Source: Blattamonas nauphoetae (taxonomy: Eukaryota; Preaxostyla; Oxymonadida). From it: a stretch of 64,000 nt of DNA. Shown piece after piece: positions 1 to 64,000 of this stretch (position 1 is the first letter of the stretch; the number at the start of each line of letters is the position of its first letter). The stretch lies in NCBI GenBank assembly GCA_033064195.1, contig JARBJD010000092.1, positions 178,459 to 242,458 on the forward strand, in the 5' to 3' direction. The notes beneath the pieces were generated by a model. The model was not told where the DNA came from. It ran no database searches and saw nothing but the letters and a program-made list of their open reading frames with translations. The position numbers and the translations under genes are program-made.

Positions 1-147
1 AAACAACAGAATGAAATGCTTTGCACCAAAAATATCCGAAATAGAGAGAAATAGATTGAGATGAAAACAAGAATGATGTGGTGAGTGTGAAAAAGAGTGA
101 ATTGAGAATTTGAGAAAAGACTATTAAGGGACATAGTAAAGGTCTGA

Positions 148-977
148 TCACAACTTGATGAGATATAGACGGAATGCTTGATGAGATATAGTCGGCCCCG
201 TTCGTTGATTGTGTTGATGTGAGGATGCGATTTGATTTGCCCTCAATTTTTCATTTTCGGATTGGTGTTCTTTGTCGTCGGCGTCTTTCAGTCTCCAAAG
301 TGCTGATATCGTGTTCACAAGACAACGAAACACTCCAAATGAACACAATTGGGAACTCGTCACTCGAGTTTCTGGGTTCTGAACAGAAAACCAAAAAAAA
401 GCATGAAGAAGACGAAGGAAGGAAGGAATCATGAAGAAATAAGGATGAAGAGATGAATCAAACCGGATCCAACATGCGAATCAGAAGCGCTCGTTCTTCC
501 TCCCCACAACTCGTCCCAATCATCGACACGCGGAACGACGAGATCTCTTGACCCAGTTTTAGAAGCGATTTGCTCTTGAAAGGCGGTTCTCCAAACAGAA
601 GCCAGTGAAGAACAATCCCCAACGCCCACACATCCGATGAGCACGTCGCCCTTCCTGTTTCTGATTCCATTCGTTCTGGCGACACATACAGTTTGGACAT
701 CACTGAGCGCGTACTGCTCCCATCTTCCGATTCCGCTGCCCCCAAATCACCTAAACTCCAAAAAAACCGCATTAATCACAATAATGATAATGAAAGAATG
801 AAAAATTGGATAAGGCGAAGGAAAGATGAGAAAACAGAAATGAAGGAAAGAATAGGCTGAAGTGAAGGGAAAGAAAGACAAACAGAGTTTGAAGTGTCCT
901 CCCGGGCAGAGAAGAATGTTTTCCATCTTCACATCTCCGTGTGCTGTTGCTCCGCCTTCGTGGTTGTGCATCAAGTT
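148..977 (-). CDS. Protein kinase, C-terminal half of a gene split by transposons
   Basis: Seen: three exons on the minus strand, 977-884, 750-464 and 378-148, separated by GT-AG introns 751-883 (133 nt) and 379-463 (85 nt). They encode the catalytic loop HGDVKMEN (HRD with Gly for Arg; Asp and Asn kept), KLCDLG (DFG with Leu for Phe; the Cys codon spans the intron), the activation-segment end YVSPE, DVWALG, and the final arginine in NPETRV. The other half lies at 15167-15683. Joining both halves plus one TA gives exactly 981 nt, that is 326 codons and a stop. Family knowledge: a Ser/Thr-type protein kinase with an intact lysine, glutamate and both aspartates should be able to transfer phosphate from ATP. 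Inference: at this allele the gene cannot make the normal protein because 14.2 kb sits after codon 123. I cannot place it in a named kinase subfamily. Confidence 0.85.
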
Positions 978-979
978 TA

Positions 980-1242
980 TAGTAGTGTCACCAATTAGTC
1001 CGGTGTCACTAATTCGGCATTTTCTTTGAAACGATAGAGGATGTGGTGAATATGAACTGTGTGAAATGATAGAGTTAAAAAAGTCCTCCTTCCCGAGAAA
1101 AACCTGCTAAACTGGTTGTGTGTTCAGTTTATGGGTCAGATCAAAAATCATCGGGAAAAAGAAGGAAGATTGGCTCTTAAAGATTGGATATTATGCACAA
1201 TGTGAATTCAACCTAACTATCTTCTATGATTTCAACACAATT
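980..1242 (+). repeat. Left terminal inverted repeat of the pogo-like element
   Basis: Matches 11053-11315 in reverse complement over 263 bases. Identity stops at base 1243. A short open frame starting MFSLWVRSK lies in it and therefore also in the right copy; it looks incidental. Confidence 0.95.
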
Positions 1243-1301
1243 CCTGTAACTTTTTACAATTTATGTGCTAAAACTGAGATAAAGGGTGGATTCTTCATCA
1301 A

Positions 1302-4300
1302 ATGTCTGGTATATGTGATTTAGACGAATTTTCGTCTGAATATCTCTTGAGCAGTCCAATTGTCAAGAAGAAAAGACTGCACTCATTAATTCCTTCAGAT
1401 GAAGCGAAGCGAAAGAAAGAAAAGCGGAGGGTCAAAGCAATCAAGGAAGGACGTGTTCCAGGGATAATTGGGAACCCACGGTATCTGACCCCCAAGAAGA
1501 AGAAATACTTTTAGATGCAATAAGAAGAAGAGAATTCAACGAGAAGTGTCCGTCATATAATAAAGTTAGAAAATTGGTATCTTTTTCTCGATTGAACTGA
1601 ATTATAGGCGTTTCGAATTCGACTCCGAAGGGGATTGTCTCAATCTGTTCTGAAATACCCGTGTAGAACGTGGGTATATCGTTTTCTCAAGAGACACACA
1701 TCCGTACACTCCATCCTGCCAACTCCTGTGGATGAGGCACGGTTCAAAGCCTCCACACTCCAACATATCCTTCCTTTTCTCCGCAAACTACTCAAACTCG
1801 TTGAGATCCATCAGTACCATCCAGACCTAATCTTACAGCTTGACGAAACGAGCCTCCAATCCAAAGCCTTTCGTCCCTCCAAATGCATAGGGACAACCAG
1901 TAGGGGGAAGTACTATGTCATGGAGACAAAACCGATTTCAAAATGACAGCGTTATTTGTGTGTGCCGCTTCTGGTCGACACTACAAGACTCATCTTCTCT
2001 TTCCACAAAACATGACTCTTCCCCGACTTTCAGACTACAAGTATTCTATATACACAGTCACCAAAACGCAACGTGGCTGGATGACGAAACCTGTATTTGC
2101 AGACATAGTGATGAACCAATTGGTACCAGAGATAGAGAAAGTCCGGCAAGACCACATTCGAGAGCGAGAAGAATACCATCAGAAATTGGAACAAGAGAAG
2201 GCCAGCCCGAAGAAACGCAGTCCAAAGAAGCTAAGCGAGGCACGATCTGAAACAGAAGCCAGGGAAAGCGATGACGCATGGCTAGAAGGAATTAAGCGCG
2301 GAGTATCGACGAACAACAAAAGGTTAGGAGGCGATCCACAGCGAACGGTGATGATGGGAGGCGAAGCACAGCGAACAGTGATGATGGGAGGCGAAGCACA
2401 GCGAACGAACGCGATGGGAGGCGATGCACAACGATTCGGGATGATGGGAGGCGAAGCAGAGCGAACGGTGATGATGGGAATCGAAGCAGAGCGAACAGTG
2501 ATGATGGGAGGCGAAGCAGAGCGAACAGTGATGATGGGAATCGAAGCACAGCGAACGAACGCGATGGGAGGCGATGCACAACGATTCGGGATGATGGGAG
2601 GCGAAGCAGAGCGAACGGTGATGATGGGAATCGAAGCAGAGCGAACAGTGATGATGGGAGGCGAAGCAGAGCGAACAGTGATGATGGGAATCGAAGCACA
2701 GCGAACGAACGCGATGGGAGGCGATGCACAACGATTCGGGATGATGGGAGGCGATGCACAGCGAACGAACGTGATGGGAGGCGAAGCAGAGCGAACAGTG
2801 ATGATGGGAATCGAAGCACAGCGAACAGTGATGATGGGAGGCGAAGCAGAGCGAACAGTGATGATGGGAATCGAAGCAGAGCGAACGGTGATGATGGGAA
2901 TCGAAGCAGAGCGAACAGTGATGATGGGAGGCGAAGCAGAGCGAACAGTGATGATGGGAATCGAAGCACAGCGAACGAACGTGATGGGAGGCGATGCACA
3001 ACGATTCGGGATGATGGGAGGCGATGCACAACGAACGAACGCGATGGGAGGCGATGCACAACGATTCGGGATGATGGGAGGCGATGCACAGCGAACGAAC
3101 GTGATGGGAGGCGAAGCAGAGCGAACAGTGATGATGGGAATCGAAGCACAGCGAACAGTGATGATGGGAGGCGAAGCAGAGCGAACAGTGATGATGGGAA
3201 TCGAAGCACAGCGAACGAACGCGATGGGAGGCGATGCACAACGATTCGGGATGATGGGAGGCGAAGCAGAGCGAACGGTGATGATGGGAATCGAAGCAGA
3301 GCGAACAGTGATGATGGGAGGCGAAGCAGAGCGAACAGTGATGATGGGAATCGAAGCACAGCGAACGAACGCGATGGGAGGCGATGCACAACGATTCGGG
3401 ATGATGGGAGGCGAAGCAGAGCGAACGGTGATGATGGGAATCGAAGCAGAGCGAACAGTGATGATGGGAGGCGAAGCAGAGCGAACAGTGATGATGGGAA
3501 TCGAAGCACAGCGAACGAACGTGATGGGAGGCGATGCACAACGATTCGGGATGATGGGAGGCGATGCACAGCGAACGAACGTGATGGGAGGCGAAGCAGA
3601 GCGAACGGTGATGATGGGAATCGAAGCAGAGCGAACGGTGATGATGGGAATCGAAGCAGAGCGAACAGTGATGATGGGAGGCGAAGCAGAGCGAACAGTG
3701 ATGATGGGAATCGAAGCACAGCGAACGAACGTGATGGGAGGCGATGCACAACGATTCGGGATGATGGGAGGCGATGCACAACGAACGAACGCGATGGGAG
3801 GCGATGCACAACGATTCGGGATGATGGGAGGCGATGCACAGCGAACGAACGTGATGGGAGGCGAAGCAGAGCGAACAGTGATGATGGGAATCGAAGCACA
3901 GCGAACGAACGCGATGGGAGGCGATGCACAACGATTCGGGATGATGGGAGGCGATGCACAGCGAACGAACGTGATGGGAGGCGAAGCAGAGCGAACAGTG
4001 ATGATGGGAATCGAAGCACAGCGAACGAACGCGATGGGAGGCGATGCACAACGATTCGGGATGATGGGAGGCGATGCACAGCGAACGAACGTGATGGGAG
4101 GCGAAGCAGAGCGAACAGTGATGATGGGAGGCGAAGCAGAGCGAACAGTGATGATGGGAGGCGAAGCAGAGCGAATGGTGATGATGGGAGGCGAAGCAGA
4201 GCGAACGGTGATGATGGGAGGCGATGCACAGCGAACGAACGTGATGGGAGGCGAAGCAGAGCAAACAATGATGATGGGAATCGAAGCACAGCGAACGAAC

Positions 4301-5428
4301 GTGATGGGAGGTGATGCACAACGAATGGAAGTGATCACAAATGATTCACTGCGACTGGGAGGCGATGGGATGCAAGTAGCGGCGATGTGTAGCGATCAGA
4401 CGAAATTGGGGACGATGAGAGCTGCAACTGAGCGTGCTCTCATCATTCTAGATGGCCACGTCTCACGTTCGCAACCTGACCTTATGTCGTGGCTTGCTGC
4501 ACATCAAATTGATGTTATAGTTCTCCCCTCTCACACTTCGGAGTTCCTTCAGCCATTGGATCAAGTTGTGAACAAAGAGTGGAAGAAAGCACTCAAGTCT
4601 GTCAGTATGCCGAAGGACAAGAACGACCAATCACAACTGAACCAATTTATGAATAAGATTGATGGGGCGGTGACAAGAGCTCTCCAAGCTGACTACATCC
4701 GGAAAGGATTCGAGAAGTGTGGTCTCATCCTTAGGTCTCCCACAAAAATGCTGATGAGTCTACGAAATGTGGGGCAGACCTTTGAAGAGTGGAAACAGAC
4801 AAACACTCTTCAAAAAAAAGTAGATGACGAGTTGAATGTGAACTCAGATGACGGACTTGACTGTAACTGGAAGAACCAAATCAAAGGGGACCATCTCGAT
4901 GAATGGGAATCGTTTACTGTAGAAAACGACAACTCGATCCCACCTTTGAAGCCCTCTGCATCGTTTCCGATCAGTGGGCATGTATTATCAGATCCATACT
5001 TCCTCCATCGTTGGTTCGAGCACAACGCTGCCCAAAAACGGGTTGAAGAGGAGAGGGAAGTCGCTCGCCGCGCCAGAAATGAACGGAGGAGAGCGGCAAC
5101 GTTTAGGAAGCTTGAGAAGCTCCAAGGAAAACAAGTGAGAAGACCCCCTCAACATGTGTCGCGAGAATTAAGAGTGATTCATGATGACAGCAGCGAGTCT
5201 TCAATTAGCCTCGGCCATGACGAAGAGTTCGATGATGTGGCCTTCATTCATGATCCGAATGAGAGTGATGATGACGATTCACTGTCTGAGTTAACCGATG
5301 GGAGCGTTTCGGAATCTATTTCAAATCATCTCAATCATCTCATGTCAGCAATCCACGGACGACTTCCTGGGAAAGGAATACTCGTCCTCCAAGCTCATTC
5401 AAACACAGACGCAAGTTCCCACCAGTAG
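1302..5428 (+). pseudogene. pogo-type DDE transposase with internal repeat, frame-broken
   Basis: Seen: an N-terminal CENP-B-like DNA-binding region (LTPQEEEILLDAIRRR, then W..RFLKRH) split by a 31-nt GT-AG intron (1577-1607) whose removal restores the frame; first catalytic aspartate in QLDETSL (about 1841-1861); a 2-kb repeat of 10-residue units (2326-4325); then LILDGH-type second aspartate and QPLDQ third aspartate, 35 residues apart; and a charged acidic/basic tail. Family knowledge: pogo/Tigger transposases use a DDE triad for cut-and-paste at TA. Two single-base losses break the frame: in a C run near 1490 (the frame otherwise stops at 1514) and in an A run near 1940. The 1161-codon stretch from 1943 is open. 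Either the gene is dead, or the breaks are base-calling errors in homopolymers. Confidence 0.8.
2326..4325 (+). repeat. 30-bp coding tandem repeat, about 66 copies
   Basis: Seen: units of the type GTGATGATGGGAGGCGAAGC plus ten further bases, coding V-M-M-G-G-E-A-E-R-T and variants (N-A/V-M-G-G-D-A-Q-R and F-G-M-M-G-G). All units are exactly 30 bp, with no length change over 2 kb. A 150-bp higher-order block (five units) recurs several times. The array lies between the first and second catalytic aspartates of the transposase. All three minus-strand frames are also open through it, so minus-strand reading frames here are artefacts of the repeat. Confidence 0.95.
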
Positions 5429-6018
5429 GATATCGAATGACAGTCTCCGAGGACCACAGCAAAACTTTGTGGTTGATGCTGGGGGGATGATCCTTCTGGA
5501 TTCCGACAGCGATTGATTTCGTACATCTCTCTCCTTCTCCTCATCAAATGCTTCCTCCTCAAACTCCGCATGTTGCTCTCTTCTTCGTCTCTTCCGATTT
5601 GAATGGAGCATTTGGCAGACTAGTCATGAGGTCAGAACATCGAACACCCGTTCAGCAGACTGGTTCTAATCTCCAATGTTGTTCTCGCTCTCAAACTCGG
5701 ACTCAGTCTCGAGCGACTGTCGTCAACAGCTGTGATGCAGATGAAGATCCTGTCTCCTGACTCGCGAATATCATGAACTATCATCTCCTCATCTGGTTCA
5801 GAAAGGAACAAAACCTCGATCACCTTGAGATTGTGGGGCAGGAGGAACGGCGACTGCATGTTGTTCGAGTTGGAGGTGTCACCGGCAATGGAGAAGAAAG
5901 TGGTCATCGAGTGAGATATGGTGTTTGGACAAACTCACTATTGATCACACAGCGGATTAAGGACTGACAACGAGGAAGAAAGTTGATAAAATCCACTGGA
6001 ATCAGAAGCTGCACCATG
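5429..6018. other. Non-coding part of the pogo-like element
   Basis: No convincing coding region. The sequence sits between the transposase stop and the mariner insertion at TA 6019-6020. I see no repeat or RNA gene here. Confidence 0.5.
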
Positions 6019-6020
6019 TA

Positions 6021-7629
6021 CAGGGTGGTCACCCAAAACTTGGTCGGGGTGACACTTCTTGGAACATGCTATTCCTAAGTCATTTCACTTGAATTTAGAT
6101 GAGATACCTCATTTTGTCTTTGGTTAACTCGTCGAATCCGAGTGTCACACATCTGAATCTCGAGAATGAGATGGGTGAGAGATGTCTCGACAGAAGAACT
6201 TTCCGAAAAAGTGATAAAAACTTATACAAACACAAAAACTTGTATCTGAGTGTATTCCAATCCTGTTCAGAAATGTTGTCAGAACAAAACAGTTCCTGGG
6301 GTGAGAAAAACTAAAAAATGACTTTGATGGTCAAAATGAGTGTGCTATTGATAAAATTTGGTCAACCAAATCAAAAATTCCAGAATACAACAAAAGTTGA
6401 GAAAGAGTACAAAATGCGACGGTTAGATGTACTCGCCTTGATTCTGAATTACCAGTTCACAGCGTCTGATCCAGTTTTCGAATACTCGGATTCTTTTTGC
6501 GGTGGTTTGCTCTGCCATGAATGAATCGATGTGTTTTTTGAGTTCTTCGTCTGATTTGACTGTGATACCTTTCAGGCGCATCTTCATTTCTCCAAACAGC
6601 CAGAAATCGCACGGGGCGAGATCTGGACTGTAAGGAGGATGAGAAATTTTGGAAAATAGAGAAGTCTCGAGAAATGTACGGACCAGCTTGGAGTTGTGGC
6701 AGGGCGCATTGTCCATATGAAGATACCGGACAAAATCGTTGATGTCAAATGTGTCTTGCAAAAGAATCTCTGTTTCCATTTCGTCCAAAATCTCGTTCAC
6801 GAACACTTGAGCAGTAATTCCTTTCCCTCTGGGGATCATTCGAAGGAAAGTGAAATCAATTCCAAAAAACGCCACCAACATCGTCTTCCCGCTGCCGATG
6901 TTGATTCGCTCTCTCACCGGTCGAGGGTCGTTTGGGTGAAGCCAAACGAAAGAATGAGGGTTTGTCCATTTGATCCAACTCTCATCTCCCGTGATCAGAT
7001 ACTTCCATCCTTTTCGTTTCTCTTTGTTGAGAGTGAGTAGTAGATCCTGTGCCAGCTGAATGCGATTGGTTTTTTGAGAGTCTGTCAGAAGATGAGGGAC
7101 CCATCTAGTGTAGCGTCGGACTAAGCCAAAATGTCCGAGAAGACATTTTTGATTGTTTGTGGATGAAAACCAGTAATTCTCCACATCGCTCGCAGAGATA
7201 ATGAAGTGTCTTCAGCTAAAATTTGAGAAAGGGCGTTGATTAGAGTGAGGTTGCTTCTGACGTGATTGGGAACCTTTCCAGTAACTGAAAAGTGCCGTTC
7301 TCCAAGTCCTTCATAACTTTTCTGCAGGTTTCCAAGCACGGTTTATCGTCTGGGTAGTAGGATGCAAGCAGAGAATGAGCTTCTTTGTAATGAAGCTGCA
7401 TTCTCCAGCAAAATTCTATTAAAGTCCGATCTCGAATACGAAATTCAGTTGAGGACATATGATGGGAAGGATCAAACCACAAAAGTCTAAGTTGAACCAT
7501 TTTTTTCAAAAAAATGAAAAACAAGCATAGAATGCAAAATGATGAAATGAACAGTCACAAAAAGAATCAAACCATGATTCCTGTTGAAACGCGAGAAAAT
7601 GTCCGACCAAGTTTTGGGTGACCACCCTG
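6021..7629 (-). mobile_element. mariner element (DD34D), 1.6 kb, degenerate
   Basis: Seen: 27-bp perfect terminal inverted repeats beginning CAGGGTGGTCACCCAAAACT at 6021-6047 and 7603-7629, flanked by TA at 6019-6020 and 7630-7631. It encodes one transposase on the minus strand. Size, TA target and the DD34D motif fit the mariner family of Tc1/mariner. It is inserted in the non-coding part of the larger pogo-like element, so it arrived later than that element formed. Confidence 0.9.
6423..7500 (-). pseudogene. mariner transposase, DD34D, frameshifted
   Basis: Seen: N-terminal helix-turn-helix region (RTLIEFCWRMQLHYKEAH), the linker motif WVPHLLTD, catalytic aspartates in GDESWI, HMDNAPCHNS and PYSPDLAPCDFWLF (34 residues between the second and third). 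The ATG may be at 7500 or 7458. The reading frame shifts at least twice, near 7290 and near 7150-7185, so the three frames together give a full-length mariner transposase of about 350 residues but none alone does. All three catalytic aspartates survive. This copy would need help from an intact transposase to move. Confidence 0.88.
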
Positions 7630-7762
7630 TATACGTTCAATTGACTACAATCCACTCACCCAGAAGTAGTTCACATTCGGGCTGTCGCTGGGCACTGATG
7701 CGAGTTTTTCGAATGTTCTTGTCGCTTATGCCAGGAGGGGCCTCGCATAATGGAAGTTTGAT

Positions 7763-10700
7763 GCCTCCTCCCCTCATCCGCATCGCAGAATTGATCGTTG
7801 TCCCTCCTCCCCTCATCCGCATCGCACAAATCAGGTTTGTTCCCTCCTCCCCTCATCCGCATCGCAGAAATCAGGTTTGCTCCCTCCTCCCCTCATCCGC
7901 ATCGCAGAATTGATCGTTGTCCCTCCTCCCCTCATCCGCATCGCACAAATCAGGTTTGTTCCCTCCTCCCCTCATCCGCATCGCAGAAATCTTGTTTGTT
8001 CCCTCCTCCCCTCATCCGCATCGCAGAAATCAGGTTTGTTCCCTCCTCCATTCATCTGCATCGCGGAATTGATCGTTGTCCCTCCTCCCCTCATCCGCAT
8101 CGCAGAAAACTTGTTTGTTCCCTCCTCCCCTCATCCGCATCGCAGAAATCAGGTTTGCTCCTCCTCCCCTCATCCGCATCGCAGAAAACTTGTTTGTTCC
8201 CTCCTCCCCTCATCCGCATCGCAGAAATCAGGTTTGCTCCCTCCTCCCCTCATCCGCATCGCAGAAATCAGGTTTGCTCCCTCCTCCCCTCATCCGCATC
8301 GCAGAATTGATCGTTGTCCCTCCTCCCCTCATCCGCATCGCACAAATCAGGTTTGTTCCCTCCTCCCCTCATCCGCATCGCAGAAATCTTGTTTGTTCCC
8401 TCCTCCCCTCATCCGCATCGCAGAAATCAGGTTTGCTCCCTCCTCCTCTCATCCGCATCGCAGAAATCAGGTTTGCTCCCTCCTCCTCTCATCCGCATCG
8501 CAGAAAACTTGTTTGTTCCCTCCTCCCCTCATCCGCATCGCAGAAAACTTGTTTGTTCCCTCCTCCCCTCATCCGCATCGCAGAAAACTTGTTTGTTCCC
8601 TCCTCCTCTCATCCGCATCGCAGAAATCAGGTTTGCTCCCTCCTCCCCTCATCCGCATCGCAGAAATCTGGTTTGTTCCCTCCTCCTCTCATCCGCATCG
8701 CAGAAATCAGGTTTGCTCCCTCCTCCCCTCATCCGCATCGCAGAAAACTTGTTTGCTCCCTCCTCCCCTCATCCGCATCGCAGAAATCAGGTTTGCTCCC
8801 TCCTCCCCTCATCCGCATCGCAGAAATCAGGTTTGCTCCCTCCTCCCTCATCCGCATCGCAGAATTGATCGTTGTCCCTCCTCCCCTCATCCGCATCGCA
8901 CAAATCAGGTTTGCTCCCTCCTCCCCTCATCCGCATCGGAGAAATCAGGTTTGTTCCCTCCTCCCCTCATCCGCATCGCAGAATTGATCGTTGTCCCTCC
9001 TCCCCTCATCCGCATCGCACAAATCAGGTTTGTTCCCTCCTCCCCTCATCCGCATCGCAGAAATCTTGTTTGTTCCCTCCTCCCCTCATCCGCATCGCAG
9101 AAATCTTGTTTGTTCCCTCCTCCCCTCATCCGCATCGCAGAAATCAGGTTTGTTCCCTCCTCCCCTCATCCGCATCGGAGAAATCAGGTTTGTTCCCTCC
9201 TCCCCTCATCCGCATCGCAGAAATCTTGTTTGTTCCCTCCTCCCCTCATCCGCATCGCAGAAATCTTGTTTGTTCCCTCCTCCCCTCATCCGCATCGCAG
9301 AAATCAGGTTTGCTCCCTCCTCCCCTCATCCGCATCGCAGAAATCAGGTTTGCTCCCTCCTCCCCTCATCCGCATCGCAGAATTGATCGTTGTCCCTCCT
9401 CCCCTCATCCGCATCGCACAAATCAGGTTTGTTCCCTCCTCCTCTCATCCGCATCGCAGAAATCAGGTTTGCTCCCTCCTCCTCTCATCCGCATCGCAGA
9501 AAACTTGTTTGTTCCCTCCTCCCCTCATCCGCATCGCAGAAAACTTGTTTGTTCCCTCCTCCCCTCATCCGCATCGCAGAAATCAGGTTTGCTCCCTCCT
9601 CCCCTCATCCGCATCGCAGAAATCAGGTTTGCTCCCTCCTCCCCTCATCCGCATCGCAGACAACTTGTTTGTTCCCTCCTCCCCTCATCCGCATCGCAGA
9701 AATCAGGTTTGTTCCCTCCTCCATTCATCCGCATCGCAGAATTGATCGTTGTCCCTTCTCCCCTCATCCGCATCGCAGAAAACTTGTTTGTTCCCTCCTC
9801 CCCTCATCCGCATCGCAGAAATCAGGTTTGTTCCCTCCTCCCCTTATCCGCATCGCAGAAATCTTGTTTGTTCCTCCTCCCTCATCCGCATCGCAGAATT
9901 GATCGTTGTCCCTCCTCCCCTCATCCGCATCGCAGAAATCTTGTTTGCTCCCTCCTCCCCTCATCCGCATCGCAGAAATCAGGTTTACTCCCTCCTCCCC
10001 TCATCCGCATCGCAGAATTGATCGTTGTCCCTCCTCCCCTCATCCGCATCGCAGAAATCAGGTTTGCTCCCTCCTCCCCTCATCCGCATCGCAGAAATCA
10101 GGTTTGCTCCCTCCTCCCCTCAACCGCATCGCAGAATTGATCGTTGTCCCTCCTCCCCTCATCCGCATCGCAGAAATCAGGTTTGTTCCCTCCTCCTCTC
10201 ATCCGCATCGCAGAAATCTTGTTTGTTCCCTCCTCCCCTCATCCGCATCGCAGAAGACTTGTTTGTTCCCTCCTTCCCTCATCCGCATCGCAGAAATCAG
10301 GTTTGCTCCCTCCTCCTCTCATCCGCATCGCAGAAATCTTGTTTGTTCCCTGCTCCCCTCATCCGCATCGCAGAAATCAGGTTTGCTCCCTCCTCCCCTC
10401 ATCCGCATCGCAGAAGACTTGTTTGTTCCCTCCTCCCCTCATCCGCATCGCAGAAATCAGGTTTGCTCCCTCCTCCCCTCATCCGCATCGCAGAAGACTT
10501 GTTTGTTCCCTCCTTCCCTCATCCGCATCGCAGAATTGATCGTTGTCCCTCCTCCCCTCATCCGCATCGCAGAAATCAGGTTTGTTCCCTCCTCCCCTCA
10601 TCCGCATCGCAGAAATCTTGTTTGTTCCCTCCTCCCCTCATCCGCATCGCAGAAATCAGGTTTCCTCCCTCCTCCCCTCATCCGCATCGCACAAATCAGG

Positions 10701-10770
10701 TTTGTTCCCTCCTCCCCCATCCGCATCGCACAAATCAGGTTTGTTCCCTCCTCCCCTCATCCGCATCGCT
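7763..10770. repeat. 39/40-bp minisatellite, about 75 copies
   Basis: Seen: a constant core TCCTCCCCTCATCCGCATCG followed by one of a few variable segments: AGAAATCAGGTTTGCTCCC, AGAAATCTTGTTTGTTCCC, AGAAAACTTGTTTGTTCCC, AGAATTGATCGTTGTCCC (39-bp unit), or CACAAATCAGG. Degenerate units run on to about 10810. Occasional single-base losses shift the phase. All frames are mostly open because the unit lacks stop codons; I do not read these as genes. It lies inside the pogo-like element, between the mariner copy and the right inverted repeat. Confidence 0.95.
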
Positions 10771-11052
10771 GGAATCTTCTTTCTTCCCTCCCTTCCTTAT
10801 CCGCCTCGCCAGATTAAAGTTTGTTCCCGAACTGACCTCCATCACCTCCCTCCTCTGCTCTCCTCCCAAACCTTCCCCAGATCAAATCCACTGCTGAGCC
10901 ATGTTTCGGCAATCCGTTTCATCTTGATCCATCGTGTCAATCTGACACTTGACTTGATTGACATGTGCCGAGATCAAGCTCATTCCCTGTGTCGCTGGAT
11001 TCATTTTGATGGTTCCTGATCGATGTTCCCATTTTTGAATATCATTTCTCAA

Positions 11053-11315
11053 AATTGTGTTGAAATCATAGAAGATAGTTAGGTTGAATTCACATTGTGC
11101 ATAATATCCAATCTTTAAGAGCCAATCTTCCTTCTTTTTCCCGATGATTTTTGATCTGACCCATAAACTGAACACACAACCAGTTTAGCAGGTTTTTCTC
11201 GGGAAGGAGGACTTTTTTAACTCTATCATTTCACACAGTTCATATTCACCACATCCTCTATCGTTTCAAAGAAAATGCCGAATTAGTGACACCGGACTAA
11301 TTGGTGACACTACTA
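11053..11315 (-). repeat. Right terminal inverted repeat of the pogo-like element
   Basis: Reverse complement of 980-1242. It ends at the TA (11314-11315) that also borders the next element, which begins at 11316. Confidence 0.95.
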
Positions 11316-11350
11316 CAGGGTGTCTCAGAAGTTGTCTAACTCTATGGGTT
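11316..11350 (+). repeat. Left inverted repeat of the DD41D element
   Basis: Pairs with 15132-15166 (reverse complement) with two mismatches in 35 bases. Confidence 0.9.
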
Positions 11351-11494
11351 AGATCAGCATTTCTCGTCAATCTCAAATACGGTTCATTGATGTATTTCTT
11401 TTTCCTGAATGATTGTGATGATGATTTTAGGAACATCCCCCGTCGCTTGTAAAACACTACAGACATGACTACAGCTTACGAACTCCGCAACTAA

Positions 11495-12544
11495 ATGAGA
11501 CGCTCAACCAAAGACAGGATCCGGATTGTGCAAGACTACTATCGTTTTCGGAGCGCTTTTGCAGTGATTAGGCGCTGGAATCGACCCGATCCACCGTGTT
11601 CTCAAACCATCAAAAATATCATCAGTCGCTTCGAAGCGACTGGAACGGTTGCAGATCTTCCTCGATCTGGTCGCAACGTTACCACATCGACCCCAGAGAA
11701 CCGTAGAGCCGTTGATCGACATTTTAGTAACCATCCAACGCAGTCCATACGCAAAGCCTCACGTGATCTCTGTATCCACAGATCCTCGGTTCATAGGATG
11801 GTCCAAGATTTAGGATTGCATGCCTATCGATTACAACACACACATTGGTTATATGATCAAGACTATTTGGAGCGACGAAGGTTTTCGGAGTGGATAACGG
11901 CTGAATGTCAACGGGACGCAACTTTTCTCGATAAAATTTGGTTTTCGGATGAGTCAAGATACACTCTCGATCAAACCATAAACACTCATAACTCGTATTA
12001 TCGCGCCCGGGAGAATCCTCACTTCCATGTTGAGGTTCCCCACTCGAAACTTGGGGTGAACGTATGGTGCGCTATTTCTTCGCAAGGAATTATTGGGCCT
12101 GTGTTTTACGAAGGGATGATGACGGCCGAAAAGTACCGACTCATGCTTGACTCAATTTTTTTCCCAGAGAGAAGATTGATCGATCAGGCAGGAACCACTT
12201 GGTTCCAACAAGACGGGGCGCCTGCTCATACTGCCCATGATACTGTTGAGTTTCTCACAACGAGACTTGGGACGCAGTGGATTGGTAAGAATGGCCCACA
12301 TCAGTGGCCGGCAAGGAGTCCAGACCTCACTCCTTGCGACTTTTGGCTTTGGAGTGCCATCGCCGAGCGAGTCTTTCCTGCAGATCCGAGAAGTGTAGCA
12401 CAATTGAAGGAGTTGATTCAAGATGCAATCGCAGCTCTTCCTCTGGATGAGATCAAGAAAGCTTGTCGTAACGTGGTTCACCGTTGCAACACCTGCATTC
12501 AGAGAGAAGGAAACTCTGTAGTAGGCATGGCTGACCGGCACTGA
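11495..12544 (+). CDS. Tc1/mariner-type transposase, DD41D
   Basis: Seen: one uninterrupted 349-codon frame from ATG. An N-terminal helix-turn-helix region (residues about 5-110, with GRNVTTSTPENRR between the two halves) is followed by catalytic aspartates in IWFSDESRY, FQQDGAPAHT and SPDLTPCDFW; 41 residues separate the second and third. Family knowledge: such enzymes cut and paste their element at TA. The hAT element entered at CTCTGTAG (12514-12521), three codons before the original stop: the sequence past the right duplication (15055 on) would end the protein with Glu-Ile-stop, whereas the present frame reads seven residues into the hAT end. The catalytic core is complete, so the enzyme may still be functional. 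Confidence 0.9.
   Translation: MRRSTKDRIRIVQDYYRFRSAFAVIRRWNRPDPPCSQTIKNIISRFEATGTVADLPRSGRNVTTSTPENRRAVDRHFSNHPTQSIRKASRDLCIHRSSVHRMVQDLGLHAYRLQHTHWLYDQDYLERRRFSEWITAECQRDATFLDKIWFSDESRYTLDQTINTHNSYYRARENPHFHVEVPHSKLGVNVWCAISSQGIIGPVFYEGMMTAEKYRLMLDSIFFPERRLIDQAGTTWFQQDGAPAHTAHDTVEFLTTRLGTQWIGKNGPHQWPARSPDLTPCDFWLWSAIAERVFPADPRSVAQLKELIQDAIAALPLDEIKKACRNVVHRCNTCIQREGNSVVGMADRH
12514..12521. repeat. 8-bp target-site duplication, left copy
   Basis: CTCTGTAG, repeated at 15047-15054 directly outside the other end of the hAT-like element. Confidence 0.9.
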
Positions 12545-15046
12545 CCGGTCAGTTTTCATCGAAAAGTACTGACGGTCACTGACCGGAGAAATATCGGAAC
12601 CCATAATCGAGATTTACCATTTCTCCGAGGTGGCTTTTATAGAAACCGAAATTCGAATCAATTACACGATTATTCACATTATTACCTCGAATTGACCATT
12701 ATTGAATCATTATCACTTCAATGAAGCAGTTTCACTCACATTTTAAGACATTTCTTGCCGGAACGATCTCAAAAACAGTAATGGGCATCTGATCGATTGA
12801 GATTCCGGACACATCAATTCGTTTTATTTAAACATGTCATCAATATGAAAGTTATATTTGGAATATTTCTTGAAATTTGACTTATATTGTTTTGAAGTCT
12901 CCCAAGAGTCAAAGAATGTAATTTTGTTTGAACCAAATCAACCGTGAGATCGCTCGATTTAGGCATGATAATGTTCATCTAATTCTCTCAGTGATTTCTG
13001 AAAAGGTCCAAAAATGAAGAAAAATACGAATATGACTCTCCAAATGTCACTTTATCTTTGAAACACTTTCTGTCTCCTTCCTTCTCATCTCAAACCTCGA
13101 GATCGCAGCTTCTCCTCCAAAACGAACGCAACATGATGGATTACATCCTCCCACACGTGAAAACTCAGTCCAAAAGGCGGTTCTTCGTTTTCAATCAGTT
13201 CGGCATCAACATCTTTCGGGCTTTCCAATTCTATCTAGAAAGTGATTGAATTTCGGATCCTGTGAACAGCATCTAATGATGCAAGCGAAAGAAATGATGT
13301 TTTGCCTGTTCCACTCAGCGGAGACTGTTGTGGGAACGGTTCGAAACTTTCAGGGACGGACAACTCTGTCTTTGGAGTGGAGAGATTCTGAGTTGTGAAA
13401 TATGGGCTTGAAGCATCCTCGATGCGAGTTGGGAGGGTGGGCGAGAGTGCGCTTGTTTCGAAATGCGGTTTGTTCAAGTTTTTCCATTTTCTGATTGAGG
13501 CGGATGGTTGGGAGAGAGAAATGACCACTCCAAGCTCTGTCACATTCAAAAGGGCTTCTGTTTCTTGATTTTGTTGTGGGGTGGTGTGGTTTTCTCCATC
13601 ATCGGGTAAATTTGGGGATCCAACATTCTCACTTTTCCACTCTCGTAATCCAGAAACTAAATGAAGAAACACCTCGTCAATCCGCTTCCGTTGCTTCTGT
13701 TCCACAGTCGTAAGTGATTTCTTGTCTGGGCGGGCTGTTTTCGATTGTTCCTTCGCTTCGTGATCAAGAACCCGCGCTCGCTCCATTCTTCGCTTCTCGA
13801 TGGTTTCAGATTCACGATAAAGGCGAGCTGTGAGAGAGTCGATTCTGTTTTGTTCCAATGTCACTTTCTTTGGTGATATTTCGTCTGAAGGGAGCACAAT
13901 TCGCTTTCGAAATGTTGTTTTCGGCTCTTCCTTCTCGTCGTGTTCGTTGTCCAACCGTTCTTTCCGATTTTTCTTGGTTACTTCAAGGTACTTCTGTTGT
14001 GCGATTTCTTTTTCCATCTTTTCAGTTAATTCCTGCGAGATTTGTGTGGTGTCGTTCATCCGATCTGAAGAGTGTGCACTTCGAATGGTCCTTCCTCCAA
14101 CATGTGATGAACCTCGTAAAGAATCTTTGAATTGTGGAGTATCTTCTTCGAGGGCCGATTGTGATTCCTTCCTCTTCATCGCGTCTTTATACAGTCTCGT
14201 GGTAACGGACTCGTCTTCTTCAGCAAGTGTTCGACGAGTACTTGTGAGATTTTGGCTCTTTTTTGCGAATTGTCGGATGGAAAGTGCATTCGGAATGCGG
14301 CGGCTGATCGTCGGTTTCTCCATACACCCTTCCTTCCACAACATGTCTCGGTTCTGCAAGCTGCTTATAATGTACGTAGTTTCGTCGTTTGGCGTCTTCA
14401 TACAGTTTGTTCACAATCTTTGTCTTTTCCTTTTCTGTTATCTGTTTTGTTTTTGGAGTTTCGTTCTTCTCTTTTTCTCTCGCTGCTTGTTGTCTCTTGT
14501 CTCTGATTTCTTCTCCTTGTCGTGTCAGTCGTTCGATTTTGTCGGGATTGGAGGCAGTGGTGGCGTGAATGGATTGATGATGTCTGCGCCAGCGTCGGGT
14601 TGTTGGAGCGGCTTTTGAGGAAGAGGAGCATCAGATTCGGAGTCTTCTTCAACTTCCTCTTCTTCAAAGCTCTCATCTTCCTCTTCCCATTCTGATTCTT
14701 CTTCTTCTTCAGTTTGAAGGAATTGTTGATGCATTGCGGTTACTTGGGAAACAAGATGGGAGTACACAGTGTTTGGCAAATTATATTTGTCGCAGAATGC
14801 ATGACAAACAGCCTCCTCTTCCTTGTTCTCATAAAACTGAAGTGTGAAGAGAGGCTGACGAAAAAGAGAAACATACAAAGAGGGTTGCCTTCTCACCACG
14901 AATTTGAAGTTAATCTGAACATGAATCTCAGCAATTTTGTCATATTCTTGATTAAAACATGCAATTTACAAATCAAGAGAGATCTGACCCTTATACGAAT
15001 TCTGAGGTGACACTGACCGGCACTTTTGGCCGGTCAGCCATGCCTA
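12522..15046. mobile_element. Non-autonomous hAT-like element carrying a gene fragment
   Basis: Seen: inverted ends sharing TAGGCATGGCTGACCGGC (18 bp) at 12522 and, reversed, at 15029-15046, with subterminal CCGGTCAG motifs, flanked by a perfect 8-bp duplication CTCTGTAG. Eight-base duplications are typical of hAT transposons. There is no transposase inside; the interior holds part of another gene (13235-14955). About 690 bases on the left (12545-13234) have no recognisable content. Confidence 0.82.
13235..14955 (-). pseudogene. Captured gene fragment, LYxDAxxR-repeat protein
   Basis: Seen: on the minus strand, a region like EIHVQINFKF, then a likely 44-nt GT-AG intron (14855-14898), LFTLQFYENKEEEAV and FCDKYNLP, an acidic stretch, a basic helical stretch, and repeated motifs KLYEDAKRR, RLYKDAMKRK and RLYRESETIEKRR. 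The frame changes near 14545 and near 14330, so it is not a working gene. It begins without a start codon close to the hAT right end. Such motifs occur in protist proteins linked to cilia or cytoskeleton; I cannot name the family with certainty. Retention of an intron means DNA-level capture rather than copying from mRNA. Confidence 0.6.
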
Positions 15047-15054
15047 CTCTGTAG
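15047..15054. repeat. 8-bp target-site duplication, right copy
   Basis: CTCTGTAG, matching 12514-12521. The DD41D transposase reading frame continues from here for two codons and a stop. Confidence 0.9.
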
Positions 15055-15131
15055 AGATCTAGACTTGACGTACGTTTCATTTCACTTTATTTTGTTGAGT
15101 TTCATCACTTTTTTACAAAAATGTTGCGATC

Positions 15132-15166
15132 AACCCATTGAGTCAGACAACTTCTGAGACACCCTG
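15132..15166 (-). repeat. Right inverted repeat of the DD41D element
   Basis: Pairs with 11316-11350. The TA that follows (15167-15168) is the second base pair copy of the kinase target site. Confidence 0.9.
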
Positions 15167-15683
15167 TATTAGCGCGGATGAAACATCCATCATCACACGA
15201 TATGCAATCTGAAAACCAAGAAAAACAAATAAAATAACACAAGAAAAAGAATGAATGCACCAAGAATAAACAAAAAATCAAGAATAGCAGAAAATCGAAC
15301 AAACATCGCGAGGCATCAAATCTCTCCTTTCTGTGTAGTCTTTCATCATCCCCGCAAGTGACTGCCCTCCCAACTCCATCAAAATCACTTTCATATTCCC
15401 CATCGATGCCACTTCTTTCAGTCCAACAATTCCCGGATGATCGAATTTTCGAAGTCGATTAACTTCACGATTAATTCGTTCCTTGTCTTTTGCTGTCACA
15501 CACGGTATCATCTTTCCTGCATAATGTTCCTGAGTTGAATTCTCAATCAATTCCACAACACTTCCGAAGCCTCCAGAGCTGATCTCTCGAACGAATGAAT
15601 CTACACAACAAAACAACATGGGTCATCAATGAATGGCGGGAAAAGAACATACATCCTTCGGGAACTTCGACAACAGTCGTCAT
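15167..15683 (-). CDS. Protein kinase, N-terminal half of a gene split by transposons
   Basis: Seen: exons 15683-15653, 15600-15305 and 15208-15167, with GT-AG introns 15601-15652 (52 nt) and 15209-15304 (96 nt). The ATG at 15683 is chosen because splicing then gives a frame that meets the C-terminal half exactly; an in-frame stop lies further upstream. The protein shows a glycine-rich loop (SSGGFGSV, residues 18-25), the ATP-binding lysine in YAGKM (Lys40), the helix-C glutamate in INREVNRL (Glu56), then helix E. The last codon ATA (123) is completed by the TA target site, and AAC at 977-975 follows on the other side of the insertion. A short kinase of this kind has little outside the catalytic domain, about 60 residues after the NPETR arginine. 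No regulatory domain is visible. Confidence 0.85.
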
Positions 15684-16365
15684 CCAATTAGTACGTTTTG
15701 TGGGAGATGGAACAGGTGATGATTTTCCCACAATACACCGAGACCATGAGAATGGATCGATTCAGATATATTTCCAGTTTAGAAAAACAGCTCAAGAAAT
15801 CACAAAACGAGAAATGAGTGGAAACAGAAACGAGAAGGGCACTCCACAACCCAACAATCCTTCCACACAACTCACCAACCACCCCAGAAGCGAGACAGCT
15901 GGAGAGAGAGGGAAGAGGAGTTTTGAACGAAGAGGAGAATCGATTCGAAACGAAACACATCAGAAAGACATGTGCAAACGATGAGAACACGACAATCAAC
16001 AATCAATTCCATCGCCAACAGCAACGACGAGCACGCTGTCTCGGAACATGAATGATGAAATGACGAAGTGCAGGTGAAGAAACAAGGAAACACGATTCGA
16101 GAAAGGAGTTGGAAACACGAACTGGCAGAGATAGTTGAAAGTGACATGAAACTGCACAGCGAGTGTTGGGTGGATGAGAAGTGGAGGAGTGGAGTGAAGG
16201 TGGATGAGAATCGTAATGAAGAGCGAGCAGATTGAAATGGTTGTGATTCCAATCCGATCGGGCGATGAGATGAGACGAAGAAATCAAGAGAACGAAGAAG
16301 TTGTGATGAGATGGTGAGATGTCGACGAAGATCTGAGGGCAACGACGTGTCGAAATGATGTCAAG
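15684..16365. other. Intergenic, kinase 5' side to receptor gene 3' side
   Basis: No supported gene. It must contain the promoter of the kinase and the 3' end of the receptor-like gene, but I see no recognisable motif. Confidence 0.5.
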
Positions 16366-19300
16366 CTACGCTTCAGGCTCCTTCATTTCCGGACCAGAGC
16401 CAATCCGAGTGTCTTCCGGATGAGAAGACAGGAATTCCTCAATTTCAGAAAGCGTCGGGCGCTCCTCAGGATCAACTGACACACAGCGATGGATCAGCGA
16501 CACAAACTCCGAGTTCTGAAGCGACTCCATTTTCGGCCCAACTCCAGTTCCGGACTGACGCTGAGCATTCACTGCATCCAGTTCCCCAAACGGCACTTGA
16601 CCTGTCTCAATTTCCCACAACAGCAGGCCAAGACTAAAAACTGACGCTTTCGAACCATCAACTTCGCCTCCCTTCGATCCAACAACTTCAGGCGCGCGCC
16701 ATCGAAGACCATCCATTCCTGTTCTGTCTGCGCGACCTCCTTGCGATACCTCATGAGGTTGGGTCTTGTTCTCTTCCAAGTTTGGTTGCGGGTGGTCGTT
16801 TGATTGTGCTCGAGTCGCTTCTTGTTCCGCTTCTTCTGACGTCATTTGAAGTTTCAGTTGAACATTCCCACTTCCGTCAATCACAATCCAGTGAGACGAC
16901 AGACGTGTCAGAACATCACTCCACCCTCGATGACCCACAACATGTTTCAATCCATTCACAATCTGAATCCCAACCGCACGCTTCCCAATAACACGTCGTT
17001 CTTTGTGAAGCACATTGTAAAGCGAACAATCCATTCGAGACCTCGAAATCCCAAAGTCTCCACTGCACGCCATCACTTCCACAAGATCGCCCCCCTTCCG
17101 ACACTCAGAGTTCATCAATTCTGATGTCTCGCTCACTCGCGTCCCACGCGAGTCTGACGTCTCCACAACCGATTCATGATTCGCATCTGTCCGAATCACC
17201 CCATCCGAGAAATGAACTCCAAACTCTTCCACTTTCTCAACATCCAAAGGTTCTTGTGCTTCCATCTCTTTCTGAGCTGGTTCACCATTCTTCTTCTTCT
17301 GTCGTCGTCGAAGCAGAACAATCACAATCACAGCAATGACGACGGTCAGCAGCAGACACGCAACAAGCGGAATCAGCCAGCTCAGAAGAGCCTTCGTTTC
17401 AGGTGACATCCTCTTCTTTGGATCTTCAACCGGATCTGGCGGAGGAACAAACGACGATTCCGGGATGTGGAATGTGATCGTCTCGTTCATACACACAAAC
17501 ATGGTGTCTGTTCCTGGCGTTGGTGTGAACGACTTGATCGTATATGTCGTGTTGTGCGTCAGCACACGATCATCTCCAACAACGACGAACTTCTGGCTAT
17601 CGCCAGCAAGAGCTTCTGTCAAAATCGGCACTGTGATCGTCACATCCTTCCCATCCTCCTCAACAACAATGTCGAACGACCCTTTCACCTTTTCGTCGAA
17701 CACGATGAGAACATGAGCAAACTTCGGTTCGTCGAGAATGAGGCTGGAAGTGGCTGAGATGAAAAAGGGCGGTTTTGGTGTTGTGAATGTGAAGAAGGAT
17801 GTATTTGCAGCGAGGTTGAAGGCCCACGCTGCGACAGGGATTGGGATGTTATTGGAGACAGATGAAGAAGAAGATGGAGGAACAACTCCCACAATCGAAG
17901 TGATTGTGTAGTTCGTGTTGTACTTCAGACTGATTTCTGAATCAGACACAAGAGTTCCTGTCCCATCCAAGAACAACATCCTGAAACTTGTGACTGTTCC
18001 ATTCTCTTCCTCTTTCACTGTCACTTCATACTCCTGTGATGACAGTGGCGTCTTTCCCTTCAACTCCACCCCAATCTTTCCTGTCTTGTCATTCATGGTC
18101 ACAGCTGGTGCAGCTGTCAGAAGCGGACCAATCTTGTCGAACTCGGCATCCAAATGTCGTTCAGTGTCGTACAAACCTGACGAAGGATTTTTAGTTCCTC
18201 TGATGACCATTCCAGATGAGTCAGGACTAACTGTGGAGAAACAGTCTTCAAATGTGAGAGGGGGCAGGTAAGGCGAGGAGAAGCACATGATTGCGACATC
18301 AGGGAACGTGGTTGTATTCTCCGCTAAGGACATGTATTTTTCCATGGACGAGGGGTCTTCGCCAACTGAGTTCCCAACAAACAAAACATCAAAAAAGGAA
18401 AAATTCTCGCCAACGGAATTGCATTCGGTGTAGATGGCGCCAGTGATTCCCGAGGAGCAGTCCTTCACGAGAGTGTCGGAGACGATGAGATCTCTCTGGC
18501 TCACCGAGAAAATCGCGCCTCCAATATGGCTGGACGAGCAGCCGATGAACTCACTCCTCTCCACTTTCATCACTGCTTCCGAAGTCATGTCTAAGCCCGC
18601 CCCGAGTGTGAAGGAAGTGTCGGAGATCGCCTCACAGCGTTCAAATTTCGTGTCGATGACTGACAAACTGAAATATCCAGACATACGAACACCACCTCCA
18701 CGTGACGATGAGCAATCGGCGAAGACACAACCAATCAATTTGAGCAGCTTCGTACTTGGGTCAACATAGCTGCAGTATCCATCCCACCTGAGTCCTCCTC
18801 CTTCAGAATACTCACCAGTTGTCGAGCAGTTCTTGAATCGGCACGAAGTGATGAGAGCTTCGTCCGAAAGAGAAACGTACACCGCTCCGCCAGAACCGGG
18901 TGATGAACAGTTCGTGAAGTTCGAGGAAGTGACTGTGAAGAATGGGGGAGATACGCACTGCCAGGTGCAGACGATATACGCAACTCCACCACCGTACGAC
19001 TCAGGTGAGGAAATGTTGGTGAAGGAGCACGAGAGGATGGAGATCGTGCCTTTGAAGTCGTAGAAAGAGAGTGGGCGATGCTGTTGTGGATACTCGCCCG
19101 CTGTGAAGTGGCAGTGCGAGAAGTTAGCTTGGGAGTCTGATGTCCCAAAATCGGAGTTGTAGTAATATGCCGCGCCATCCATGAATTCCGCTGTGCCGTT
19201 GTAGTCAGGAAGGGTGATTGAAGGTTCTGGGTTGGCAGTGGGCGAGGAGAGGAGGGAGGAGAACGAAGAATTCGAGCACAAAACTGACCCTCCATCGTTC

Positions 19301-20199
19301 ACGTCCCGAATCGTCGATCCCGACAAATGCGAACTCGTCAGCGACACAACACATCCCAACATCTTCTGAGACAGATGCGACAGCTGTGGCGGGCAGGAAG
19401 AGCCAAACGAACTCATGTTCACAAACGAGCAACCAATCAGCGATGACGAGATCATTCCCACTTCCTCGCTTCTCTTTCGAGACGTTTGTGTCAGTGAGAG
19501 GCCAATCCCGTCGTTTCCCAAAATCCGATGAGAGTCAAACGAACTGCCAACAATCGACACGGAAACTGACCCTCCAAAGGATGGAAATGCTGATGTTTCA
19601 ACAACACCACGCATCTCCCCAACATCATTCCAAATCGAGCAATTCGTCAACACAACCGACGATTCCATCGCTGATTCCTCCAATGTCGATAAAGAAATCA
19701 CAATCGCACTTGTCCATGGCGACTGTTCAATTCTGCTTTCAAAGATTGTCAGCATGCTGCCTGACACAATTGCCAGCCTTGGAGAATGATTTTGGTTCTT
19801 CTCCTGTCTTGATTCTGAAGAACTTTCAAACAGTGAAAAGTCAATCGATTTCAACCACAATGTTGAGTTTGTCAATGAAAACATGAAACTCCCAAAGTCC
19901 TGTTTTCTTGCATTATCGGTATTCCAGTCCAAATCTGACAAGGGCAAAGCAATCAGTTCAGTCGTCAAATCGTCTTTTTCAGTTGATGGCTTCCCTGTCA
20001 GTTCCATCCATCTGTGGGCAAGACCAATGTTGTCCCCGATGTATATTCCATCTGGTAACGAGATTGTCAAAGTTTCACGATCATTAAAGTTCGAAAAGTC
20101 TGAGTTGGCGTTCAGAAAAGACGAGAGGCGATGTGGCGACAGGGACGGGTTCAGACAGATTGACACGCCGGTAAACAGAAGAAACAATTGCTTGATCAT
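16366..20199 (-). CDS. Beta-helix receptor-like pseudokinase (1277 aa)
   Basis: Seen: intronless. ATG at 20199 starts a hydrophobic signal peptide (IKQLFLLFTGVSICL). The Ser/Thr/Cys-rich ectodomain repeats short segments such as SSFTNCSSPGSGGAVYVS and SEFIGCSSSHIGGAIF, typical of right-handed beta-helix (pectate-lyase-like or Pmp-like) surface proteins. A proline-rich stalk leads to one membrane span at about residues 936-960, followed by RRRQKKK (inside). The cytoplasmic part keeps kinase C-lobe motifs: WRAPEV, VFSLGLLLWEIETGQVPFGE and DPEERPT. The ATP-binding lysine, HRD and DFG are not recognisable; LSSHWIVIDGSGNVQL occupies the catalytic-loop position. Inference: a plasma-membrane receptor that signals by binding rather than by phosphorylation. 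It shares its tail with the genes at 23826 and 48050. Confidence 0.85.
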   Translation of the reverse strand: MIKQLFLLFTGVSICLNPSLSPHRLSSFLNANSDFSNFNDRETLTISLPDGIYIGDNIGLAHRWMELTGKPSTEKDDLTTELIALPLSDLDWNTDNARKQDFGSFMFSLTNSTLWLKSIDFSLFESSSESRQEKNQNHSPRLAIVSGSMLTIFESRIEQSPWTSAIVISLSTLEESAMESSVVLTNCSIWNDVGEMRGVVETSAFPSFGGSVSVSIVGSSFDSHRILGNDGIGLSLTQTSRKRSEEVGMISSSLIGCSFVNMSSFGSSCPPQLSHLSQKMLGCVVSLTSSHLSGSTIRDVNDGGSVLCSNSSFSSLLSSPTANPEPSITLPDYNGTAEFMDGAAYYYNSDFGTSDSQANFSHCHFTAGEYPQQHRPLSFYDFKGTISILSCSFTNISSPESYGGGVAYIVCTWQCVSPPFFTVTSSNFTNCSSPGSGGAVYVSLSDEALITSCRFKNCSTTGEYSEGGGLRWDGYCSYVDPSTKLLKLIGCVFADCSSSRGGGVRMSGYFSLSVIDTKFERCEAISDTSFTLGAGLDMTSEAVMKVERSEFIGCSSSHIGGAIFSVSQRDLIVSDTLVKDCSSGITGAIYTECNSVGENFSFFDVLFVGNSVGEDPSSMEKYMSLAENTTTFPDVAIMCFSSPYLPPLTFEDCFSTVSPDSSGMVIRGTKNPSSGLYDTERHLDAEFDKIGPLLTAAPAVTMNDKTGKIGVELKGKTPLSSQEYEVTVKEEENGTVTSFRMLFLDGTGTLVSDSEISLKYNTNYTITSIVGVVPPSSSSSVSNNIPIPVAAWAFNLAANTSFFTFTTPKPPFFISATSSLILDEPKFAHVLIVFDEKVKGSFDIVVEEDGKDVTITVPILTEALAGDSQKFVVVGDDRVLTHNTTYTIKSFTPTPGTDTMFVCMNETITFHIPESSFVPPPDPVEDPKKRMSPETKALLSWLIPLVACLLLTVVIAVIVIVLLRRRQKKKNGEPAQKEMEAQEPLDVEKVEEFGVHFSDGVIRTDANHESVVETSDSRGTRVSETSELMNSECRKGGDLVEVMACSGDFGISRSRMDCSLYNVLHKERRVIGKRAVGIQIVNGLKHVVGHRGWSDVLTRLSSHWIVIDGSGNVQLKLQMTSEEAEQEATRAQSNDHPQPNLEENKTQPHEVSQGGRADRTGMDGLRWRAPEVVGSKGGEVDGSKASVFSLGLLLWEIETGQVPFGELDAVNAQRQSGTGVGPKMESLQNSEFVSLIHRCVSVDPEERPTLSEIEEFLSSHPEDTRIGSGPEMKEPEA

Positions 20200-20405
20200 G
20201 ACTTTTCAACAAAGAAATGTTCAATGATGAGTAGACAGAGGAGAGATGATTTGATCATGCCCTTTATTTGAGAATTTTTCCGATGAACACTAACCTCGAG
20301 TGGAAATGATCAATATCGACTTCTTTGCATTTAGTTACTTGAACGAAATTAAAATCGTTTTCAATACAGAACACACAAGACACAAGAAGGGTGACATGAA
20401 AGCTG

Positions 20406-21512
20406 TTATCGGAGTGAATAAAAGGAGAGGAATTGCTCAACGAAGCGATCCTGTGGAGACATGGCCTCATCAGGAACAAAGAGATTCCCGCCAAGGTTTC
20501 TCGTGATTCCTTTCGAAAAGGCTCGATTGTTTCTCGGCCAGTAGACATCTGGGACCCAATGAAGACGATCAGACACAACATCGTCGAATCCCTCATCTGT
20601 CAGTTCTCGAAGGACACGTTTGGTTCTGATCAACGTGCGTCGATCTTTTGGGCGGATGGCTGTAATGTTGTCGCGAATGTTCATCAGGTACTTAGTGAGA
20701 CAGTCCTCATCTTCGGCAATCTGGGAGACCCAAGCAGTGCCAGCGAAACAGATCGGAAGAGAGAGGAAATACTGCGAGAGATTGTCTGAAAGCGTCATCA
20801 TGTGAATAACACTGTTCATGAGAGACATAAAATCGTACTCGTCTTCGCTATCTTCGATTGTGGAGTATGTCCCGCAGAAGAACACGAAAAAGGGTCTCAG
20901 TGGTTTGAAAACGTTCTCAAGGAAGATTTCGATGATTTTGTTTTGAGAGAGGTGATCATCGTTGATTTGGATGCCGTCTGCTCGTTGAAGGATCACTTCC
21001 GAGAATTCGATGACCATAAGCCGTAAACAACCCGAAATGGACGAAAGCTGATCCACATTGTCCTGAATATAGCTGGGAAGTCTTGTAAAAAAGCCTGACT
21101 TTGCGAATTGGATTCTGAGTGGTGATTCTGATGACCATACTATCCAACCAATCAACTTCATCAAAGGCTTGACAAGGTCCGTAGCGGTAGGCGAGCCAAG
21201 AATAAAAAGGGCATGCGTCGCGAAAGGTTTTGTGTCGTTCTTGGGTGATGGGACAAGCCTCAGAAGAACTCGCTCGGCATAGTATTGTCGCTGCTTGGAC
21301 GGTTCGAGTCCCTCCAGAAAACTGATTGCTGCTTCCTTTGATTTCTTATTCAGTACGTTTTCTTCCTTCATGAACTCAGCCAGCGAGATGAAGGCGCGAG
21401 AAACTTCTTCATCTGATGGGTTGGCATCCCAACTCATGTCGGGAAAATGGAGTGTCTTAGCGGTTTTATGACCATGAGAATTAGGTTTTGCAACTTTTAG
21501 AAGGGTTTTCAT
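20406..21512 (-). CDS. Uncharacterised helical (armadillo-like) protein, 368 aa
   Basis: Seen: ATG at 21512, one exon, no signal peptide or membrane span. The protein is leucine-rich and looks alpha-helical throughout, starting with LHFPDMSWDANPSD and ending near LRELTDEGFDDVVSDRL and VYWPRNNRAFSKGITRNLGG. Its layout parallels the next gene upstream (22026-23081). The two seem to belong to a lineage-specific family of short helical-repeat proteins; I do not know a function. Armadillo-like folding is inferred from composition and length only. Confidence 0.7.
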   Translation of the reverse strand: MKTLLKVAKPNSHGHKTAKTLHFPDMSWDANPSDEEVSRAFISLAEFMKEENVLNKKSKEAAISFLEGLEPSKQRQYYAERVLLRLVPSPKNDTKPFATHALFILGSPTATDLVKPLMKLIGWIVWSSESPLRIQFAKSGFFTRLPSYIQDNVDQLSSISGCLRLMVIEFSEVILQRADGIQINDDHLSQNKIIEIFLENVFKPLRPFFVFFCGTYSTIEDSEDEYDFMSLMNSVIHMMTLSDNLSQYFLSLPICFAGTAWVSQIAEDEDCLTKYLMNIRDNITAIRPKDRRTLIRTKRVLRELTDEGFDDVVSDRLHWVPDVYWPRNNRAFSKGITRNLGGNLFVPDEAMSPQDRFVEQFLSFYSLR

Positions 21513-21623
21513 TTGACAGCAGTCTGTTGGATCGATCTAACCATCATAATGTTTCTTGAAGAGGTTCTGAAATGAATTGTAGATTATTTCACTCCTTCAT
21601 TAGGGAATCTTGACAATTCTCAT

Positions 21624-21941
21624 TCAGTCTTCTCTCTCCCCTAAGAAAAAGACATTTCCACCAAATATACGAATCAGTGTTGTTCCCAGATCGGAATGAT
21701 CAAATTGGAACCGATCGCCTCCGCATGATCGGAAGTGGAGCTCTGTGACATCAGAAAAGCCATCGACGCGCAATTGAAGCAGAATCTGCTGTCCTCTCTT
21801 CTGAATAGCTGGACTTTTCATGTTCCACACGCTGATTCCATACAGTTGTTGGACAATTTTGATAATTTGGAAACTTTGTTGATTCCATGCGCGTTCTTGG
21901 GCCGATTGATGACCACTCTCAACAGCAACTTCCTTCCACAA
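21624..21941 (-). pseudogene. Isolated C-terminal fragment of the helical family
   Basis: Seen: an open stretch without a good start. LQLRVDGFSDVTELHF aligns by eye with RELTDEGFDDVVSDRLHW of the 20406 gene, and GISVWNMKSPAIQKRGQ resembles CWTILGNWKMPEKRQ of the 22026 gene just upstream. It could be a last exon of the 22026 gene (the frames are compatible), but because both end regions are present it is more likely the tail of a lost tandem copy. Confidence 0.45.
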
Positions 21942-22025
21942 AGTCGAGTCCTCCCATCCACCAACTCCTTCTCCATCTCGTCATCAGCACGCTCTATCCA
22001 ACAAAATCTGATTCAGCCGATCAAT

Positions 22026-23081
22026 TCAGTAGGTCTGACAGTCCAACACATTTTCTGACATGGGATCAACTGCTGATGGTCTGTCGTTCTCCCAGAGAAC
22101 TCCCAACATCGCGACGAATGGAAGGGTCGTACTGTGACATGACACGATTTGGAGCTGGAGAAAAGGTTCGCATTTTGTTTGTCTTTTTTCCGGCATTTTC
22201 CAATTTCCCAAAATTGTCCAACAATTGTACATCACACTGTGAAGAAGATAGGTTGTCATTTTATGATTCTCGAAGAATGAAAGAATATCTGTGTAGGTTA
22301 GAGCAAACGAAGAAGACACGGCAAATTGTGTCATCTGTTCCATGGATGGTGAACATTCAAGAATTCCTTCAAAAAGCTCAGCTGAATCGTCGCAATATAT
22401 GGAATCTGTGATTTGGTGTCTGTGTTTGAATACAGACTCCAGAAATGGTTCGATTGGACTGAAAAACTTGTCAATGTAGGTCTGCTGAAAGTATTCAGTC
22501 GAGATTTGTCTCTCTTTGCAGATAAATCGATCACGGCCAGGAGATGCCTCAAACAGGAAGTTGACCACGATACTCGTCAGAAATGAACCGTATGGGGGCA
22601 ATGTATGCATTTCATGTTCATAGAATGTGCGAGGGAGGAGAGCAAATAAACCTGTTTCCAGAATCACAAAGAGAGTGACATCAGAGGCGTCAAATGCAAT
22701 TGTACCCAGAATCGACAAAGTTGCGTCAACCAGCTTCTCGTTGGATGATGTGAGGAGTGGGACAATTGAAGTAGTGAAACTAGAACAAGAGCGATTGTGG
22801 GCTGGAACTAGTTCGACGAGGATGTCGTAGGATGAGGTGGTTCTGGAGAAACGAGACGAAATCCTCTTCAGAAGAGTGCATGCTTGCTTGGTCGCTTTTT
22901 CATCCAGATTGTTTCCTTCCTGAATGTAGTCAACAAGTGACATGAACAGCGGTGATGCTTGTTTGGTTGTGTGGATGAATTCGGGATTAGATCTCAGAAA
23001 CAAGGGAGTTGTTTCACTTTGTGCATCTCGAATGAAGGAATGAATGGAACGGTGTTGATCTGAGTTTGAAGTGTTTGTCAT
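22026..23081 (-). CDS. Uncharacterised helical (armadillo-like) protein
   Basis: Seen: ATG at 23081 (MTNTSNSDQ) is preferred over an upstream TTG. The frame runs 351 codons to a TGA at 22026. The middle resembles the 20406 product (SLVDYIQEGNNLDEKATKQA against SLAEFMKEENVLNKKSKEAA), so they are paralogues. After KMPEKRQTK the sequence no longer resembles the relative, so the end may be read-through into non-coding sequence, or an intron may start there. No domain of known function is recognised. Confidence 0.65.
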   Translation of the reverse strand: MTNTSNSDQHRSIHSFIRDAQSETTPLFLRSNPEFIHTTKQASPLFMSLVDYIQEGNNLDEKATKQACTLLKRISSRFSRTTSSYDILVELVPAHNRSCSSFTTSIVPLLTSSNEKLVDATLSILGTIAFDASDVTLFVILETGLFALLPRTFYEHEMHTLPPYGSFLTSIVVNFLFEASPGRDRFICKERQISTEYFQQTYIDKFFSPIEPFLESVFKHRHQITDSIYCDDSAELFEGILECSPSMEQMTQFAVSSSFALTYTDILSFFENHKMTTYLLHSVMYNCWTILGNWKMPEKRQTKCEPFLQLQIVSCHSTTLPFVAMLGVLWENDRPSAVDPMSENVLDCQTY

Positions 23082-23123
23082 TGAGCAATTTTTGAAGATA
23101 TCGAATGCTGATCCAAACCACAA

Positions 23124-23825
23124 GGATTTAATGCACGGTATACTCTATTCTCTTCAGCTCTTTCACCCTTGTATTGAATGTTAAATCGAATTAGTCTGAT
23201 AGTCTTTTCACATGAACGCAAAAATTGAGTGAAGTTGCTCTTTTTTCAGGGAGAGACCTGGCGAGTGGTGATGAATCGGGAATGATGTGTCAGCGATGAT
23301 GGGACTCAAACAGAGATACTTTGAAAATTCTTCAGTAAAGTCTGTTGAACTGAGTTTTTGTCCATGGGTGAGATAAGCATTCCCACATCTTCACACAAAT
23401 GATGGAAACGATAAAATCTTGTGAGTATGGGAAAAAGAAGATTAGGCTTGTGAATAAACGACATATCGACTGAGAAAACTCGTGGAGAACAATTCGTCCA
23501 AAAGAAAGCAGAAAGAACGAAATGAAGAATGAGATTGAGAGTTACGGCACAAATTGTGAGAGAATTTGTGAACAGAACAGAGTAACGTATTGGTTTGATG
23601 GAAACAAAAATCTAAAGTTGTGGTCGTCCGGGAGTATCAGTCCAGAAAGGATGAAGACAACCCCGACGGGGAAAGGTCGTCCAAAAGTGGGTCCGGGCGA
23701 TTCACAGTCAGTGAAAGGAGTGAAAGAGTGATGAACACAACTGCGATCCGAGCTGGCAATTCGAATGTGCTCGATTCAGGGTGTCCTGGACAAGACTGAA
23801 TGTGGAATGGTGACATGTGATGTGT
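23124..23825. other. Intergenic, nothing recognised
   Basis: About 700 bases between the helical-family gene and the 3' end of the giant receptor gene. No coding stretch, repeat or RNA gene is supported. Confidence 0.5.
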
Positions 23826-26800
23826 TCACCGACGCCCAGCGTGTTGGGCAGGGTGAATTTTAGGTCGGGGAGGAAGATGTGGATTCTCGGATGGATGGTG
23901 AGGGGAGTGAAGAGATGTGGGATGATGTTGGGGAGAGGATCGGTGAGGAGAGTCAGACGGAAGAAGAATCGCGTTGCGGTTGATCACATCAATTCTCATC
24001 TTTTCAATCTCTTCCTCACTTGTGTTCAGTGTTGTCACTCGCTCGACAATGCTCTTCATCGATGGTCGTTTCTTTGGATCAATCGAAAGACAGTCTGTCA
24101 CCAACTCCGCCATCCCTTCTCGAACTCGATCCATCCGAGGAACAATCCCACTTCCCAACTGTCGCTGAGCATTGATCCCATCAACCTCTCCAAACGGTAT
24201 CTGCCCAGTCTCAATCTCCCACAACATCAGGCCAAGCCGAAAAACCGTCCCATGAACGACGTCAATCACTGGCTTCCCATCTGCCACTTCAGGAGGAATC
24301 CACCGCTGTCCCTCGTCTTCTGCTTGCTTCACAAGCGACTCGACTGTTTGGAACGTCGTGACTGGTTGGGGATTCATGACTTGGCTGGCCTCTTTTCGGA
24401 ATAACATCTCGTCCTTCTCATCAAACAGAACCCAGTGTGACGTCAACCGAGAAAGGATCTCAGCGGTCGGACGAACTCGAGCAATCAGCGCAAGTCCTTC
24501 CGAAACTCTCTTCTGAATCCTTCCTCGCTCAACTGTCGTCATCGTCTTCTTCTCTTTGTGCAGTCGCGAATAGAGTGTCTCGCGAACTTGCACTGTCACC
24601 TCATTCGGCTTCTCTGATCCACATCCCATCGCAACAATAACCTCTGAGGGCCCACTTCTTGGCATCTCATCATTTAACTCAACCACTTCTTCTTTTGGGA
24701 TTGGGTTCTGTTTGGTTTTGTCCACCATCTCTGAGAAGGGATCGTGTGCGCTGCTGACAACAAGCGCATTCTGACTTCCATTTCGCCAAATGTCTTCGGG
24801 ATCCTCCATTTTGATCTCAACCTCGTCAATCTCTTCCATCTGCTTCGTTTCCGTCTCTTTCTTCGATTTTGATTTCCTTCGACGAACAACAACACACAAC
24901 ACAATCACCAGAATCACAATCCCAACAATCACTCCTCCAACAAGCGGAAGAATCCATTTCATCGAGTTCAGCGCTTCTGCCTTCCTTTCTGCTGATGCAC
25001 TCACCTTCATCACAAACCAACCTGCGGTTCGTTCTCCATTCCCAAACAAAACTCGACCTCTCCATTCCTCTGATAAAGACAGCTTCGACAGATGTTCCGA
25101 TCGAGACAGCGAGAAGACGATTGATGTTTCGTTCCATTTCGATGTCGACACCGACGACAGATCAACATGAGCGAACTTCGACGACGATTCTGCTTCAAAC
25201 ACTTCCAAGAACAGACCACACGGAATCAGTTCCGTCCCAACAAGGCTCACGTTGAACAACGACTTCGCTTTGTCTGGTTTTGAGGTGCAGTCACTGCTTG
25301 TCAACGATGGCACAAAGAACGGCGAGTTGGGGTTGATCACACTCCCACTCACAACACAATCCGACGACGCTGAGATCCAAGCTGAGGAACCTTCTTTCGA
25401 CCCATCTCCTCCACTCAAACTCTTGATCATCACACGACTTCCATTGTCACAGCGAATGTTCCGGTGAGCCGATGGGAAATCAGAATTCTTCGCCGAGTTG
25501 TCTTGGAAGGCTGATGTCGTGATTGTCAGCGATCCCCCAGACACAAACAACGCTCCATCCCGAAGATCAGAGAACTCGCTTGAGTGGATGTCAACTGAGC
25601 AATTCTCAAACGAAAGAAGACCACTCTCCCACAAACACACATCATCGCTGTTCCCTCTTTCAGCCACATCCATCCCATGAAACAATGACGAGCTGATCGA
25701 AATGTTCGATTCTCCATTCACTCCTGACAACAATGCTGATCCAGCCCAATCCAAAACTGTCAAGTTCGACAGATCCACTGACGAGAACGACGACAGAAAG
25801 AGAAGAGGCGACGATGAGACGATCGAGCTGATTCGAGTGTGAGAAATCGACAATTGACCCTTTCTCAATCGAACAAGCGAACAATTTTTCGAGCAAGAAC
25901 ACGAAATGTTCACTTTCGACAGTTCGAGTGATCCTCCTAAGTTCTCAAACACTCCACTTTCTGATCCAAGCAACGACCCATCCAGATCAATCAAAAGCGA
26001 GCTCACTGAAACCGAATCAAGTTCATCATTTTCACCATTCACAATCTGGCCTCCTCCAACAACCACCAATCTTCCTGCTTCACGATATCCACAAACTGAC
26101 ACATCAATTCCATCCACCATCATCCCACTCTCAAGCGATCCATTCCCAACAATCACAATCGATCGCTCCTGAGTCAATGAAAATCCTCCATCCACTGTCT
26201 TGCACGCCACTTTCATGTTTCCACAAAGCACATGGTCTTCACTCGTTTCTGACGTCAAAACAAACATCTCAGAGCCACGAGGATAGAATTCGTAAATCAG
26301 CGAATATCCAACCATCTCCTCCACTCCATCCTCTCCTCCATCGACACCCTCCCGTGACACCAGAACTCCACTTCGAGGTGAAGAATGATTGAATGTTCCT
26401 TCCCAATCTGACTCTTTCTCAACTCGTCCTTCTTCTCCACGAAGAAACACCCACCAAGCAACTCCATCACTCACACAATTCAGGAATCTCGTCGATTGCA
26501 CACGAAAAACATGGTCGGAAGAAGGCGACGCTGAGAGAACACTTGGTCCATTCGACCATCGATGGATCGATTCAAAACAACAGCCAACAATCTCAACTCC
26601 ACTCAATGTGTCAATCAGAGCACAAGATGTCTCGATGTCAGACACATTCACTTCTTCCATCTTCAACAACCCTTCGTTCATCCTGATCAGAGGAGAGAGA
26701 AGAGTCTGTGTGGTTGAGAATGAGCACGATGTGATGGTTAGAGTGGAGTCTGACGATGATATCAGAGGATCTTGAGATCGTCTTGAAGAAATGGAGAATG

Positions 26801-29800
26801 AGAGTGATGAGAGAGTCAATGATGTTGGGGATGCTCTAACTTTCGATAGAATGAACGAACCTTCATTCGAGATGATCATTGAAGAGGATGATTTCATTCC
26901 AGAAAATGAGAGTGTTCCATTCAGTTTGATCTCTTTCTCAACAAACACAGAGTCAACAATCTTCATCCATTCAATCGACCCCGATTCCATTCGATCCAAA
27001 CCAAACTCCACTGTTCGACAGAACAGATGAAAATGACCACATTTCTTGAACTCCCATCCACTCCCATCAACTTCAACACTTTCGGAGATCGGAATCAGAT
27101 ACGGAAGGAGAGAGCTGTTCACTTCGGTCTGTCTGTCCAACACCCAAATCGACCATTCATTCGACTCGTCCACACTTCCCTCCCATTTCGATTATGTGAT
27201 CAATGTGTCCAGACCAGTCCCAACAACCCACACATTCATCTCCTTCTCGTCCGAATTCGCTGAACACTCCTCGAAGATCAATTCCCTCATCGAATAGTCC
27301 AGTGTCGGTGTCGATGATTCGTTCTTCAGTTCCATCCACACACAATTCGCTTCCCCACTGCACCGACACCATTTGAACGTGTTGTTGTCCAGTCGGAACT
27401 CCGCCCCATCACCCACTCTCCCAACCACAACTCCTCCCAACTCGTCCGACGATGAGATCGAAGAGAACAACGATTTCACAATCACCAGACTCGCTCCTTC
27501 TCCAACATGCATCACACTTCCCCCAAGTGTGTTCATCCCTGTTTGGCTCACCAAGCATCCATCCATCCTCAGACTTTTGTCAACCACGTCGAACAGATGG
27601 GTGTGCTCAAATGTCGACGAGATCCACAGTTCAGTCTTTGTGATGGAGACATCTGCAGTGATTGTAAAGAGCCCATCCTTTCTTCCATCGCATCCAACTC
27701 CACCGACATCCATCACGTGATCCTTTCCAACCACATTCAGTGGTTTCGACAATTCCATTTCTTCAGAATGAACGATGTCTCCATCCAGAATCACTTTGTG
27801 CGAAGAATGAGCAGCCATGCGAGTCCAAAGAGCGGGCAGAGTTTCGCACGGATACTCTCCAAATCCACAGACACTCACATCACACCACAATCCACTCACA
27901 TGACCTTCCGAGCCCAGAGCTGACAAATACAGAAACAGAGGAACCACTTTCGGGTGAGTTCCTTCTTTTCCAACAAATGACCGAATCGTCGACGAATCTT
28001 TCTCCCACGCCAGTGTCAGCGAAGACTCAATCATCTCTTTCCCGAGAGATGGATGGCGGATCACAATGAAATCCGAATCTGCTGATGGTGAGAGACACGA
28101 ATCAATGACAGTCGATCCCGAAAGTGTGAAAGTTGCTCCGAGAGACAGGGAAATGTCAAGAACACCAGAACCAGACGACGATGTGCTCGTGCAGTTGATG
28201 AACGAGCACGAATCGATGGAGAGCGAGGATGAGTCAGTGATTGTTGCGGAGACAACAGAGCCAGAACAGGAGGATGTGAACGAGTTGAACGAGCACGATG
28301 AGATGGTAAGCGAAGCACCAGACAACACATAAATGAACGAGGTCGACGAGGAGAGAATGGACGAGACAAAGTCGATCTTTGCGAGAGTGAGCTGTCCAGT
28401 TTCAAGTCGGATCCAGCCATTCGAAGAGACTGGCACTTGTTGAGATGGAAGCTCTCCAGTGAAGGTCAGGCTGAACTCGCTCACCGTCAGAGGTGCGGTG
28501 AGAGAGGTGGTGTTTCGAATCAAGAGCGTCACACTCGAGTCTTGAGGAACAGCGCGAGCAAGACCTTTCTCAATCGACGAACAACTCACTCCAAAATGAC
28601 CACAGCAACCAATCTCTGATCCACCAATCCCATCCACCACAACCTCATCCGAAATCGGCACAAGATAAACAAGAAGAGACGAGTTCACTCCACTCGCACT
28701 GTCCACTCCCCAAAACCCGTTTCGATCTGTTGATCTTGAAACTTCTGGAAATCGGTCGGTGTCGATCGATGACTCGAAGAGAGAGCCAGAAACGAAGATG
28801 TTCGCTCCAACCATGTCGGTGTTCGACGATGACGAAGAAGAAACGAATGATGATCCGCTCACATCGAACGACCAGCGTGTCTGCTCGTCCTGTCGAGTCA
28901 GAGTCAGAAAAATCGATCCTCCTCGAACGGCCGAGCAGTCTTCAAATTCAGTCTTCGAAATCACAACCGATCCTGTTCCCGCCACTTCAACATCCATCCC
29001 TCCTCCATCCACCAACGACGAGCAACTCTGAAACAGCGTCTCTTTCTCACTCTCTCCAATCTCCACTTTCTGACCAGAAACGATCAGTCCACAGACAACT
29101 GATCCAGAGACACGCGATGAGAACGATGTGAACGAACAATCGGAGACAACGAGTGATCCTCCAGAAGCAACATCCACAAACGACACAGACGAAGATGCAA
29201 CTGTCGACACGAACGAAATAGAGAGCAAGCTAAGTGAAGTGTCGACTGAGACTGAGAACGACCCAGACGAGGTGACTGTCAAAGTCTGTCGGTTCGATTG
29301 AGATGAAATCGTTTGCGACGCCTGTTTGGTGGTCAGTGGCGAAGAGAGAGAATCATCGTTCTCCAAAACGAGAAAGCTGTTCGAGTTCTTCAGCGAAGCG
29401 AATCCATGTTCAGCTGAATGGCAGGGAAGCAGAGACAGACCACACTTCGAATGGTCTTCTCCAGACAAACTCACCACAACTGTCGAGTTCGATGCGGTGT
29501 GTGGAAACCAGTGCCACAGCAGGCTTTCTTCGATCACTCCATCCTTCCCAACAAACTCATTCTTTTCTGAATCTGAGAAAGGACGAGCCGTTGGAATTGT
29601 AATCGACTTCTTCAGAGTCTGGAATGAGTCGAGAGACGCTGTCGATTCCAAACTCTCACTCTCAACAAACACAATCATTCCTTTCCCATTCGACCAGATC
29701 TCAGACACCTCAGAAGAAGCATCAATGTTCAATGACGCTCCAAGTGAGAGGTCAATCAGCGATCCTGACGTTGGATGGCTGAAACGAACATTCGAGATCG

Positions 29801-32800
29801 TGGTTGACACCAATGTCAGCACTCCGGACGAAGAGACAGCGAAGAGTGATGTCATTGAGCTTGAGAGGGTTTGAGGTGTGGTGGCTTCTCCGATTCGGCA
29901 CGACGAGAGGGAGAGGGTTCCTGTTTTGACAACGAAGAACGAGAAAGCGAGCGATGAGAGGGAGAGGACAGCAGACAATCCATCCACTTCCAACGACGAC
30001 GATCCAGTTTGCATCACTTTTCGAATTGTCGCTGTGTCGGGTTTGATCTCCACGCTCGCTGTCACTGACACTGCATCCTCCACAACCACGTCTGTCTTCA
30101 CCAAAATGGTTTTCAGGTGCGTGTTCATCGCAGAATGGATTGCGGAGTCAATCGAAGAACATCGAAGGCGATCCGATCCACAACGAGGATGAGTGCTGGC
30201 TTCGTCATTCGACGATCCACACACAATCGACTCTGATGGAACAAGCAGATAGAAGAGAAGAGACCACTCATAAAACTCATCCGAAGACGACACATTCGTG
30301 TTGTGCGACATGAAGCGCGTGAGAGAAGTGGTTGGAGTGAAGGAATCTTCCCAAAGTGAAGGAGTCGCAACCACATCCAGATTCGACGATGAAACAAGAA
30401 CCAGAGTGTCACCGGAGTCAGATCTCGAACAATCAACGAATGACACTGATTTCATCGAAATCGCTTCATTCGTCGTCATCTCAACAAGAACACTGCTCGA
30501 ACAAAACGACGAGAAGACAGTCGAGGAGAGGCTGATCGAGGCAGAAGGAGAGAGACAGGAGAGAATCGGAGACGAGAACGACGCCGATCCAGATGATCCG
30601 TGTGTTGTGTTGATCACACTTCCACAAATCTGGATCTGTCCATTCTGGACTCGAATCAGAGGACAAGAGTGTGTCGGTCCAACTGAACAGACCAATCCAA
30701 TCTCTTCAATCCAAAGCGACGATCCTGTCGATGTCAAGTCAAACACTCCACTCGATGAATCACAATTGATGTCCAGATTCATCACTCTCAACTTCCCTTT
30801 CTCTTTCACTGAGAACAGGAACGATCCTGACGCAATCGACGAGTCGATCAAGACAAGACTTCGGCTGATCGTCGATTTTGACAGATCTTTCGATGTCGTT
30901 CCACAAACTGTCACATCTTGACCAACAATCTCAATCTTCGTCTCGGTGTATGTCATGTTGTGCAGAAATTGGATCGTTTGAGGAATCGATGATCCATTCA
31001 GATATCGCTGTGTCAGAAATCGCACTCCATATCCCAACGTCGCACAGAACGACGATGTCCACTTGCACGCTTCTGTGTCCAGCCCACTCACTTTTCCAAA
31101 ATCGTCCTCAACACTCCCATTCACTGACACTTTCGGTGACGGAAGCAGTTTCGCTTGGACCAGATCTCGTTCTTTCTCATTCGAGTCCAGTCCTTCAACC
31201 ACAACTCGGAAGTCTTCAGAGTGTGATCCTCCTCCAAATCCCGAAATCGAGTCCAGACTCTTCCCGTTGAACACCGACCTCGAAACAAAGATGTCATTCC
31301 CTTCTCCTGCGAAGTTTTGTTCAAATCGAGCATCGTTCGCTGTCGTCGTTGAGAGTTGGATCGGTTTGGCAGAAGTCGACGAGCCATTCACAAAAATTGC
31401 TCCTCCCTTCCCTTTCGGATCTGTTCTCGATCCATCCGCTCCAATCGCCATGCAGTCTTTGAAAGTCACATTAAACGGTGATGTTGACTCGTGGACCACT
31501 CGAAGATAACTCGCTCCGCTCAGCTCAACCGCAAGTGCTCCTCCATTTCGGGCTGAGCAATTCACAAACGACGATAACTTACTCGTTACTGTTGTTCCTT
31601 TCCCGTTCAGAACAGCTCCATCCGATGTCGAAGAAATGGAATCGAAGAGAGTCGATTGTGGGGCGAAACTGCCTCCAACACTTTCAACGAAAGAGTAACC
31701 TTCGAAGTGAAGGTTCTTTGTGATACTCATGCTTAAAACAGTGATTGTGCCACCATTGTTCCGTACAAATGCTGCTGAATGGGCCAGTTCTGAGAAGTTG
31801 ATTGATCCACCCCAAACTCATGCACAATTCGTTGAGGGATGTGAAACGGGAAAGTGGAGTACCTCGGGTGAATCGAGGTGAAACTGGGAAATCAATTCCT
31901 TGGTCACTAAATTGGAGAGGAATGGAATCGAAGGAGGAGAGAGTAGAGTCTGTGAGGCAGTGATGTTGCGGACTGATTGATTGAACGGCAGACATCGAGA
32001 TCTGCTTCGTCCCGAAACCAGAAAAGGAGAGATCGTTCGCGAAAGTGGCGATTCCTGGTTGATCTGTCTCGTTCCCAACATTGTGAGAGAAATAAACACT
32101 CGACAACTCCACAGCACTCGAACTCAACGATGACGAGAAGGAGAGGCAACCAGAACAGCCAGAAGAGACACAGCGAGCAAAATCAGACTGCGAAATCGAA
32201 ATCGTTCCACTCGTCGACGAGTCAATCACACTTCCTCCATCTCCTCCTTTTCGCTCAATCTCCATCGCCCAATATCGAGTCATCGTCAACGAACACGATC
32301 CAGTCAGAGAGATCGCTGGCGACGATGTCAGAGTGATCGTGTTCAGAACACAAAGATGGAATGTCGCTGAGCCAGACGAGAACGAGAAGAGGTGAGTGTC
32401 ATGCGATGAGATTCCTTCAATCCAAACATTCGCCAAACGAACCTTCGCTGTTGTTGATTCCATTTTCAGAATCGGAGAGTTCGCGGAGTGAGGGAGGAGG
32501 GAGAGAGATGTGAGCGAGAAGTTCGCATTCCCATCAACTGACAACGACAGTTTCACAGTTGTGAATGTCGAGCTGTTTCGATCCCATCCACTCCCAACAA
32601 ACTCAACTGACAACGACAGCGGCGAAACTGATTCTGAGAACAGCCCGACTCCAACATTCACTTTGTTCCATCCTGTTTTCGTTGTTTCTGAAGACGAGAA
32701 TGCTGTGATCACGGCTGACATCGCATTGCATGGTGTTGCTTCGGAGCACGTCTCTCCACTTCCCTCCTCACTCATCCACCACTCACCCGCAGCTGTGGGC

Positions 32801-34677
32801 AGAGATGTATGTGTTGGATTCGGCAGGATTGTCTCTTCTTCAGTTTCATTCCCATTTATATTCGTGTCATAATAATACCCAATCTTGGGACTGACAGACG
32901 ATGATGTGCAGCCGACCATCGTGTTCAGAACGGCGTTGGCGGTTGAAGCTCTTATCCCGATGTCATTCCCTCGATAATGAGCGAGTTTCGTGTTGTTTGT
33001 TGAATATGTCTGATTTGCGTGGTTGTCCGAAAAATGGACATCTTCAAGATAACACATTAGAGGCGATGCAAATCTCAAGCTTCCTCCTTGCAGATCTGCT
33101 GAGTTGCTGTCGAAGTGGCAGTGGAAAATGCGTGAACGTGAATAACTGCAATGAAACGACCCACCTTGCTGAAGAGCAGTGTTCAGTCGGAAGATGGACG
33201 AGGTGATCAGAATGACAGATGAGAGTAAACTGTCATAGAAGCAAGAACCATGTCCGATTGTGGCCTGCTTCTCGAAGACGCAGTTGGTGATCGTGGCAAA
33301 CGCGACGGACGACGAGAAGAGGAGTGTTCGGGTGCCAGTTGATGTCGATGTTGGAGGAGCAGTGAAGTTGCTCGATGCGAAGTGGGTGTTGGGTGAGGAA
33401 ATGAAGGTGAACTGATTACCAGACGAGACAACTCCATCTGAGCGAGAGTATGACACGCTGCTCCTGTCAAACAAGAAAAGAGGGAAGACTTCTTTCTGAG
33501 CGGTGATCTTCATCACTCCAATCAGTTTCGTTCCAACAACGACTTCGAAAGAGCTTCCCACAAACTTCAACGAACCACCAAACTTAGAGTATTCAATGAT
33601 GTTGAACGACGATGTTGGTTTCGTCGATGTGAAGTGGCAGTTCTCGAAGTGTTGAGCGTCTTGCTGGGAAGAGAACTGAGTGCGGTCAAGTGTCGATTGC
33701 ACAGAAAAGTCGAACGATTCTCCATTTTGTGCGCGATCGTTCACATTTGAGCATTCGATGAACGTCGAGTTGAGAGAGAGGAGCGAGCGAGACGATCCAA
33801 GCCGAGGAACCACTGTCCCAAAAAGACAATTCTCGACTCCCACAGATTCACTTCCAATCATTCGGTCTGACGAGTGGAGACGAGTGGGTGAGCGCGAGGA
33901 GGTCAGGGACGTGATGTTTGAGAGACGAATCGAAGACAACGTGTTGTGCACAGAAACAGATTCCGAAATCGGATCAGAGGAACAGCAAACGCCTTCAAAG
34001 TTAGTGAAAAGTGAGGAATGTTGTGAAAAACCACAAATCGTGACTTCAACTGAGAGAGGATTCCCATTTTCATTCACAATCGACGAAAGGGCTGGAACAA
34101 CCGAATTGACACTCTTCACAACACAGTCGGAAACAATTAATGATGTTGAAGAGGCTCCAAAATGCGATGATGATATTGTGAATGGAGGTGTGGAGGAAGA
34201 GATGATGAAAGTTGATTCACGAAAAGAAACTGTGGAATGGGTCAGATGGGCACAAATCGGGAGCATATCGCTTCCATCGCGGGATTTGTGCGTGTTTGGT
34301 GAAATCTCAGATCGTTCGGAAATATCAAAAGTAATGAACGACATAAACAACGACGAGTTCGAAATCACCAACAACGAAGAATGATGAGGTGAAAGATGAA
34401 TCTGGTTGGATGGCAGATGTGAGTATGGAGCGTCAACGAGAAAGATGGTTCCATTCGAGCCGAGAAGAGAGAGAGATCGTGAGTCAATGGTCTGATCGAT
34501 TCCCCAAAACTCTCCGATTGGGAACTGGATGATTTGTTCCTTATTGCGACTGTTGGTCACTTGGTATTCTGCCATTTGAATCATTTCGGAGATGGATCTC
34601 TTCTGAAGGGGTGGAGAGTCATCTTCAGAACAAATTATGACTTGGAGCACCCAGAGCACGATGGGGAAGAAGCCCAT
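23826..34677 (-). CDS. Giant beta-helix receptor-like pseudokinase with one in-frame stop
   Basis: Seen: ATG at 34677 with signal peptide (GFFPIVLWVLQVIICSE). A frame change near 31800 is solved by a 28-nt GT-AG intron (31790-31817); the frame then runs 3607 codons, except for a TAA at 27192-27194 (codon 2486). Several modules of about 300-400 residues each pair a Cys-Gly...Pro-Cys type entry (for example SLLVYLVPISDEVVVDG then GCCGHF) with beta-helix segments rich in Ser. One membrane span lies at 24885-24960, followed by RRRKSKSKKETETK. The tail has SRLTSHWVLFDEKDEML, RWIPPEV, VFRLGLMLWEIETGQIPFGE and DPKKRPS; catalytic lysine, HRD and DFG are missing. If the stop is real, the product is a soluble ectodomain of 2485 residues. 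Both halves otherwise stay open, so the stop may be recent, a sequence error, or read through. Confidence 0.75.
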
Positions 34678-35499
34678 TTTGATGAGATCGGCCTTGAATC
34701 GCTACTAATGATTGATCCCTTAATCATGTGAATTGTGCTCGGCATCATTCAATTCGATTCCTCAACGAATCCTGTCATGGTCAGCGATCCCCTGCATATC
34801 AAGGAGAACTCTGAGTTCCGTTTCATCAATCTCAGACCTTTACATATCTATCCAGACCATCAACTCTGAAATGGCAATCTTCCTGATTCTACAATCCAGG
34901 AACATCCGCAATCGAGTCATGTCGACGATGAATCAGCTTTCCCACAACAAAAAGCCAGTCTGATGTCCATTGTATGGCATCATGTTGTGTTACAACTGAT
35001 CCACGCGATTATTGTGTCTTACGGACAACTTCTGAGTCATTCAGATGAATCTCGAGAGAGAAACCTGGAAAGAGCTTTCTATGGAAATATACCAGTTCGA
35101 AGGGATGAAGGATCGGTTGTATATGACATGAAATGATAGATTTCAGAGTGCAGTCGCCTGGAATACAGAGATGTTCATCGTCGTTGTTTGTGCTACTCTC
35201 GCCTTCAATCGACGTCGTGTTTTGCACTTGGAGGATATTGAACAACGAGAGACTGGTTCATCATGTTTTGATTCTTCATTCACACCAGAACGACTCACTT
35301 TGTGATCTTTTTTTGAGATGAATGAATGGAATCTCATTGACACTGTCGACATGAAGGACAACCTCTCTTTGAAAAGATAGATTCTCTCTGTAGAGATGCG
35401 TTGTCACGCTTTTGATTTCTCGAGTTCGGTTTCTACTGAGATTATATCAGGAAAACGATGATTGAAGTGAATAAGTTTAGTACCTCTTGTGAGTCGTGG
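34678..35499. other. Intergenic, no supported gene
   Basis: Short frames occur on both strands, but none shows a domain, a repeat or splice signals I can defend. It must hold the promoter of the giant receptor gene. Confidence 0.45.
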
Positions 35500-35925
35500 T
35501 GTTCTGACACAATCGCGACTGAACCACATAAACCATCAGCGAGCTCCGTCTCTTCGCCTCCGGAATGGCCATCTGCCGGGAACACCCGGATTGAGAACAT
35601 GAGTTGGGAAGTCGTTTCATCTGTGTGTACTCGACGTAGACACTGGTCTGCGTGCCGCTGTGGACGCCAACGAGGAGCCGAACATCGGACGAGTTGTGAT
35701 GGACGATGTGGACATCTCGAAAGTGGAAATCCAGTGCGTCCTCTGCTCGATTGGGATGATCCCGCAAATCCCCACTCTCTTCACGGGAACTGTGCAATGC
35801 AACGTGGACATTGCTGCATTGTGCGCTGACTGTCGGATTTGGGAAGTGCTGGAGATGGTCTCGATGCGGTCTGTGGTGGTGTCGATGGCGGCTGGGCTGA
35901 GTCGGGATCAGTGTGGATCGTCATC
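35500..35925 (+). pseudogene. Relic of an ABCC/MRP-type ABC transporter (second ATPase domain)
   Basis: Seen: in one frame SPPEWPSAGNTRIENMSW (linker before the second nucleotide-binding domain), then in another frame GRVVMDDVDISKVEIQ, GMIPQIPTLFTGTVQCNVD and CRIWEVLEMVSMRSVV. In ABCC proteins these correspond to the strand after Walker A, the Q-loop (IPQ.P.LF.GT) and the following helix (EIWEALE.V...). Between the linker and the first of these, the segment with Walker A (GxxGxGKS) is absent, and the signature LSxGQ and Walker B are not found downstream. So only about 140 codons of a transporter of some 1400 residues survive, with a frame change and a deletion. Confidence 0.6.
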
Positions 35926-36069
35926 TCTTCAACACACATGGTCTCATTCACATCCAACACGATGCTTTTCTTCGACAGATTCGACTACCGCCAGGCCGTC
36001 TCTGTTTTGTCCATCACATTCCCCAAACTATCCAATTCAACATCTGACTCCATCCCTCTCACGCCAAGG

Positions 36070-39000
36070 TCATTTTCCCCATCTTGTCAGCAGAGACGAG
36101 AAGTCCACTCCAACAATCAACTTCTGAAGACTCATTCGATGAATCGACTCCAGAAGTCCACCAATCACAACAATCCCACTTTCATAATCCGACAGAAACG
36201 ACGACTGCGACACGGCAACCATCACCACATCCAACAATCCATGCTTCACCAACTTCATCTTCGCCTCATCCGAACACGTCAGAACGAGGCGATGGAACAT
36301 TTCGAGAGTGACAGAGACAACAGCTGGAAAAGGACGCCTGAAAAGAAGATTAAGAGAATGAAAGGGCAGACATCAGACGATTGAGCAGGAGGAGAGATAG
36401 TTGGAGAGTTTGACGAGAAAACAGATGGTGGGAAGATGAGAGCCGGACAACGAATGATGCGTGATGAACAGATTGTATCACAAGATTGACATCAAAGATG
36501 CCCGAGCCGAGGATACTTTCGATCGAAGACTTTGATGGAGCGGTCACCAGAGTGTGAATTCCATATTCGCTGAAGAGAGATGGGTGGAGAGAGGGAGGAT
36601 GAGATGAGATTATCGACGGAAGATGAGCGAGAAGAGGAGAGTCAAAGCGAGAAGGAATGTTCAGCCAGTGCAGAGCAATCACAATATCTCGACAATCTCG
36701 AAATTGTGTCACTTCTTCCTCATCATCTGGATGGAGAGGAGTGAGTTGCTGGAACATCCGCTTCAGAGACAGACAATCTCCAAACGGGGTTGTGGAGGCA
36801 ACCAAATGAGTCAGAGCAAAAACCATTGCATCTTCTACATCTGGTCGGCTCTTCAGCGGCTGAGATGGTCCGACGAACGGTCGAAGAATGAGAGGAGGAG
36901 GGAGGAGATAGAACAAGTCGAGAGTGTGAGGAATCAGATCCGTAGGGAGATTCACCATTGAGAGCAGGACGATGAGATTGAATCTTTCCGGATCGGAGAG
37001 GGGTCGAAGGAGGCCGCGGACGAGGAGGGAGTGGAGACCGAAAAGTGGAAGATGGAGGAATCGTGCTGAATGGCGAGTGATGAATATTGTGTTCGTTCTG
37101 AGAAAGGCAGACGGATCTGAACGAGCTTGTCGTTCGAACAGAAGTTCGATTGGGAAGACACTTCTCCGGTATTTCGGGTTGAGTGATGTGTGGTTCAGAT
37201 AAAGCGATGGAGGAAGATGATTTATATGTTCTTGGTCGTTCAGGAGAATTCTGGCCAATTCTTCAGGGAAAGCAATCCCATGATCAAACGAGAGGAGTGT
37301 GGCATACCGGATGAGTTGGAAGAGATATGGGTCATCGAAGATGGAGAGATTTGGACTGGTTTGACGATGCTCACGAAATCGAATCAACACATTTTGATGT
37401 TGTTCAAAGCGGAGCAGAAAGTCCTTCGCCCAGCGACAAGAATTCGGATCGTGTAATCGATATTGGCAGACATTCACAACAAACACAATCGATAAAGCAA
37501 ACATTTTTTCTTCCGACAAGTCTGCTTTCAGAAATCCGTCGAAGTCGAAAGCGGAGAGATTCTGCAAGAAACTTGGCGTGTTTGTGTTGGAGAGATTTTT
37601 GAATCGCATGAGCCAATACCAGACGAGTAATGTCTGTTCTTCTTTCGTCCCACTTCGAAATGCATTACGAAGGTTGTGGAGATGCGATTCGTTCACAATT
37701 TCCACTCCACTCTTATAGACAATCGTACTCAGCATGTGGAAAGATTGAACGCGAAGGTTGGCATTTGAACTGCTGAGGGCGTCGACCAGACGATCGACGA
37801 AGGCGGGTGGATCATCAATGTGGGACAGATTTCTGTGTGTGCCACAAACATAATAACATCGAGTTAGTGAATTGGCAATGGTTTCATCATCTGCTTCATC
37901 AAACAGAGACGAGTTGAATGTCTCATGTAAATTATTTGAAAGAGAGACTGATTGAAAGACATCGGTGATCGTTGGATAATTATGGGAACGTTGGGATGAT
38001 GATTGGAGAAGAGGAGCAGAAACGACGTTGTGGAGAGTGCTGATCATCCAGCCAGTGTCTGATCGGGCAGGCGAGATGGATGATTGTGTGTCGGGTGACG
38101 GTGGTGGTTGTGCCTCAAGTGAGAGTGATGATGATGAAGGGTCAGTGCCAGTTTGGGAGAGTGTGAGAGACGATGAGGAGCCACAATGAAGATCAGAGAT
38201 GACAATTGATGATTCAAGTGTCGAGTTAGCATCCGTCTCATTTGGATTGAAAGGAAGTCGATTCGATTCTGACGAAGTGAGCGAATGATCTGTCGGCGAT
38301 GATGCGAGGTGAGCAGACGGGAGTGGGAGTGAAAGAGGGCGAAGGGACATCAATTGTTGGTGTTTCGACAGAAGAGACGTCAGAGTCGGTCGGAAGATCC
38401 AGTTTCGCAGAAACGAGATGTCACACTGAAACACGAACAACAAATCAAAGCAAATCAATCACGAAAACAAGAAGCACACCACAGTTTCCTCATTCGCAAC
38501 AATCTTCCTCATCAATCCCTTCCATCCCTCAAACGAGTCGAACTCTTCTCGCACCTTCTCTTTTGAGTATTGCTTCAGAGCATCCTTCACAACATCCACA
38601 AGTTCTGTCGAGTTTTTTACATCCTTCTGTCGGAAGAGTGAATGTTCAGGTACAATCCACTGTCCCGATTGTGAAAACTGCTGCACAATCCCAACAATAA
38701 GTGGCCGGATGGCTTGAAGAGACATCACTCTTGATTCGTTGCGAACATTCCTTTGTAAGGCATGCCAGAGTTCGAAACCAATTTTGATGAAGTCAGATGA
38801 AGATTCTTGTAGAGGGACAATATCGTTCGATGCCACAAAAGAGTCCAAAATGTCAACCATCATTCGAGCAAAGATGAGACGATGATCATCCGGATCAGGA
38901 GGAGAGTCCAACGAATGACGATCTTCAAGAATCAGAAGAGCCGTCAGAAAAAGTTCGCAGATGACAGGGAGGTCAGATGAGAAGGCGTTCTCTCGAGATA

Positions 39001-39344
39001 CTGGACTGGTTGAAGGAGGAGGATCTGAGACGTGGAAGAAAGCGAAATGAAATCAACAAACTGATGCATGCAACACGAGTTTCATCAATCCGAATATCGT
39101 CAGAGGTCAGAGGCGGGGCAGATGGCCATTGTTTGAGTCGTTTGTCCAGAAAGAGGACAACTTCAACAAACCATTCCATCAAATCCTTAAACATCAGAAA
39201 AAAGACGTGATATACTTTCCATGAGATTTTGGCTTTGAAAACACTATAGGTTCCGAGAACAGCAAGGAATGATTGGGTTGCGTTTTTGTTTTGAATCGCT
39301 TCAAGATCCAAGGGATCAATGTTTTCAACGCTTGTAGAGATCAT
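36070..39344 (-). CDS. Armadillo-like helical protein, 1049 aa, four exons
   Basis: Seen: exons 39344-39062, 39024-38480, 38425-36372 and 36337-36070; introns of 37, 54 and 34 nt, all GT-AG. The sum is exactly 3150 nt with a stop only at the end, which supports the model strongly. The start is ATG (ISTSVENIDP). No signal peptide or membrane span. The protein is alpha-helical, with repeated leucine patterns such as LVDALSSSNANLRVQSFHML and the C-terminal KHGLLDVVMVAVSQ segment, which read like armadillo/HEAT repeats; a low-complexity Ser/Pro stretch lies in the first third. Function unknown; such repeats usually bind other proteins. It is head to head with the gene at 39624 (279 bp apart). Confidence 0.85.
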
Positions 39345-39623
39345 AAAAAGTGAATTTAATTGGAGAAGCTATCGAGGGAATCACGTTGCCAGCAGATGGG
39401 AGGAGATGGAGAGTGTTTCTTGTAACAACTTTGAGATCCAATTTATGACTCAATTTCACGTCTATACGACAGAGAAAGGGATAAAGTGCTGGAGGAGATG
39501 CGATAGAAAAAGGATTTTTAGTGATTACTGCTCGATGTAATCTATTGAACTGGTTCGAGACTTGGGGCATGGGTGAGATCAATATTTCTACGATTGTGTC
39601 CGTGGAACACATTTAACAGAAAA

Positions 39624-42600
39624 ATGTGGATCAAACAAGATGGTAAGTGAATTCCTTCAGTAATGGAAAGAAAAGTGTCAGTCTATTCAATGAAATGAAA
39701 CCACAAGAAAAGTTCTCTCTCCGAACCATCACCATGTTCGGGCGAAAAAAGACTAAAATGAAGTTTCAAGTGAAGCTCATCGAGTTTGGACCAATTCCTG
39801 CCCATTTAACGTCCATGCCGTTTGGTATTTCCTGGATTCGAGGAAAACAGCTCAAGGGTAAGTCACAACAAACACAAGTTATAAACAACTATGCCAACTT
39901 CGGAGAAGAACTCTTTACGTTCGTTGGAACCGTTATTCAGGATCGTTCGGGTTCAGTAAAGCATAAAGGAATGACATTTTTCGCTGAGGGGTTCTTCAGC
40001 CCAACTGACATGAAGCGCTTCGGTGAATTCAAAGTTGAACTTGCAGATGTGTTCAACGCAAAGCAGGCACAACGTCTCCAGATTCCTATTGAGAAATCAA
40101 CGTTACTTACAGGTGTGACGCTCAAGATAGACATCGTCTGTTTTGATCCTGGAAGTCCACTTGTGTTCATCCCGACAGCAGAAACAATCCACCATGAGCT
40201 TGATGATGAAGAAGAAAGTATCAAATCTACTGTAACAGAAGCAACTGTGGGAGGACTGAAGAGCGGAGTTTATGGGGGACTATCTTCGGAGGAAGAAAAG
40301 AAACTGGCCCAGCTTGCTCAAAATCAACCAAAACAGCCACCACAGACATCAACTATATCACTTTCATCACAATTACCAGCAAACCCAGAGATTACACCAT
40401 CTCCTGATCCGTCGTTGCAGTTGGAGATTGATCGTCTGAAATCTGAAATCGCCGACCTCGAAGAGGAATCAGACAAATGGCGCAAATCGTTCGATCTCGG
40501 AAAAATTGCCCAGCGCAAACAAACAGAGGAGATTGAAGGCCTCAAGGAACAACTCGAATCAACCAAGAATGAATTTGAGAAGATTCAGCTGAAAATAGCT
40601 CTTCAAACAGCAGAATTGGCAAAGAGCACACAGCGGATTGTTGAGCTGGAGGGAGAGTTGGAGACAAGCAGGAATTCGCGGGATGATTCGCTCAACGAGG
40701 AGAAGACAAGAATGTCACTGGATCAGGCGAGGTTGGACAAGGAGAGAAGCAAAATGGAGGAAATGGAGAAGAAGCTGAGGGAGGAGGCAGAGAGAATGAG
40801 GGAAGAGAAACTTGCTCATGATTCTGAAGTGGATGCGAAGGAGAAGGGAATCAGAGAGAGAAACGACGAGCTGGACCAGCTGCGAGAAGAAATCACCATC
40901 CAACGGGCTCAACTTGAGGAAGAACAGGCGAAACTTCGAAAAGATGAACAACTCCTCCAGCAGCGAGCTGATGAGACACTCGCTCGTACGAGAGAGGCAC
41001 TGGAACAACGAGAATTGTCTCTCGCAGCGAAGGAGACAGAACTTGCTGGAAAGGAAAGCAGCATTCGAGAAGAACTTGAAAGAACTCGAACGGAATTCCA
41101 GACACTCCAAAATAGAATGCGAGAGAACGAAGAACAACTGACCAGCACCAACAACGAACTCGCCGCTCTCAAAAACCTCAACCAGACCCAAACTTCGACG
41201 CTCGACGAACAGAAAGCCACGATTGCTCATCTGAACACTTCGCTCTCCACAAACTCGTCTGAACTGGCCCATTCCCAGAATCTGGTGGCAGAACTCGAAC
41301 AGTCACTCGAATCCTCTCGTCGAAAGTTGGAGAAAAGTGAACTGATTCGCGAGATGTTGGAACAAGCGGCAGAGATAAGCAAGTCAACCGACGCTGAGGA
41401 ACACGTCCAACAGACAGAGGCAGCTCTGATGAAACTCAAAACAGAGTTCAAACAGCTGCAGAACCAACTGGAAGACGAAAAGAAGAGCACTGCAAAGAAG
41501 GAGAGGGAGTTGGACACCCTTCGGGAGAAGATTGGGGTCGTGGAGGCACAGGCGGAACAAACAGAACTGAAACACACGTCTGTCTCGACAGAACTTGAGA
41601 CACTCAAAATCGCTCACTCATCGATACAAAACACACTCTCTGAAGTCGAAGCAAAGAATACGGAGCTGGAACAGGAGACAAACAAACTCAGAGAAGAACA
41701 GAAGACACTCAACGACACACTCGCCACTGTCTCGGCGGAACGACAGGAAGCTGAAACACAAATGAAGGCGATGAAAGATGAATTGTTGTCCGCAAACACT
41801 TCACTCAACGCTGTCCAAGCTGAGAAGCTCGCACTCGAAGAACAGTTGAATGCCACGCGCCAGGAATTGGACTTGTCAAACAAGACTCTCGCCGAGATCC
41901 GATCGGAGAAGGATGCCCTCACTTCACAAGTCTCCGAGTTGGAGGCGTCAGTGCAATCGATTGAGCTCGAACGAGCAACAGCAGACCAGCTCCAAACACA
42001 ACTCAACACTCTGACCAACACTCTCAAACAGAAAGAGAGAGAATTCGTGGAGAAGGAGAGAGAACTCGCGGAGAAGGAGAAGACACGCACCAAAATCGAG
42101 CAATCAAACGCTCAGCTGATCGAACAACTCGCCGTTCTGTCAACGCTGAACGAGCGAATGGTCGAGAAAGAGACGGAAATCAAGGCACTGCGCGAGGAGG
42201 TCAAGTCGGAGAGAAAGATGAAGGAAGACGCTCTCGCCAATGTTGATGAAGTCACTCAGGAGCTGTCGAAAGTGAAATCAGAACACTCCAAACTCTCCGC
42301 TCAGATTTCAGTTCCATCGTCCACCTCACCAACCCCAATCGCCCAACCACTCCCCATTCGACATCTCCAGCCAGCTCCGTCCTTCCCTCCCCCCTCGCCC
42401 TCTCCGCAGATGGGAATGCATACCTCAGGACCTCTCCCAACGATGCCAGGCAAGTCCAAGAAACAACAGCTCGGTTTGTTCGGACGCAAACACGTCAAAC
42501 AGAAGATCCAAATCAGATTTATCGAGTTCGGTCCTCTTCCTCCAACACTCGCCTCGTTCCAACTATTCGTCGAATGGCGACGAGGACGGAAGCTGCGTGG

Positions 42601-44995
42601 GAGCACAGCAATCGGCGTGAACACAACGTTTTGCAGTTTTGGAGGAGAGCTGTTGACATTCGTCGGAACAATGATCACCGACAAGAACAATCATGTCAAA
42701 GAGAAACCGATGGACTTCAGCATCTTCGCGAAGCTCGGCGACAACGAGAAGAAGCTTGTTGGGAAGGGCAGCATCGATCTCGGGAATGTCTTCCTCGCTC
42801 GGAAGACTGTTCGATGCAACGTGGAAATGGACGACAAGCGGATCGTGTCGGATGCTGTGCTCAAGCTGGACTGTGTTTGTGTCGGGCCAGACAAGGAAGA
42901 CGTGTTCAAAGCGGAAGAAGGAGTGATCAGCCGAGTGTTGGACGATGACGAAGAGACCGTTCTCGACGAAGCGGTCGACGTGGACGAGAAGGTCGAATGG
43001 ATGGACGCCGCTGATCTTCAGCGGATGGCTGAGGCGTCGCCAGATGCGGAACAAAACGAGTCGGACAGTCGAGCACACCTCAACGTCACCGGAGACATCG
43101 GAGAGATGGAGGGACTGACAGGATCTCAGCTGGAAGAGTGGACGGAGCAGGCAGAACGATGGAGACGGATTCAAAAGGAGTACGAAGAGTCGCAGGAAAC
43201 ACTACTCAACAAGTTCGGACAGCAGGAGAACGAGCGGGAGAAGGAGAGGGAGGAAGCGGCGGAGATCAAACGGAAGTTCGACTCGCTTGAAACGGAACAT
43301 TCTGAGCTTCTCGAGCAGATGGAGGAGAAGGAGCAGGAAGCGGCGGAACTCCAGGCTGCTCTGGACGCTCTCAAGGAAGCCCATCTGAACACCAAAGAAC
43401 TGTTCAACGAAGTGCAGACAGAGCTGGAAACACTCAAACAGGAGCGGGTAAGCGAGATCGCCATTGTGCCTCGTCTGCTCTCTCAGAAACTGCTTCCGGT
43501 CCAAGCACTCCTCCTTCTCTCCAACCTGCCTCGTCACTACATCCGACTGGACCAGCCTGTGAAACAGTCTCTGCAGTTCTCTGTCAAACGGAGAGTGTCG
43601 GACGGTGTGAGTGGGATTCTGTTGTTTGTGGAGAAGGCGCGAGTGTCCAGCAGCGCCGTGTTCAACGTGACACACATTCCGTGCCATTCTGTCCTCCTCC
43701 TCGCCATCATCGACCATCTCAACCGAATCCATCTCACTTCACTCGCCTCCGACAGCTCAGACCAGCTTCCTCAACCATCCACCCTCACTCCAGACGTCCT
43801 CTTCACGATCCTCGCTGGGCGTGTCTTCACTGCCTTTCACGACCGAGACAAGATCGCTCAGCTGATGTACTGGTCACAAACAGTGTTCCTCCTCATCCGC
43901 TTCTTCCACGCGGAGATGGAGCAGGAAGACGGGGCGAGGAATGATTTCATTGTGGCCGTGGTGAGTCAGCTGCAGAGGATGTTTGAAATGATTGTTCACA
44001 AAATGAGTATGACGCTGATGAAGCAGACCGCGCATTTTGTGGACGAGTCGATTGTCACATCCATCGACGTCTCGTTCTTGACTGTCCCTCAACAGTCCAT
44101 CCAGAAAGGGTGTGCTCCCACTTCGATTTGATCTTTTGTCTTTTTCTCTTTCGCATCATTTCTTCATCTTTCTCGCTCTTCTCTCCTCTCCAGACATGTC
44201 CAAGAATCACCCACACCCCAAATCCGTCCCCGCGTGATCTCTCTCCCCTCTCTCGTCGCAGCCTACTCCTCGTTCATCGCCCTCCTCACCCAATCCTTCC
44301 CCAACTCCAAACAATCCTCTTTCATCGTCACAACTGTCATCCTTCACACAACCCAACTTTTCGTCAGCCGACTTGTCGCTATCCTCACCGAACCACGTCC
44401 GGGTCTCTTTTCCACACGCACATCTCTCCAAGTCAACACATTCACAGGAGAGTTCGCTCATTGGATCGAAACCACTCTTCCTCTGCTCTCTCCAACCGAC
44501 CTTCGAGAGACATCCCGTGCGCTCTTCTCTCGTCTCAACGAATACGCAGCGATGATGAACACTCCGCCAGAGAAGATTGTGGACGCAGAGCAGAGACGCA
44601 GCATCTGCCCATCATTCACCATCACCCAAATTGTCAATCTCTACCTCGCTGCAACCGACGTGAACCAGACCATCGTTCAAAAGATGGTGCTGGCCTGCGA
44701 GAAGGAGGGCAGATCGCTTCGAGATGATTCGAAGAGTCGAGTGGCCCCTCAGCCGCCCTCTTCGAACAACATTCTGGAGCAGAGCTCGATCACTCCTTCG
44801 AAAGTCGAGCAGGACGAGGACGACCCTCGTTCAGAGCCGTTTTTGGAGCATCTTGTTGAGAAGATGACCAGTCTTTCGGTTGACGGGCCACATAACACTC
44901 TTCGAACACCTGAATTGTCTGACAGCATTCTTATTCTGCAGCATCTCACACCGGACAATGGAACGGAGCTGTTCGAATCTTTCTTCTCTGAATAA
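39624..44995 (+). CDS. Two NT-C2 domains, coiled coils and a dilute-like tail (1740 aa)
   Basis: Seen: the model joins 39624-39642, 39708-44109 and 44194-44995 (introns 65 and 84 nt, GT-AG); the sum is 1741 codons. A start at ATG 39734 (MFGRKKTKMKF) is an alternative. Domains in order: NT-C2 at about residues 16-175 (KFQVKLIEFGPIP, SWIRGKQLKG, GEELFTFVGT); long Glu/Gln/Lys coiled coil at about 240-870; Pro-rich linker; second NT-C2 at about 920-1070 (IQIRFIEFGPLP, VEWRRGRKLRG); second coiled coil; then a DIL-like region (FTGEFAHWIETTLP, ICPSFTITQIVNLYL). Family knowledge: NT-C2 binds membranes or links vesicles to cytoskeleton, and dilute domains bind cargo in myosin V. Inference: a vesicle or organelle tether. 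The duplicated NT-C2 is unusual. Confidence 0.85.
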
Positions 44996-45191
44996 TTATG
45001 TTTAGTCATCTTATTTCACTAATTAGTTTTGTGTTCATATCACCTATCGACTTGAGCTGCTGTATTGCTGTGTTCTCTCTTCCAAGAAACACCCATTCTT
45101 TTTTCTTTTTGTTGATTTCGTTCGATGGGAACCGAATTCAGCAAACAAGATAATAGTTTGATCTCTCTCTCGTTATCATTCGGCTGTTTTC

Positions 45192-46888
45192 ATGTCTCAA
45201 GTTTCCATCGGTAAGCCAAAACCCTCAAAAGAAAACCCAACTGAACACTCGGTTATTGCCACCAATAAGAAGACAAAAACATCCTACCGATGCCTAACTA
45301 TCCCAATGTCTGACTATGTCATGCAGAAGTACAATGATATGAAGCAAGATTCATTCCAAGGACTCAAATCACCGTTCATTGAACCGATCCTCGGCCATCT
45401 GATTACTCCAGAGGCCATTCATCTATTCGTTCCACTCCAAAAAGGAGAATCTCTTCGACTTTATCTGGAACGCAGACAATCCACAGGAGCCGACAATTAC
45501 ATTCCAGAACGAGTATACAATTTAATGTCGTCATTTTCACTCTTCTATCACCCAAAAAGCGCCTCATCTCAATTTTCCTTCAAATTTGCCTTGGAATAAA
45601 TCATCTTCACAAGTATGGAATCCTTCACAGGAACATACAAACCGATTCAATCACAACTGACGAAAATGGATCCTTCAGACTCAGTCAACTCACATCAGTG
45701 ACAGAACTCGAAGACGAGAAAAACACCTCGACAGCAATTGGAGACATGTTTGTTTTTCTTCACCTTGTATTCTCCAGAGCGACGTTTTCACCAGAACGAT
45801 TGAATGGGACTCCTTACTCCTTCGCAGCTGATATATATTCCCTGGGAATAGTTGCCTATGAACTCTGTACATTCAGAAAGCCATACACAAGTGTTCAACA
45901 ACTCATCCACAAACAGCCCATTCCTCCAATTCCATCGACCTATTCTCTCGAACTGGCGAATATCATAACAAGAACTCTTTCACATGTATCGTTTTCACCG
46001 CTTTGTTTACGAAACTTTCCAGAATCCAAATGAAAGACCATCAATTGACGAGATACTTTCGGTTCCTCTCTTCAGATCAAACCTCAAGACATTCATCTGG
46101 AATGCGATCGATAATGTGAAGGGTATGTTATCTCACTCTCCCTCACTTATCTTTGCAGACTCTTCGCCTGATAACCTAACCAGCTTCTTCTATTTCAACC
46201 CAATCCAGACCGATCTCGTCCAAGTCTCCAAACGGACAATATCTGCGCGAAAACCGCTTCTCCAACCAACTATTGTGTTTCTTGACCCACTTTTGACGGA
46301 TGGGATATTCAGTTGCACTTTCACATTCCACACGAAGTCACCAAATCCAGACACCGAAGAATTTGGTCTGTTCCATATTTATCTTCATACTCTTTCATTT
46401 CTCGGATGCAGCTGTTGGGATTATTGATTCACAAGTTGACATATCACCTGAGTTCAGCCTCACCACACACACATCACTCGCCCTCATTTCATCAAGGTTT
46501 GTCCTTCATCTCCTCAGACCCTTCCAGAGACATTTTCATCTTCAACAATAAACTCACAGCAAACAATGGGGCTCCATGGTCGTCGTCTGACACCATCACA
46601 CTCGTCTCAGACCTTCGTCCTCAATGCAGAACACTTCACTTCCTTCACAATCACAATCCACTCCCATTCCACATGATCCGCATCCCCGTTTCGATCCGTC
46701 TCTTCATTTCTCTGACTTCAAACACTCAACAAGCAACGGTTTCGGCACTAGGCAAAATCTCACCAGACGAGATGAGATGGATGCTGGAGAGGTGGAAGGG
46801 CGTTGCTCCTCACAAGAACGCTACTCTTGATTGGGAAGATCCGGAATCACTGAGTGACCACAGAGGAATTCCTCCGACAATGGAATAA
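45192..46888 (+). CDS. Pseudokinase with SPRY-like C-terminus
   Basis: Seen: likely exons 45192-45512, 45560-45747, 45778-45985, 46023-46123, 46159-46365 and 46412-46888; introns of 47, 30, 37, 35 and 46 nt. Kinase signs: IFLQICLGINHLHKYGIL, HRN in place of HRD (Asn132 for the catalytic Asp), FRLSQL in place of DFG, FSPERL, ADIYSLGIVAYELC and NPNERPS. No glycine loop is visible. So it is a pseudokinase. After a short linker, GIIDSQVDISPEF and FIFNNKLTANNGAPW with LHF.H...P look like a SPRY/B30.2-type fold, normally a protein-binding domain. One frame change remains near 46440-46500, so either a splice is misread or the gene is damaged. Confidence 0.7.
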
Positions 46889-48049
46889 GCTGTGGATTTT
46901 TCTTTTTCTTGTTTATTCATGTGATATAACCAGTTTTCTGGCCACTATGAGTAAAAATTTTGAATTTAGTCGACATTATCTTTCTTTTCATCGTGAATTT
47001 CCAGCTTTCTGTTTCATTCCTTCCAAATCGAACAATCGTGTGGGCAGGATCAACTTGTTTCTGAAAAGACCATACAAAGGTGTTACGCGGAACTTGAATT
47101 TCAACAGTAACTGAGTTTAAAATCATGAAAGTCCCGAATTAAGTCGTTTCAGAAATGGCAGACAACTGACAGACTTCAACCTCAAGAAATCCAGTTGGAT
47201 GGAGACAAAATTCTTGCTTCCACACTCCACATCGCTTTCTCGTCCTCTCATCGTCGCAGTGTACCCTCAAAGGCTTCAAGACATTCATCATCGAGGATTT
47301 TCGATTCAGAAGGATAGAATGGGGTGATGGAGACAGATGGACGAGATGGGAAGAGCACAAATCGACCGTCGCAAAATGGAGTGACTTAGCCGGATGTATT
47401 CTCCAATCAGCCACTTCACTTCCAATGGATGATTCAAATGAGTGGAAAGAGCAGTTTAATTGAGATGGTGTCGACATTTTGCTTGAGATTCTGAAGCTAG
47501 AGTGTCAACAAAGATGAACAACCGTTTATTCGGAGTATCCGGGTGAATACGTTCCAGACTCATCGATAAATTGACTTTTTGGAACCATATTGTCAATTGT
47601 TTGTTGTTCAAAGGTTGATTAATGGCTAAATGTCACTGTGATCATTCTCCCCACAAAGAGGTTCTTGAACGACATGATTCTTGCATCTATACAGACTTTC
47701 TTTCATGTTTTTAGGAACGAGAAAGAATTCTAGTGAGATTTTCACATCTAGTTCGAGAAGTTTGGGTGTAAGTATCGAAACAATCTGTGTCCATCTTTTT
47801 GACGGATTTCATCCACACCATGTCATTCATGTCGGTTCCTGTCAACAACGCCACTTTATTCTTTGAATGGACTTGACTTTCTTCCGATTTCAGCGGTATT
47901 TACGACTTTCAGGCACGAATTCCAAAACAACGTCATTCGTTGTTCCATACGCAAAGGAAGAAACTATGAAAGATGTTAAACCAATCATGAAATTGAAAAG
48001 AATGAAATTGATGTTGGGCTGCCGGATATGGAAAGTTGGTAGCGTGTCA
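46889..48049. other. Intergenic, about 1.1 kb
   Basis: Open frames exist on both strands at about 47139-47480 (113 codons on the minus strand), but neither shows a domain or support from splice sites. The frame of the next gene is open upstream to an ATG at 47867, but the signal peptide starts at 48050. Confidence 0.4.
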
Positions 48050-51000
48050 ATGAACAGCATCCTTGTCGTCGTCCAGGTCCTCCTTTCAGCACAATCTCAA
48101 TCCCAAACGGGCTTATCTGCATTCACATCCAACATTAACACTTTTTGCGACCGTCAAGTCAACGAAGATCACCGACATCATGAAATCCAGCTCGATGATG
48201 ATTTCGTGATTTCTTCCACCATCCAGATTTGGGCGGAAGGCTTTTCTTTGAAGGGCAATGATGCTGTGTTAATGTTCCCACCGAATCATGAACCACATTC
48301 CTCACCCATTCCTTCATCCCCAGTTCAAAGCCAAACAAGAATCAGGCAAACCAACACCCGAAAGCAGAACTTCAGATCTGGAACAACATCCAATTTCATG
48401 TTTGATGTTTCAAATAGCACGTTTTCGGCGAGTGGAGTCCATGTGATGTGTGATTCAGAAAACAACGGCTTCTGCTTGGTTTCAAGCTCCACTGTCCACT
48501 TTTCGTCAAGTTCGATCACATCAAACGGGATGTCATCTCCATTCATGACCAGGATTGGATTGATAGACGAGAAGTCAGCGTCAACCATTGTTCTCTCTTC
48601 AATCACTCACCTCTCGAACTCTGCCACCCTGCCTCCTCTCGTTGGACTTTTCCACACCTCAATATGTCTGGTTGTCGATTGTTCCAAAGACGCATCTTCT
48701 TTCCTGCCAAATCAGGAAAACAGGATTTCGATCTTTGGAACTGGCCTCACTTTCGAATCGACGTCACTTTCGTCAGGAACTGGCCCTCTCTTCTCATTTG
48801 GTCTGGCTGATCATGCATCATCCCTGCCTGTCCTTGGAAACGATGTCGAAATGGAGACAAGTCTCTCATCGTCGTCTTTTGTCAACGTGACTTCCTCTCT
48901 TCGCCGCTCGTCGTCTGGGCAGCTGTTCGGGAGTGAAGTGTGGCAGCGAGTGATTTGCTGCTCGATGTCGGAAAGCACAAACCACAACTCGGGGACAGGA
49001 ATCCTGGACGCGAATGTGGGAGGGAATCTTGTTTGCTTGAACTCGTCTTTCACGAACTGCCAACGATCCTCAAACGAAGTGAAAGACTTCATCAACGAGA
49101 ACATCACCCAAACTCACATCGGCCGCCTGAACAACGTCACATCCACCGTCACCTCAGTCACGTACACCCTCTGCACGTTCAACACGATGACAGTAGCTAC
49201 TGGACAAAACCTTCAAGGAGGAGCAGCGATCTTCATCTACGGGACATCGTCCTCTCTCACAGTCGAGAAGTGCTTCTTCCACAAATGCAGTTGCACAGGT
49301 CTGGATGATGACGGAGGAGCATTGTGTGTTGTGTATCGGCAGACCATGAAATGCCCAGTCTCGATTTCCGACTCCTCTTTCACGGAATGCACCGCTCTTG
49401 GACGTTTGAGCTGTTGCGGTGGAGCAGTCGTCATCGCTGACTCATCGCTGATCAAAATCGAGAACTGTTTCTTTGAACAATGTCAAGCTAACTACGATGG
49501 CGCTCTGTTTATCGGCTCCTCACCGGTCACCCTCTCAAACTGTGCTTTCGTGATGTGTTTAGCAAACGGTCGCGCTGGAACAATTCTCATTAGTGGCACA
49601 AGTACAACAACACTAAACTATCTGCAGTTCAGAGACTGTTTGTCAGTTTCAGAACCTCAGGGAAGCGATCTTTATTTCAATAGCCAGCCTTCGTCCCAGA
49701 TCACATCAGAAACGGTCAAATTCTGTGATTCTACGTCTGGATCACCGAACGTTTATTTTTCAACTGGAAAGGTCTCCAACAGCAATCTCATTCCACAGAT
49801 CGCCTCAAAAGTCTCCATCAGTTCCATGTCTGTCGTCTTCAGTGGGACTCAAGCCATCGTGACTGTGTCAACAGATAAAGTGATCAAAGGCTCGATGAAA
49901 ATCTTGCTGGGCGGATCAAATGTGCCACGACTTGTGCATATTGTCTTCGGAAACGGAGGAGCAACGTCATCGACAGGACAAGCGACCATCTCGTCTGGAG
50001 CAAATGGAATACTACCAAATGCGACATACATTCCTCGATCGGCAGTGATTGTCGGCCATGAAATCCCGCTCCCGTCATTCATTGCTCAAGCCGAAGCCAC
50101 ACTCCTGGATTCCAACACAACAGAAATTGTTGTTCGTGGAAAGGATCTGTTGGAAGGGAGTTATTGGATGGAAGTGTGGGACGGATCGACGAAATGGAAT
50201 ATCTCACTGGAATGGCAAGACTCGTCGACTCTGAAAGGGACAGCGCCTCTCTACCCTTCCACAGCGGATGGACGGCTGGATTGGTCAACTGAATACGAAG
50301 TGCGGAAAGTTGTTTGGAAGCGAGATCAACAAGCCGAAAAAGAAGTAGTTTGTTCTGGCGAGATTAAATTCACAACACCGGACGAACCTGCTCGGATTGA
50401 AGATGTGGATTGCCATCTGAACGGAGCTCGAGACGTGGCTGTGGTGGAGTTGGAAGGGGTTCAGCTTGTCTCTCTCGAACAGACAGCTGTGCTGTTGGGT
50501 GTTTCAAGCCAAATCTCATCGTCAGGGCCGATCTTCGATGTGACCTCGACCAAATGCTTTGTGGGATTCTTGATTGGAGAAGAGGAGAACAGCACCCATG
50601 TGGTCTTTGGAGGAAGGTACAAAGTTGTTTCAGTTGGATCGGGTGACAATGGTATTCTGGTGAAAGAAAATCTCTTCGTCGACATTCCTCTTCCTCCCAC
50701 GATTACGAAGATCGATGTTCCTGTGTCGACCTCGTCGTCGTCGTTCTTTCTGTCAGTGGAAGGAACAGATCTTCCTTCTGGGTCGTCATTTGTGATAACA
50801 CTGTCCTCTTTGCATTCATTCAACATTCAATTCACTTCAGACACAACCGGAGCATCGGAACCGATTGCGATTGGAGGGGCTGGACAGTTGAAATACGACA
50901 CACAATACATTCTGTCATCAGTGACACAGAAAGTGGGTGGGAAGGAGGATCAAGTCGTATTTTTCTCAGCTTCCTCGTTCACCACTCCAACTGGACCGAC

Positions 51001-54000
51001 TCTTTCCTCACTTTCATGCTCACTCGATCCTTCTGACCCAGATTTCTTCATCCTCTCGCTGACCACCTCTCTGATGCCATCGGAAGACTTCATCCTTCTC
51101 GTGACCAACACTGCCTCTTCGTCAGAGACTGTGTCCATCACTGTTCCCTCTGCCTCGCTCGCATCTGGCTCATTGAGAGTGGAGGTGTATAACAAAACAG
51201 GCTCCCTTCGATACGACTCGAGCTATTCAGTTTCTTCGATGACCAGCTCTGCCTCGTCAGTTGTGGCAGTTGTCTCCGCAGAGTCATTCCCTACACCAGA
51301 CTCGCCTGCTCGGATTGTGGAAGTGGATTGTGACTTGGACGACGAATCAGAGAAATCAGCGATTGTGAAGATTTCTGGAGTCTCATTGGTAGGAGAGAAG
51401 ACCTTCACTCTCTCCCTTGCCCGTATCATCTCTGAAAATGAGCTGAGTGAAGATGTGGTGGAGATCACAGGCACGTTGAGTGGAGATTTGGAATCGACGT
51501 CGCACACTCTGACAATCCTGATTTTCGGCAGTCCAGACTCTCCTCTCGCGTATGGCTGCTCGTATCGTGTGACCGACTTCACTGTGACAGGAATGCCTTC
51601 GAAAGTGGACAACAAAGTGACTTTCCGTGTTCCTGATGAACCGCCTCGAATTGTGTCGATTGAGAGCAGAAAACTGAACAAAGAACGAACGAAGGTGGAA
51701 GTTGTGATGATCGGCCGAGCACTGAAATCGGGATTGGGGAAAGTTGGGTTGATGGGCGAACATGGCGTCATCGACTCTTTGGAAGACGTGGTTGTGATGA
51801 ACGAGACTCACTGCTCAGCTAACTTTTCGACAGGAGAAGAAGAGGGAGTGGACAAGGTGAAATTTGGGGGAGAATACACTCTGCTTCGCTCAGCCTCGTC
51901 AGCCAGCGGATTCCATGTTGAGGAAACTCTGATGACAGTTCCCTATCCTCCAAAAGTAACGAAGATGGAGTTCTCATTCTCCAACTTGCTGAACACGAGC
52001 TGTCGAGTCTCGCTGTCTGGAAAAGACCTCATTGTTGGGAGTCTCATTCGTGTGACTCTGACCTCGTCTCTCTCGTTCTCCGCCACAATCACCTCCAAAA
52101 CCGAAGGATTATCAGAAGAGATGTCGATTGGAAGATCGGATACACTTCAGTACAACACGAAATACACACTCACCTCGATCACCCCGCTGGACGAGGAAGG
52201 GGACACATTGTTCGATGATCACGTTTCAGACACAACTGGATTGTTGCCTTCCGATTTATTCATCTACACCGATTCTGGATCGTCATCAGACACGAGTGTG
52301 TTCTGTGGAGAGCATTCTCGGCCTTGTGCGTCGATTGGAGTTGGGTGGAAGATTGCGGAAGGAGTTGGGATCGGTCGAGTGAGTTTTGGGATCATCGACT
52401 CATCGTCTCTGTCGACTCGGATTGTGGTTTCTTCTGGGATGCATGTTCTTGTGACGAATGGAAGCCAGACTGAGCCGACTCTTCGCATTCCTTCCTCTGC
52501 TTCGTCATTGTCATCAGCGTGGTTGAACGAAGACGACACTGCTCTGATTGTTGTTCGTGCATCATTCTTCGAGATCCGTCATGTGAATGTTGTGCTTGAT
52601 TCCCAACCATCGTCATTCCACCTCGTCTCTTCGACAGACTCAACAATTATTTTGAAAGACGCCTCGCTTCATGGAACAACGACTCCATCTTCATCAAACT
52701 CCGAAGGATTGTGTCATTGGGAGACCGGACTACTTTTGCTTACAAACAGCACCTCAACGGTGGATGGAGCGAAGTTGACGCATCTGTCGTGTGGAGGAGT
52801 GAACATGAAGAATGGTTCTTTGACGCTGATATCACCGACATTCTCAAATAATTCGCCTGGCAATCCTTCATTCCCATCACTTCGTAGAAACATCCACTGT
52901 TCGGAAGGAGGAATGATCGAGATTGATGGAACGATGAACGGGGATGGATCGAAAGATTCGCCATCGGCGTGGATCTCTTCAGACAATTGTACGATCACTG
53001 GAAAGGAAGAGGTCGCGAGAGCACCCATGTTCATCCCTTCGCTCAACACGGACGAGACATCAGTGAAGCAGACATCGGACAAGATTGGGATCTGGCTTGT
53101 TGGGACACTGTTGATTCCGTGTGGACTTGGAGTGGAGGTTCGAGAATGGGATGAGAAGGAGAAGAAATATGGAAAGAATGTGACCGTTTCGTTGACAGAA
53201 TTGAACACGACAGCCTTCACCGAAACAGGAGTGTCTCTTGAAATGGATGTGTCAGATTGGAAGTCACAGCTGGATTGGACGATGGAATGGCGAGCTCGGC
53301 TGTGGTTTGGGAAGGATGAGACGACAGGGAACGAGATTGTTGTGAAGATGAGTTCAGCGGCAGCGAAGAAGGCGGAAGCACTTGAAACAGCGCGAAAGAC
53401 ACTTCCTTGGCTGATTCCTGTGATTGTTGTTATGCTTCTTGTGGTTTTGATTTTCGTGTTTGTAGTTTGTTGTCGAGCTTATCGGAAGAAGAACGGAACG
53501 AAAAGCGGGATGGTGCAGAAAGAGGAACTGGAGGCTCAGGAAGTGGATGAGAAAGACGAGTCGATGGAAGTTGAGAGGATGGATGGTGAGAATGTCGAAA
53601 TGGTTGCACTACGGGCCAAGAACACGAACATGATTATCAACCACAACCTCCCAACAACAATCGGAACACAGCAAGTTGGACACGCAATTGACACGATAGA
53701 CACGAACTTGAAAGGAGAGGCACAACTGATTGAACTTCGAGAAGTCGTCCGCTGTGACGGGCAGAAGTCAGAAGTGGTGACAGTGAACGCGAACGACACT
53801 CTGTTCAACCGACTCCACAGACAGACGGAACAAGGACTGGACAAGCCGCGACTTGTTCAGATGCTGACACGAGGCCTGGCGCAGCTTTCTCGACAGAATC
53901 CCCGCTTGCCGCTGCTGACTCAACTGTCGCCGTTGTGGGTGTTTTTGGATGCTGACGACACTCCGCTGTTTCAAGTCAATAATGTGAAGAAGAAGGAAGC

Positions 54001-54484
54001 CGAACCACAAGTGGAACCGTCAGCTGATTTTTTTCGTGAATCATATCTAGCTTCACTGAGCAACCAAACACTCTTGTCAGAATGTCAAAGAGAGGATAGA
54101 TCAGTGAACCAGAATTCATTGAACTCGAGAAACCAGAAGGAAGGGGAGAGATGGAGAGCACTAGAAGTGGTGGAGAAGAAAGGAGAGATCAACGATTCGA
54201 AAGCGGCAGTTTTTAGTCTTGGCCTGATGTTGTGGGAAATTGAGACAGGTCAAGTGCCGTTCGCAGAGCAGGATGGAGTGAATGCTCAGCGACAAGTTGG
54301 AATTGGGGTGCTGCCAGCGATGGAGTCGTGGACAGAAGAATGGAAAGTGAGTCTGATCCGAAGCTGTCTGAATCTGTCACCCGACGACCGACCGACGTTG
54401 GACTCGATTGTGAAGAAGCTGGACTCACACTTGACAGATGGGAAGGGAGGAAAGGGACAATCACCGAATGGGATGGAAGCATGA
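48050..54484 (+). CDS. Beta-helix receptor-like pseudokinase with Ig-like repeats (2144 aa)
   Basis: Seen: intronless. The ATG at 48050 is chosen because it starts a signal peptide (NSILVVVQVLLSAQS); an in-frame ATG at 47867 would add 61 residues. Ectodomain: beta-helix segments (SLTVEKCFFHKCSCTG, IKIENCFFEQCQANYDGA), then about six repeats of roughly 100 residues with TPDEPARIEDVDC or PPTITKID starts and YDTQYILSSVT-type ends, resembling Ig/IPT-like modules, then a Cys-Gly...Pro-Cys module (CGEHSRPCASIGVG). Membrane span at about residues 1782-1808, then AYRKKNGTK. The tail has LSPLWVFLDADDTPLF, WRALEV (Leu for Pro), VFSLGLMLWEIETGQVPFAE and SPDDRPT, but no catalytic lysine, HRD or DFG. Paralogue of the minus-strand gene at 54915-59750 in its beta-helix part. 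Probably a cell-surface receptor. Confidence 0.85.
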   Translation: MNSILVVVQVLLSAQSQSQTGLSAFTSNINTFCDRQVNEDHRHHEIQLDDDFVISSTIQIWAEGFSLKGNDAVLMFPPNHEPHSSPIPSSPVQSQTRIRQTNTRKQNFRSGTTSNFMFDVSNSTFSASGVHVMCDSENNGFCLVSSSTVHFSSSSITSNGMSSPFMTRIGLIDEKSASTIVLSSITHLSNSATLPPLVGLFHTSICLVVDCSKDASSFLPNQENRISIFGTGLTFESTSLSSGTGPLFSFGLADHASSLPVLGNDVEMETSLSSSSFVNVTSSLRRSSSGQLFGSEVWQRVICCSMSESTNHNSGTGILDANVGGNLVCLNSSFTNCQRSSNEVKDFINENITQTHIGRLNNVTSTVTSVTYTLCTFNTMTVATGQNLQGGAAIFIYGTSSSLTVEKCFFHKCSCTGLDDDGGALCVVYRQTMKCPVSISDSSFTECTALGRLSCCGGAVVIADSSLIKIENCFFEQCQANYDGALFIGSSPVTLSNCAFVMCLANGRAGTILISGTSTTTLNYLQFRDCLSVSEPQGSDLYFNSQPSSQITSETVKFCDSTSGSPNVYFSTGKVSNSNLIPQIASKVSISSMSVVFSGTQAIVTVSTDKVIKGSMKILLGGSNVPRLVHIVFGNGGATSSTGQATISSGANGILPNATYIPRSAVIVGHEIPLPSFIAQAEATLLDSNTTEIVVRGKDLLEGSYWMEVWDGSTKWNISLEWQDSSTLKGTAPLYPSTADGRLDWSTEYEVRKVVWKRDQQAEKEVVCSGEIKFTTPDEPARIEDVDCHLNGARDVAVVELEGVQLVSLEQTAVLLGVSSQISSSGPIFDVTSTKCFVGFLIGEEENSTHVVFGGRYKVVSVGSGDNGILVKENLFVDIPLPPTITKIDVPVSTSSSSFFLSVEGTDLPSGSSFVITLSSLHSFNIQFTSDTTGASEPIAIGGAGQLKYDTQYILSSVTQKVGGKEDQVVFFSASSFTTPTGPTLSSLSCSLDPSDPDFFILSLTTSLMPSEDFILLVTNTASSSETVSITVPSASLASGSLRVEVYNKTGSLRYDSSYSVSSMTSSASSVVAVVSAESFPTPDSPARIVEVDCDLDDESEKSAIVKISGVSLVGEKTFTLSLARIISENELSEDVVEITGTLSGDLESTSHTLTILIFGSPDSPLAYGCSYRVTDFTVTGMPSKVDNKVTFRVPDEPPRIVSIESRKLNKERTKVEVVMIGRALKSGLGKVGLMGEHGVIDSLEDVVVMNETHCSANFSTGEEEGVDKVKFGGEYTLLRSASSASGFHVEETLMTVPYPPKVTKMEFSFSNLLNTSCRVSLSGKDLIVGSLIRVTLTSSLSFSATITSKTEGLSEEMSIGRSDTLQYNTKYTLTSITPLDEEGDTLFDDHVSDTTGLLPSDLFIYTDSGSSSDTSVFCGEHSRPCASIGVGWKIAEGVGIGRVSFGIIDSSSLSTRIVVSSGMHVLVTNGSQTEPTLRIPSSASSLSSAWLNEDDTALIVVRASFFEIRHVNVVLDSQPSSFHLVSSTDSTIILKDASLHGTTTPSSSNSEGLCHWETGLLLLTNSTSTVDGAKLTHLSCGGVNMKNGSLTLISPTFSNNSPGNPSFPSLRRNIHCSEGGMIEIDGTMNGDGSKDSPSAWISSDNCTITGKEEVARAPMFIPSLNTDETSVKQTSDKIGIWLVGTLLIPCGLGVEVREWDEKEKKYGKNVTVSLTELNTTAFTETGVSLEMDVSDWKSQLDWTMEWRARLWFGKDETTGNEIVVKMSSAAAKKAEALETARKTLPWLIPVIVVMLLVVLIFVFVVCCRAYRKKNGTKSGMVQKEELEAQEVDEKDESMEVERMDGENVEMVALRAKNTNMIINHNLPTTIGTQQVGHAIDTIDTNLKGEAQLIELREVVRCDGQKSEVVTVNANDTLFNRLHRQTEQGLDKPRLVQMLTRGLAQLSRQNPRLPLLTQLSPLWVFLDADDTPLFQVNNVKKKEAEPQVEPSADFFRESYLASLSNQTLLSECQREDRSVNQNSLNSRNQKEGERWRALEVVEKKGEINDSKAAVFSLGLMLWEIETGQVPFAEQDGVNAQRQVGIGVLPAMESWTEEWKVSLIRSCLNLSPDDRPTLDSIVKKLDSHLTDGKGGKGQSPNGMEA

Positions 54485-54914
54485 GTTGTCCGGCATTCGA
54501 TCAACACTTCGCGAGATGTCTTCATTTGCATGTCACGAACCGTCCTCACCTCATCACTAACACCTACCACACACACGTCATGCTGGACCGGTCATCGTGA
54601 TTTCTTAAATAACTCACTCCACCCCTACCATCAACTATAAATGTTGTGATCATTTCTCACTTTTTTATTGTGTTATGCTGTGTTGATTTATCATGATTTG
54701 TATTTCACTACATCTTTTTGCTTCGAAATGGAACTCGCCGGAATTTCTTTCCTCTTTTGACCTTTCCACATGCACCAACATCACCCTTTCCGCATGTCAA
54801 CCACTTCCGTTCACATCATCCTTTCTATTCATGAATGGCTCTCTCCTCGTGGTCTTGTCACTTTTTTCTCATAAACCCCCAAAAATTGTTGAAAGAATGA
54901 ATTATAATGTCACA
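54485..54914. other. Space between two convergent genes
   Basis: 430 bases between two stop codons facing each other. AT-rich at 54600-54700, probably 3' ends of both transcripts. No kinase tail or membrane span for the minus-strand gene is found here. Confidence 0.5.
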
Positions 54915-57900
54915 TCAACTCTCTTCTCTTTGAGACGACGTGCAGTTCACAAACAGCAGGTTCCGCTGAGCAGGCCATGCTCCGCCACGTTCATGCACCA
55001 CAGCAAGTCCAACGTTTACCGGATCCGCTGTGTCAAATCGGAACACACAGCTGTGAGCTGACAGTGAAGGTGTGCAGTGCTCGCTAACGAAGAGTGCGAG
55101 GGGAAGAGGATGCGCTGGATCGAGTGACGAACCTGCGTCCATCTCCACTCCAACCAGTTCGAGAGCGCTTGCAAGCGGTGATTGCCTCAGTGAGTTGTCG
55201 AACAGGAAGGAAGGGTTGGCCAGATCGGCTGACTGAATCTTGGCCATCAGAGGAGAGTCGATGCTCGCCGCTGAGAGAGGAGAGGCTAATTGCGAGATAT
55301 TTTGGGAGGGGAGGAATCGAACAGCGAGAGCGTGTGATGTTAAAGCGAGGAGAGAAGGAGAGGGAGGAACAACATAAGATGCATCGAGAAGGAAAGAACA
55401 ATTCATAAAAGACAAGTCGATCAGAGTAAGATGGGAGCGGGCCAAACTGAAACAGCAGACGCCGCAAGCCAAAGAAGACAGCAGATCTGACTCAATCGGA
55501 AGGGAAATGATGACCGTGGAACACGACGAGAACGAGCAGTCACGAATCAACAGCTCGCTCAGTGGAAAAGAAAGATCGGCGAACAACACACTTCCAGTCT
55601 CAATGACGTTTTCGTGTGTCGCATCAATCCGAAGAGAGACACAATCAAAGAAGGAGTCTTCGATAGAGAGAGAGGGCGGGAGGGAGAAGGGGAGGGTTTG
55701 GGAGAGCATGCTCGAATGTCCAGTGGACAGAGAATCCATCAAAAGTGGAAGATCCGCACTGGACTTGATGGAGATGAGGGGTTGGGAGAGGATCAGGTTC
55801 TGAGCAACAAGATGAGACACTCTCAGACGAATACTCTCAGACATCGATGTGAGAGAGGTGTGGAAGGACAACAGCGAACTGACAGCTTGTGTTGTATCGA
55901 TCGATTTTACAACACAATCAATCAGAGACAGACTCATCGACTGGACTGCGATGATCGGCTGAGGGTGTGTCGAGGAGAGAGGGAGGACGAATTCGAGGTG
56001 TTTCATCAGCACTGTCTGCGGTGGCACAATCTCGCTCAGACCAAACGACAATCTGCATCCGATGCTCCCGCTTTGATCAAATCGGACTCGTCCAAACTGG
56101 ACAGGGTCGGTCTGTGTTCTTTTGTGAGTGCGGATTGGGATGATGCACAGAACCAGACCGGCCGGTTGGCCAACTGACACATATCCACACAACTCCACAT
56201 CACCCTCCTCTCCAAACACAAAGTCCCCGATCAGAACAAGACTGCGCTCCAACACACACTGCGACAATTCTTCTTCACTGTCAGCATTCAACAGATGGTC
56301 CATCGCGTCGTGAAGGGACAGGCAGGGGTGTGACTCTCTCCCACACTCCATGCTCGTTGATGCTTGGCCGGTTTCATCCACAGAATCGATGAACACGTTC
56401 TTGTATCGATTGTTGGGGAAGAGAAACGGGAACAGGTCGGTCTCTTCCACGTAAACTACACGATCCGAGCCAAACAGAGCATTCGAGCGATCAAATCCAG
56501 GTGGATGCAGATTGAACAAGAAATGATTAATCGTCACACATTTATCCAGCGATTCAGCAAGAATGAACAGATCTCGCCCAAATGTTGCGGTGTTGTGTGC
56601 AAATGTCAGCGTGTCCAGAAGATAGTTGTTGGAGCTGTCAGACGAGAACGCCAATCCAACTCCTCCTCCCCTCCCTCCATCGCCAACACTGCAGCTCACA
56701 AACGAGCAGAACTGAATCACAAGAGACGCTGATCCCGACAGCGAGAACGACACTCCGCCGCCCAAACAGTTCGTGTTCGATGAGGAGCACGAAGTTAACG
56801 ATGACGACGACAAATCCAGTGACGATGCATTGGAGAGTGTGAAGAACGCAGCTGAGCCTGCTGTCGATTGTGTGTGGACAGATTCTGCTTCCAATTTCAA
56901 GATCTGTGTCAAGCCGACACTCTGTCGAGCCGACAGTGTTGCCACAGACAGATGTTCCAGTTGTGTGGTCGTCAAACGCAACAAATCGATCACATTCCGA
57001 GTTCTGACGAAGGAAGGGTGTCTGGCCGAGAGTGAGGATGATGTCGACACATCTCCAGTCACCATACAATTCATGATTGTCAGCAGGCCTGTTTTGATTT
57101 CAGCGTACACTTCAACAGTCGACAAGGAAGGCAGAATGAACGAGAGACTTTCAAATCTCGTCGCTGTCGCTCCATCCACAATGAACCCTCCGTCTGCCCC
57201 AACTCGAATTGTCGAGTGAGTCGTTGTGCTTCCCAGTTCATCAAACCCTCTGTTGTGAGAGAGCACCAGAGACGAGAACGGGATCTCCCACACTGACACG
57301 TGGTTGAAGGTGCCATGAAGCAGAAGTGTGGACTTACTGTCGCCTAATCGGGCGAATGCATGCTCCATCGTTTTGCATGGATCAAACACGTTTCCACAAT
57401 TCAATGTGTCGTTTCCATTCCTCGACCAGACATGGACAGTGGAGAGAAGAGGAATCGGAGGCGTTGTGAATGTCACCCCATCACACAAAATCTGGTGGGG
57501 ATCCGTGACGGCGTTTTCGACGATGGAGATGAGTGTGTACGTCGTGGAGTGTGTCAGATCGTATCCAATTCCGATTCGAAGTGAGCTGATTGTTGCTGAT
57601 GTTTGTGTCTCACACAAGAACGGGATTGGCTCGTCGATTCCATCCAGAAAGAGAAGGAATGTTAGATCAGTGAGAAAGTCTTGGCCTCTAAACACGATGT
57701 TAATAGTGGTGCACATCCCATTTGCACACTCCGATTCAGCAGACATGACCTTCGCTGGGAGAAGGACGGCGAGTGAATATCCAGGAATGCTGACACTTCG
57801 AAGACTGTATGTTTGTCCGTCGGTGAGGATGGGGAGGACACCATAATCTCCTTTCGACACTTCCACTGTTCCTATTGTCGATGTGCTGCTTGCGGTTCCA

Positions 57901-59750
57901 AACGGGACATGAACAAGACGAGGGACATTCGATCCTTCCAAAAGGATTCCCATTGTTCCATTAATGGCACTTGTTGTTCGGATGGTAATTGTTGCTTTAT
58001 TCCCATCCATCGACACATCCAACAAAGAGATGTCTGTTTTCATGTCTGGTGTCAACTGAGGAACGAGTGTGATGTCAGCAGTCCCATCTGATTTGAAATA
58101 CACATTTGGTGAGCCAGAAGTGGAATCGCAGAATACAATCGTGTTGGAGTTGGCGACATCTGTTGCCGTGTTGTTGAAGTATATGTCCCTCGAACTGGAG
58201 AGCTTCGTACACACACATTCTCTGAACTGAAGCGAAGAGAAGGTCATTGATGTGATTTCGTTCACCATCAGCCCACCGCCACCAGTCAACGACGTGCAGG
58301 AAACAAACGCACAGTTGGAGAGAGCGACCACGGACTTCCAGACGTACGCTGCTCCTCCATTGGCTGATGAGCATGTTTCGAAGAAGCAGTGTTCCATCGT
58401 GATCAGCGAGGATCTTGCGCAATACAGAGCGCCAGCGTGTTCTCCTGTTGAGTTTGGTGTTGAACAGTTGGTGAACGAGGAACGTGTGATGTCGACTGGA
58501 AAGTGGAGATGGGTGTAGACGGAACTGTAGGAGACACTAATGGCAGCTCCACTGTTTTGTGGATCGGTGACAGTGCACAGATGGAAGAAGCACTGCGTGA
58601 CGTTCAGAGGACTGTTGGGAGCGCCTATCTGGAGGGCGGCACCGTTAAGGTCACAGGTCATTTCTTTGAATGTGCAGAGGAAGAACGTGATAGACGTGAG
58701 GGGCGAGACGGAATCGACTCGGAATCTGTCGCCTTGGCCGAATTCTTTGAACGATTCGGACTTTTCTTCGTTGGGGGTGGAGTGGCGGACGCACAATGTG
58801 AACGATGTGTTGACGCAGGCCAAAGAGCCTCCCAAATTCGGATCCATCATTGTTGTTCCGTGTTGGTGGTTAGTTGAGTTCGATATGGCGCATCCAATCA
58901 CTTTTTGTTCAACATTTGACCCGAATCGGGAGTGCGATGGGAGATGTGTTGGCTGGTTGTTTTGGCTGCTCATGTTGACAAGAAAGCAGAATTGGAGGAA
59001 AGTGTTCATCTGAAGAGCGGATGAGGCGAGGAGACCATGCTGGCTGGGCTGGTTGAGGCCGAAAGAGAGAAGAGGACCTGTCCCAAAATGAAGTGTCTGT
59101 GATTCCATTCTGAGGTCACTTCCGACGACAGAAAGAGAAGAAAGTGGTTGATATGATCCAAGATCGGGAGTATTCATCCCATTTGAAGGAATCGATGTTG
59201 TGGAAGAGATATCCACGATTGGCGTAATGATGTCGGTTTGGGTTTTGAATGCGCAGGAACGGAAAATAATTGAAGAAGCTTCGGGAAATAGGATGTTTGA
59301 TGCTTGCACAACAAATGGGGAGTTGAATTCATTCGTCAGAAGGCTGCTTGTCGAGAAGTGGACACAGCTTGAACGAATGAGACATATTCCTGTTCGATCG
59401 AAGATGCAAACTGCTTGAACTCCTTCAACAGAGAATGAGCTGTTGGAAATCAAAAACATGAAGTCTGATTCCGAGAAAGAATGATTGATTTCTTTATGTG
59501 AAGATCGATCTGATGGTGTATGTGTTAATGTGGCGTTGTGTCCAATGATTGTGACAGATTTTGATTCAATACGAGTAGTAGGTATCAATCGGCGTTCATT
59601 CAGAAGGTGTAAGATCTGTTTTTGAGGTGATCCGACATCCGATGTAAAACGTTCCAGAACTGGGAGATTGTTGGAAAAAGTGTCGTGGATACCAAGAGAT
59701 TGCTCACTTATCAGTAAAGTGATGATAATTACAGGAATAATTTGTGGCAT
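54915..59750 (-). CDS. Beta-helix surface protein without kinase tail (1611 aa)
   Basis: Seen: intronless; ATG at 59750 starts a signal peptide (PQIIPVIIITLLISEQSLG). The first 800 residues parallel the 48050 gene closely (FCDSTSGSPNVYF, LLEGSNVPRLVH, LSNCAFVSC). A second module begins VHVWSRNGNDTLNCGN, then PCKTMEHAF, the classic entry to a right-handed beta-helix; a third has SMECGRESHPCLSLHDAM. The end is a run of helix segments, with no membrane span and no kinase-like region. Either the protein is secreted or the gene has lost its 3' part; it ends 430 bp from the convergent paralogue. Inference: cell-surface or secreted adhesion or binding protein. Confidence 0.82.
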   Translation of the reverse strand: MPQIIPVIIITLLISEQSLGIHDTFSNNLPVLERFTSDVGSPQKQILHLLNERRLIPTTRIESKSVTIIGHNATLTHTPSDRSSHKEINHSFSESDFMFLISNSSFSVEGVQAVCIFDRTGICLIRSSCVHFSTSSLLTNEFNSPFVVQASNILFPEASSIIFRSCAFKTQTDIITPIVDISSTTSIPSNGMNTPDLGSYQPLSSLSVVGSDLRMESQTLHFGTGPLLSFGLNQPSQHGLLASSALQMNTFLQFCFLVNMSSQNNQPTHLPSHSRFGSNVEQKVIGCAISNSTNHQHGTTMMDPNLGGSLACVNTSFTLCVRHSTPNEEKSESFKEFGQGDRFRVDSVSPLTSITFFLCTFKEMTCDLNGAALQIGAPNSPLNVTQCFFHLCTVTDPQNSGAAISVSYSSVYTHLHFPVDITRSSFTNCSTPNSTGEHAGALYCARSSLITMEHCFFETCSSANGGAAYVWKSVVALSNCAFVSCTSLTGGGGLMVNEITSMTFSSLQFRECVCTKLSSSRDIYFNNTATDVANSNTIVFCDSTSGSPNVYFKSDGTADITLVPQLTPDMKTDISLLDVSMDGNKATITIRTTSAINGTMGILLEGSNVPRLVHVPFGTASSTSTIGTVEVSKGDYGVLPILTDGQTYSLRSVSIPGYSLAVLLPAKVMSAESECANGMCTTINIVFRGQDFLTDLTFLLFLDGIDEPIPFLCETQTSATISSLRIGIGYDLTHSTTYTLISIVENAVTDPHQILCDGVTFTTPPIPLLSTVHVWSRNGNDTLNCGNVFDPCKTMEHAFARLGDSKSTLLLHGTFNHVSVWEIPFSSLVLSHNRGFDELGSTTTHSTIRVGADGGFIVDGATATRFESLSFILPSLSTVEVYAEIKTGLLTIMNCMVTGDVSTSSSLSARHPSFVRTRNVIDLLRLTTTQLEHLSVATLSARQSVGLTQILKLEAESVHTQSTAGSAAFFTLSNASSLDLSSSSLTSCSSSNTNCLGGGVSFSLSGSASLVIQFCSFVSCSVGDGGRGGGVGLAFSSDSSNNYLLDTLTFAHNTATFGRDLFILAESLDKCVTINHFLFNLHPPGFDRSNALFGSDRVVYVEETDLFPFLFPNNRYKNVFIDSVDETGQASTSMECGRESHPCLSLHDAMDHLLNADSEEELSQCVLERSLVLIGDFVFGEEGDVELCGYVSVGQPAGLVLCIIPIRTHKRTQTDPVQFGRVRFDQSGSIGCRLSFGLSEIVPPQTVLMKHLEFVLPLSSTHPQPIIAVQSMSLSLIDCVVKSIDTTQAVSSLLSFHTSLTSMSESIRLRVSHLVAQNLILSQPLISIKSSADLPLLMDSLSTGHSSMLSQTLPFSLPPSLSIEDSFFDCVSLRIDATHENVIETGSVLFADLSFPLSELLIRDCSFSSCSTVIISLPIESDLLSSLACGVCCFSLARSHLTLIDLSFMNCSFLLDASYVVPPSPSLLALTSHALAVRFLPSQNISQLASPLSAASIDSPLMAKIQSADLANPSFLFDNSLRQSPLASALELVGVEMDAGSSLDPAHPLPLALFVSEHCTPSLSAHSCVFRFDTADPVNVGLAVVHERGGAWPAQRNLLFVNCTSSQREES

Positions 59751-60077
59751 TTCCTGGTGAAGGGAAATGGTTCATCGCACCCATTCTTCGGTTGACCGGA
59801 CAGTCAATCGCACAGTCTTCTTTCTTTTCACTCGAGGCCGAAGGATGACGAGTCGAATCTCTAGTTATGTTTCACAGTCGTGTACAAAAGTATCTGAATT
59901 TTTTCAAAAGAAAAAAAATGGGAGGATCGTATACAAGTTCTTTCTGTGGATGACCTTGTTGGATACAGTATCCGCCAAATTGATTCGTCGAAGGATTTTG
60001 GTAGGCATGGGCAGTGGTCGGTCTGAGAACATCGAGTCCAGTCCCTAAAAATAAAACAGTCGGCGACTTTTTTGAAC
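59751..60077. other. Upstream region of the 54915-59750 gene
   Basis: No coding support. Likely promoter side of the minus-strand gene; no recognisable promoter element. Confidence 0.4.
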
Positions 60078-60148
60078 TGCCCTTTAGTCGAGTGGTAGCA
60101 CATAAGCTTTTTGCTCCCCGGACCCAGGATCGAATCCCGCCAGGGTCA
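60078..60148 (+). ncRNA. tRNA-like sequence, possible tRNA-Lys(TTT) relic or SINE head
   Basis: Seen: TAGTCGAGTGG (60085-60095) fits the Pol III A box (TRGYNNARNNG) and GGATCGAATCC (60127-60137) fits the B box with A for T at tRNA position 54. A loop CTTTTTG would give anticodon TTT. Acceptor and T stems pair only partly in every register I tried. T runs follow (TTTTT at about 60161). So it is tRNA-derived, but whether it is a working tRNA is doubtful. Confidence 0.45.
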
Positions 60149-61149
60149 CTTTATTGTTTCCTTTTTCTCATTTTTGATTCACAACAACTCTATAATTGGT
60201 TCATCTCATATTTCTCAAAATTAATGTTCAACACGTCGTAGATCAAGAGTCCCTGAGTCGGTCTGTCCTTCCCCAACATCGGACAAAAAGTCGGCCTGTC
60301 AGACCGACTCCGACTCCTCCTCTTCGTTCTGACAGCATCTCCACGAATCCAAACAATTACAAAACGGTATTCTTTTTCTTCTCAGTACTTACTTCTCGTT
60401 TTCACTCATGATCTCACATGCGATTCCAGTTGTTCCACTGTCGAGTCAGATCGAGACATGATCCTCAACAGTCTTCACAATTTCTCATTTCTCTTCTACT
60501 GATCATCTTACGGTTTCGCTTTTCCATTTTTTCTCTTTTCAGGATGCATGAACCACATGATCGGAAGTGAACGAACAGATCTCCAACATCGTCTTGGCAC
60601 ACCCGTATCTCAACACGAGAGTCAAGTTCTCTCTTTTCATTCATTATTTTCGCCATTCCATGCTTTCTTCTTCTCCAGGACGTCGATCTTGAGTCACATA
60701 CAATAATCAGTCTGTTTCTCCATCATTGATTATTTCTGTGTCATATGAAGAAGAAATTTTCATTCTCTCACACTCCTCGGGACTTCCTCTTTCGATTTTC
60801 AAATAGATCCTGTTTGATCGAGCAGACCATCCTCAACTCGTCCAACTTGCCCAACTTACTCTAATATGCCCCGCAATCTCTGTGTCATCTCTCTCTGGAG
60901 CTCTTCAGTCCCCTTTTCGATGATTTATCTGTCAACCTCAACAATAGCTTGTCAATGACATGGGCCATCATTGACTGTGGTATGGCAGTTCGTAAAACGA
61001 CTGTCATCTCTCACCTCCTTTTCCCTCACCCTTTCACGCGAATGAATTGATCGCCACTGGATGTCCCACGATCTTCATCTATTGTGAAGGATCATGAACA
61101 TCTCACATAATTACCCTGTATGGCCCTCTTTTCCTGTTTTATTCCTAGT
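60149..61149 (+). other. Probable upstream exons of the next gene, not resolved
   Basis: Several pyrimidine-rich tracts ending in AG (for example before 60542, 60680 and 61155) are followed by short coding-like stretches such as EQISNIVLAHPYLNTRVK and ILFDRADHPQLVQLAQLT. I could not join them into one frame, so no exon borders are claimed. Confidence 0.35.
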
Positions 61150-61792
61150 TTTTAGGATCTGATGGAGAGGAACCAAGCCTTCATCACCATGCTCACTATC
61201 AAGGCTCCTTCCGAAATTTATGCCAATCAAAACAGTCATTTGAATGCTCTTTCCAAATGCTTCCAACACACAGCCACCTTCTCTTTCTCTGTTCATCGTC
61301 ATCTTCAGCCCCTCCCGACCTCATCGATTCGTTTCTCAAATCAGTCGACATCTCCTCCTCTCCCTCCGACACTCCCTTCCGTCACGATCGACACCTGAAC
61401 CTGATCTCCGCACTCAGCCAGTCTTCGTCTCCTCTCGTCACCAAACTCAGCGAACCGCTCCTCGACCCAACATTCCCTCTCCGCTCCCTCCTCTCCCCTC
61501 GCTCGTTCACCGACCCTGCCAGCTCCTTCCTCCGATTGGCCAATACAAACCCTGAATTCTTCCGACGCATCATCGAGAACAACACTGGCCACATTTTGGA
61601 CATCGCCATTTCCACTGCAGTGAATTCTATTCGAGTGGTGCCAGAAGTGCTATCTGAACCACGCTGTCTGGACTTTGGGAGAGCGACTCCTAATTGGGTT
61701 GTGCTGCTCAACGCGATTGCAGACGTGAAGATGGATCTGACACAAAACAGCGACAATCAAAACCACATCCTCCTAGCACATCATCAGCCAAC
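61150..61792 (+). CDS. Helical (armadillo-like) protein, partial, runs into a tandem repeat
   Basis: Seen: from about 61305 a frame without stops reads SSAPPDLIDSFLKSVDISS, FLRLANTNPEFFRRIIENN, ILDIAISTAVNSIRVVPEVL and WVVLLNAIADVKMDLTQNSD, leucine-rich and helical like the 36070 gene family. It follows an acceptor-like TTTTTAG at about 61149-61155; the first 150 bases are open in a different frame, so an intron or frame change lies between. The frame enters the 27-bp array at about 61793 and stays open into it. The true 3' end is not in the window or has been replaced by the array. Confidence 0.55.
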
Positions 61793-64000
61793 TCTCCCGA
61801 ATCATCACTCTCGCCCGCATCTCCCCAATCGTCACTCTCGCCCGCTTCTCCCGAATCATCACTCTCGCCCGCATCTCCCGAATCATCACTCTCGCCCGCT
61901 TCTCCCGAATCATCACTCTCGCCCGCTTCTCCCCAATCGTCACTCTCGCCCGCTTCTCCCCAATCGTCACTCTCGCCCGCTTCTCCCCAATCGTCACTCT
62001 CGCCCGCTTCTCCCGAATCATCACTCTCGCCCGCTTCTCCCGAATCATCACTCTCGCCCGCTTCTCCCCAATCGTCACTCTCGCCCGCTTCTCCCGAATC
62101 ATCACTCTCGCCCGCATCTCCCGAATCATCACTCTCGCCCGCTTCTCCCGAATCATCACTCTCGCCCGCTTCTCCCCAATCGTCACTCGCCCGCTTCTCC
62201 CCAATCGTCACTCGCCCGCTTCTCCCCAATCGTCACTCGCCCGCTTCTCCCCGAATCATCACTCTCGCCCGCTTCTCCCCGAATCATCACTCTCGCCCGC
62301 TTCTCCCCAATCGTCACTCGCCCGCTTCTCCCCAATCGTCACTCGCCCGCTTCTCCCCAATCGTCACTCTCGCCCGCTTCTCCCGAATCTTCACTCTCGC
62401 CACTTCTCCCCAATCGTCACTCGCCACTTCTCCCCAATCGTCACTCTCGCCCGCTTCTCCCCAATCGTCACTCTCGCCCGCTTCTCCCGAATCATCACTC
62501 TCGCCCGCTTCTCCCGAATCATCACTCTCGCCCGCTTCTCCCCGAATCATCACTCTCGCCCGCTTCTCCCCGAATCATCACTCTCGCCCGCTTCTCCCCA
62601 ATCGTCACTCTCGCCCGCTTCTCCCCAATCGTCACTCTCGCCCGCTTCTCCCCAATCGTCACTCGCCCGCTTCTCCCCGAATCGTCACTCTCGCCACTTC
62701 TCCCCAATCGTCACTCGCCCGCTTCTCTGATCGTCACTCTCGCCCGCTTCTCCCCAATCGTCACTCTCGCCCGCTTCTCCCAGAATCATCACTCTCGCCC
62801 GCTTCTCCCCGAATCATCACTCTCGCCCGCTTCTCCCAATCGTCACTCGCCCGCTTCTCCCCAATCGTCACTCTCGCCCGCTTCTCCCCAATCGTCACTC
62901 TCGCCCGCTTCTCCCGAATCATCACTCTCGCCACTTCTCCCCAATCGTCACTCTCGCCACTTCTCCCCAATCGTCACTCTCGCCCGCTTCTCCCCAATCG
63001 TCACTCTCGCCCGCTTCTCCCCAATCGTCACTCTCGCCCGCTTCTCCCGAATCATCACTCTCGCCCGCTTCTCCCCAATCGTCACTCGCCCGCTTCTCCC
63101 GAATCATCACTCTCGCCCGCTTCTCCCGAATCATCACTCTCGCCCGCTTCTCCCCAATCGTCACTCTCGCCCGCTTCTCCCCAATCGTCACTCTCGCCCG
63201 CTTCTCCCCAATCGTCACTCTCGCCCGCTTCTCCCCAATCATCACTCTCGCCCACATCTCCCGAATCATCACTCTCGCCCGCTTCTCCCCAATCGTCCTC
63301 TCGCCCGCTTCTCCCCAATCGTCACTCTCGCCCGCTTCTCCCAATCGTCACTCTCGCCCGCTTCTCCCCAATCGTCACTCTCGCCCTTCTCCGAATCATC
63401 ACTCTCGCCCGCATCTCCCGAATCATCACTCTCGCCCGCTTCTCCCCAATCATCACTCTCGCCCGCTTCTCCCCAATCGTCACTCGCCCGCTTCTCCCCA
63501 ATCGTCACTCTCGCCCGCTTCTCCCCAATCATCACTCTCGCCCTTCTCCCTGATCGTCACTCTCGCCCGCTTCTCCCAGATCGTCACTCTCGCCCGCTTC
63601 TCCCCAATCGTCACTCGCCCGCTTCTCCCGAATCCTCCTCGCCCTTCTCCCCGAATCATCACTCTCGCCGCTTCTCCCCAATCGTCACTCTCGCCCGCTT
63701 CTCCCCAATCATCACTCTCGCCCGCTTCCTCCCCGAATCATCACTCTCGCCCGCTTCTCCCCAATCGATCACTCTCGCCCGCTTCTCCCCAATCGTCACT
63801 CTCGCCCGCTTCTCCCCAATCGTCACTCGCCCGCTTCTCCCAATCATCACTCTCGCCCGCTTCTCCCAATCATCACTCTCGCCCGCTTCTCCCAATCATC
63901 ACTCTCGCCCGCTTCTCCCCAATCGTCACTCTCGCCCGCTTCTCCCCAATCGTCACTCTCGCCCGCTTCTCCCCAATCGTCCTCCTCGCCCGCTTCTCCC
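61793..64000. repeat. 27-bp minisatellite, about 80 copies, runs off the window
   Basis: Seen: unit TCACTCTCGCCCGCTTCTCC plus CCAATCG, with a common variant ending CGAATCA. Many units have lost two to four bases (TCACTCGCCCG, CGCCACTTCTCC), and indels become more frequent towards the right end. In one frame it reads S-P-A-S-P-Q-S-S-L, but indels make translation hop between three frames, so constraint on coding is unlikely. It begins inside a coding region. Confidence 0.95.

Follow-up and report, generated by a model that had tools for sequence, protein, structure and literature searches.

Introduction

A 3-bp TNA target-site duplication marks Tc5, a nematode family whose members combine this duplication with a DDE_1 transposase and long terminal inverted repeats. 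In the stretch of 64,000 nucleotides of Blattamonas nauphoetae analysed here (C830:178459-242458, hereafter the window), the element that we call A likewise has a 3-bp TNA duplication, long terminal inverted repeats and a DDE_1 remnant, and with both the duplication and the domain present it behaves, as far as its sequence tells, like a Tc5-like element, although it differs from the family in its size of 10.3 kb, in its 30-nt and 40-nt arrays, one of which lies inside the transposase region, and in its broken transposase frame. Elements of the Tc1/mariner superfamily are described in PMC7325037 as producing a TA duplication, and our elements B and D resemble this superfamily in having a DDE_3 domain, in the shortness of their terminal repeats and in their duplicated TA; the termini of B and D show no notable difference from it, B however being interrupted by a further element, C. 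The latter shares an 8-bp duplication with hAT elements, but the two of its frames that were scanned gave no transposase match, and C, which may be non-autonomous, is therefore not filed as hAT.

The gene hit by these elements encodes a protein kinase. In Monocercomonoides exilis, probably a related species, protein tyrosine kinases overlap unclassified repeats according to PMC8767320, and they likewise form a big diverged family; the solved chains closest to the window kinase are those of PLK2 and calcium-dependent kinases. That cut-and-paste transposons insert in tandem and inside one another is already known, and among the papers listed by a literature search none dealt with Blattamonas transposons.

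Results

The kinase gene and its family

The coding segments of the kinase stand at the two ends of a long insert (Table 1), and a piece of each half matches the Pfam Pkinase profile. The exon borders are backed by an alignment with seven paralogues, and visual inspection showed the catalytic loop HGDVKMEN in the 25 aligned rows of paralogues as well. Where the first-pass annotation had placed the join between two kinase helices, the insertion site aligns instead directly ahead of the catalytic HGD/HRD loop, in a stretch that we take to be helix alpha-E. Genome searches, which covered an assembly of 88,311,006 bases in 837 contigs, revealed many diverged paralogues of this kinase, the 40 candidates scored, out of 293, yielding at least 43 matching stretches.

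A further C-terminal domain, for which there is no Pfam match up to E 0.1, is encoded within the fetched stretch by 17 of the 22 paralogues tested, the sister genes L114 and L118 included (L125, L128 and L129, whose stretches were not extended, were left out of this count). No match to it was found in L006, L112, L113, L115 and L122, nor in the window copy even when 1,353 bp past the window start were included, and the gene can thus not be called complete, as it had been at first. Elsewhere in the window, positions 47270-47434 encode a stretch 40% identical to this domain (tblastn E 4e-06), and the minus strand of 16370-16500 resembles, by eye, the end of another kinase domain.

Table 1. Kinase segments, transposable elements and target-site duplications, with positions counted from the first letter of the window
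Feature	Position	Strand	Evidence or remark
Kinase coding segment 5	148..378	-	Homology to paralogue L003 up to ~241, then unrelated short tail
Kinase coding segment 4, C-lobe	464..750	-	Pkinase E 7.4e-10 for translation
Kinase coding segment 3, 3' part	884..979	-	Holds HGDVKMEN catalytic loop
TTA duplication of element A, left copy	977..979	.	TNA pairs
Element A, Tc5-like	980..11315	+	Identical terminal inverted repeats of 263 bp; remnant of a DDE_1 transposase; two long tandem arrays
Element D, mariner-like, nested in A	6021..7629	-	29-nt inverted repeat; TA at 6019-6020 and 7630-7631
Last two bases of A (TA), target used by B	11314..11315	.	Flank comparison
Element B, Tc1-like	11316..15166	+	Terminal repeats 41 nt at 93%; interrupted by C
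Element C, nested in B	12522..15046	.	Ends TAGGCATGGC...GCCATGCCTA; 8-bp duplication CTCTGTAG at 12514-12521 and 15047-15054
TA duplication of element B, right copy	15167..15168	.	Flank comparison
TTA duplication of element A, right copy	15169..15171	.	Now separated from A by B
Kinase coding segment 3, 5' part	15172..15208	-	Reaches TTA duplication; splice model and TNA pairs
Kinase coding segment 2, N-lobe	15305..15600	-	Pfam Pkinase E 2e-11 for positions 15278-15622
Kinase coding segment 1	15653..15683	-	Start codon at 15683; splice model, paralogue alignment

The inserted elements

Beyond one TTA the insert measures 14,192 bp, which inverted-repeat elements fill. The first-pass annotation had described it as 14.2 kb of nested transposons, but A and B stand in tandem, and nesting applies only to D in A and to C in B. 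The DDE_1 match in A (E 2.8e-10 for positions 4400-5428) spans profile positions 70-152 of 177, whereas the part of the transposase region ahead of the 30-nt array gave no DDE_1 match in a profile search. This array, with 66.6 copies at 2327-4325, shares the open frame 1904-5428 with the DDE_1 part and interrupts the transposase, which is not one intact frame, and a second array at 7756-10828 consists of 77.2 copies of a 40-nt unit. A 27-nt tandem array of 83.2 copies (61793-64000) furthermore runs up to the window end.

The transposase frame of B (11495-12544) matches DDE_3 with E 4e-07, and B is near-identical to copies on contigs C78 and C101, with 1 of 1206 bases differing from the former. 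D matches DDE_3 with E 6.2e-07 and has 19 other copies across its whole length at 97-100% identity, none of the D copies lying inside the six other two-ended copies of A. Four copies of C near full length are found elsewhere at 99-100%, together with two that are split (C28 and C556), and CTCTGTAG is single in the copies of B without C on C78, C101 and C112. The two minus-strand frames of C (391 and 146 aa) lie in 13235-14965, and one of them gives a CCD97-like match below threshold (E 0.004; 17.7 bits, where the cut-off is 27.1), so that C might carry a captured gene.

The duplicated target and the empty site

The insertion had been read as running from TA to TA, but what the first insertion duplicated is TTA. 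Two-ended copies, either of A or of a shorter family resembling it, number 11, and 10 of these are flanked at both ends by an identical TNA with variable N (TAA, TTA, TCA or TGA), the sole mismatch being L013/L026 with TAA against TCA; L015/L024 and L021/L025, both counted in the 10, have their flanks in common and may go back to a single event. When 10 joined flank pairs of A-like copies were compared with retrieved loci, two of the seven alignments displayed were clean, both for the copy on C97, and the two homologues of its flank represent an empty site with a single TTA. Given these pairs and the TTA at either edge of the window's insert, the empty site is predicted to read GTTTAGCG, and the kinase frame becomes 978 nt. 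The six exons joined by the first-pass annotation (minus-strand 15683-15653, 15600-15305, 15208-15169, 979-884, 750-464 and 378-148, dropping 980-15168) do give 981 nt without an internal stop, but this length presupposes a TA duplication, and its three extra bases are missing in all seven aligned paralogues.

With one TTA the spacing at the site matches that of all 52 located paralogue sites (58 were examined and 6 not located). A genome search with the pattern GTGATGN{20,50}GATGCACAAC matched 104 places, and among the 100 listed, which were sorted by hand, all 51 kinase-like places have a spacing of 26 nt, though 20-50 was allowed, while the other 49 comprise 48 in contigs holding A copies and one unrelated place. 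These 48 look like the 30-nt array of A. The exact 30-nt empty site does not occur in the assembly, where nothing lies below 2 mismatches and 19 places lie at 2 or 3 (9 of them at 2 substitutions), and the suggestion that a second intact copy masks the loss is accordingly not supported by the assembly in its narrow sense.

Discussion

We conclude, with a probability of about 0.92, that ordinary DNA transposition disabled a member of the kinase family, A entering exon 3 at TTA and B following. A would have duplicated the TTA on integration, whereupon B would later have used the terminal TA of A, leaving the second TA at its own far end, and D would have entered A, and C entered B, before or after A and B landed. 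That the TTA pair brackets both A and B suggests that A is the older and arrived ahead of B. When reading is continued from the 5' half of the kinase into B, the frame closes after 130 residues, ahead of the catalytic loop, which points to a loss of kinase activity, and the present product is thus probably one of about 130 residues and the locus without an active kinase. A check for splicing of the insert found no AG on the coding strand within the 29 bases that precede the 3' junction.

The version first put forward, in which insertion occurred at TA into a 981-nt kinase with an extra Ile codon, leaving TTTATTAGCG as the empty site, draws on an open frame and on a TA duplication that does exist, at element B. 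It is nevertheless highly improbable, since the duplication in 10 of the 11 relatives of A is TNA, since the extra codon occurs at none of the 52 located paralogue sites (58 examined, 6 missed by the fuzzy pattern) and since TA at 980-981, taken as the duplication of A, would shift the kinase frame to 983 nt. Had A duplicated TA, the site would hold 5 nt more than the paralogues, and a 5-nt excision footprint of an older transposon could then have broken the frame before A landed, but the TNA duplication explains every extra base at the site, and with the TNA pairs and the C97 empty sites leaving no base over, this idea, to which we attach next to no probability, was dropped. An assembly chimera in place of real insertions is likewise very unlikely, for while the interval is packed with repeats and known here from the assembly alone, all four elements have matching duplications at their edges and the copies of B without C show the empty site.

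A more serious alternative, though one we still regard as unlikely, is that the insertions only added to the decay of a kinase copy that was failing or truncated before they landed. The window copy lacks the C-terminal domain that both its sisters possess, and with 12 private changes at conserved positions it ranks first among 25 sequences (1-11 in the paralogues, mean 5.3), so that even before the arrival of A the kinase may have been an unusual or failing one. Of the 25 terminal branches, its own (0.109) ranks fourth in length. The domain is however also missing in 5 of 22 paralogues, the dN/dS of the window kinase, 0.229 as mean dN over mean dS, falls within the range of 0.210-0.313 of 24 paralogues, and the kinase frame holds no stop where roughly 3.7 would be expected without selection on the branch (P ~0.03, a rough figure). 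The evidence on constraint is thus in conflict, the private changes indicating relaxation and dN/dS not, and we have given dN/dS the greater weight.

Returning to inactivation by transposition, the break looks recent, as the first-pass annotation had also proposed, in view of this ordinary dN/dS and of the terminal repeats of A, in which 263 of 263 bases are identical, which bounds their divergence below ~1.1% by the rule of three, but gene conversion can also make terminal repeats identical and could mislead such an age estimate. By comparison, the synonymous distance of the window kinase to its sister genes is 0.449 for L118 and 0.425 for L114.

The window is not unique in having an insertion in this kinase family, since paralogue L004 (C182:81659-85383) is interrupted too: in the same exon, at a distance of ~20 bases from the site hit in the window, two ATAT copies enclose an inverted-repeat insert of 860 bp, which has the ends GGGCGATTCT..AGAATCGCCC. 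Apart from the window's own gene, a search of loci L009-L060 found no kinase beside the A or B copies. At the right ends L016 (C556) and L037 (C323), the TAA duplication of an A or A-like element is directly followed by TAATAGTGG..GTCACC, which resembles the beginning of a further such element. These two ends, together with the position of B in the last TA of A, have led us to the tentative and rather doubtful idea that Tc5-like junctions (CTA|TNA|...) may be favoured landing pads and that tandem stacks such as that of A and B may be recurrent.

As gene biology the case is modest, the gene hit being one among many similar kinases. It does illustrate that assuming the wrong duplication, TA for TNA, yields a plausible yet false reading frame, and it documents apparently recent insertions, by at least one Tc5-like family and at least one Tc1-like family, in the oxymonad protist Blattamonas nauphoetae.
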